Part shown: piece after piece, positions 1-41,184 of the stretch | Layout of the letters: the number at the start of each line of letters is the position of its first letter | How positions within the stretch are numbered: position 1 is the stretch's first letter | NCBI GenBank assembly: GCA_029936395.1 | Contig: JAPYSW010000008.1 | Coordinates: 1 to 41,184, forward strand | Origin: Candidatus Poseidoniia archaeon | Lineage (GTDB): Archaea; Thermoplasmatota; Poseidoniia; MGIII; CG-Epi1 | Reading direction: 5' to 3' | Length of the DNA stretch: 41,184 nucleotides | Made by a program: the position numbers and the translations under genes | The notes under the pieces: model-generated | Told to the model about the DNA's origin: nothing | Databases searched by the model: none | The model's input: the letters and a program-made list of their open reading frames with translations, nothing else

Positions 1-454
1 GTAAATTATCTATTCTATTGGCTGAAAGAATTTCTACAACCCATTTGTCTTCATTACCTGTGATTAAGGACGAATATTTCCAACCTTGACTATGAACTAT
101 TCCTCTAAATTTTTGAGCTAATTCCATAGTTCTACAAGCTATATGGAAGATTGGTGACTGGCCCTGAAGAATAACAATCGAGTTTGATGGAATGTCTAAA
201 TTATCAAGAGCGTCTTTAACTTCTTCAAATTCTACCGGTCTATGCCATGTCTTCCTTAATTCAACAGAATCTTTTCTACCAATATCGGGAAGAACAATTA
301 GTTGTAATCTTCCTGCACAACTAGAAGTAGTGAAAATATCGGGATGTGAGTTGAAAGCATTAAGAACTTCAATTACACCTTCATCTACTAAACCTTTGGA
401 TTTGGCAGCCTCTAATTTCCCCATTGCATTTGCTTTGTACTGGCTAAATTCCAT
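1..454 (-). CDS. taw3: tRNA wybutosine-synthesis methyltransferase Taw3/TYW3-like (3' end truncated by window edge)
   Basis: Not in the ORF track because it is truncated. Manual reverse-strand translation gives MEFSQYKANAMGKLEAAKSKGLVDEGVIEVLNAFNSHPDIFTTSSCAGRLQLIVLPDIGRKDSVELRKTWHR... with the TTSSCAGR motif typical of the TYW3 family. The + strand ORF 192..476 is its antisense. Confidence 0.8.
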   Translation of the reverse strand, partial: MEFSQYKANAMGKLEAAKSKGLVDEGVIEVLNAFNSHPDIFTTSSCAGRLQLIVLPDIGRKDSVELRKTWHRPVEFEEVKDALDNLDIPSNSIVILQGQSPIFHIACRTMELAQKFRGIVHSQGWKYSSLITGNEDKWVVEILSANRIDNL

Positions 455-588
455 TAGTTGTTTAAGTCCCTCATGAGTTCATTATATCTTGCTTTTGGTG
501 CAAAGATTAATAGAAAGAATATGAATAATACGAAAAGTACAAATCCACTCATAACTTCTCCTTCAGAGAGGTCGTTTTCCTTGCCCAT
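454..588 (-). CDS. small single-TM membrane protein (44 aa), unknown function
   Basis: Manual translation: MGKENDLSEGEVMSGFVLFVLFILFLLIFAPKARYNELMRDLNN*. Start overlaps the yjbQ stop and the stop overlaps the taw3 ATG (TAATG), consistent with an operon. Confidence 0.6.
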   Translation of the reverse strand: MGKENDLSEGEVMSGFVLFVLFIFFLLIFAPKARYNELMRDLNN

Positions 589-1004
589 TATTCACCAACT
601 ATACTAATCATTATCTTTCTATTATGCTGTTGATCTCTGTGCTCCCACAAATATATTCCCTGCCAAGTTCCCAATGAAAGCTTGCCATTCATAACCGGAA
701 CGGTCTCAGAAGTGCTAGTTAAAGCTGAACGAATGTGTGCAGGCATGTCGTCCTTGCCTTCCATATTATGTACATAAGGAAAGTCTTCAGGAACTAAATT
801 CGAAAAAATAGTCTCAAAATCTTGCCTTACGGAAGGATCGTAATTCTCCTGAATAACTAGACTTGCGCTTGTATGCTTAATGAATAAATGGCAAACACCA
901 TTCTGAATATTAGATTTAGTAACAAAATCCTGGACATTACTTGTAATATCTAGAAAAGATTTAGGATTCGTATGAATCTCTAACGAATCTTGTGACATCA
1001 CCAT
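588..1004 (-). CDS. YjbQ/UPF0047 family protein (secondary thiamine-phosphate synthase-like)
   Basis: 138 aa. HLFIKHTSASLVIQEN, DDMPAHIRSAL and LGTWQGIYLWEHR are family hallmarks. Confidence 0.9.
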   Translation of the reverse strand: MVMSQDSLEIHTNPKSFLDITSNVQDFVTKSNIQNGVCHLFIKHTSASLVIQENYDPSVRQDFETIFSNLVPEDFPYVHNMEGKDDMPAHIRSALTSTSETVPVMNGKLSLGTWQGIYLWEHRDQQHNRKIMISIVGE

Positions 1005-1038
1005 AGTAACTAATTAAGACTGCCTCAAATAAGACTTC

Positions 1039-1785
1039 ATGTTAACAATGATTGGTCTAGGTTTAGGAGGGCCTAACTCGATAACTATGGATGGAGTCAT
1101 AGCACTAAGTATGTCTGACTATATATTTTATGAAACATATACTTCTCCCATTCACTCAGAAACCTTAGAGTGGGTAAAATTAAAATCTCAGAAGGAACCA
1201 ATTCACCTATCTAGGAGTCAAGTCGAAGAGCCTGCCGAATTGATAGAATTTGCAAAGGAAAAAATGGTGGCCTTACTAATCGTTGGAGATGCATTATCGG
1301 CTACTACTCACGTAAGTCTATTATTGGATTGTAAGAAAAATAATATTGAATATCAAGTAATACACAATGCTTCTGTTCTGACTGCGGTTGCAGGAATTTT
1401 AGGATTACAACACTATAATTTTGGACCAGTGGCAACACTTGTTCTTCCCGAGGGAAATTATAGACCTTTAAGTCCAATTGATAAAATAAAAAGTAATATG
1501 AAAAATGGAAATCACACTTTAGTGCTCCTGGACATAAAAGCTGATCAACCAGATAAAGAACTAATTTATATGAAAGCTTCTGACGCTGCTGAACAAATTA
1601 TTGAAGCTGGATTATCCGAAGAAATAAAAGTTGCAGCAGCTGCCAGAGTTGGTAGAGAAAGTCAAACATTATGGTATGGGAAACTAAAAACACTAAAAGA
1701 ATTAGACTTAGGAGAAGAACCACACAGCCTAGTGGTTCCTTCTAGATTACACTTCACTGAAAAGGAATTCCTCGAGAGTCTCTAA
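1039..1785 (+). CDS. dphB: diphthine synthase
   Basis: MLTMIGLGLGGPNSITMDGVIALSMSDYIFYETYTSP and HNASVLTAVAGILGLQHYNFG are typical of the DphB/Dph5 SAM methyltransferase family. Confidence 0.93.
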   Translation: MLTMIGLGLGGPNSITMDGVIALSMSDYIFYETYTSPIHSETLEWVKLKSQKEPIHLSRSQVEEPAELIEFAKEKMVALLIVGDALSATTHVSLLLDCKKNNIEYQVIHNASVLTAVAGILGLQHYNFGPVATLVLPEGNYRPLSPIDKIKSNMKNGNHTLVLLDIKADQPDKELIYMKASDAAEQIIEAGLSEEIKVAAAARVGRESQTLWYGKLKTLKELDLGEEPHSLVVPSRLHFTEKEFLESL

Positions 1786-1826
1786 CCGCTCTAGTTTTAA
1801 GCCCCCCTCTAACTAGTTCTACCTAG

Positions 1827-2882
1827 ATGCAGGGGTGGATAGCACTAGAGAACGGTTCAGTTTTTTTTGGTGAATCATTTGGGTTTGAAAAAACTATAGA
1901 AGGAGAACTTGTTTTCAATACATCAATGACTGGTTACCAAGAGGCCCTTACAGACCCTAGTTATGCCGGTCAAATATTAATGTTTACATTTCCCCAGATT
2001 GGGAATTATGGGTGTAATGCTGAATCTTATGAATCTGACAAAATCCAAACACAAGCCTGTATTGTGAAAGAATGGTGTCGAAGACCTAATCAAGGCGAAA
2101 TGAATCTAGATGAATGGTTTAAGAAGGAAAAAATACCAGCCATTGAAGGAATTGATACTAGAGAACTAACCATTATGACTAGAGAAGTAGGTACGCTAAG
2201 AGCAGTAATGTGTACTGATGGAGCACTTACTCCTGACGAAGGTGTAAAACGTGCTGCCAAAATGTCATGGCCATCTGAAGAAAACCTAGTAGCTGAAGTA
2301 TCAACAAAAAAGATATACAAGAAAGGAAAGAAAGGACCTAATGTGACTCTTTTAGACTGGGGAGTAAAACAATCTATTGTAACAAATCTAGCTGAAAAGA
2401 ATAAAGTCACTGTAGTGCCTTGGAATTATAGTATTGAACAAGTACGGAAAACAAAACCTGATTTGATTTTTATGAGTAATGGACCTGGAGATCCAGATCA
2501 TCCTGAAATGAAAACTGTTGTTGATACTGTAAAATCCCTAATAAAAGAATATCCAACAATAGGCATATGTTTAGGACATCAAATCCTAGGACTTGCACTT
2601 GGTGGTGAGACATACAAGCTGAAATATGGACACAGGGGCGGAAATCAGCCCGTTAAACACGTGAAAACCGAGAAGGTGTACATTACTTCACAGAACCATG
2701 GATTCGCACTTCATAAGTTACCGAAACATGTTCAGGAAACTTTCATTAATCTGAACGATAATACTTGTGAAGGTATTAGTTCCAAGAATTGTTGGTCTGT
2801 TCAATTTCATCCTGAAGCGGCCCCAGGGCCTATGGATGCTAATGTGTTATTCAACAAGGTAGGAGAAATGATTGATGGGTAA
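1827..2882 (+). CDS. carA: carbamoyl-phosphate synthase small subunit
   Basis: GATase motif GICLGHQILGLALGG; N-terminal GWIALENGSVFFGESFG; followed by carB. Confidence 0.96.
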   Translation: MQGWIALENGSVFFGESFGFEKTIEGELVFNTSMTGYQEALTDPSYAGQILMFTFPQIGNYGCNAESYESDKIQTQACIVKEWCRRPNQGEMNLDEWFKKEKIPAIEGIDTRELTIMTREVGTLRAVMCTDGALTPDEGVKRAAKMSWPSEENLVAEVSTKKIYKKGKKGPNVTLLDWGVKQSIVTNLAEKNKVTVVPWNYSIEQVRKTKPDLIFMSNGPGDPDHPEMKTVVDTVKSLIKEYPTIGICLGHQILGLALGGETYKLKYGHRGGNQPVKHVKTEKVYITSQNHGFALHKLPKHVQETFINLNDNTCEGISSKNCWSVQFHPEAAPGPMDANVLFNKVGEMIDG

Positions 2883-5800
2883 AATGAAAATATTAGTGCC
2901 TGGATCTGGACCTATAATTATTGGACAAGCTGCCGAATTTGACTACTCAGGTACGCAATGTTGTTCTGCTTTAAGAGAAGATGGACACAAAGTAATACTA
3001 GTTAATTCCAATCCAGCTACAATTCAAACCGATCCTGATACAGCCGATGTAGTCTATATTGAGCCTTTGACTGTTGAATCCCTAGCCAAAATAATTGAGA
3101 AAGAAAGGCCTGATGCCATAATTCCCGGTATGGGTGGACAAACTGGCCTAAACTTGACCATAGACCTCCATAAAGCAGGAATACTTGACAAATACAATGT
3201 CAAGGTGCTAGGAACTTCCTTGGACTCTATTGAGATGGCAGAGGATAGAGACCTATTCCGAAAAAGAATGGTTGAAATCGGTGAACCAGTTGCAGAAAGT
3301 GGAATTGCTAATACAATTGAGGATGCTTTGAAACTAGCTAAAAAATTGAATTATCCCGTTGTAGTAAGACCAGCATTTACACTGGGTGGAACTGGTGGTG
3401 GTATAGCATATACCAAAGAAGAACTGGAAATTATCTCCGGAAGAGGCCTAGCTCTCTCTCCCGTCAAACAGTTACTCATCGAAGAATCAATATTGGGTTG
3501 GCTTGAATTTGAGTTTGAAGTTTTAAGAGACATAGATGATAATGCAATAGTAGTTTGTTCAATGGAAAATCTAGATCCCATGGGAGTACATACTGGCGAA
3601 TCAATAGTTGTCGCCCCAGCACTAACTTTACCTGAAGCTGCCTACCAGAAATTGAGAACATCAGCTCTAAAAGTTGTTAAAAGTTTAGGAATCGTGGGTG
3701 GATGTAATGTCCAATTTGCTTTTCATTCTAAAACACAAGATTACATTCTAATCGAAGTTAATCCTCGAGTTTCCAGATCCTCAGCTTTAGCCTCAAAAGC
3801 TACAGGTATACCAATAGCTCGAATTTCTACAATGCTATCTCTAGGAAACATGTTACATGAATTATCAAATCGAGTTACTGGAAATACAAGTGCAGCTTTC
3901 GAACCGTCTATTGATTACATAGTTACTAAGATACCAAGATGGCCATTTGACAAGTTCAAATTAGCAGATAGAGAATTGGGCACGCAAATGAAATCAACCG
4001 GAGAGACTATGTCTATTGGTAGAAGTTTTGAAGAATCTCTAATGAAAGCATGGAGATCAATTGGACAGGGTGTAGGATATCCTGAGGAAGTAGATTGGAG
4101 TCAAAGAGAATTAGAGAATAAAATCCGCATCCCAAATGATCAACGCTTGTTAGCGATATGGGCATATCTTAGAAAGAATAAAGCAACGCAAAAGAATATC
4201 GAAAGAACATGTGAGATATCTGAATTTCATCCATTCTTTATAGATCGAATTGCGAAACTAGTTAAACTCGAAATAGAATTATCGGAATGTGAAAATGAAT
4301 TAGAGGATAACTTATTACTCAAAGCAAAGAAAAATGGGTTCGGAGATAAGCAAATCGCTTATTTAACAAATATTTCTCAAGAAGAAATAAGAAATCAAAG
4401 GAAAAAAAATAAACTAAAGAGTAGTTTCTTGATTGTTGATACCTGTGCAGGGGAATTCGAAGCAAAAACTCCTTACTTTTATTCAACCTATGCTGATAAA
4501 CCAATTAATATTGATATTGGAAAAAGTATAGTTATACTTGGTTCGGGTCCTATTAGAATAGGCCAAGGCATAGAATTTGATTATTCCACAGTTCATGGCG
4601 TTCAGGCTGCAAGAAATGCAGGTTATGAAGCAGTTGTAGTGAATAATAATCCTGAAACAGTATCCACTGATTTTGATGCTTCAGACAGGCTATATTTTGA
4701 ACCATTAGACAATGAATCTATATTTGAGATATTAGATTTGGAACGACCGTATGGAATAATTCTTCAACTTGGTGGTCAGACTGCAGTTAATTTAGCATCC
4801 GACATAGAGGAGTATATACGTAAGGAAAAACTTCCAACAAAAATATTAGGGACGAAGGTAAAAGACATGGATTTGGCAGAAGATCGTGGGAAATGTGGTG
4901 ACCTTATGGAAAAGGCAGGTATTGTTATGCCAGAATGGGGCGCTGCAAAAAGTTCAGAAGAAGTTATTCAATATTCAAAAGAAATAGGATTTCCGGTCCT
5001 AGTTAGACCTTCATTCGTACTAGGAGGTAGAGGAATGGAAATTGTTCATAATTTAGAACAATTAAACCAATATTTAAGACTAGAAGCTCACGCCTCACCA
5101 GAAAAACCAGTATTAGTCGATAAATTCCTCGAAGGTGCAATCGAGCTCGATATTGATTTAGTATCTGATGGAAAGAATGTTGTTATTGGTGCAATTATGG
5201 AGCAAATTGAAATGGCAGGAGTTCATTCTGGAGACAGTGCTTGTGTTATGCCTACACAATCTCTTTCTAAGAAAAATATAGAAGATGTAGAAGATATCTC
5301 TCGCAAAGTTGCAATAATATTTAATATAATTGGTGCCGCAAATTTACAATTAGCAATTAAAGAGGATATTATTTATCTTTTAGAAGTAAATCCTAGGGCA
5401 AGTAGAACATTGCCATTTGTCAGTAAGTCTACTGGATATCCTATGGCAAGAATTGCAGTCAACGCAATGCTTGGTGAAAAATTGGATAAAATACCAAAAA
5501 CAATTCCTATGAAAGGAGCCTCCGTGAAAGTACCAACCTTTTCTTGGCTAAAACTCACCGGATTAGATACAGTACTTGGTCCTGAAATGAAATCAACCGG
5601 TGAAGCTATGGGGCATGGGCCTAACTTTGGAACAGCATACCTAAAAGCTATGAAAGGAGGAAACAAGAGCCTGCCAACTAAAGGTACTGTGTTTTTGTCT
5701 ATTTCCAACAAATTAAAATTAGACTTTGAAGACATAGCTAAAGATTTAGTAACACATGGTTTTGATCTAATAGCTACAAAAGGAACTGCTGCATCTCTTA

Positions 5801-6072
5801 GAAAGTGTGGATTGAATAGTAAAGTCATATGGCGTATATCTGATAGAAAACAGCCAGATATACTCTCAATTATGCGAAAAGAAGATGTAGATTTAATCAT
5901 AAATTTACCAACAGGAAGAAGAGCTGCAACAGATGGTGCTCAAATGAGGAGGCTCGCTGTAGAATTAGGTATACCTTTCATAACAACTTTAACTGGCGCA
6001 AGAGCTGCAATTAATTCTCTTAAAGAAGGTGAAATTGATTATATACAACCACTTAAAAAAGTGAGTTATTAA
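2872..6072 (+). CDS. carB: carbamoyl-phosphate synthase large subunit
   Basis: 1066 aa with two ATP-grasp halves (LVPGSGPIIIGQAAEFDYSGTQ and VILGSGPIRIGQGIEFDYSTVH) and an MGS-like C-terminus. Start probably at the internal M (MKILVPG, ~2884). Confidence 0.97.
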   Translation: MMGKMKILVPGSGPIIIGQAAEFDYSGTQCCSALREDGHKVILVNSNPATIQTDPDTADVVYIEPLTVESLAKIIEKERPDAIIPGMGGQTGLNLTIDLHKAGILDKYNVKVLGTSLDSIEMAEDRDLFRKRMVEIGEPVAESGIANTIEDALKLAKKLNYPVVVRPAFTLGGTGGGIAYTKEELEIISGRGLALSPVKQLLIEESILGWLEFEFEVLRDIDDNAIVVCSMENLDPMGVHTGESIVVAPALTLPEAAYQKLRTSALKVVKSLGIVGGCNVQFAFHSKTQDYILIEVNPRVSRSSALASKATGIPIARISTMLSLGNMLHELSNRVTGNTSAAFEPSIDYIVTKIPRWPFDKFKLADRELGTQMKSTGETMSIGRSFEESLMKAWRSIGQGVGYPEEVDWSQRELENKIRIPNDQRLLAIWAYLRKNKATQKNIERTCEISEFHPFFIDRIAKLVKLEIELSECENELEDNLLLKAKKNGFGDKQIAYLTNISQEEIRNQRKKNKLKSSFLIVDTCAGEFEAKTPYFYSTYADKPINIDIGKSIVILGSGPIRIGQGIEFDYSTVHGVQAARNAGYEAVVVNNNPETVSTDFDASDRLYFEPLDNESIFEILDLERPYGIILQLGGQTAVNLASDIEEYIRKEKLPTKILGTKVKDMDLAEDRGKCGDLMEKAGIVMPEWGAAKSSEEVIQYSKEIGFPVLVRPSFVLGGRGMEIVHNLEQLNQYLRLEAHASPEKPVLVDKFLEGAIELDIDLVSDGKNVVIGAIMEQIEMAGVHSGDSACVMPTQSLSKKNIEDVEDISRKVAIIFNIIGAANLQLAIKEDIIYLLEVNPRASRTLPFVSKSTGYPMARIAVNAMLGEKLDKIPKTIPMKGASVKVPTFSWLKLTGLDTVLGPEMKSTGEAMGHGPNFGTAYLKAMKGGNKSLPTKGTVFLSISNKLKLDFEDIAKDLVTHGFDLIATKGTAASLRKCGLNSKVIWRISDRKQPDILSIMRKEDVDLIINLPTGRRAATDGAQMRRLAVELGIPFITTLTGARAAINSLKEGEIDYIQPLKKVSY

Positions 6073-6100
6073 TACCTGAAGTTAGACATTGTAGGTATCT

Positions 6101-6108
6101 TTTATATA
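6101..6108 (+). promoter_or_regulatory. putative TATA box for the PAS-UbiA gene
   Basis: tttatata about 35 nt upstream of ATG 6143, in the carB/ubiA intergenic gap. Confidence 0.5.
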
Positions 6109-6142
6109 CTACTACATATGGAGAAAAATATTGGTTATATCT

Positions 6143-7429
6143 ATGGCTGAAAGCGATAAAATAGTTAGTGTAATTACTTGTGATGTTGAAGGGCGTATTG
6201 AAACTTTCAACGAGAATGCAGAAAAATTATTTGGTTATTCCGCAGATGAACTTATTGGTAAAAAAAGAGTTTCCCTTTTCTCACCAGGAATGGTTGTACT
6301 AGGGCACATTGAAAACTGGTTGAAAAATGCTCGAGAAAATAAAAAAGGACATAACACTGAAACCGTCTTCGTTAGAAAAGATGGAAGCGAATTTGCAGCT
6401 AAAATAACACTTACTGCAACAGTGAAAGATGGGAAGCATATCGGATATTGTGGCAGAACTACTGAGTTAGCAGATGTATCTCCTGCAGATGCAATGCCTG
6501 AAACTACATTATTAACAAAATTTATATCTATTATAGCAATAACAAGACTACCCTTTCTAAGTGCAACATGGATTCCGATTATAGCGAGTATTGTTTGGGG
6601 CATCAAAAGTGAAGTTATAACCGATTTTAATTGGTACACTTTCACACTAATTTTTCTAGGTGGTTCTTTCTTACATCTAGCTGCAAATACTTACAATGAC
6701 TATTTTGACTGGGAAAGTGGTACTGATCAATTGAATAATGATTATTTCCTACAATTATCAGGAGGTAGTAGGGCCATTGAGCTAGGCCTAATTACTGAAA
6801 AACAACTATTCAAATTAGCAACAATATTTCTTTTCCTCTCAGGACTTTTAGGTTTAGGGATAATGACTACTATTGATGAAAATAAGTTTGAATTATTATA
6901 CTATGGACTCGCTGGAGCATTTTCAGCTTATTTTTATACAGGATATCCTCTACGATTAGTAGCAAAAAATGGAATTGGTGAACTTTTAATTGGCTTGAAT
7001 TATGGACCTTTAATGACCATGGGATCTGTTTTTGCCTTGACAGGAATACACAGTTGGGAAGCCTTCTACTTTGGTATCCCATTTGGCATATTGACAACTG
7101 CAATATTGTGGATTAATCAATTTCCTGATAGAGCATCAGATAAAATTGCAGGTAAAAACCACTTAGTAGTTATGCTAGGATTGAAACGATCAAGTTGGGG
7201 CTACCTAATTTTAATGATATCTGCATTTACATCAATTTACTTACTATTTCATTATCAAATAGTTGAAAAAGGAGCACTTCTTGGATTATTAGGACTGCCT
7301 ATAGCATTATACTATTCATATCAAGTTATGACAAAGTTTGATACAAGGGAACTAGCTGGAGCTAACTGGGGAACTATAGGGATACATTCTATAACTGGAA
7401 CATTACTGATTCTGGGTATGTACATATGA
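6143..7429 (+). CDS. PAS domain fused to UbiA-family prenyltransferase (MenA-like)
   Basis: N-terminal PAS/PAC (VISVITCDVEGRIETFNENAEKLFGYSADELIGK...VFVRKDGSEFAAKITLTA). C-terminal UbiA with NTYNDYFDWESGTD and DRASDKIAGK Asp motifs and multiple TM helices. ORF called from TTG 6131; the ATG at 6143 is more likely. Confidence 0.88.
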   Translation: MAESDKIVSVITCDVEGRIETFNENAEKLFGYSADELIGKKRVSLFSPGMVVLGHIENWLKNARENKKGHNTETVFVRKDGSEFAAKITLTATVKDGKHIGYCGRTTELADVSPADAMPETTLLTKFISIIAITRLPFLSATWIPIIASIVWGIKSEVITDFNWYTFTLIFLGGSFLHLAANTYNDYFDWESGTDQLNNDYFLQLSGGSRAIELGLITEKQLFKLATIFLFLSGLLGLGIMTTIDENKFELLYYGLAGAFSAYFYTGYPLRLVAKNGIGELLIGLNYGPLMTMGSVFALTGIHSWEAFYFGIPFGILTTAILWINQFPDRASDKIAGKNHLVVMLGLKRSSWGYLILMISAFTSIYLLFHYQIVEKGALLGLLGLPIALYYSYQVMTKFDTRELAGANWGTIGIHSITGTLLILGMYI

Positions 7430-8424
7430 AAGATTTAATACAAAATAACAATAACAAACTTCGGAAATTGCACAAAGATGAGGTATTAGATGACTTAAGT
7501 GTTTACTATAATAAAGTTAAAAATGAATTTGAAAATCACATTAATAGTGAATTATCGAAAGAACCACAAGAGATAGCGTCTCTACTAGAATCAGGATTAA
7601 ATGGTGGGAAAAAACTCAGACCCGTCCTATGTAAACTGGTTTCAGATTCATTAGGAGGAGACACACATTTAGCATTCGAATGTGGGATGGCACTGGAATT
7701 AATACACAGTGGAGCTCTAATACATGATGATTGGATTGATGGAGATAAATTTCGAAGAGCAGCACCATCTTTGTGGAATGAATTAGGATCAAGAACTGCA
7801 GTACTAGTTGCTGATTTGATGGCTGCTACAGGATCACTTCATGGAGCAATATCTATTGAAACTGGAAAATCTTTAGCAAGGTGTGTTAGAAATTTATCTG
7901 AAGGAGCTATTGCAGACTTTACAGATAAAGAAAATTACAGTGAATCAGTTTATTTACATCGAATTAAAAGAAAAACTGGAGCACTCTACAGTACCGCTGC
8001 TGAATTAGGTGCTTTGGTCTCTCCAAGAACTAATCTCGCTTCAGACATGTACAAATATGGTGAATGTGTAGGAATAATATATCAAATAACGGATGACTTT
8101 TTAGATTTATTGAATTCATTGATAACAAAAACAGCAGTTGGTGATTTAGCTCTTAAAATACCAACGCTTCCAGTTACCAGATTAAGCCGCTATTCTGAGT
8201 ATAAAGAAGTAATAGATGAATTTACTTTAAACGGCAATTCGGAACCATTAATACAAACTATTGAAATAAAACATGCTCAAACTATTTTTGAAGAACTAGT
8301 TAAGCCATGGCAAGACATGTCACAACGATTCCTGACAGAAGTCCCTGAATCAAAATATAGAATCCTTCTTCAAAAAGTACCCCTTGCCTTCGCTAATGAA
8401 TTAATTAGTACAGATACGAATTAA
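7426..8424 (+). CDS. polyprenyl diphosphate synthase (GGPP/heptaprenyl synthase-like)
   Basis: GGKKLRPVLCKL, first Asp motif HDDWIDGD with FRRAAP, second Asp motif ITDDFLDL. Overlaps the ubiA stop by ATGA. Confidence 0.9.
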   Translation: MKDLIQNNNNKLRKLHKDEVLDDLSVYYNKVKNEFENHINSELSKEPQEIASLLESGLNGGKKLRPVLCKLVSDSLGGDTHLAFECGMALELIHSGALIHDDWIDGDKFRRAAPSLWNELGSRTAVLVADLMAATGSLHGAISIETGKSLARCVRNLSEGAIADFTDKENYSESVYLHRIKRKTGALYSTAAELGALVSPRTNLASDMYKYGECVGIIYQITDDFLDLLNSLITKTAVGDLALKIPTLPVTRLSRYSEYKEVIDEFTLNGNSEPLIQTIEIKHAQTIFEELVKPWQDMSQRFLTEVPESKYRILLQKVPLAFANELISTDTN

Positions 8425-8681
8425 AATTTTCTCAAATGTCGCCTTGGAGGCTTAGATACTTTGACATCTCCCTTCATAATTGTATCTGAATCTAACTTTT
8501 TACTTTCTCCTGAAAATATATAATATGAATTGACTTTACTAAATTCTAAACCTTCTTGTTGACAAGAATTCTTCATTCGAGATCTAAAAGTGTCCTTCTT
8601 AGAATGGTTTTTCCCTTTAGGAGTAATACCTTCCCACAAATTGTTAAACTGTAAATAATTTACACTTTTTTTATCAATCAT
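8421..8681 (-). CDS. small basic protein of unknown function coupled to nuoN
   Basis: 86 aa; start overlaps the nuoN stop (ATGA). No family recognised by eye. Confidence 0.55.
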   Translation of the reverse strand: MIDKKSVNYLQFNNLWEGITPKGKNHSKKDTFRSRMKNSCQQEGLEFSKVNSYYIFSGESKKLDSDTIMKGDVKVSKPPRRHLRKF

Positions 8682-10171
8682 CCCATTAAGGCTATTGCAG
8701 CCTCCTTACATATTTCAAAGAGAGATTGCCAATATAATGGGAAAATAATTCCCAATAATAATATAGTCATTAATGAAATATATCTTATCGAACTAGGAAA
8801 TACAACCTCTTTAGCTTCGACGGGCTCATAAAGATACATGTATCTTATTATTTTGAGATAATAGTACAATGATAATGCTGAATTAAGAACACCTGCAATT
8901 ACCAAAGCTATAATCCAAGTTTCGCCAGATAAACCTGCTTGAAGTGTACCATAAAATAATAGGAATTTACTAATGAAACCTGCAAACGGAGGAATACCTA
9001 CCAATGAAAGAAGACAAACAGTCATAGAAAGAGCTAGCAACTGTGAACGCTGAGCTAAACCTTTGTAAGAGTCTAAGCTATAACCTAAACCAACGGCACC
9101 CAATCCAGCCACTACCACAAATGCTCCACCTTTCATAAATGCATGAATCAAAGTATGAGCAATAGCACCAGACATTGCATCATCCGTCATTGCTGGAATT
9201 GCAATCATAATATATCCTGCTTGAGCAATAGAAGAATAAGCTAACATACGACCTATATCTTCCTGTGATATTGCTGCCAAATTACCAAGAGTCATAGAAG
9301 CGAGTGCAACAAGTCCCAAAACTAATTTCCACTCTTCAGATACTGACTCAAGAGTAAACGAAAATACCCTAAATATTGCAATGAATCCCATTGCTTTACT
9401 TGCTGCCGCCAATAATGTTGTTACGGGTGTTGGAGCACCTTGATAAACATCAGGAGCCCAAGCATGGAAAGGAACTACTGCTATCTTGAAACCTAAACCA
9501 GCAAGTATGAATAAACTTGATATGAAAATAACCTCATTGAAATTACCCGTTATTACACCTTGAGATAATCCATCAATAAATGCATGAACTCCATCAAATG
9601 TTAATGATCCTGTAACTGCATAAAGTAAAGATATTCCATAAAGTGTCAAAGCTGAAGAAAAAGCACCAATCAATAAATATTTTGCACCAGCTTCAGCAGA
9701 TTTGTCATCTTGTTTTCTAAAAGCCACTAAAGCATAACTGCTAAACGCTGAAATCTCAATACCCAAAAAAAGAGTTAAAAAATCATTAGCTGAAGCTACG
9801 ATTAACATCCCTAAAGTACTTGACAATAAAAGTGTGTAGTACTCAGCTTGATGTGGTTCATCTTCATCAAAATACGAACTGCTTATCAATGAAACTGTAA
9901 GAGCTACAAGAACAAAAATAATTTTAAATATTTGAGAGAAAATATCTATCTTAAAATGTCCATACAACAAAAACATTGAAACTTCTCTATCCATAGATAG
10001 AACCTCTGGATTAAACCATGAAACAATAAGGAATAACAGAATACTAGTAAGTGTCAAATTAGAGCATAAAGCGAAAGATTTCTTAGTTTCTGTTAACATG
10101 TACAAACCAGGTATAGTCATTATGCTAGCGACAAGTATTATTTCTGGCAAAAACAAATTAGATGGTTCCAT
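8678..10171 (-). CDS. nuoN: complex I subunit N
   Basis: 497 aa proton_antipo_M protein. FKIAVVPFHAWAPDVYQGAPTPVTTLLAAASKAMG; operon position. Confidence 0.95.
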   Translation of the reverse strand: MEPSNLFLPEIILVASIMTIPGLYMLTETKKSFALCSNLTLTSILLFLIVSWFNPEVLSMDREVSMFLLYGHFKIDIFSQIFKIIFVLVALTVSLISSSYFDEDEPHQAEYYTLLLSSTLGMLIVASANDFLTLFLGIEISAFSSYALVAFRKQDDKSAEAGAKYLLIGAFSSALTLYGISLLYAVTGSLTFDGVHAFIDGLSQGVITGNFNEVIFISSLFILAGLGFKIAVVPFHAWAPDVYQGAPTPVTTLLAAASKAMGFIAIFRVFSFTLESVSEEWKLVLGLVALASMTLGNLAAISQEDIGRMLAYSSIAQAGYIMIAIPAMTDDAMSGAIAHTLIHAFMKGGAFVVVAGLGAVGLGYSLDSYKGLAQRSQLLALSMTVCLLSLVGIPPFAGFISKFLLFYGTLQAGLSGETWIIALVIAGVLNSALSLYYYLKIIRYMYLYEPVEAKEVVFPSSIRYISLMTILLLGIIFPLYWQSLFEICKEAAIALMG

Positions 10172-12081
10172 TAGAGTACTCCCATAAATATCAAAATATC
10201 ATAACAAGCTGTATTAATTGGATCCATCAAATAATGTGGAAAAATACCGAATATTGCTGCGATAATTATTATTGTAAACATAGGATATAATTCATACCAT
10301 GGAGCTTCATGAACCTTACTCATTTCTATTTCTTCACTATCCGTTCCAAAAATTGCCCTTTGAAGTGCCCAAAGATGATAACCGGCAGTTATAACCATAC
10401 CAAATATAGGCAATAATAACCAATAACCATGAGATTGAAAGAAAGCTATGAAAACAGCCAATTCAGCTACAAAAACAGCCATTCCAGGCAAACCAAGGCT
10501 ACCCATAAAAATCACAACAAAAATACCGGTAGTTTTTGGTTGGTGCCTTGCTAATCCCCCGAGTTTAGGTATTTCTCTTGTTCCCACTTGATGAAGTAAA
10601 ACCCCAGCAATCATAAACATTGCAGGACTTAGAATACCATGAGCAAACATCATGAAAACAGCTCCAGCTAAACCTAACTCAGTCATTGTTGCAACACCAA
10701 GTAATGCAACGCCCATATGGGAAACACTGGAATAAGCTACTAACTTCTTCAAATCAGTTTGTCCTAAACTCAAAACTGCGCCGTATAAGATAGATATAAT
10801 GGCTAAAGCCACCATAACTGGAACAAAATAGACTGCACCTAGCGGTAATACGGGTAATGCAGCTCTTATTAATCCATAAAGCCCCATCTTAAGCATAACA
10901 CCGGCCAATAAGATAGAACCAGCAGTTGGGGCTTGAACATGCGCATCTGGCAACCAAGTATGCCATGGGAATGAAGGTATCTTAACTGCGAAACCAATGA
11001 ATAAAGCAGCAAAAACCCAAATTTGGAAATTTTCTGAAAAAGCCTCATTATTTATGGATAATTCTCTACTACTATTTGCAATATCAATCATAGAAAAAGA
11101 ATTTGCCCCAGACTCAAAGTATAAGGCCATGAAACCTACCAACATTATTACTGAAGCTGTAAAAGTGTATATGAAAAATTTAATAGAAGCATATCTCCGA
11201 TCATCTCCACCCCATATTGCAATTAAGAAAAACATAGGTATAAGAACAATTTCCCAGAAGATATAAAATACAAAATAATCAAGTGTAACAAACACGCCAT
11301 AAAGTGCAGTTTGCATAATTAAAAGCAAACTAAAGAAAAGTCCAGGTCTCTCTTTTTCTTCCCAAGCAAAAATAACTGTTAATGGTCCTATTATTCCAGT
11401 TAATAAAATAAGTGGAGAACTTAAGCCATCAACACCAAGTAACACTGAAATGCCAAGATTCGGTGCCCATTCATATTCCTCCATCAAACTATAACCTGAT
11501 TTAGAACCGGTCTTCATAAAAACAATTAAAGATATAATTAATGTAAACAAAGTAGTGAACAAAGCAATCAATCTAGGGGCATTAGGTGTATTCCCGAAAC
11601 TAATAGACCAAAGGGCCCCGATAATAGGAAATACTAAAAGATAAGATAGCCAAGGAAAATCACTAAACTCCATCGATATTTCAGGAAGTGGTAATGAACC
11701 TGAACCAACTATTATTGAGCCACGCATATTCATCGTAGCGTGAGGTTCACAAACATAATACAAAGTCCCATCCTGTGCTGTAAAATCAGCAGGAAGCGGC
11801 CAATTACCGCCAACTTGAGGATTACCTGAATAGAAACCAGATTCATAATTATTAGATTCAGAATCTGAGACTTGTGCAACATTATGAGATCCATTGCCCC
11901 ACACAAATAAGACATTATCACCAACTTCAACTTCCAAAACATTTGGATCAAAAAAATAGGAAGTGAAATCATCTGATTGAGTAACTGTTACAGTATGGTT
12001 TTCAGCTTCAACATTACCTGAAAACAGAACCAACATAGCAAATAACATAAAAAACCCTAAAAACTTATTCAAATTGACCAC
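10171..12081 (-). CDS. nuoM: cupredoxin (plastocyanin-like)-NuoM fusion
   Basis: Signal peptide plus GSHNV...YYVCEPHATMNMRGSIIV type-1 copper motif (aa ~27-126), then NuoM (IPSFPWHTWLPDAHVQAPTAGSILLAGVMLKMGLYG). Confidence 0.93.
   Translation of the reverse strand: MVNLNKFLGFFMLFAMLVLFSGNVEAENHTVTVTQSDDFTSYFFDPNVLEVEVGDNVLFVWGNGSHNVAQVSDSESNNYESGFYSGNPQVGGNWPLPADFTAQDGTLYYVCEPHATMNMRGSIIVGSGSLPLPEISMEFSDFPWLSYLLVFPIIGALWSISFGNTPNAPRLIALFTTLFTLIISLIVFMKTGSKSGYSLMEEYEWAPNLGISVLLGVDGLSSPLILLTGIIGPLTVIFAWEEKERPGLFFSLLLIMQTALYGVFVTLDYFVFYIFWEIVLIPMFFLIAIWGGDDRRYASIKFFIYTFTASVIMLVGFMALYFESGANSFSMIDIANSSRELSINNEAFSENFQIWVFAALFIGFAVKIPSFPWHTWLPDAHVQAPTAGSILLAGVMLKMGLYGLIRAALPVLPLGAVYFVPVMVALAIISILYGAVLSLGQTDLKKLVAYSSVSHMGVALLGVATMTELGLAGAVFMMFAHGILSPAMFMIAGVLLHQVGTREIPKLGGLARHQPKTTGIFVVIFMGSLGLPGMAVFVAELAVFIAFFQSHGYWLLLPIFGMVITAGYHLWALQRAIFGTDSEEIEMSKVHEAPWYELYPMFTIIIIAAIFGIFPHYLMDPINTACYDILIFMGVL
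11704..12003 (-). other. type-1 blue-copper (plastocyanin/halocyanin-like) domain at the N-terminus of NuoM
   Basis: HTVTVTQSDDFTSYFFDPNVLEVEVGDNVLFVWGNGSHNV...TLYYVCEPHATMNMRGSIIV. Ligands His, Cys, His, Met in canonical spacing C-x2-H-x4-M. Confidence 0.88.
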
Positions 12082-14249
12082 CCCATAATTGGCATGACTA
12101 TTCGAGTAATCAGAACTATAGCCCCCAGCCCACCTACGGTAAGAGAAGCATAATGTCCAGTAAAACCTGAATTTAACTTTCTAACTTCATTGCTAAAGAA
12201 CTGTGTAATGCTTGCAGTTGCATTTACTAATCCATCAACTATATTCCTATCAAACCAATCACATGCTTGCGCAAAAGTATCCCAAGTCCTCATTCCAAAC
12301 CAATCGAATAATTTAGCCATATACATTCTATTGGACAAGAAAATATGAAGAGGTCCAAAGACAATATTATCTGAAATAAAAGATGTCGAAAGTATAGATT
12401 TACCATCGCTTCCACGTTTGTAAAATAAATATCCTAGAGTAACACCACTAAGACCAACAATTACTGATAAATAAGTTAAAGAGGAGGAAAGAATATGATC
12501 AATAATTTCCCACTGTATTGGCCCTTCTGTACTTTCATGATGACCAAAATATATTCTTGAACCAAAACCTTCACCAATAAATAATAAAAATCCTGAGAAA
12601 ACAGCCATAAAAGCTAAGAGCATAAGAGGTATTGTCATTACTAATGGAGCCTCATGAGCATGAATCTTGACTTCTTTCTTAGATAATTCCCAGTTACCAG
12701 TGCCTTCATGGTCTTTAGATGGTTTCATTTCACTAATTTTCCGAGTATCAGGACCACTAAAAGTCATCATCCAAAGCCTTGTCATGTAAAAGGCAGTCAT
12801 AGCAGCAGTCAGTAAAGCAAGCCACCACAAGATTCCAAAAATACCTTCAACTTCACCATTACGATGAACTGCTTCTAATATTTCATCCTTAGACCAGAAA
12901 CCTGAAAAGAAAGGAACGCCGGCAATAGACAGTACCCCAAGACCCATAGTCAAAGAAGTAATTGGCATAGATTTCCTCAAACCACCCATCTCTCTCATAT
13001 CCTGAGTATGTACTGAATGTATAACTGCGCCAGCACCAAGGAAAAGTAAAGCCTTGAAAAAAGCATGATTCATTAAATGGAATAACCCCGCAGTATATCC
13101 TTGAACGTGATGAATCTCTAAACCAGCTTCAGCTGCATGCCAAAACGCCCATGCACCAGTTCCAAGTGCTAAAAACATATAACCTAACTGAGAAATTGTG
13201 GAATAAGCTAATACTCTCTTAATATCATTCATAACCATTGCCATGCTTGCAGCAATGAAAGCAGTTACACCACCAGTAACTGCAATATAAATTGCAGTAT
13301 CGGGACTATGAACAATCAGTGGATAAGCTCTAGCAACTAAGAAAACACCTGCTTTTACCATAGTTGCAGCATGTATCAAGGCTGAAACTGTGGTTGGCCC
13401 CTCCATAGCATCTGGAAGCCAAACATGTAAGGGAAACTGAGCAGATTTACCTACAGCTCCACCGAACAAACAAAGTGTTGCCCACTTTACCTCAGTTGCA
13501 TTAGCAGCTAATAATTCAGGATCACTAAATAATTCCGAATATCTAAGCGTACCAAAAGTATTGAAAAGAATAACTAAACCTAAAAGTAAGAATACATCTC
13601 CAACACGTGTTACCAGAAAAGCCTTTTTTGCAGCTGATGCTGCAGACGGTTTTTCATACCAGAATCCAATCAATAAATAAGAACAAACTCCAACCAATTC
13701 CCAGAAAATAAACAACAATAAAAATGAATTCGCAATAACCAAACCAAGCATTACACCAACAAATAAACATATCTCTCCAAAGTATCTAACTTGTCTATCT
13801 CCTTCTTCATGCATATAGCTTATAGAAAATAATACAACTAAATATGAAACAAAACCAACTACTAAGAGTAAAATTGCAGCCAAACTATCGATATATGTAC
13901 CAAACTCAAATGAATATGTTTCACCTCCAAACCAAGTTCTAGTAGACTCAATAAATCCACCATGTAAAGAATCTTGGAAAAGAACCTCATAAACAACAGC
14001 CATAGAAAATACTGAAGAAAGTCCAACACCAATTAAAGCAAACAAACCTCCTCTTCTTGGATCATACATTCCAAATAAGATAATCAAGGCAAATGAAATT
14101 ATAGGAAATACAGGTATCATCCAAGCTACACTTACAAAATCTGCAGATAATTGGTTTGTGAAAACATAAAGTAATAATAAAGCAAAAAGAATACTTCCTA
14201 AAACTACTGCAATAATATCAGAATCTGACTTACTATCCTTACTACTAAT
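12069..14249 (-). CDS. nuoL: complex I subunit L, probably starting at non-canonical ATT 14249 (the ATG at 14120 is the track call)
   Basis: NuoL motifs FPLHVWLPDAMEGPTTVSALIHAATMVKAGVFL. The open frame continues upstream of the called ATG to the nuoK stop and encodes ISSKDSKSDSDIIAVVLGSILFALLLLYVFTNQLSADFVSVAWM. An SD-like GAGGTGG precedes the ATT. Confidence 0.85.
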   Translation of the reverse strand: MSSKDSKSDSDIIAVVLGSILFALLLLYVFTNQLSADFVSVAWMIPVFPIISFALIILFGMYDPRRGGLFALIGVGLSSVFSMAVVYEVLFQDSLHGGFIESTRTWFGGETYSFEFGTYIDSLAAILLLVVGFVSYLVVLFSISYMHEEGDRQVRYFGEICLFVGVMLGLVIANSFLLLFIFWELVGVCSYLLIGFWYEKPSAASAAKKAFLVTRVGDVFLLLGLVILFNTFGTLRYSELFSDPELLAANATEVKWATLCLFGGAVGKSAQFPLHVWLPDAMEGPTTVSALIHAATMVKAGVFLVARAYPLIVHSPDTAIYIAVTGGVTAFIAASMAMVMNDIKRVLAYSTISQLGYMFLALGTGAWAFWHAAEAGLEIHHVQGYTAGLFHLMNHAFFKALLFLGAGAVIHSVHTQDMREMGGLRKSMPITSLTMGLGVLSIAGVPFFSGFWSKDEILEAVHRNGEVEGIFGILWWLALLTAAMTAFYMTRLWMMTFSGPDTRKISEMKPSKDHEGTGNWELSKKEVKIHAHEAPLVMTIPLMLLAFMAVFSGFLLFIGEGFGSRIYFGHHESTEGPIQWEIIDHILSSSLTYLSVIVGLSGVTLGYLFYKRGSDGKSILSTSFISDNIVFGPLHIFLSNRMYMAKLFDWFGMRTWDTFAQACDWFDRNIVDGLVNATASITQFFSNEVRKLNSGFTGHYASLTVGGLGAIVLITRIVMPIMGWSI

Positions 14250-14250
14250 A

Positions 14251-14553
14251 TTACCACCTCAACCTATTGAGTAAATCTAACTCAATCGTGTCTCTTTGCT
14301 TAAACAAACTCAATAATATAGCTAAACCAATAGCCACCTCAGCTGCTGCAATTGTCGTTACAAAAAGAACAACTATCTGACCAGATAAAACATTGTAAAA
14401 AGTTGAAAAGGCTACAAAATTTATGTTTGCGGCAGTTAACATTATTTCTACAGACATTAAAACAACAATCGCATTCTTATTACGAATAACACCATAAGCT
14501 CCAATTAATAGCAATATTGAAGAAAAAACTACAAAATTAATAGGATCAATCAT
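14251..14553 (-). CDS. nuoK: complex I subunit K
   Basis: 100 aa. IGAYGVIRNKNAIVVLMSVEIMLTAANINFVAFS is classic NuoK. Confidence 0.95.
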   Translation of the reverse strand: MIDPINFVVFSSILLLIGAYGVIRNKNAIVVLMSVEIMLTAANINFVAFSTFYNVLSGQIVVLFVTTIAAAEVAIGLAILLSLFKQRDTIELDLLNRLRW

Positions 14554-15358
14554 CTTTCTCCTCCCTAGCTAAGAAAACACCAGCTTGTAATGCAATAACC
14601 ATTAGAACACCTAGTAAAATAAATGGGACTTCCCAATCATTAAATAACTCAAAAGCCAAAAATTTAGTAGTGTCTATATTTACAGATCTAACTTCAGAAT
14701 ATTCTGAAGTAAATCCTTCTGAATCAACTGCATAAACCGTCCACGAATAAGTTTCTCCTCTAATGAACTCAGAATAAGTATATTTTGTATCCTCTAAATT
14801 TTCTACTTGAAGAACTAAAGAGAATGAATCTAGAGAAACTGCGTCATATTTATCGGTACTTATTTGCTCATTTAAATTTATTATCAAAGTATATGTTACT
14901 GTTACTATGGGCCAATTTACTAAAAGTTTAGAAGCCGTATCAGTAGTGTGTACCTCTGTAAACAATAAAGGCATTTCCTCTATTCCATCTCCTAATGAGC
15001 TTCCAGACATTCCAATATAATAAACATTAGAAGTGTAGTTACCTGAAGGCAATCTTGGTGTTTGAGATTCATTAGCAGTAATGTTCACTTCATACATCAA
15101 TTCTCCATCACTGTTCAATACAATGTGCCTATAACCTACTGAAACCGGAACCCATTCAAATTCAACAGAATCGCTGTAATGATAATAGCCATTCTCAGGG
15201 AAAATTGGAGAGGGAGCGCATCCATAGTTACAACTGTTTGAATTTTCAGATTCAATTGCTAAATTATTCCAAGGAGCTAAGGCAAGAGAAACTACCACGT
15301 AGAATGAAAACGTAATTACTAAAGCATCTCTAACCCATATTATACTTCTACTAGACAT
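14546..15358 (-). CDS. nuoJ: C-terminal half of split NuoJ carrying a large extracytoplasmic insertion
   Basis: Two TM segments (ALVITFSFYVVVSLALAPW and WEVPFILLGVLMVIALQAGVFLAREEKDD, like the NuoJ C-terminus) separated by ~200 polar residues with repeated beta-sandwich-like strands. ATG 15358 preceded by GGAGGTG. Confidence 0.75.
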   Translation of the reverse strand: MSSRSIIWVRDALVITFSFYVVVSLALAPWNNLAIESENSNSCNYGCAPSPIFPENGYYHYSDSVEFEWVPVSVGYRHIVLNSDGELMYEVNITANESQTPRLPSGNYTSNVYYIGMSGSSLGDGIEEMPLLFTEVHTTDTASKLLVNWPIVTVTYTLIINLNEQISTDKYDAVSLDSFSLVLQVENLEDTKYTYSEFIRGETYSWTVYAVDSEGFTSEYSEVRSVNIDTTKFLAFELFNDWEVPFILLGVLMVIALQAGVFLAREEKDD

Positions 15359-15614
15359 CTTCACCTCCTTTTAATGTTCTCTTAGTTAACATAATTCCAA
15401 AAATAATCACTACCGATATAGCACCAACATAAACGAGTACTTGTATAACTGCTAAAAATTCAGCATCAGCAATAATAAACAAACATGCAGTCAAAAGAAA
15501 AACTGTAGCCAACCATACAACCGAGTGAACGATATCATTACCATTAACAACTGCCCAAGCCGAAGCAAGAATTAATGACGCTAAAAACCAAAAAATCAAC
15601 AAAACTAAATCCAA
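15351..15614 (-). CDS. nuoJ: N-terminal half of split NuoJ
   Basis: 87 aa with three TM helices. VIQVLVYVGAISVVIIFGIMLTKR is the NuoJ TM3 signature. Confidence 0.88.
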   Translation of the reverse strand: MDLVLLIFWFLASLILASAWAVVNGNDIVHSVVWLATVFLLTACLFIIADAEFLAVIQVLVYVGAISVVIIFGIMLTKRTLKGGEDV

Positions 15615-15617
15615 AAA

Positions 15618-16394
15618 TTAAGCCTCCTGCGAAGTTTCGTCTGGAATTAACCCACTGGAACTTGAGTTGCTTATTGGTTCCATGTGCAGACAATCAGCAG
15701 GACAGACCTTGACACAAGTTGAACACCCGATACAAATAGTGTAATCGAAATATGGATTCTCGACATTACGAGTCTTTCCACTTTTCATTGTTTTATTCTG
15801 AGGCCCTAAATCCATGATGATACAATTTGTTGGACAATTATCGACACACTTACTGCATCCAATACAAGGGTCTGCATCAAGAACTGGAGATTCCATCATG
15901 TAATTTGTGAGAGGTAATTGAGGTAAGTCCTCTAATTCTACTTTCATAGATCTTGCAGGATAAATTAAACCTTCACGGTTAGTATCTGCTAACTCATAGA
16001 AATCAGTCATAGTCATGGCTCCAGTAGGGCAATAATCTTCACAGAAACCACAAAACATACAATGTCCAAAATTTATAGCAGGTCTTTCAGCTTTACTCTT
16101 TCTCTTTGCTAAATGAGAACCATACCAAGCTCTATCTTTTTCTTGTTCTGATAAATCTTCAGGTTTCATCTTAAGACACTTATTAGGACATACTTCACCA
16201 CAAATACCACAACCAATACATAAATCCCAAATTACTGCATTCATACCTCTATAGGTTGGAGGCGGATCTCTTCTTTCAAGAGGATACATCACCGTTGTAG
16301 GTTTACCAAACGTTGATTTGAAAAACTGTTTTAGCGTAACCTTCATTGGATTCACAAAAATATCCATTAAACCGGGTTCTCTTTCGTTACTCAT
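15618..16394 (-). CDS. nuoI: complex I subunit I with four [4Fe-4S] cluster motifs
   Basis: CIGCGICGEVCP, CMFCGFCEDYCP, CIGCSKCVDNCP, CIGCSTCVKVCP within 258 aa. Confidence 0.93.
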   Translation of the reverse strand: MSNEREPGLMDIFVNPMKVTLKQFFKSTFGKPTTVMYPLERRDPPPTYRGMNAVIWDLCIGCGICGEVCPNKCLKMKPEDLSEQEKDRAWYGSHLAKRKSKAERPAINFGHCMFCGFCEDYCPTGAMTMTDFYELADTNREGLIYPARSMKVELEDLPQLPLTNYMMESPVLDADPCIGCSKCVDNCPTNCIIMDLGPQNKTMKSGKTRNVENPYFDYTICIGCSTCVKVCPADCLHMEPISNSSSSGLIPDETSQEA

Positions 16395-16395
16395 A

Positions 16396-17628
16396 TTAGA
16401 ATACCTCCGGTAATGTAATTATATTTGAAAAATAAGGATATATCTCTACCATCAATATTACAATCAAAATATTAATTAATGATAAAGGTAATAACTTTTT
16501 CCAACCAAGCTCAAGAATTTGATCTGTGCGTATTCTTGGAACTGACCATCGAATAAATATCCAAAATATTATAATCAAATATACTTTTATCAAAAACCAA
16601 ATCTCAGGTGGAACTGGCCAAGGACCGGCCCAACCCCCTAAAAACAAGATTGTAGCTACTGCAGCACCCGCAAAACCACGTATATATTCAGCTGCAAGGA
16701 ATAACATATATCTAATTCCGCTATATTCCGTAGTCCAGCCTTCTACTAATTCAGCTTCAGCTTCAGGTAAATCAAATGGAACTCTCTCTACTTCAGCAAG
16801 AATACAAATCATAAAAACAATAAAGCCTATAAATTGAGGAATAATATTCCACATAGGTAGACCAAACAACCAAGTGCCTTCCTGCTGTTGTTCTACAATA
16901 GTGACAGGATCAAAAGAACCAGCTAGAAGAAAGACTCCAGCCATACTCAATAAAAGCGGAATCTCATAAGCCATTAATTGAGCTGCCGACCTCATTCCTC
17001 CAATCATTGAATATTTATTATTAGATGCCCAACCGGAGGTTAATACTCCAATAGGCGCTATAGAAAAAGCAGCCATAATTACCATTAAGCCTGCAGGAGC
17101 TGAAGAAGCTGCAAATCTATCAGATAACGGAAATAACACTAATAAAAACACTGAAGATGAAATAAATATTATAGGACCCATTGTAAACAAAAAACGATCG
17201 GCTTTAGTAGGTACAATTAATTCCTTTGTGATTGCTTTAATCCCATCAACCAGATTTTGTATAATTCCAATTCCACTATAATTATCCTTAAATTTCCAAG
17301 TAGGAGCTTCTCCCGCTAAATCTTCTTTTAATTCTCTTAATGATCTTAAAGATAACATTGGCCCTCTACGATCTTGTATACGGGCTGCAATTTTTCTTTC
17401 CAAATGAATAACTAAAATTAGATTAGTCATACCAACCATAAAAGCTATATTCACAGCATATGTCCAAGCTAAAGTATCTAGCCCACCATCCGTCCCTAAC
17501 CAATCTGCGACAGAACCCGCAGGGTTACTAAATGGCGGAAATAAACCTGCTTGAAAATTAAAAATAGGTATTAGAAGATATTCGGCAGTCCATTCCGCCA
17601 TTGACCGACACGCAGTAAATAAACTCAC
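16396..17628 (-). CDS. nuoH: complex I subunit H
   Basis: ERKIAARIQDRRGP, GWASNNKYSMIGGMRSAAQLMAYEIPL, ERVPFDLPEAEAELVEGWTTEYSGIRYMLF. Confidence 0.96.
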   Translation of the reverse strand: MSLFTACRSMAEWTAEYLLIPIFNFQAGLFPPFSNPAGSVADWLGTDGGLDTLAWTYAVNIAFMVGMTNLILVIHLERKIAARIQDRRGPMLSLRSLRELKEDLAGEAPTWKFKDNYSGIGIIQNLVDGIKAITKELIVPTKADRFLFTMGPIIFISSSVFLLVLFPLSDRFAASSAPAGLMVIMAAFSIAPIGVLTSGWASNNKYSMIGGMRSAAQLMAYEIPLLLSMAGVFLLAGSFDPVTIVEQQQEGTWLFGLPMWNIIPQFIGFIVFMICILAEVERVPFDLPEAEAELVEGWTTEYSGIRYMLFLAAEYIRGFAGAAVATILFLGGWAGPWPVPPEIWFLIKVYLIIIFWIFIRWSVPRIRTDQILELGWKKLLPLSLINILIVILMVEIYPYFSNIITLPEVF

Positions 17629-18725
17629 TTATCAGTCTCCCCTATACAAATATCAATACTACCCATTATTGCCGGAATATCTGCTAATTTGTAGCCTTTA
17701 AGATAATGTGGACAAGCTGACATTGTAGTGAACATAGGGCTCTTGATTTTCCACCTATAAGGCCTATCTGAACCATCTCCAACTACATACATCATTGCTT
17801 CACCTCTTGAATCTTCAGTTCTACGGAAAGCCTCACCATGAGCTCTAACTGGAATCCGAGAAGCCAATGTAGCGCCTGCTGGCATTTTCTTAAAACAATC
17901 ACGAATAATACGAACTGATTCCTTCATTTCATCTATTCGAACCATATAACGGCTGAAACAATCACTATAACCAGGACCTGCCTCTCTAGTCGAAATATCC
18001 CAATCAATTTCCTCATATATTTCATAAGTATCATGCTTTCTCAAATCAAACTTAGTGCCGCAACCTCTCAAGTTGGGCCCAGTAATTCCAAAATTCTTTG
18101 CTTGTTCAGCTGTAAATTTACCAACGTCATCTGTACGCATTCTGAATATTTTTGAATTTTCAAAGAGATCCGAATACTCATCAAGTCTTTGCTCAAATAA
18201 CTTAAGTATTCTTTCGGTTTTTTCTTCAAAACCATTAGGTAAGTCTCTCTTAACTCCACCTATTCTAATAAAATTATAAAGTAAACGACTGCCACTTGGT
18301 AGTTCTAATAAATTAAGGAAAAGCTCTCTGTCTCTCCAGAAATAAAGTGCACCCGTAATATGCCCCAAATCGGGCATGTAAGCTCCAGCCCACATTAGAT
18401 GTGACGCTAGTCTCTGCAATTCTAACATTATTGTGCGAATATATTGTGCACGGACTGGAACTTCAACTTCCATTAATTCTTCAACTGTATGAGTGTAACA
18501 ATGTGTCCAAGTAGTTGAACTTGCATAACATAGTCTATCAGTTAATGTGGTATTCATAAAGTATTTTCTTCGTTCCCCCATCTTCTCAACTGAGCGATGA
18601 AGATAACCTAATTCTGGATCGGCATCAACGATTGTTTCACCATCCACTTTTACTTTAAGCGTCCAAAGACCATGAGTCATAGGATGTTGAGGACCCATAC
18701 TAATCCACATTTCAGCCATTACCAC
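17625..18725 (-). CDS. nuoD: complex I subunit D (49 kDa)
   Basis: [62 protein letters not shown]. Confidence 0.96.
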
Positions 18726-19192
18726 TCCTCCTCGTGTATTTCATACACATAATCTTTTCTGAGTGGATGGCCTGCAAACCCTTCTGGTAAAAGAACCCTA
18801 CGCAAATCAGGATGCCCAATAAAGTAAATTCCCATTAAATCAAAGGCCTCTCGCTCATGCCAATCAGCTCCAAACCATATATTTGCAATTGAATCTACAC
18901 TAGGTGCCTCTCTCTTGAGATATATGTGAGCTTCTAACATGACTGCACAATTACTATCATCAACAACAATTGATTGGTTCATGCAAGAAAAATGATAGAC
19001 TAATTCAAAGTCTGGTTGATTATCTATAGCACTAATCAATGAACAATGTTCAAATTCGGATTTTATACTAACAAAAAAATCTAGAGACTCCTCTTTGGTC
19101 AAATCTAATTTAACGGTATTCTTTCTTATCTTAGAGATATTAGAAACTCCTTTAGAAGATGACAGTTGTTGCATAAATTCATCAATGTTCAT
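18719..19192 (-). CDS. nuoC: complex I subunit C (30 kDa)
   Basis: [40 protein letters not shown]. Confidence 0.94.
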
Positions 19193-19193
19193 A

Positions 19194-19835
19194 TTAACGC
19201 CTCAGGAACATACCTGGCTCTTTGGCCCTAATCTTCTTCTGTAAAGTTAAAAATCCATGCATCAAAGCCTCTGGGCGGACTGGACAACCTGGAATGTAAA
19301 CATCAACTGGCATAAATGTATCGGCTCCAGCAACAACTGAATAAGAATCCCAATAAGGACCACCTGAAATTGCACATTCACCCATTGCAATAACCCATTT
19401 TGGTTCTGGCATTTGTTCATACAACGTCTTTAGTTTTGGCCTGAGTTTTTCACAAACAGGACCATTTACTATCAAAACATCACACTGACGCGGTGATGAA
19501 CGATAAACCAAACCAAGCCTGTCAATATCATGATCCGGAGCTGAAGCTTGTCCCATTTCAATTGCACAACACATAATTCCAAAATGTAAAGGATGAGGAG
19601 ATAATCGTTGGGCAAAATTAAAAATTGGCCTAGTAATCCTATCTACAACCTCTCGCATGCCTGTAAATTCAGCTACATTATATACTGAATTATCAATCCA
19701 TTCCAAAAGCTGATCTGATCTCAAAGCCAACCAATCACCGGCAGGAGGATCTTCCATTATCTTATCAGAATCTGTTGTTTTAGAACCAACACCTCTTCTA
19801 AGATTTGGATTACCTCTTACTTTTTTTGAGCTCAT
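19194..19835 (-). CDS. nuoB: complex I subunit B (N2 cluster)
   Basis: [52 protein letters not shown] 19835 (MSSKKVRGN) overlaps the nuoA stop; the track start 19952 is an over-extension. Confidence 0.95.
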
Positions 19836-20191
19836 ATCCAGATGACATCCTCCTTCTTGAAAGCATACCACAACCCCAATAGAGTTAAAAGTAAAAATAA
19901 CATCATTACTATCTTTGCAGCAATTGCCAACTGAAGATATACTTGTACCCAAAGAATCAAAAATACCACCACTAAATCAAATACTAAAAATAAAATTGCA
20001 AACATGTAATATTGAAAGTGAAATTGAATGTGAGCTTCCCCCATAGGAACTTCTCCACACTCATAAGTAGAATTTTTGAGAGCATTATCATTATGTGGAC
20101 GGAAGAACCTTCCGATAAAAAATGTCATTATAGGAAATGATAGCGCAATAAGCGCAAAAATCCCTATAGGGATGTACTCGTGTCCCAGCAC
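19832..20191 (-). CDS. nuoA: complex I subunit A (start probably GTG 20191; track start 20269)
   Basis: YIPIGIFALIALSFPIMTFFIGRFFRP...NSTYECGEVPMGEAHIQFHFQYYMFAILFLVFDLVVVFL. A TATA-like tttaatag lies ~22 nt upstream of GTG 20191, consistent with a leaderless start. Confidence 0.9.
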   Translation of the reverse strand: MLGHEYIPIGIFALIALSFPIMTFFIGRFFRPHNDNALKNSTYECGEVPMGEAHIQFHFQYYMFAILFLVFDLVVVFLILWVQVYLQLAIAAKIVMMLFLLLTLLGLWYAFKKEDVIWI

Positions 20192-20312
20192 GAATACCCT
20201 TTTGTCTAACCCTATTAAAAGAGTTCGGATAATGTCCAAAATATATCTAAAAAAAATATGCCAAACCATAACTACACCTATCTTTCTGCTAAAGTCCTGA
20301 AAAAGGTGAATA

Positions 20313-21122
20313 ATGAGCTTAGATTACAAAAGAGTGACAACAAATGTTCTTCAAGAAATGAAGAATAATAATGAAAAAATAACTATGCTTACCTCATATG
20401 ATTATACACTCGCAAAAATAGTAGATAATGCAGGCATAGATGTTATCTTAGTTGGAGACTCGGCTTCAAACGTTATGGCAGGGCATGAGACAACACTTCC
20501 TATTACATTAGATAACATGATTTATCATGCGTCTTCAGTAGTAAGAGCTGCAAAGAGATCATTGGTTATTGTAGATTTACCCTTTGGATCTTATCAAGGA
20601 GATTCTAGAGTCGCTCTCGAGTCTTCTATAAGAATTATGAAAGAATCTGGAGCTCATGCAGTAAAGTTAGAAGGAGGTAGTGAAATAATAGAATCAGTTC
20701 AAAGGATACTTACAGCTGGAATTCCTGTGATGGGACATCTTGGATTAACTCCGCAATCAATATATAAATTTGGAACATACACTGTAAGAGCTAAAGAGAA
20801 TGCAGAAGCAAAGAAATTATTAGAAGATTCCCTAATTCTAGAAGAAGCAGGATGTTTTTCAATCGTACTAGAAAAAATCCCCGCAAAACTTGCTAAAAAA
20901 GTAACGAATAAACTAAATATTCCCGTTATCGGTATAGGTGCCGGCGTTGATGTTGATGGACAAGTATTAGTTTTACACGACATGTTAGGAATGACTCACG
21001 AGTTTAATCCTCGCTTTTTGCGAAGATATCTCAACTTATTTGAAGAAATAAATACAGCAATACAAAATTATGCAAAGGATGTTAAAGATAAAAAATTCCC
21101 TAATAAAGATGAAAAATACTAG
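20313..21122 (+). CDS. panB: 3-methyl-2-oxobutanoate hydroxymethyltransferase
   Basis: [66 protein letters not shown]. Confidence 0.96.
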
Positions 21123-21179
21123 ATACTCAAAAATGAGTATATACCCATTATATTTTAATAGGCTCCTAATAGAAATTTT

Positions 21180-21815
21180 GTGAGGCCAAAAGTTATCTTA
21201 AATTGTGCAGCATCTGCAGATGGCAAAATATCTTTACCAAATAGAAAACAATTAGCCATATCCAACAATGAGGACTTCGAAAGAGTTCATGAACTAAGAT
21301 CTGAATGTGATGCCATTATTGTAGGAATAGGCACTATACTTGAAGACAACCCATCTCTAACAGTTAGAAATAATACTAAAGCAAAACCTATTCGAATAAT
21401 TTTAGACACTCATTGTAGGATCCCTACTGATTCAAAGGTTTTAAGAGGAGAAAATAAAACCATTGTGGCAGTCGGTAAGAATCATAAAGAAAAAAATTTA
21501 GGAGAAACCGAAATATTAGAATGTGGAAATAAAAAAATAGATCTAACACAATTATTAAGCATTCTGGGTGAAAGAGGAGTTAAGAAAATACTTGTGGAAG
21601 GGGGAGAAACGGTTATGTGGTCTTTTCTCAAAGAAAAACTTTTCGATGAGTACAATGTATTCTTTTCAAGTATTATCATTGGTGGAGTGAAAACACCAAC
21701 TATTGCTGGTGGAAATGGATTCCAAAATGAAAAATCAATATTAAATCTTAAACTAAGAAGCGTTAAACAAATAGGAAATGGAATTTTAGCTAAATATAAT
21801 AAAAAGAAAAATTAA
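21180..21815 (+). CDS. 2,5-diamino-6-ribosylamino-pyrimidinone 5'-phosphate reductase-like (RibD C-terminal family)
   Basis: NCAASADGKISL, CDAIIVGIGTILEDNPSLTVR, ILVEGGETVMWSFL. GTG start. Confidence 0.88.
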   Translation: MRPKVILNCAASADGKISLPNRKQLAISNNEDFERVHELRSECDAIIVGIGTILEDNPSLTVRNNTKAKPIRIILDTHCRIPTDSKVLRGENKTIVAVGKNHKEKNLGETEILECGNKKIDLTQLLSILGERGVKKILVEGGETVMWSFLKEKLFDEYNVFFSSIIIGGVKTPTIAGGNGFQNEKSILNLKLRSVKQIGNGILAKYNKKKN

Positions 21816-21839
21816 AATACACAAGTTCTTGGACAAACT

Positions 21840-22445
21840 ATGAAGGTCGGAGTAATGGCATCAGGAAGAGGGAGTAATTTCCAAGCCATCTTAAAAGAAA
21901 AACAAAATGGAAACTTACCTGACGTTGAAATAACTCATCTGATTGTTAACAAGAAGGAATCTCAAGCGATTGAAATAGCTAAAGAATATAATATTCCTTA
22001 TAATGTAGTTGAATCTAGCGGGAGGACGAGAACTGTTTTTGAAAAATTCGTACTAGATATATTTAAGGAAAAAAATATTGAAATTATTGTGCTTGCTGGA
22101 TTCATGAGAATATTAACCGCTAATTTCATAAATATTTATAAACATAAAATAATTAACATCCACCCTTCCTTATTGCCTGCATTTCCGGGCCCACATGCAC
22201 ATAGAGATGCTATTAAGTTTAGAGCTGAAAAAAGTGGTTGTACAGTACATTTTGTTGATGAAGGTGTAGATTCTGGACCTATTATTATGCAGGCCTCAGT
22301 ATATCTTGAAGAAGGAGAGACTGAAAACTCCTTATCTGCGAAAATATTGATTAAAGAACATCAGATATTTCCAAAAGTTCTTCAGTTATTATGCTCAAGT
22401 AATATAGAGATAAGCGGCCAAAACATTAAAATCAGTTCTGACTAA
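21840..22445 (+). CDS. purN: phosphoribosylglycinamide formyltransferase
   Basis: VMASGRGSNFQAIL, VLAGFMRIL, NIHPSLLPAFPGPHAHRDA, GCTVHFVDEGVDSGPIIMQ. Confidence 0.95.
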   Translation: MKVGVMASGRGSNFQAILKEKQNGNLPDVEITHLIVNKKESQAIEIAKEYNIPYNVVESSGRTRTVFEKFVLDIFKEKNIEIIVLAGFMRILTANFINIYKHKIINIHPSLLPAFPGPHAHRDAIKFRAEKSGCTVHFVDEGVDSGPIIMQASVYLEEGETENSLSAKILIKEHQIFPKVLQLLCSSNIEISGQNIKISSD

Positions 22446-22447
22446 TA

Positions 22448-22455
22448 TTTTATAT
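22448..22455 (+). promoter_or_regulatory. putative TATA box for the ribosomal protein operon
   Basis: tttatata ~44 nt upstream of ATG 22499 in the purN/rpl18e gap. Confidence 0.5.
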
Positions 22456-22498
22456 ACACAACAGTCTGGCCGCCAACCTGCGTTTGGAATATTTAGCA

Positions 22499-22870
22499 AT
22501 GTCTCTGAAACAAATCACCCGAAAAAGCAATTCCGTGCTAGTCAAAACCATAGATGATTTAAAGAAAGCATCACGTGAAAATGATGCACCGTTATGGAGA
22601 AGTATAGCTTTAAAATTGGAAGGATCATCAAGAAACTGGCATAATGTAAATGTTAGTAAATTAGAATATAATGTAGATAAAAATGGAAAAGCTATTGTTC
22701 CTGGAAAACTAATGGGAACTGGCATTCTCACTAAAAAAATTACTGTTGCGGCTTATAGTTTCACACATTCAGCTAAAGAAAAAGTTGAAGCCGCAGGTGG
22801 AAAATGTTTTACATACAACGAAATGATTAAAAAAAGCCCAAAAGGCACTGACGTGAAGGTGATTGGTTAA
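22499..22870 (+). CDS. rpl18e: large ribosomal subunit protein eL18
   Basis: LKQITRKSNSVLVKTIDDLKKASRENDAPLWRSIALKLEGSSRNWHNVNVSKLE. Track start 22484 is an upstream TTG. Confidence 0.94.
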   Translation: MSLKQITRKSNSVLVKTIDDLKKASRENDAPLWRSIALKLEGSSRNWHNVNVSKLEYNVDKNGKAIVPGKLMGTGILTKKITVAAYSFTHSAKEKVEAAGGKCFTYNEMIKKSPKGTDVKVIG

Positions 22871-23283
22871 TGATAGTAATAGATGCAAGTGGATCAATTA
22901 TGGGTAGATTAGCTAGTTCTGTAGCGAAAAGTTTATTGAATGGTGAAGAAGTACACGTAATCAATGCTGAAGAGGCTGTAATTTCAGGAACCAAAGAAAT
23001 GGTATGTGGAGAATATATTGAAAAACGAAATTTAAATCACCCTCGAAAAGGACCCTTCTATCCTCGAATGCCGCATTTGATGTTAAAGAGGGCTGTAAGA
23101 GGGATGATACCTTATCAGAAACCAAGAGGGCGTGAGGCATTTAAACGATTAAAAGTAGATGTAGGGACCCCTATATCCTTGAAAGAGGAAAAGGCTCAAA
23201 CCATAGATAATGCAAAAATGAATGATTCATCAAAATATGTTAAACTCGGAGACGTTTCTAAAATTTTAGGAGCTAAATTCTAA
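22870..23283 (+). CDS. rpl13: large ribosomal subunit protein uL13
   Basis: [64 protein letters not shown]. Confidence 0.96.
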
Positions 23284-23684
23284 TGGTCAAAGTAATACAC
23301 ACTAGTGGAAAAAGAAAAACGGCCATCGCTAGAGCCACATTGAGAACAGGTAAAGGTAGAGTTAGAATTAATAATAAACCGGTTGAATTCTATCAACCTG
23401 AATTAGCAAGATTGAAGATTCAAGAACCTTTAGAACTTGCGGGTAAACAGAGAAATAAAGTTGATATTAATATAAGTGTCCAAGGAGGTGGAGTAATGGG
23501 TCAAGCCGAAGCTTCACGTACCGCTATTGCGAGAGGTATAGTTGAATGGTTTGGCGATGAAAAGTTACAAAAACTATTCCAAAGCTATGATCGTGCCTTA
23601 TTGGTCAATGACACAAGACGCAAGGAGCCGAAACACCCAATGGGCCGTGGTGCTCGTAAGAAGAGGCAGAAATCGTATAGGTGA
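23283..23684 (+). CDS. rps9: small ribosomal subunit protein uS9
   Basis: [27 protein letters not shown]-terminal [11 protein letters not shown]. Confidence 0.97.
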
Positions 23685-23690
23685 AGTAAA

Positions 23691-23882
23691 ATGTTAATAC
23701 CAGTAAGATGTTTCACTTGTAACAAAGTAATCGGCGGACACTATGAGAAATTCGTAGAAAGAAAAGCCAACGGCGAAAATCCAGGTGAAGTAATGGATGA
23801 TTTAGGTGTAAACCGCTACTGCTGTAGAAAGATTTTCGTATCACACGTAGACTTGATTGACGAATTACTACCTTACGATTAA
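23691..23882 (+). CDS. rpoN: DNA-directed RNA polymerase subunit N
   Basis: MLIPVRCFTCNKVIGGHYEKF...LGVNRYCCRKIFVSHVDLID. Confidence 0.97.
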   Translation: MLIPVRCFTCNKVIGGHYEKFVERKANGENPGEVMDDLGVNRYCCRKIFVSHVDLIDELLPYD

Positions 23883-23970
23883 AGTAGTAATTTAACCACA
23901 CTAGGTATATTTCCTTGACTGTTAAAAATTGGCGCAGAATAGCCGTATCTTAAGTGCTATGGACTCCCGT

Positions 23971-24828
23971 TCAAATCGAGGCAGAACCACTATTTCCCAA
24001 TATCATAGAACCTATAATTCCTGAATCATTACCAAGTTTTGGCTCGACTATTAAGTCATCAATATTGATAATCGGAGTATAATCGTTCCATAAATTTAGC
24101 ACATGCTTTTTAATTTTAGAATATAAGTGCTTTTGCCGCATAACGCCACCACCAATGATTATCTTCTCTGGTGAATGATTTGCAATTATTGAAATAACTC
24201 CTAAAGCAATTAATTTAGCTTCTTCATCCCAACCCATGTGCGATTCAACCATATCTGAAGGAGCCATTCCATATCTTAACTCTAATGCAGGACCACTGGC
24301 CAAACCATCCCAACAATTATCATGAACTCTACAAACACTATCAAATGACTCCGGATTTGGCATTGGAATATGTCCCATCTCTAGATGGAAAATTCCATGA
24401 TGAATTTTACCATTGACTAGTAAACCTCCACCTATTCCAGTTCCAATAGTCAAATATACTAAATTATTACTATATTTACCTGCACCATACTGAAATTCAC
24501 CTAAACCAGCAACATTAACATCAGTATCAATAGCAATATCAAACTTTAACTTATCTTTAAACATTTGACATATATTTATTCCCTTCCACCCTTTCTTACT
24601 TTCGGAATAAATCATTCCATAATCTACGGATTTTCTATCTAATATTATAGGACCAAAAGAACCAACACCCAAACTATCTAGCTGGTATGAACTAAAGAAA
24701 TTATGAATCTTCTCAAAAGTACTTACGGGATCACTAGTTGGAACCGTACAACGATCTAATATTTCTAAAGGTGAGTTACCAACTGCAAGAACGCATTTAG
24801 TACCTCCAAGTTCAGCACCACCAATCAT
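23971..24828 (-). CDS. ROK family sugar kinase (fructokinase-like)
   Basis: GGAELGGTKCVLAVG, IGTGIGGGLLVNG, GHIPMPNPESFDSVCRVHDNCWDGLASGPAL (ROK zinc motif), IIIGGGVM. Confidence 0.88.
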   Translation of the reverse strand: MIGGAELGGTKCVLAVGNSPLEILDRCTVPTSDPVSTFEKIHNFFSSYQLDSLGVGSFGPIILDRKSVDYGMIYSESKKGWKGINICQMFKDKLKFDIAIDTDVNVAGLGEFQYGAGKYSNNLVYLTIGTGIGGGLLVNGKIHHGIFHLEMGHIPMPNPESFDSVCRVHDNCWDGLASGPALELRYGMAPSDMVESHMGWDEEAKLIALGVISIIANHSPEKIIIGGGVMRQKHLYSKIKKHVLNLWNDYTPIINIDDLIVEPKLGNDSGIIGSMILGNSGSASI

Positions 24829-24944
24829 AGCTTTACTCTTTGCTTCTTAGGTCCACCTTTTTTATATCTACTAAAATGTTTTTTAGCCTTCTTATCACCC
24901 TTTGTTACTCTTTTTTTTCCAACAGGAACCGAATCTTCAGCCAT
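24825..24944 (-). CDS. small highly basic protein (39 aa), unknown
   Basis: Manual translation MAEDSVPVGKKRVTKGDKKAKKHFSRYKKGGPKKQRVKL*. Stop overlaps the ROK kinase ATG; a TATA-like element lies at the expected distance upstream. Confidence 0.6.
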   Translation of the reverse strand: MAEDSVPVGKKRVTKGDKKAKKHFSRYKKGGPKKQRVKL

Positions 24945-24962
24945 AATTGCCTAGTAATGGAA

Positions 24963-24970
24963 ATATATAA
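24963..24970 (-). promoter_or_regulatory. putative TATA box for the 39-aa ORF/ROK kinase operon
   Basis: Minus-strand tttatata ending 18 nt before ATG 24944, suggesting a leaderless transcript. Confidence 0.45.
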
Positions 24971-24974
24971 ATGG

Positions 24975-25058
24975 TGCGGGGGGAGGGATTTGAACCCTCG
25001 TACCACTAAGGACTGGGACCTAAACCCAGCGCAATTGGCCTGGCTATGCGACCCCCGC
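24975..25058 (-). tRNA. tRNA-Leu (anticodon TAG)
   Basis: GCGGGGG...CTGGG-TTTAGGT-CCCAG...GAGGG-TTCAAAT-CCCTC...CCCCCGCA. 7-bp acceptor, long variable arm, anticodon TAG; no intron visible. Confidence 0.93.
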
Positions 25059-25110
25059 TACAATTACCTCTGAACCACACATTTAATAATAGAATTGGTC
25101 ATGTTCAAAA

Positions 25111-25593
25111 ATGTTCAAAGATATAAAAACGAAAGTAGAGGAAAAAGCTACTGAAGTAAAAGAAGCAAGCTCAAATATGGGAAATACTGTTTTGGACAAA
25201 GCTAAAGCTGCAAAAGATAGCGCTACTGATTTAGCTACTGGAGCTGTAAAAGCCGCCTCAGATGCAGCTTCATCTGCTGGAAAAATAGCTAAAGGAGCTG
25301 TAGATTCAATAGTAATCTCAATAGCTACTAAAATTATAGTTAGTTCAATGAAAAATGCGGGTAAAAAAGGAACCTCATACATTAGTAATGACACAAAATA
25401 TCAAGGTTTTGTTGATCGGACTTGGGAATTACTGCCTTTGCCCGTGAGACTAATTGGTAAAGATACTTTAGGTTTCAATTCAACTATGTTTCTTTTGAGA
25501 AATAGTGTTTTTGGAAAAGATGAAGAAGAACCTAAGGTTGATCAAAAAGATGAAGGACTTATCAAAAAGACGATAATGTCCATGTTCAAGTAA
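25111..25593 (+). CDS. Ala/Lys-rich amphipathic (LEA/apolipoprotein-like) protein of unknown function
   Basis: 160 aa. EEKATEVKEASSNMGNTVLDKAKAAKDSATDLATGAVKAASDAASSAGKIAKGAVDS repeat-like amphipathic stretch, then a globular C-terminal part. Directly upstream of ABC genes. Confidence 0.65.
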   Translation: MFKDIKTKVEEKATEVKEASSNMGNTVLDKAKAAKDSATDLATGAVKAASDAASSAGKIAKGAVDSIVISIATKIIVSSMKNAGKKGTSYISNDTKYQGFVDRTWELLPLPVRLIGKDTLGFNSTMFLLRNSVFGKDEEEPKVDQKDEGLIKKTIMSMFK

Positions 25594-25601
25594 AAATTAT
25601 T

Positions 25602-26303
25602 ATGAGTGTCGTAAAATGTATTAATCTATCAAAAAAATATGAGGATATTTTAGCCTTGAATGAGGTGAATTTAACAATTGAAAAAGGAGAATTCTTTGGC
25701 TTACTGGGACCAAACGGGGCTGGGAAGACTACTCTTCTAAAAATATTAACTGGTCAATTAAGAACTACAAAAGGTGAAGCCGAGATATTGGGAATGAATA
25801 TTGAGAATAATATAATGGAAGTTAAAAGAAAAATTGCGATTATACCTGAACAAGAGTCTCCCCCTAGTTTTCTTACACCAAGAGAAGTCTTAGAAATGGT
25901 CTCATCGATAAGGAAAATTGATGAACCAAAAATAGAATATTGGATAGATTTCTTTGATCTTCAACCCATGGAGGGGAGAGTATGCCGTAATTTATCAAGA
26001 GGGCAAAAACAAAAAGTTATGTTGGCTGCTGCCTTCATCTCTGAAACTGAATTAATGTTTTTAGATGAGCCCTTTATTAATTTAGATCCAATTGTACAAA
26101 CAAAGGTTAGAGAATGGTTGGTAGAATATGTAAAGGAAGGTGGAACTGTATTTCTAAATACTCATCTATTAGAAAATGCCCAGCGATTATGTGATAGAGC
26201 AGCAATCATACACGAAGGAAAAATACAATCTGTAATTGAGCTAAATGATTTGGATAAACAAAATATAAATCTAGAACAATTATTCCATGAAATAATACTA
26301 TGA
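25602..26303 (+). CDS. ABC transporter ATP-binding protein
   Basis: Walker A GPNGAGKTTLLK, signature NLSRGQKQKV, Walker B LMFLDEP. Confidence 0.94.
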   Translation: MSVVKCINLSKKYEDILALNEVNLTIEKGEFFGLLGPNGAGKTTLLKILTGQLRTTKGEAEILGMNIENNIMEVKRKIAIIPEQESPPSFLTPREVLEMVSSIRKIDEPKIEYWIDFFDLQPMEGRVCRNLSRGQKQKVMLAAAFISETELMFLDEPFINLDPIVQTKVREWLVEYVKEGGTVFLNTHLLENAQRLCDRAAIIHEGKIQSVIELNDLDKQNINLEQLFHEIIL

Positions 26304-27736
26304 ATAAAATGATCTTGTGGAGGATGCTCCAAGAAGAAATTAGATTAAACACTAGCTTTGCAAGTGGAAGAGGATTCTATTCTTTCCCTATTTTAGTCGC
26401 AATTAGTGGCTTTCTAGCCCTTATATTTACTGAACAAATGATGGCAGATATGGGCTATTTTCAATACTTAGAAATACTACATATCGGACTAATGTTTTAT
26501 GGTATATTCGCAGGTTCCTTAGCATTTTTCGGGAATGATTTTTTAGAGAGGATTTTTGGATATTTAGGATTAATAATTGGTCTACCAAATACACAACCAA
26601 TAACACAGCGTAAGATTACATTCTTATATTTCATCAAAGAATTCATCTTTTATTCTTTCTTTACTTTAGTTCCAGCTTTTATTGGTGGAATCATTGGAGC
26701 ATATTACGCAGATATAAATTTACTAAATCTTACCAAATTTAGTTTATCATTAAGTATCACTTTTTTAAGTGGACTATCTTTTGCTTATCTTATCTCTAGC
26801 CTATACCGAATATCGTGGAAAACTAGTATTATAGGTGCTGGTACTACTACCATAATATATATTATTATATTCAATAACCTATCAGTCACAGCTTCTCTTG
26901 AATGGTACTTAAGCAATAATCTTAACTTTATAGCAATCGCTATTTTAATTCCAATAATTCTAGCCATAGTAGCTACCCTACTAATTACAGATTATCATGA
27001 ACAAGCTCCAGTTCAAATGATAGGGTATCAAAACAGATTTTATGAATATATTCAAAAATTTGCTTGGGCTCGGAATATCTCAAATCCAGCTATAATATCA
27101 AAAGAAAGAATCGATTTACAGAGGAGTAAAACAGGAATAAAAATGTTCTTCTCTTTTGCATTTCCCTTGGGTATTCTCACATTTATGAATTGGTTTATAG
27201 ACAAAGGATTACCAGTTCAGGTTGATTTCAATACTATTTTCTATGGAGTTATGGTTGGGTTTTTTGGAACTATGATTTATTCTTGGCTAAATACCATTGA
27301 CAACCCACACTTCTATTCTACTTTACCTATTTCTGTCGCGGATGTAGTGAGAGCTAGACTTGTATTATTCTTTACCATAACGTGGTGGATTCCATTATTA
27401 TTTTTAACTCTTATTTCATACATGAGCTCTGAAATAAATCTTTTGCCTATAGGTATTATTGTGATGATTACAGTAGGCATGTATATCGTAAATTATACTG
27501 CTTGGTCTACAGGGCTAAGAACTAATTCAGCATTATTTGATTCAATAGTTTTCTTGAAATTCTTCATAGTCTCAGTTCCTCCAATGATTGCAATGACAAT
27601 TCTGAGTTTAGCAATAAAATATAGTATATCTATAGTACTTATATCTCTTTCATCCATATGTGCAATTCTAGCATTACTTAGTATATTCTTCTATAATCGT
27701 ATTGAAGCTAAATGGATAAATGAGAGTTTTGATTAA
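26300..27736 (+). CDS. ABC transporter permease (ABC-2-like multi-TM protein)
   Basis: 478 aa, multiple TM helices, ATGA overlap with the ATPase gene. Confidence 0.8.
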   Translation: MNKMILWRMLQEEIRLNTSFASGRGFYSFPILVAISGFLALIFTEQMMADMGYFQYLEILHIGLMFYGIFAGSLAFFGNDFLERIFGYLGLIIGLPNTQPITQRKITFLYFIKEFIFYSFFTLVPAFIGGIIGAYYADINLLNLTKFSLSLSITFLSGLSFAYLISSLYRISWKTSIIGAGTTTIIYIIIFNNLSVTASLEWYLSNNLNFIAIAILIPIILAIVATLLITDYHEQAPVQMIGYQNRFYEYIQKFAWARNISNPAIISKERIDLQRSKTGIKMFFSFAFPLGILTFMNWFIDKGLPVQVDFNTIFYGVMVGFFGTMIYSWLNTIDNPHFYSTLPISVADVVRARLVLFFTITWWIPLLFLTLISYMSSEINLLPIGIIVMITVGMYIVNYTAWSTGLRTNSALFDSIVFLKFFIVSVPPMIAMTILSLAIKYSISIVLISLSSICAILALLSIFFYNRIEAKWINESFD

Positions 27737-27767
27737 AAATATATAGAACTAGCCTATGGAAATATGA

Positions 27768-28160
27768 ATGGCCGAAAAAATTGATAAGAAATCTAAACCA
27801 AATAAGCCAAAGAAAAAAAATCAAAAAAACCGATTTAGGGTGAATACCAAAACTGAAGGTAAACGTGGGACTGTATTCATTGGTTCTGAAGATCCTTTTC
27901 TGTATTTTCCAGATATGATGTCCTATTTTGATAGACCTGAAATTGAAGAAATAAAGTTAAAAGCCAGAGGAAAATCAATATCTAATGCAGTTAATGTAGC
28001 TGAACAATTTCGAAATAGATTTAAAAACGAAATAGAATCTGAAGTAAAAGAGGTAAGCATTGGAACTGAAGATGTTCCAAAAAAAGATAAAAAAGGTACT
28101 TTTCGAATGTCTTTCATAGAGATAACACTTGTACCAAGCAAAAAAGACGACGACAATTAA
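27768..28160 (+). CDS. Alba-family nucleic-acid-binding protein with Lys-rich N-terminal tail
   Basis: TVFIGSEDPFLYFPDMMSYFDRPEIEEIKLKARGKSISNAVNVAEQFRNRF...FIEITLVPSK matches the Alba core pattern (IKARGRAISKAVD...). Confidence 0.8.
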   Translation: MAEKIDKKSKPNKPKKKNQKNRFRVNTKTEGKRGTVFIGSEDPFLYFPDMMSYFDRPEIEEIKLKARGKSISNAVNVAEQFRNRFKNEIESEVKEVSIGTEDVPKKDKKGTFRMSFIEITLVPSKKDDDN

Positions 28161-28684
28161 TCTTCAGACTTAGATATATCAACCATATTACGCCTCTCAC
28201 CCGAAGGGATAACTTGTATTGGTCCTTCAAAATTTTGATTATATGAATCCTCATTAAGCTTTGAAAGTGCTATAGCCAATGCTGAAACCTCAGAATGCGG
28301 TTGGCTACCTATTGCTATATTAAAATCTGAATATTCAAATACCCATGGTGGAACTTTTTCAGCACCAACTACTACTAAAATTGGTTCTTTAACATTTTTA
28401 ATTTCAACTAACTTATCATCTATCGGGAGGCCGAACATTGTTAAATGCATTATTTTGCCGTCCCATTCCTTTATGGTTTTTTTAGGATTCGTTGTTGTTT
28501 CCACAGTGAAATCCCCTCCAAACTTACTAACGACATTATTGATTGTTTCAATTACTCGACTGTCTGATCGGTGTAAATACATCTTTTTGGCACCAAAAGC
28601 TCTAGACGTTAACGCAACATGTGTTGTAACTCTTTTATCTCTTTCAGGACGATGCCCCATCCTTAATACATTATAAAAATCCAT
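28157..28684 (-). CDS. trm56: tRNA (cytidine(56)-2'-O)-methyltransferase
   Basis: VLRMGHRPERDKRVTTHVALTSRAFGAKKMYL...ILVVVGAEKVPPWVFEYSDFNIAIGSQPHSEVSALAI. Confidence 0.92.
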   Translation of the reverse strand: MDFYNVLRMGHRPERDKRVTTHVALTSRAFGAKKMYLHRSDSRVIETINNVVSKFGGDFTVETTTNPKKTIKEWDGKIMHLTMFGLPIDDKLVEIKNVKEPILVVVGAEKVPPWVFEYSDFNIAIGSQPHSEVSALAIALSKLNEDSYNQNFEGPIQVIPSGERRNMVDISKSED

Positions 28685-28690
28685 AGAAGC

Positions 28691-29782
28691 TTACTCTTCA
28701 ACAGCCATTACTTTTTCGTTAACCCTTTCACGAATACTATCATGAACCAAAAGACCCACAAAAGCCAATATTATTCCTGATAGAATATATTGAACATTAT
28801 AAGATTCAAAATTATCTTGTACAAACAAGTCATTAACAATCTCAATAATACCGGCTACAATTAAACCCATACTAGCCACTGTGAAAATAAAGCGGATAAT
28901 ATTTATATTAAAAACACTATCTCTAAGATAAGTATCTATTGTTCTGGCTACTTCAATAACGACCAAAGAAGCCAAGAGAAATAAAAGAATGCCATCAAGA
29001 GACAAAAATGCTAGAACCATTGCCAATACTCCTTGATTTGATACTTCTTGCATTTGATCCAAACCTCTAGTTATTCCAACAATCATTAGCAAAGATGCAA
29101 TTAACCAAGCATATGAGAAAAAAGAAACCCTTTCACTCGTGACCGTTAATAACTCAGTATAAAAATTACGTATGGCTTCCTCCCAGCCTGCTACTTTAAT
29201 TAACAGATATCCGCCCAAAACAACCCATATTGCTCCAGAGGCTATGCCTGAAAGACCAACCAAAGTCAATAGACCATAGACAAAAGCAACTAATGCAATT
29301 GGAAAGATAAATTGCCTTTGAATTTTAGGATCTTCCATTTTATGAACTATTGTGTAAAAGGTATCTTCTATAGGTCTAGATTGTTGTACAACAACCATTC
29401 TAGTTGAATCTATACGTAAACGTGAACGGATAATTGGTTCCAATTCTCTATCTTCAGCCCCATCGCTTACTAAAATAGCTCTAGTAGATTTTGTTTTAGC
29501 TATAACCTGATCTAAAATATTTGCTATTTTCATATCGGATTTAGTTCCTACTCTTACGTCACCACATATGGTAACAATCTCTACAGTTTCACCATCCTCT
29601 AATAGCTGATCATATGTTTTAATCGCAGCTAGCATTGTATTGGTATCACTTTCTTCAGGATCGGCAAGACCTAATTCTAAAGCTGCTTTAACATTAGGTT
29701 CACGACCCAAAACCGGACTTCTAATTCCAGTCTTACGACCCAAATCATTGTCCCTATCTATCGCAATTACCAACAAACCCAT
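28691..29782 (-). CDS. DUF373 family membrane protein
   Basis: LLVIAIDRDNDLGRKTGIRSPVLGREPNVKAALELGLADPEESDTNTMLAAI; soluble N-terminal domain plus TM helices. Confidence 0.88.
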   Translation of the reverse strand: MGLLVIAIDRDNDLGRKTGIRSPVLGREPNVKAALELGLADPEESDTNTMLAAIKTYDQLLEDGETVEIVTICGDVRVGTKSDMKIANILDQVIAKTKSTRAILVSDGAEDRELEPIIRSRLRIDSTRMVVVQQSRPIEDTFYTIVHKMEDPKIQRQFIFPIALVAFVYGLLTLVGLSGIASGAIWVVLGGYLLIKVAGWEEAIRNFYTELLTVTSERVSFFSYAWLIASLLMIVGITRGLDQMQEVSNQGVLAMVLAFLSLDGILLFLLASLVVIEVARTIDTYLRDSVFNINIIRFIFTVASMGLIVAGIIEIVNDLFVQDNFESYNVQYILSGIILAFVGLLVHDSIRERVNEKVMAVEE

Positions 29783-29874
29783 GTAACATATGCTGTTATC
29801 TAGTATTTAATGTTACTTTTCACAAGATTCTTTAAATATTAGCTTTTATCAGCAAAATACACTCAAGGTGATAT

Positions 29875-30264
29875 ATGACTGAGTTCAAAACCGTAATAGC
29901 AGACCCAAAAAATAAAATAACGCACCAAAAAATTCTACCTGAAGAGAAATCTAATGCTCTTGTTGGGAAATTTGTTGGTGAAGAAATTGATGGTATTTTC
30001 TTAGATTTACCCGGATATCGATTGAAAATAACTGGAGGATCCGATAAGTCCGGCGTTCCTATGCGTGGGGATATTGAAGGAAGCCAAAGAAGACGTCTAC
30101 TAATGAAAGATTCAGTAGGGTTTAATCCAATCCGTAGCGGACAAAGAAAAAGAAAACTAGTTCGAGGTCGAACCCTAAGTAGTGATATCTCTCAAGTAAA
30201 TTTGAAAGTTGTTGAATATGGACCGAAAACTATAGAGGAGTTATTGAAACCAGAGGTGGCTTAA
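29875..30264 (+). CDS. rps6e: small ribosomal subunit protein eS6
   Basis: LPGYRLKITGGSDKSGVPMRGDIEGSQRRRLLMKDSVGFNPIRSGQRKRKLVRGRTLSSDISQVNLKV. Confidence 0.96.
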   Translation: MTEFKTVIADPKNKITHQKILPEEKSNALVGKFVGEEIDGIFLDLPGYRLKITGGSDKSGVPMRGDIEGSQRRRLLMKDSVGFNPIRSGQRKRKLVRGRTLSSDISQVNLKVVEYGPKTIEELLKPEVA

Positions 30265-30265
30265 C

Positions 30266-31489
30266 TTGACAGCATCCCCTCAACCCGAAATAAATATCGG
30301 AATGGTGGGGCATGTAGATCATGGAAAGACTACACTTACTCAAGCATTAACTGGTAAATGGACTGATCAGCACAGTGAAGAGATGAAGAGAGGCATATCC
30401 ATTAAGTTGGGATATGCAGACGCAGATTTCTATAAAATCAAAATGAAAGGTGGAAAAGAACACTATACCTCTCAACCAGATAAAGACGAATTTAAAGGAG
30501 GAAAAAAAGAACACCTTCGTACCGTCAGCTTTGTTGATGCACCTGGCCACGAAACATTCATGGCAGTTATGCTTAGTGGAGCTGCAATAATGGATTCTGC
30601 AATTTTAGTTATTGCTGCAAATGAGAAATGCCCTCAACCACAGACTAGAGAACATCTTTCGGCACTTGAAAATATGGGTTTTGATAAAATTATAATAGTT
30701 CAAAATAAAATTGATGTTTGTTCAAAAGACAGAGCTTTCGAATCCTATAATGAAATAAAAGAATTCATTAAAGAATCGCCACTAAAAAATTCAATAATAA
30801 TACCTGTTTCGGCCCACCATAATCGAAATATTGATTTATTAATAGAAGCTATAGAAGAATCATTTCCAACACCTCCGAAAGATTTAAAAAGTAATTTTCA
30901 AATGAATATTGCTCGTTCTTTTGATATTAATCGTCCAGGAACAACCCCTAAGAAAATCAAAGGAGGCGTATTAGGTGGAACAATTAGTTTAGGTAAAATC
31001 AAAGTAGGCGATGAAATTGAAATTCGACCAGGTAGAACCACTAAAAAAGGATTAGAACCAATCACCACTAAAGTTAGTAGCTTGCATAGTGGAGTAGCTA
31101 GAGACTCTTTGGGACCTGGTGGATTAGTAGCAATCGGAACCACTCTTGATCCTTCCACAACAAAATCAGATTCATTACTTGGAAATGTCATTGGAAAACC
31201 AGGTACTTTACCACCTGTTTGGAACCAAATTAGTGTAGAAACAACACTTCTTGATAGAGTTGTTGGAACTAAGAATATCCAGAATGTTGATGAATTGAAA
31301 ACAAGAGAACCATTGGTTCTAACTGTTGGTACCAGAACTACAGTAGGAGTCCCAATTACAGTTAGAAATAATGTCGTCGATATCAATTTAACAATACCAG
31401 TTTGTGCACCAGTTGGTCAACGAATTGCACTTAGTAGAAGAGTAGATGGTAAATGGCACTTAATAGGATATGGAATAATCAAGGAATGA
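30266..31489 (+). CDS. eif2g: translation initiation factor aIF2 subunit gamma
   Basis: NIGMVGHVDHGKTTLTQALTGKWTD, DAPGHETFMAVMLSGAAIMDSAILVIAANEKCPQPQTREHL. Confidence 0.97.
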   Translation: MTASPQPEINIGMVGHVDHGKTTLTQALTGKWTDQHSEEMKRGISIKLGYADADFYKIKMKGGKEHYTSQPDKDEFKGGKKEHLRTVSFVDAPGHETFMAVMLSGAAIMDSAILVIAANEKCPQPQTREHLSALENMGFDKIIIVQNKIDVCSKDRAFESYNEIKEFIKESPLKNSIIIPVSAHHNRNIDLLIEAIEESFPTPPKDLKSNFQMNIARSFDINRPGTTPKKIKGGVLGGTISLGKIKVGDEIEIRPGRTTKKGLEPITTKVSSLHSGVARDSLGPGGLVAIGTTLDPSTTKSDSLLGNVIGKPGTLPPVWNQISVETTLLDRVVGTKNIQNVDELKTREPLVLTVGTRTTVGVPITVRNNVVDINLTIPVCAPVGQRIALSRRVDGKWHLIGYGIIKE

Positions 31490-31851
31490 AAACCATTCTT
31501 GTAGACACTAATATTATTCTGTGGACATTTAGTGGAGGACCTGATTTTAGAGAAGTGATTGCCGATATTGCACCACACTATGAGTTAATGATACCTACGT
31601 GTATTATGTTAGAGTTAAAAAAATTAAATACCAAAGAATCATTAGCTGCACTCGAAATATGTAAGAATATTGACCAAAAAAATATTGGAGAGGGATATGC
31701 AGATGACATGTTAATAGCGGCAGCAAAAGAAGGCCACCTTATCGCTACAAATGATAAAGACATATTGAAACAATTAAAAATATTAAAACTAAATGCTCTA
31801 AAAATAAGAGAAAAAAATAAAATGATGTTTACTGAGGGTGAGATATCATGA
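31486..31851 (+). CDS. PIN-domain (FCF1/Utp24-like) nuclease, probably rRNA processing
   Basis: MKTILVDTNIILWTFSGGPDF...IPTCIMLELKKL...YADDMLIAAAKEGHLIATNDKDI; follows aIF2-gamma. Confidence 0.85.
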   Translation: MKTILVDTNIILWTFSGGPDFREVIADIAPHYELMIPTCIMLELKKLNTKESLAALEICKNIDQKNIGEGYADDMLIAAAKEGHLIATNDKDILKQLKILKLNALKIREKNKMMFTEGEIS

Positions 31852-32921
31852 AACAAAATAAAATACCACCCATGCCAAGTATTAAACTTACAAAAGAACA
31901 AAAAGAACGGAAAAAAAGCCTTTTGAGTAAACAAGTTAAACAGATTAATATCAATGAACATACTGATTTTACTACCTTAATAGATGCATTTGGTAATTCT
32001 AGTTTTGAAGCACGCAATTTAGGAAGGGCTGCTGAATTATATTATAGACAGATACAAACTGACACGGCAATCATCTGGTCTCTCTCAGGTAGCTTATTTA
32101 GTGCAGGGCTAAGGCAAATAACTATAGATGCAATAAGAAATAATTTGGTAGATGCTTTAGTTTGTACTGGAGCTCTATTCGAACAAGATATGCTTGAAGC
32201 TTTAGGTCACAAACATTATATTTGTAGCACAAAGCTAAATGATGGAGAACTACAAGAATTATACATAGATAGAGTATATGATCACTTATTAGATGAAATC
32301 GCATTGAGACAGGTAGATCTGACATTTAAAAAAATAGCTGAAAGTATTGAACCTAAATTATACTCAAGTCGTGAATTCATGTACCTATCTGGAAAATGGC
32401 TGAGTAAGGCCTCAAATATTCAAGACAGTGTAATGTTAGCAGCTTTCGAAAAAAATATACCTATTTTTATTCCTGCTATAAATGATTGTTCAATTGGAAT
32501 CGGTTTAGCAATGCAGAATAATGAAACCCCAACTATGAGTATTGATTCAATTAAAGATTTGAAAGAGATAGCTTTCTTAAAAAGTAAATGTGGAGACTCC
32601 GGAATTGTTGTTGTGGGCGGTGGTGTTCCAAAGAATTACTCTCAAGATGCAGTTGTAATGGCTGAAATGCTAGGTTATGACGTTAATAAACATAAATTCG
32701 GAATACAAATCAGTACGGCAGATGTTAGAGATGGTGGATTATCAGGATCTACACTTAGAGAAGCTATATCTTGGGGTAAAAATGATAAAAATATGGAGGA
32801 TGTAATGATTTGGGGTGAAGCTTCTGTATTCTTCCCATTACTAATAGGATATATCTTCTATAATATGAAAGATAAGAATAGAAAAGGCCTTCGCTTAAAT
32901 GATGTTTTCAATACTAAATAA
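31848..32921 (+). CDS. dys: deoxyhypusine synthase
   Basis: ARNLGRAAELYYRQI, LSGSLFSAGLRQI, ALVCTGALFEQDMLEALGH, GGGVPKNYSQDAV, STADVRDGGLSGSTLREAISWGK. Confidence 0.95.
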   Translation: MKQNKIPPMPSIKLTKEQKERKKSLLSKQVKQININEHTDFTTLIDAFGNSSFEARNLGRAAELYYRQIQTDTAIIWSLSGSLFSAGLRQITIDAIRNNLVDALVCTGALFEQDMLEALGHKHYICSTKLNDGELQELYIDRVYDHLLDEIALRQVDLTFKKIAESIEPKLYSSREFMYLSGKWLSKASNIQDSVMLAAFEKNIPIFIPAINDCSIGIGLAMQNNETPTMSIDSIKDLKEIAFLKSKCGDSGIVVVGGGVPKNYSQDAVVMAEMLGYDVNKHKFGIQISTADVRDGGLSGSTLREAISWGKNDKNMEDVMIWGEASVFFPLLIGYIFYNMKDKNRKGLRLNDVFNTK

Positions 32922-32978
32922 TATAAATACGACTAATATAAATACCACTATTATAATTAATTAAAAAGGTTAAAACTT

Positions 32979-35639
32979 ATGAAAAAAGGATATCGTCAAC
33001 AATTGCCTGATAGAGACCCTCAAGAAACTGAAGAATGGATTGACTCAATATCATCCGTAATCGATATAAAAGGCGATGAAAGAGCAAGGTATCTTTTACA
33101 AACTTTGATTAGAGAGGCAAGAGATCGAAATATTGCAATACCATTACTAACAAACAGCCCTTACGTAAATACAATACCGCCTGAATCTGAACCTGAATAC
33201 CCCGGGAATGAGGCATTAGAAAAAAAAATTAGACGAATGATAAGATGGAATGCTGCAATGATGGTCTCAAAAGCCAACCAAAACTTTGCAGGACTCGGAG
33301 GCCACATCTCAACTTATGCATCAGCCTCTAGTCTCTACGAAGTTGGATTCCAACATTTCTTTAAAGGAAAAGACAATGGATTAGGAGACTTCATCTATTT
33401 CCAAGGTCATGCTTCACCGGGAATATACTCAAGAGCATATATTGAAGGAAGATTAAGCGAAGAACAATTAGACCACTTTCGAAGAGAATCCTTTGACGAC
33501 GGATTATCAAGCTACCCACATCCTAGACTTATGCCTGATTTTTGGGAATTTCCTACAGTTTCTATGGGATTGGGACCAACCAATGCAATTTATCATGCTA
33601 GATTTTTAAGATACGCACATGAAAGAGGTATTTGTGATACCTCTAACAGCCGAGTTTGGGCATTTCTAGGTGATGGTGAGTGTGATGAACCTGAAACATT
33701 GCATGCACTTCACTTAGCACACCGTGAAAAACTAGATAATCTTACCTTTGTAGTTAATTGTAATCTTCAAAGATTGGATGGCCCTGTAAGAGGAAATGGG
33801 AAGATTATACAAGAACTTGAAGCTATTTTTAGGGGTTCTGGATGGAATGTTCTTAAAGTATTATGGGGAAAAGATTGGGACCCATTACTCCAGAAAGATG
33901 AGATGGGCCATTTATTACAAAAAATGGAGAATACAGTTGATGGAGACTATCAAAATCTAGCAGCATCATCGGGAGATTATATCAGACAAAATTTCTTTGG
34001 CCCCGAACCTGAATTACAGAAATTGGTTGAAAATTTAGATGATAACACATTAGCTAGACTAAGAAGAGGAGGGCATGATTCTACTAAGCTATTTGCAGCA
34101 TATAATGAAGCTATTAACCATAAGAATCAGCCTACGGTCATACTCGCAAAAACTGTCAAAGGTTGGTCTCTTGGGAAATCATTCGAAGCTAGAAATATGA
34201 CACATCAGAAAAAAGGTCTGGATAAATCAGATTGGCAACACTTCCGTGACCTCCTAGAAATCCCATTTACAGATTCTGAACTAGAAGATATGCCCTATTA
34301 CAAACCTGCTTCAGATAGCCCCGAAATTCAATATTTAAAGCAACAAAGAGAAAAACTTGGAGGATCCTTACCAAAACGTAATGCGACATACAGTGGGTTC
34401 CAGATGCCCAAAAATCATGTATTCTCTGAATTCGATAAAGGCACTCCAAAAGAACAAGAAGTTTCTACTACAATGGCATTTGTGAGATTGCTCAGAAACT
34501 TAATGAAAGACGAAAAAATTGGTGATTTAATTGTCCCTATTGTACCCGATGAAGCAAGAACTTTTGGAATGGAAGCTCTATTCACTGAATTTAAGATATA
34601 TACTGCTCAAGGGCAAACCTATACGCCAGTAGATTCTAAATTATTGCTAAGCTATAAAGAAGCAAAAAATGGACAAATACTAGAGGAAGGTATTTCTGAA
34701 GCTGGAGCTATGAGTAGCTTTACAGCTGCAGGAATGGCTTATTCAACCATAGGCAAGCCAACAATACCATTTTACATATATTATTCAATGTTTGGATTCC
34801 AACGTGTCGGTGACCAAATATGGTGTGCTGCAGATTCAAGAGCAAGAGGCTTCTTGCTAGGGGCTACGGCTGGGAGAACTACTCTGAATGGAGAAGGATT
34901 ACAACATCAAGATGGACATAGCTTGTTAGTGGCTGATACAGTCCCAAGTTGTATTTCATATGACGCAGCTTTTGCCTACGAGATTGGAATTATCATCAAA
35001 GAAGGATTAAGAAGAATGTATGATAATAATGAAGATTTATTGTATTATCTAACTTTATATAATGAAAACTACCAAATGCCTCCAATTACGAAAAATTGTG
35101 ATGAGGGCGTTATCAAAGGAATTTATAAATTCAAAAAAGTATCAAAACCAAAAGCTCGTCTAATTGGTAGTGGATCTATAATGCAACAGGTTTTGTCTGC
35201 CCACGAAATACTGAAAAAACTAGGTATTAAAACTGAAATATGGAGTGCTACGAGTTTCGGAGGCCTACGAAGAGATGCAGTAGAATGTGAACGCTGGAAC
35301 TTATTGAATCCTATGAAGAAACCTAAAACTCCATACATTTCGAAAATAATGGCTAATAAGGATTTAGTGACAATCGCTACAACTGATCATGTCAGAGCAG
35401 TTCCAGATATGATTCAAAAATGGATGCCTGGAAAATATATCTCATTGGGTACTGATGGATTTGGAAGAAGTGATACCAGAGAAAACTTAAGGAATTTCTT
35501 CGAAATTGATGCTGAACACATTGCTGCGGCAACGATAAGCACTCTTCTAACTGAGGGGAAAATATCTGAAGCAAAAGCTAAAACTGCTTTAAAGACTTTA
35601 AAGATTAATCCTGATACCCCAGACCCTGCAAAAAATTAA
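32979..35639 (+). CDS. aceE: pyruvate dehydrogenase E1 component, homodimeric AceE type
   Basis: 886 aa. HISTYASASSLYEVGFQHFFKG, GDFIYFQGHASPGIYSRAYIEGRL, GDGECDEPET (ThDP motif), FYIYYSMFGFQRVGDQIWCAADSRARGFLLGATAGRTTLNGEGLQHQDGHS. Confidence 0.95.
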   Translation: MKKGYRQQLPDRDPQETEEWIDSISSVIDIKGDERARYLLQTLIREARDRNIAIPLLTNSPYVNTIPPESEPEYPGNEALEKKIRRMIRWNAAMMVSKANQNFAGLGGHISTYASASSLYEVGFQHFFKGKDNGLGDFIYFQGHASPGIYSRAYIEGRLSEEQLDHFRRESFDDGLSSYPHPRLMPDFWEFPTVSMGLGPTNAIYHARFLRYAHERGICDTSNSRVWAFLGDGECDEPETLHALHLAHREKLDNLTFVVNCNLQRLDGPVRGNGKIIQELEAIFRGSGWNVLKVLWGKDWDPLLQKDEMGHLLQKMENTVDGDYQNLAASSGDYIRQNFFGPEPELQKLVENLDDNTLARLRRGGHDSTKLFAAYNEAINHKNQPTVILAKTVKGWSLGKSFEARNMTHQKKGLDKSDWQHFRDLLEIPFTDSELEDMPYYKPASDSPEIQYLKQQREKLGGSLPKRNATYSGFQMPKNHVFSEFDKGTPKEQEVSTTMAFVRLLRNLMKDEKIGDLIVPIVPDEARTFGMEALFTEFKIYTAQGQTYTPVDSKLLLSYKEAKNGQILEEGISEAGAMSSFTAAGMAYSTIGKPTIPFYIYYSMFGFQRVGDQIWCAADSRARGFLLGATAGRTTLNGEGLQHQDGHSLLVADTVPSCISYDAAFAYEIGIIIKEGLRRMYDNNEDLLYYLTLYNENYQMPPITKNCDEGVIKGIYKFKKVSKPKARLIGSGSIMQQVLSAHEILKKLGIKTEIWSATSFGGLRRDAVECERWNLLNPMKKPKTPYISKIMANKDLVTIATTDHVRAVPDMIQKWMPGKYISLGTDGFGRSDTRENLRNFFEIDAEHIAAATISTLLTEGKISEAKAKTALKTLKINPDTPDPAKN

Positions 35640-35641
35640 TT

Positions 35642-37285
35642 TTACATCATTCCGGGAGGCATACCACCCATACCATCTCCACCATCTGGAAGTGGACCTT
35701 CAGGTTGTTTAGAAGCAATTACATCATCAATACGTAGTATCATTGTTGCTACATCTGTAGCACTGCTCAAAGCCTGTGTCTTCACTCTTAATGGCTCAAC
35801 CACATTTCTTGATTTCATATTTACTACTTTGCCAGAATATGCATCTAATCCTGCGTGGGGATTTCGACCCTTTTGAGTATGGGCTTTTCTTAATCCCATC
35901 AATGTATCTATTACATCCAAACCAGCATTTTCAGCTAACGTACTAGGTACCACCTCCACCGCATTTGCAAACGATTCAAATGCCATTTGCTCACGCCCAC
36001 CTACTCGAGGTGCATATTTTCTTAACTTGAGGGCTAATTCAATTTCAACTGCTCCTCCACCAGTAACAATTTTACCATCTTTAACAACAAGAGCAACAAC
36101 ACCAATCGCATCAGCAAGATTACGCTCTATTTCATCAATAACATGCTCACTACCTCCCCGAACTAAAATTGAAACTGCCTTAGGATTCTTACAATCAGTC
36201 ACAAAAGTCATATCATCATCACCAATTTTTCTTACTTCAACCAAACCTGCAAAACCTAAATCATCGCTACTAATGGATTCGAGATTAGAAATTACTCGGC
36301 CACCTGTTGCCTTTGCTAAAGCTTCAATATCTGATTTTTTAGCTCGTCTTATTGCCATTATGCCATATTTAGCTAAATAATGCTGAGCTAAATCATCAAT
36401 ACCTTTCTGACAAATTAGTACATTTGCTTTTGTCTTGTTAATTTGATCGACCATTTTCTTAATTGAAGCCTCCTCCTGATCTAAGAAAGCTTGGATTTGT
36501 GAAGGATCATTTATTTGTATTTTTGACTCTATCTCTGTCTTCTTAATTTCAAGTGGCGTATCTATTAAGGCTACTTTTGCTTTAGATACTTTAGTAGGCA
36601 TTCCAGTGTGAACAGGCTCTTTATCCATTATTATTCCTGAAACTAATTCAGTATCTGAGATAGAAACACCCTGTTTCTTTTGAATTTTGATATTATCGCG
36701 ATCAATACTAACTTGTTTACCGCTACTTTCTGAAACCATTTTTATTGATTTAACAGTTAAATCTGCTAAAAAATCGGCATTAGTTTCAGAAGACTTTCCA
36801 GTCATTGAAGTGATTGCAATCGCTTTCAAAGTAGAAGTGTCATTTTTACTAATAGGACGTGCAATCTTCTCTAATAATTTTAAAGACTCTCTAGCAGCCC
36901 TTCGATAACCATTTGAAATTGCTGTTGGATGTACTCCTTTTTCAAGTAACTCTTCGGCATTCTTCAAAAGTTCTCCTGCCAAAATAACTGCAGTTGTAGT
37001 TCCATCACCACATTCTGAATCTTGTGTCTTGGCTATTTCTACAACCATTTTAGCTGCAGGATGTTCAACTTCGATCTCTTTCAATATTGTAACTCCATCA
37101 TTTGTAATTACAACATCACCCATCGAATCTACAAGCATTTTATCCATGCCCTTAGGACCTAATGTAGATCTCACTGCTTCTGCAATTGCTTTAGCTGCAG
37201 CTATATTATTATAAGTCGCTCGGCGACCACTGTCTCTTTTTGTTCCTTCCTTAAGTATTACTACTGGTGTATTACCGGGTATCAT
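35642..37285 (-). CDS. thsA: thermosome (group II chaperonin) subunit
   Basis: [44 protein letters not shown]-terminal [11 protein letters not shown]. Confidence 0.97.
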
Positions 37286-37341
37286 TATCTATCACTAAAC
37301 ATAACTTAAAGGCAGGATATATAAAAATAAGTCTCAAAAAC

Positions 37342-38118
37342 CTAAAATAACGGTAAAAATAACAAAGAAAACATAACCGCCAATGAAATAGAAATGAAAT
37401 TTACCCCATTATTATCTAGAATACCCCTTCTTTCTAATGTAGCACCCAATAATGAATCAATTATACATCCAAAAAAACCGAAAAATGATGAAATGTACCA
37501 ATAGTCTATCTTAAAAGAAGAATAAAATGGATGATTTTCTTCAATTAGTAAGAGAAAAGCAGAAAAAGAAAGCATCGATATTGAAACTGAGGAAAGCAAA
37601 GAAGCAACGGTCCCTTCCAAAGAAATACCACCATCTGTTCCGGGTTCTACTTTCTCCAAAAGATTAGTTATCATAACTGGATCTGGAGATAACACTCCTA
37701 TCTCGCTAGCCATTGTATCAGCCATAGCTGCAGCCACGGATGTAGTAAAGGCAACCAACGCTTGCTCTGGCGTCAAAAAACCAAAACTATACAGTAGAGC
37801 TATTATTGCAGGGACCATTCCATTTGATATAACATTCAACCCTCCTCGAGTGCCCTCATCACTTTCTTCAACGCCTAGAGCCTTCTTGTAAACTATTGCA
37901 AATCTAGTCGCTAAGAATGCACTTCCAACAAAAATTAGCATAATCAATAACCAACTCCAATGTCCTAACGTTCCAATTATAAAACAAACTAAAAAAGCTA
38001 AAACAGAGCCTCCTTGATCTAATACTTTCTTAAAATAAGCAATACCTGAAATCAAAATACTTACAATAGTAATTGACAAGATTGTCAGCGGATCTGGAAG
38101 AATAAGATTCTCAATCAA
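37342..38118 (-). CDS. DUF92 family membrane protein
   Basis: 258 aa. EGTRGGLNVISNGMVPAIIALLY, DTMASEIGVLS, PGTDGGISLEGTVASLLSS are hallmark DUF92/TIGR00297 motifs. Confidence 0.9.
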   Translation of the reverse strand: MIENLILPDPLTILSITIVSILISGIAYFKKVLDQGGSVLAFLVCFIIGTLGHWSWLLIMLIFVGSAFLATRFAIVYKKALGVEESDEGTRGGLNVISNGMVPAIIALLYSFGFLTPEQALVAFTTSVAAAMADTMASEIGVLSPDPVMITNLLEKVEPGTDGGISLEGTVASLLSSVSISMLSFSAFLLLIEENHPFYSSFKIDYWYISSFFGFFGCIIDSLLGATLERRGILDNNGVNFISISLAVMFSLLFLPLF

Positions 38119-39506
38119 GAAACAACCCTTACGGCCTCTTCAAAGTGTGCTTGAAATTCTTCTTTAATCTCCTCTAACCTGTTTTTGTCTGTAGCTTCTA
38201 CAAACATGCGGATAACGGGTTGTGTATTAGAGGGACGAAGTAAAACCCAACCACCGTCAAGCCATATTTTAACCCCATCAATAGTTTCTACTTTGTAGCC
38301 CATTGAAGTGAATGTCTTCTCTAAATTATCATTTACCTTAAACTTTATAGAATCTAAACAAGTAAATTTTAATTCTTCATAAGGATATGAAGGTATCTTA
38401 TCTGACATATCAGCTAAAGTCAAGTCTGATTTTGCAATGCGTTCAGCCAATGTCAAACTAAAAATTAGTGGATCATCAAAAATAAATTCAGTTAGACCGG
38501 GTGCAAAAAAATGAGCCGATATTTCCATAGCAATCGCAGCATTATGTTTTTTTAACTCTTCACACACAAAAACATCCCCAACTCGTATCCAAATCAATTC
38601 TCCACCTATCTTAGGTATCTCTTTTTCTAAAATCATAGAACAGGGCACTCCTGCAAGTACTTTATTGGATTCAGGAGTAATTAGACTTTTTGAAACGATA
38701 ATTCCAATCTTTTCAGCAGATACAGAACGTGCCTTGTTATCAATGAAAACACAACGGTCTGCATCACCATCAAAGGCTACTCCGAAATCAAAATTACCCT
38801 TCTTCATAACTGAAATTAAATCACCCAAATTTTTTGGAGCTGGCTCTGAAGGTCTATTAGGAAAAGTCCCATCAGGCTCATTATTGATACTAAATGTTTC
38901 AGCTCCAAGCTTTTGAAATAATCTTTCAACTATTACACAGCCTACTCCATTACCTGGATCTAAAGCTATTTTTGTTCCCACAATACTACCTACTTTACTT
39001 GAAACAAAAGTTGCATAATCATCTAACACACTCTCAGTTGATATTTTAGTTATAGTACCAAAGGAAGAAGATTCAATTAGTTCTTCTTCAAAGAAAATTT
39101 TCTTAATTTCTATATTGCCTTCTGTATATCCCGTACCATCTGGATGACGAAATCGTATTCCATTATACTCTGCAGGATTATGACTTGCAGTAATGTAAAC
39201 TCCACCAAGATAAGGATTAGGACCTGAACTAGCTTTCCAAGTAAAATAATTAGCAACTGGTATTGGCAACATACCAATAACATCAACATCAAAACCTGCT
39301 TTAGAAATTCCAGTAGCTACAGCTTCTTGCAACTCTGGTGAACTAACACGTGCGTCAGATCCAATCGAAACTTTACCATTATCATTATTTCTCTTTAGAA
39401 AATTACCAAAAGCCAGCCCTACTCTTTCACCAATCGAGGCATCTAGTTCCTCCCCATAAACTCCACGAATATCGTAGGCTCGAAATATATCTTGTGAAAT
39501 ATTCAT
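38115..39506 (-). CDS. phosphomannomutase/phosphoglucomutase (alpha-D-phosphohexomutase)
   Basis: FRAYDIRGVYGEELD, YITASHNPAEYNGIRF, VAFDGDADRCVFID, RPSNTQPVIRMFVEA. Confidence 0.95.
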   Translation of the reverse strand: MNISQDIFRAYDIRGVYGEELDASIGERVGLAFGNFLKRNNDNGKVSIGSDARVSSPELQEAVATGISKAGFDVDVIGMLPIPVANYFTWKASSGPNPYLGGVYITASHNPAEYNGIRFRHPDGTGYTEGNIEIKKIFFEEELIESSSFGTITKISTESVLDDYATFVSSKVGSIVGTKIALDPGNGVGCVIVERLFQKLGAETFSINNEPDGTFPNRPSEPAPKNLGDLISVMKKGNFDFGVAFDGDADRCVFIDNKARSVSAEKIGIIVSKSLITPESNKVLAGVPCSMILEKEIPKIGGELIWIRVGDVFVCEELKKHNAAIAMEISAHFFAPGLTEFIFDDPLIFSLTLAERIAKSDLTLADMSDKIPSYPYEELKFTCLDSIKFKVNDNLEKTFTSMGYKVETIDGVKIWLDGGWVLLRPSNTQPVIRMFVEATDKNRLEEIKEEFQAHFEEAVRVVS

Positions 39507-39569
39507 TACTATGTCATTTAAGGCGCTTTAAAAGAAATACTCTTAATAGACACGACATACTGAATAAAC

Positions 39570-40112
39570 ATGGCACTAACTGAATCTACAATGGTGGAAC
39601 TACGCTCTGCAGCACCTGATTTTAGCTTACCAGATACAAATGGTAACCATATTTCACTTAATGATTTTAAATCTGAAACTTTAGTTGTTATTTTTACATG
39701 CAACCATTGTCCGTATGCTAAGGCTGTCGAAGATCGCCTGGTTGCGCTTGGAAATGATTACGAAGGAAGAACCGACTTTGTATTAATTAGTTCTAATGAT
39801 GTAGTGAATTATCCCGAAGATTCACCTGCAAAAATGGCTGAAAAACACAAATTAAAAGATTATCCTTTTCCATATTTATTTGATGAAACTCAAGAAGTTG
39901 CAAAAGCATACAGTGCAGTATGTACGCCAGATATTTTCCTTTACAACAAAGATAGAAAATTGGAATACCGAGGAAGATTAGATGATAATTGGCAACAACC
40001 TCATAATGTAACTCGTGAAGATTTGAAGATGGCAATTGATACCGTCTTAAGTGGTAATGAAATCGAATTCAAACAAGTCCCTTCAATGGGTTGTAATATC
40101 AAATGGAAATAA
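39570..40112 (+). CDS. thioredoxin-fold (AhpC/TSA-like) redox protein
   Basis: APDFSLPDTNGNHISLNDFKSETLVVIFTCNHCPYAKAVEDRL; CxxC active site; CTPDIFLYNKDRKLEYRGRLDDN. Confidence 0.9.
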   Translation: MALTESTMVELRSAAPDFSLPDTNGNHISLNDFKSETLVVIFTCNHCPYAKAVEDRLVALGNDYEGRTDFVLISSNDVVNYPEDSPAKMAEKHKLKDYPFPYLFDETQEVAKAYSAVCTPDIFLYNKDRKLEYRGRLDDNWQQPHNVTREDLKMAIDTVLSGNEIEFKQVPSMGCNIKWK

Positions 40113-40113
40113 C

Positions 40114-40425
40114 TTAGGCTTCCTCATCCGGCTTGTCCCATTTTTCCTTTTCAGGTGACAATTTTTCTTTAATTCGTTTCAAGAAAATTAAAAACAGACC
40201 AAACAAAACGAGAATAATCCCTATAGGGACAACTGCACTTTCAGGTATTTCTAAAAAGTCAATTAGTACTATTTTTATTCCAGAAAAAAATCCATCGGAA
40301 AGTTCATCACTACAATCACTTCTGTTCTCAATATCATCGAGACTTTGGCAATCACCACCTAATAGTAGAGCTATACCAAATACAAGTGGTCCAATCCCAA
40401 TCTTTCTTAAATGCGCCAGAACCAC
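40114..40425 (-). CDS. small two-TM membrane protein, unknown
   Basis: 103 aa: IGPLVFGIALLLGGDC...VVPIGIILVLFGLFLIFLKR with charged C-tail. Confidence 0.55.
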   Translation of the reverse strand: MVLAHLRKIGIGPLVFGIALLLGGDCQSLDDIENRSDCSDELSDGFFSGIKIVLIDFLEIPESAVVPIGIILVLFGLFLIFLKRIKEKLSPEKEKWDKPDEEA

Positions 40426-40507
40426 ACACCCCTGACGCCTTTGTTTAATTTAATACTGTGGTTGTTTTGTTCTTTGGTGGGTCTACTATAGATCCTATAA
40501 CTGCGCC

Positions 40508-40822
40508 TTAAGCGTCTTTCTTCTCATCATCATCGTCATCATCATCAAAGTAGGACTGAACTCTCTCAATTTCTTTCTCGACCCTGACATTAATCTTCAG
40601 GACAAGCATTGCTAGACCCATAACCAGGGCCGTAACTGCTACCGCTGTAATGTACATCCCCTTCAGAGTGCCATCATCATTATCTGGCATCACATGTGCC
40701 ACTGTAGCATTGATAGTGTCCTTCCAGGCCAATGCCACTACTAGACCAAAGGCAGTCATTATCGAGGAAATAACAATTCCTCGCATATTCAATTTCTCAA
40801 AGTCTTCTTGGTTTATTCCCAT
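40508..40822 (-). CDS. DUF5654-like small membrane protein with poly-Asp tail
   Basis: MRGIVISSIMTAFGLVVALAWKDTINATVAHVMP...; two TM helices; DDDDDDDEKKDA C-terminus. Confidence 0.7.
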   Translation of the reverse strand: MGINQEDFEKLNMRGIVISSIMTAFGLVVALAWKDTINATVAHVMPDNDDGTLKGMYITAVAVTALVMGLAMLVLKINVRVEKEIERVQSYFDDDDDDDEKKDA

Positions 40823-41070
40823 TATTGTTCCTTTACTTCGTTCATTTCTTCAAGAGTAAGTTTGTATACCGAAAAGATAAAGAGATCTGGGTTAGATTTT
40901 ATCCTATCTACACAAGGGCTGCACATAGGGTGAATAAATCCTTGATTCTCTTCATGCTTATGTCTTAAGTCGCCAACATAACAATGGGACACCAAAAACT
41001 CAGCTTCGGCGGGTCCATTCAATTTTGTTGGTGTTAAACCGTGAATATCTACACACATTCGACAATACAT
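40822..41070 (-). CDS. small Cys-rich (putative zinc-binding) protein, unknown
   Basis: MYCRMCVDIHGL...HCYVGDLRHKHEENQGFIHPMCSPCVDRI: two CxxC pairs plus HxC/HKH; overlaps the downstream DUF5654-like gene. Confidence 0.6.
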   Translation of the reverse strand: MYCRMCVDIHGLTPTKLNGPAEAEFLVSHCYVGDLRHKHEENQGFIHPMCSPCVDRIKSNPDLFIFSVYKLTLEEMNEVKEQ

Positions 41071-41130
41071 AGCCTGCTCCTAATATCTTATTTACAGTGA
41101 GAAGCCCTCTTAAAATTATGCTAACTTAAT

Positions 41131-41138
41131 TTTATATA
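41131..41138 (+). promoter_or_regulatory. putative TATA box for the gene at the window edge
   Basis: tttatata 22 nt upstream of ATG 41160. Confidence 0.5.
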
Positions 41139-41159
41139 AGACATTGAAGTCGAAAAACT

Positions 41160-41184
41160 ATGGCAAAAGAAAAAAAGACTCAAG
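41160..41184 (+). CDS. start of a truncated CDS (MAKEKKTQ...)
   Basis: ATG at the expected distance from a TATA box; only 8 codons visible, product unknown. Confidence 0.5.

Follow-up and report, generated by a model that had tools for sequence, protein, structure and literature searches.

A conserved tandem fibronectin-III-like insertion in the split NuoJ subunit of complex I, distributed together with a NuoM cupredoxin domain in a marine archaeal lineage

In the window analyzed here (the whole 41,184-nucleotide stretch of contig JAPYSW010000008.1 of a Candidatus Poseidoniia archaeon), the C-terminal half of the complex I subunit NuoJ is encoded by a gene of its own, nuoJ2, whose product (further referred to as J2) almost certainly carries a tandem pair of fibronectin-III-like (Fn3) domains in its outward TM4–TM5 loop. 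For an archaeon the split of NuoJ is nothing unusual; the insertion elaborates complex I in a lineage-specific way. What is new is the conserved Fn3 pair inserted in this core subunit, a trait linked by its distribution to a cupredoxin domain of NuoM. The best overall explanation, which we hold tentatively, combines the Fn3-bearing J2 with docking that involves the NuoM cupredoxin. Judging from the genes, J2 is a putative member of the assembled complex.

The features are listed in Table 1. The preliminary description of this DNA had NuoJ split over two overlapping ORFs, and both were found on the minus strand, with an overlap of 8 nt. The product of the first, J1, is matched by the Pfam domain Oxidored_q3 (PF00499) over positions 1–62 (E 4.4e-21) and is hydrophobic over its whole length, as expected with three transmembrane segments. 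The start of J2 is most likely ATG 15358 rather than GTG 15364, because a good Shine-Dalgarno sequence, GGAGGTGA, lies just upstream of the former and the homologues start at the same position. The hydropathy profile of J2 has two hydrophobic segments, at approximately residues 5–31 and 237–267, which flank a polar stretch of about 200 aa. The J2 ORF and its two hydrophobic ends, as described earlier, were thereby retained, with the reading refined to 270 aa from ATG 15358 and with TM4 placed by position and hydropathy.

Table 1. Features of the nuo locus in the window (coordinates are those of the window).
Feature	Coordinates	Strand	Basis
Complete 11-subunit nuo operon, order A-B-C-D-H-I-J1-J2-K-L-M-N, without EFG	8678..20269	-	
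NuoM with N-terminal plastocyanin-type cupredoxin, same outer face	10171..12081	-	PF00127 E 3.9e-8, PF00361
NuoJ2, NuoJ C-terminal half with inserted ectodomain	14546..15358	-	270 aa, ATG start at 15358; conserved in 19 family genomes
TM5, J2 residues 237-264, canonical NuoJ C-terminus	14567..14650	-	Profile-profile match to sister-family short J2
Second Fn3-like domain, J2 residues 140-229	14672..14941	-	1fnf profile match, Pfam fn3, Foldseek tandem FnIII
First Fn3/Ig-like domain, J2 residues 52-139	14942..15205	-	AF2 strands, core pLDDT 80-95; profile resemblance to domain 2
Conserved N-glycosylation sequon N92-X-T/S, domain 1	15077..15085	-	In 14/15 aligned J2 sequences
TM4, J2 residues 5-28	15275..15346	-	Hydropathy; position ahead of conserved Trp
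NuoJ1, N-terminal half of NuoJ (TM1-TM3)	15351..15614	-	87 aa, TTG start; PF00499, NCBIfam NuoJ models, hydropathy
Shine-Dalgarno sequence of J2, GGAGGTGA, within the 3' end of J1	15361..15368	-	Sequence

The assignment of J2 to NuoJ depends on whether its termini align to that subunit. In profile–profile comparison (hhalign) the last 41 residues, which contain TM5, match the short J2 proteins (about 89 aa) of sister families with 41% identity and E 2.5e-9, and these short proteins in turn match TM4–TM5 of the NuoJ and FpoJ models. PF00499 positions 103–145 are recognized in the window J2 with E 0.03 and in 9 of the 15 family members, the best at E 2e-4. At the other end a hydrophobic segment is correctly placed for TM4; the profile alignment stops short of it and the similarity of the TM4 sequence alone is not significant, so that TM4 is placed from its hydropathy and location. 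The gene lies between nuoI and nuoK as a single copy in the genome. A search with the short-J2 profile found no NuoJ C-terminal half besides J2 in the window genome and five family relatives, leaving J2 as the sole candidate for this half. That J2 is an artefact, either of chimeric assembly or of taking some other gene for the second half of nuoJ, has a negligible probability: the same architecture is seen in 19 genomes on independent contigs with intact frames, and TM5 is homologous. The orthologues in the 18 further family genomes, which share this architecture, likewise show that the ORF has not arisen by chance or through misassembly.

The size of the insertion follows from comparison with sister genomes, where the TM4–TM5 loop, delimited by a Trp and a Thr-Thr pair, has approximately 10–20 residues. 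In J2 the corresponding W and TT are separated by about 200 residues; therefore about 190 aa have been inserted, in good agreement with the ~200-aa replacement of this loop proposed before. Its side of the membrane follows from the known topology of complex I, as in the earlier placement on the outer face: the TM3–TM4 loop of ND6/NuoJ sits between the peripheral and membrane arms (PMC10212512), i.e., on the cytoplasmic side, and hence the TM4–TM5 loop is extracytoplasmic. The split of NuoJ falls in the TM3–TM4 loop.

Several lines of evidence identify the inserted segment as the two Fn3/Ig-type beta-sandwich repeats suspected from its appearance. The J2 family profile, compared with known structures, matches fibronectin (1fnf) by its second half with E 2.4e-4. 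Pfam fn3 is matched by 13 of the 15 members at E<=0.1 (best E 1.2e-4), the window member alone listing no fn3. Domain 1 has no direct family match, and its profile resembles that of domain 2 with probability 84 and E 7.9e-6, a likeness that suggests a duplication. AlphaFold was run with three sequences, those of the window J2 and two relatives; the ectodomain is predicted as all-beta with two sandwiches at moderate, not high, confidence (pLDDT 74, pTM 0.64; pLDDT 61 for full J2). Foldseek searches with the folded model retrieved almost exclusively tandem FnIII pairs as top matches, with probabilities up to 1.0 and low TM-scores of 0.2–0.3, which are probably due to the differing orientation of the two domains and the moderate model confidence. 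As a rule, FnIII domains in tandem act as rigid spacers in binding. Large Thermoplasmatota proteins, among them a 1,206-aa ORF of the window genome, contain Fn3-like stretches that resemble the second domain, and these are a plausible source of the insertion. A C-x3-C pair ahead of domain 1 is limited to one genus.

The ectodomain is clearly under purifying selection, as estimated from codon substitutions, and is held less tightly than the membrane core. Between the window and a relative with 81% identity, dN of the ectodomain is 0.146 and dS is 1.05 (dN/dS about 0.14), while dN equals 0.011 for TM5 and 0.028 for J1. Both domains have stayed intact in all three genera, even where identity falls to about 35%, and in small genomes of ~1 Mb. 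Most of the invariant residues (Trp, Tyr, Leu, Gly and Asp) are of the types that form an Fn3 core; H60 and R102 are invariant as well. The surface loops differ in length and sequence, and indels occur inside domain 2. Among the 15 aligned sequences, 14 have the N-X-T/S sequon at N92. Summed over the related sequences, sequons number 45 against a shuffled expectation of 31 and are mostly not significant singly, so that the glycosylation argument relies on the conserved N92 site. The window genome encodes an STT3/AglB homologue; the sequon and this homologue are in keeping with the predicted outward location of the ectodomain.

The distribution of the insertion was established by whole-genome searches (a scan of contigs gave two relatives only). 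It was found in 19 of the 21 genomes of the window's family, representing three genera; the two genomes without a match are 54% and 74% complete. A further 193 genomes of the same class match the J2 profile through TM5 only, every listed match starting at profile position 203 at least. Their J2 frames typically have 85–124 aa; longer frames were examined in one genus, where an Fn3 insertion was considered and an EF-hand extension was found instead. This J2 (L065:2600-3175; sister family f2, genus g11) bears the extension at its C-terminus (PF13405, E 2.7e-8), so that NuoJ2 is elaborated there in another way and on the cytoplasmic side. Among 127 Thermoplasmatota genomes sampled across the phylum, no NuoJ outside the family had the insertion, the non-family matches being TM5 alone or Fn3 stretches of other, mostly large proteins. 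The ectodomain, presumed unusual at the outset, is thus confined to the window's family among the Poseidoniia and Thermoplasmatota sampled. The kinship labels jump from the same family to the same class, so that no other family of this order seems to have been sampled; the ectodomain would have become fixed in the ancestor of a single marine lineage of order rank, most likely Marine Group III (MGIII), which is united with MGII in one class (PMC6461757).

The ligand pattern in the cupredoxin of NuoM, C-x2-H-x4-M, is that of blue copper proteins. A 300-aa NuoM query spanned both the cupredoxin and the membrane parts in 17 of 17 testable family genomes, while in 37 genomes of two sister families it matched the membrane part only (cupredoxin in 0/37). 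Judging from these searches, the J2 ectodomain and the NuoM cupredoxin are specific to the same lineage, and their identical distribution strengthens the link that had been drawn from their position on the same face. NuoF (PF01512) is absent from the window genome and four related ones. In this complex without NuoEFG, NuoI (15618-16394, minus strand) has four 4Fe-4S cluster motifs (four stretches of Pfam Fer4) where two are usual, which may serve electron entry from ferredoxin.

The lineage also encodes cytochrome b with a Rieske-like neighbor, a CuA-type COX2, COX1 and several cupredoxins. In a sister genus, a cupredoxin closely similar to that of NuoM (54% identity) lies ~5 kb from COX1. The cytochrome b operon (L113:2484-6047) contains a divergent Rieske-like protein (CPH...CPCH) that Pfam does not recognize, and is adjoined by genes with HdrB-like CCG and 4Fe-4S domains. 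A Rieske match in the window genome was rejected, as it is a ring-hydroxylating oxygenase. Outward domains were seen on several respiratory proteins of the lineage: COX1 (L094:1140-3404) has an N-terminal extension of ~250 aa holding a CxCH motif, and a similar, Reeler-like membrane protein (PF02014; L113:6402-7097) adjoins the cytochrome b operon. Cytochrome c has been reported missing from every Thermoplasmatota genome examined, and blue copper proteins adjoin complex IV in three other orders of this phylum (PMC9287336). In haloarchaea halocyanin is fused to an oxidase subunit, which is an archaeal precedent for tethering (PMC8305020).

Given this setting, the J2 ectodomain might act as a docking platform on the outer face, a role that we regard as possible, though short of probable. 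The Fn3 pair would form a rigid, glycosylated stalk and, together with the NuoM copper domain, would keep complex I close to two partners, the cytochrome b/Rieske complex and the CuA oxidase. The tethered copper carrier of NuoM would pass electrons between these two partners in a respirasome-like assembly, the Fn3 pair itself neither carrying electrons nor pumping protons. The identical distribution of the two outward domains argues for docking, as do the conserved sequon with STT3, the purifying selection, the presence in 19/21 family genomes and the tandem FnIII fold, along with the TM5 homology, the uniqueness of J2 and the ordinary short J2 of sister families. The composition of the chain, the lack of cytochrome c with blue copper proteins beside complex IV elsewhere in the phylum, and the halocyanin–oxidase precedent are also in its favor. 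On the other hand, the co-occurrence comes from one lineage and may reflect a single pair of events rather than functional dependence; variable surface loops, with invariants that look mostly like fold core, give no hint of a conserved binding site; NuoJ/K and NuoM are separated by NuoN, so that contact with the cupredoxin is not assured; the model confidence is moderate; and the partner of the Fn3 pair is putative. A bolder version, which seems rather unlikely, would make complex I a built-in hub in which the NuoM blue-copper carrier and the NuoJ Fn3 scaffold organize an obligate archaeal respirasome and copper carries electrons over the outer face of complex I, between complexes III and IV.

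The main rival to docking is a structural clamp: the Fn3 pair would lie against the outer side of its own complex, hold the J2 TM4–TM5 hairpin in place and limit the movement of TM4 for the sake of assembly or stability. The split does make J2 a free two-helix hairpin, the conserved ectodomain residues lie mainly in the fold core, and when mitochondrial complex I is deactive, TM4 of its ND6 is known to relocate completely (PMC10212512). However, sister families with equally split NuoJ have a short loop and no such clamp; therefore splitting does not require one, which weakens this explanation, and the strict co-occurrence with the NuoM cupredoxin is left unexplained by it. Overall, we consider a clamp unlikely, if worth keeping in mind. 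Less probable still is a neutral insertion, in which a surface protein supplied an Fn3 pair that entered a loop able to tolerate it and was kept without a special role. The peripheral position of the loop would allow this, and the ectodomain evolves faster than TM5 and has indels within domain 2, but the retention of both domains over three genera in small genomes, at the dN/dS given above, speaks against it. An equally improbable, or slightly less probable, role is that of an envelope anchor binding surface glycans or a surface-layer protein and thus positioning complex I relative to the envelope. The outward location, the sequon and the similar Fn3 stretches in large Thermoplasmatota proteins agree with an anchor, but no carbohydrate-binding signature was found in J2, and its weak matches to Fn3/Ig domains of sugar enzymes are generic.

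The Fn3 insertion, taken with the NuoM cupredoxin, provides a concrete and testable case for respiratory complexes being coupled via domains of complex I itself; in this uncultivated marine archaeal lineage such coupling would need no separate accessory subunits. The joint restriction of the Fn3 modules and the copper domain suggests that the respiratory machines may be physically tied together. The J2 insertion is in addition a sequence marker of the lineage. Few bioenergetic proteins are as conserved as the core membrane subunits of complex I, and we are not aware of any core subunit that bears a large, folded and outward insertion like that of J2; a literature search for a comparable outward insertion in a core complex I subunit found none.

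Comparison with known systems delimits what is particular to J2. The halocyanin–CbaD oxidase fusion of haloarchaea resembles the NuoM cupredoxin in that a copper carrier is tethered by gene fusion, but there the carrier is joined to a terminal oxidase rather than to complex I, and an Fn3 scaffold has not been reported (PMC8305020). The split NuoJ1/NuoJ2 (FpoJ) of the archaeal 11-subunit complex I/Fpo, including that of other Poseidoniia, shares with the window genes the split in the TM3–TM4 loop, the overlap, the gene order, the lack of NuoEFG and the TM5 motif, whereas its TM4–TM5 loop has ~10–20 residues in place of ~190 aa of tandem Fn3. In bacterial and mitochondrial NuoJ/Nqo10/ND6, TM1–3 and TM5 correspond to J1 and to TM5 of J2, respectively; unlike J1 and J2, these proteins are one unbroken five-helix chain with no ectodomain. 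Mitochondrial complex I also bears extra mass on its membrane arm, in the form of supernumerary outer-face subunits, some of which are found at supercomplex contacts. These subunits are separate, unrelated proteins, whereas the J2 ectodomain is an insertion in a core subunit.

Follow-up and report, generated by a model that had tools for sequence, protein, structure and literature searches.

A NuoI with four [4Fe-4S] motifs as a candidate ferredoxin inlet of the headless complex I of MGIII archaea

How electrons reach headless complex I where archaea have no NuoEFG is recognised as an unsolved problem. In cyanobacterial NDH-1, which is likewise headless, ferredoxin binds over NdhI and feeds cluster N6a (PMC7021789). 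For the Fpo complex of Methanosaeta, PMC4153887 cites direct feeding of N6a by ferredoxin, with no extra clusters, and the same paper describes the Methanomassiliicoccales Fpo complex as lacking FpoF; this Fpo-like complex is reported to oxidise reduced ferredoxin, according to PMC7374477, which cites Kroninger 2019. Thermoplasmatales lack NuoEF, and in the Cuniculiplasma genome paper (PMC5155288) the electron route is called unknown and the missing NuoEFG is said to raise doubts on the role of the complex in respiration. The passages that we searched in the literature on archaeal headless complexes make no mention of an extra domain in FpoI or NuoI; an earlier description may still exist.

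Here we analyse a stretch of 41,184 nucleotides (the window) from a Candidatus Poseidoniia archaeon of the MGIII lineage (contig JAPYSW010000008.1, assembly GCA_029936395.1). It carries a nuo operon with the gene order A-B-C-D-H-I-J1-J2-K-L-M-N, in which nuoI lies between nuoH and nuoJ. The genes, with the basis of each assignment in brackets, are:

19832..20269, minus strand: nuoA (PF00507)
19194..19952, minus strand: nuoB, with cysteines C128, C129, C193 and C223 (family profiles)
18719..19192, minus strand: nuoC (family profiles)
17625..18725, minus strand: nuoD, no CxxC (family profiles)
16396..17628, minus strand: nuoH (family profiles)
15618..16394, minus strand: nuoI/fpoI, 258 aa, four [4Fe-4S] motifs (ORF translation, family profiles)
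15351..15614, minus strand: nuoJ, N-terminal half (family profiles)
14546..15364, minus strand: nuoJ, C-terminal half, extended at its front end by about 200 aa that are probably extracytoplasmic (profiles)
14251..14553, minus strand: nuoK (family profiles)
12069..14120, minus strand: nuoL (sequence as read, operon position in relatives)
10171..12081, minus strand: nuoM with an N-terminal plastocyanin-like Cu domain (family profiles)
8678..10171, minus strand: nuoN (sequence as read, operon position in relatives)

The four NuoB cysteines are, as we take it from knowledge of the family, the ligands of cluster N2. Since NuoB keeps these N2-type cysteines and NuoD is without CxxC, the operon encodes a complex I rather than a [NiFe] hydrogenase; a group 4 [NiFe] hydrogenase was rejected for the missing CxxC metal ligands of NuoD. 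As the sequence-only reading had stated, nuoE, nuoF and nuoG are not among the operon genes. Nor was NuoF (PF01512) found anywhere in the organism's own assembly, which is 92.6% complete, using a search that gave matches in nine control genomes; we thus reject a NuoEFG encoded elsewhere in this genome. With A, B, C, D, H, I, J, K, L, M and N present and no NuoF found in the assembly, the complex is a headless complex I of the 11-subunit type. Entry through FpoF, as in an F420H2 dehydrogenase (Fpo/Fqo), was rejected as well, because the FpoF-type FrhB/FrhB_FdhB_C domain (PF04432) was absent from 14 of 14 genomes, among them that of the window; three control genomes matched. A polyprenyl (GGPP-type) synthase gene, recognised by eye at 7426-8424 on the plus strand, converges on the end of the operon and is possibly involved in making a quinone side chain or lipids.

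The plus strand at 15618-16394 is full of stops and nuoI is read from the minus strand; the sequence-only reading had given these coordinates correctly and had omitted the strand. Within the gene, the following parts can be distinguished:

15930..16247, minus strand: NuoI core, aa 50-155, with clusters equivalent to N6a/N6b (TIGR01971 and E. coli NuoI 7nz1_I)
16185..16220, minus strand: Fe-S motif 1, aa 59-70 (C59-P70), CIGCGICGEVCP (invariant cysteines)
16026..16061, minus strand: Fe-S motif 2, aa 112-123 (C112-P123), CMFCGFCEDYCP (invariant cysteines)
15675..15887, minus strand: C-terminal polyferredoxin-like di-cluster domain, aa 170-240 (profiles, PDB matches, model, dN/dS)
15831..15866, minus strand: Fe-S motif 3, aa 177-188 (C177-P188), CIGCSKCVDNCP (invariant cysteines)
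15699..15734, minus strand: Fe-S motif 4, aa 221-232 (C221-P232), CIGCSTCVKVCP (invariant cysteines)

The four motifs that had been noticed in NuoI are all complete CxxCxxCxxxCP motifs, both in the translation and in a mechanical motif check. Not one of the 16 motif cysteines varies in two alignments, one with 15 and one with 38 relatives (34-94% identity); the motifs are therefore not a matter of chance, and this conservation rules out a frame artefact as well.

The N-terminal part of the protein is that of a NuoI: the whole protein scores 135.8 bits against TIGR01971 (cut-off 113.05; aligned aa 24-147), the N-terminal half alone reaches 102.2 bits, just below that cut-off, and the predicted model superposes on E. 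coli NuoI (7nz1_I) with an rmsd of 3.0 angstrom over 113 columns. The C-terminal half alone gives weak matches to ferredoxin and NuoI-motif models (46 bits at best); among solved chains, it aligns best to the polyferredoxins MvhB and FwdF. Pfam Fer4/Fer4_9 matches are in line with a domain of this type. The AlphaFold2 model (mean pLDDT 73, pTM 0.62) predicts it as a separate di-cluster domain with a block pLDDT of 72-89; both cluster domains are well predicted, their mutual placement is uncertain, and the last 16 residues are disordered. On these profiles, structural matches and the model, aa 170-240 is a polyferredoxin-type domain with two CxxCxxCxxxCP motifs and a predicted di-cluster ferredoxin fold, which bears out the extra ferredoxin-like domain proposed earlier. 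Two clusters, as the sequence-only reading gave for canonical NuoI, are the usual though not a strictly defining property of described members, which stop after the second motif region; as an extension of NuoI, the third and fourth motifs occur in no listed NCBIfam NuoI, NdhI or FpoI model (121-220 aa) and in no PDB NuoI chain. Capture of a PorD subunit was rejected as source of the domain: although the whole protein exceeds the cut-off of TIGR02179, the C-terminal half by itself reaches just 36.7 with this model, slightly less than with NuoI models. Internal duplication and fusion of a ferredoxin are both candidates for its origin.

Among 80 named loci, 79 combine four motifs with a headless operon, and the remaining one (L137) reaches beyond the end of its contig. 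Every full-length MGIII copy that was found has the four-motif NuoI, and so have deep Thermoplasmata and many Methanomassiliicoccales (Methanomassiliicoccus, Methanomethylophilaceae, Methanoplasma), where the four-motif FpoI of the genus Methanomassiliicoccus is shown from MAGs. Named matches at 84-99% identity are MGIII archaea or Euryarchaeota bins (UBA136, CG-Epi1, ALOHA MGIII bins), and the CG-Bathy1 NuoI is 78% identical to that of the window, which places the window in MGIII. The C-terminal domain is thus widespread in Thermoplasmatota, contrary to the uniqueness implied by the sequence-only reading, and restriction to this organism or to MGIII was rejected since deep Thermoplasmata and Methanomassiliicoccales share it. 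Among plasmid records, 150 partial matches to the query were found, none covering 80% of it. One of the MGIII nuo operons (JAKUTK010000150.1) belongs to a bin labelled Pseudomonas sp., and its contig is evidently mis-binned.

In the phylum survey, four motifs are found in coded families f1, f6, f17, f22, f30, f37, f38, f45, f50, f51 and f53, and two motifs in f5, f7, f15, f23, f24, f27, f35, f39 and f46; two-cluster headless complexes occur in MGII-like families and in f27-type families. NuoF is absent from 16 of 18 tested genomes, both with and without the C-terminal domain. The two exceptions are genome G007, where a separate NuoD-E-F-G run makes up a 4.6-kb contig that is probably mis-binned, and genome G168, which has a formate-dehydrogenase-like cluster. 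Since two-cluster headless relatives exist, the four-cluster NuoI does not simply track the loss of NuoEFG; the co-occurrence that the sequence-only reading had suggested surveying is not supported in this simple form, as such complexes are common and NuoF is absent either way.

Two further NuoI variants came up in the survey. One (L175, genome G328, ORF from 6444) has six CxxCxxCxxxC motifs, the additional di-cluster following the NuoI core and preceding the C-terminal domain; in the other (L172, genome G154, ORF from 1864), NuoI is fused to a GltD-like flavoprotein domain, like NCBIfam PRK13984.

The C-terminal domain is probably homologous across lineages, because profiles built from C-terminal halves prefer other C-terminal halves. 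The profiles of MGIII and deep Thermoplasmata score mostly 40-82 bits on the C-terminal halves of other lineages and mostly 18-42 bits (best 49) on N-terminal halves; the Methanomassiliicoccales profile scores 49-118 on the C-terminal halves of most lineages and 26-57 on N-terminal halves. The f6 profile, made from two sequences, does not discriminate between the halves, leaving this family uncertain. We also built an unrooted tree from 44 rows and 1013 columns of NuoB, NuoC, NuoD and NuoH, in which two long branches (L171 and L176) are unsurely placed and some of the deep forks are weak. The trait clusters strongly on it: two changes suffice for the four-motif label, whereas shuffled labels take 12.2 on average. 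The two-motif f27/f35/f15/f23 group stands apart on this tree and the MGII-like group falls among four-motif rows; this placement of the two-motif groups suggests that the domain was gained once and then lost in the MGII-like sister families.

Those sister families (f2 and f3) share their class with MGIII, are presumably MGII on that ground, and have two motifs split by a long insert, so that the motif spacing is about 122 residues (L201-L205, L025-L035, L040, L041) compared to 53 in MGIII. In f2 copies, the second motif ends in C-G or C-N and not in C-P. By eye the insert resembles an SH3 domain; Pfam gave no match to it, and an NdhS-type SH3 domain was rejected.

The apparent loss of the domain in MGII-like families without gain of NuoF, and the abundance of two-cluster headless complexes, would fit an extra domain that has chiefly a structural or regulatory role, or is left over from an ancestor, with electrons entering directly at N6a. 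A leftover would be expected to lose its cluster ligands, yet 38 relatives of 34-94% identity share every one of the eight cluster cysteines of the C-terminal domain. The domain is also under purifying selection: within MGIII, its dN is 0.02-0.13, with dS near or beyond saturation, compared to a dN of 0.18-0.43 for the last 16 residues. We consider this explanation quite improbable, the leftover version being disfavoured by the invariant ligands.

We suggest instead, with a probability of roughly 0.6, that the window encodes the NuoI/FpoI of a headless, Fpo-like complex I in which the fused C-terminal di-cluster is a wire for ferredoxin entry. Ferredoxin is the most plausible electron donor in MGIII, and the ferredoxin oxidation reported for the Methanomassiliicoccales complex, whose FpoI has the same extra domain, lends this indirect support. 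KorAB-like 2-oxoacid:ferredoxin oxidoreductases would make reduced ferredoxin, which would dock on or near the C-terminal domain of NuoI; electrons would then pass from the two C-terminal clusters to N6a, N6b, N2 and a lipid quinone, and quinone reduction would drive proton pumping, the extra domain taking the place of the missing NuoEFG module as inlet wire. We infer for this that the C-terminal clusters are assembled and lie within tunnelling distance of N6a. KorAB is found in the organism's own genome on contig C29 (TIGR03710, 427 bits; TIGR02177, 200 bits) and a ferredoxin, closest to the zinc-ferredoxin (ZFX-type) model, on contig C57, all three proteins scoring below their curated cut-offs and KorA being cut off by the contig end. 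From the inlet interpretation of the sequence-only reading, then, the polyferredoxin-like domain, the headless complex and ferredoxin as the most plausible donor are supported, while uniqueness and the link to NuoEFG loss are not. The inlet idea is the best explanation if taken as a trait of a large archaeal branch, and not as a simple substitute in every case of missing NuoEFG. Because gut methanogen relatives share the domain, it is probably an old ferredoxin inlet rather than a one-off; using ferredoxin does not generally require it, as two-cluster headless relatives and direct feeding of N6a exist.

In place of free ferredoxin, the di-cluster might also dock another redox protein, such as a CCG-domain protein of the HdrD/HdrB kind or, directly, a 2-oxoacid oxidoreductase. 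In PMC7374477, the Methanomassiliicoccales Fpo-like complex is taken to contact HdrD directly, but this contact is itself only proposed. In the organism's own genome (C44:8000-18000), genes for a ferredoxin-like protein with three motifs and for an HdrB/D-like protein with a CCG domain adjoin Rieske/cytochrome b genes, possibly forming a quinone-linked ferredoxin or Hdr-like system, and a related MGIII genome (G001, contig C12) groups two 2-oxoacid oxidoreductases with HdrA-like, HdrC/CCG-like and ETF-like genes. Against such a partner, none is fused to NuoI; operon neighbours in relatives were scanned for Nuo genes only. On balance we regard docking of another protein as unlikely, though it is the strongest competitor to free ferredoxin. 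Complex I-like enzymes are reversible in principle, and the C-terminal clusters could then be an electron store, or an outlet when quinol reduces ferredoxin in reverse; this we hold to be very unlikely.

Returning to the ferredoxin inlet, we put forward tentatively, and at somewhat worse than even odds, a broader proposal: that from MGIII to Methanomassiliicoccales, headless complex I has a five-cluster wire (two C-terminal clusters, N6a, N6b and N2) in NuoI and NuoB that would be the true ferredoxin inlet of these complexes, an independently evolved alternative to NuoEFG, and extendable stepwise, as the six-motif NuoI suggests. The conserved fused di-cluster offers a concrete, testable inlet across a branch that includes gut methanogens and ocean archaea, and it shows electron-input modules changing by domain fusion, the added part being one di-cluster, a second one as well, or a flavoprotein domain.

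Two other subunits of the operon carry fusions. NuoM starts with a segment resembling a signal sequence and has a Cu domain of the plastocyanin/halocyanin type (PF00127, with a CEPHATMNM-type motif), which is present in 10 of 10 other MGIII operons checked and in none of 12 other Thermoplasmatota operons checked. The extra sequence of about 200 aa in front of the second NuoJ half is kept in MGIII, with ORFs of 246-295 aa, compared to 78-124 aa for the second NuoJ ORF in most other Thermoplasmatota checked. The NuoM-plastocyanin and NuoJ-ectodomain fusions are probably MGIII-specific, and the extra NuoJ sequence probably extracytoplasmic. Both fusions, among them that of a copper protein to a pumping subunit of the antiporter type, are more unexpected than the four-cluster NuoI.

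The best reading of the four-cluster NuoI is that of a lineage-wide variant of a known headless complex I. It resembles NuoI, Nqo9, TYKY, NdhI and FpoI (E. coli NuoI, Thermus Nqo9, Methanosarcina FpoI) in its N6a/N6b part, fold and place in the operon, but known NuoI, Nqo9, NdhI and FpoI members end after the second motif region, where the window protein continues with a third and fourth motif. The Methanomassiliicoccales Fpo-like complex (FpoABCDHIJKLMN, no FpoF/FpoO) has the same gene order and a four-motif FpoI; its hosts, however, are methanogens with HdrD as proposed acceptor (PMC7374477), whereas MGIII are marine Poseidoniia with Rieske/cytochrome b genes, and the MGIII operon adds the NuoM cupredoxin and the NuoJ ectodomain. 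Cyanobacterial and chloroplast NDH-1 is also headless and is fed by ferredoxin at the NdhI side (PMC7021789), as we infer for MGIII; it has the small accessory subunits NdhS, NdhV and NdhO around a two-cluster NdhI, where the window NuoI has a fused di-cluster. Polyferredoxins such as MvhB and FwdF are free multi-unit wires, while in the window a single di-cluster unit is fused to NuoI (two units in L175). Finally, the PRK13984-type NuoI-oxidoreductase fusion, which L172 resembles, likewise joins NuoI to an electron-input domain, but one of flavoprotein type, whereas the window NuoI has a ferredoxin-like domain and no flavoprotein domain.
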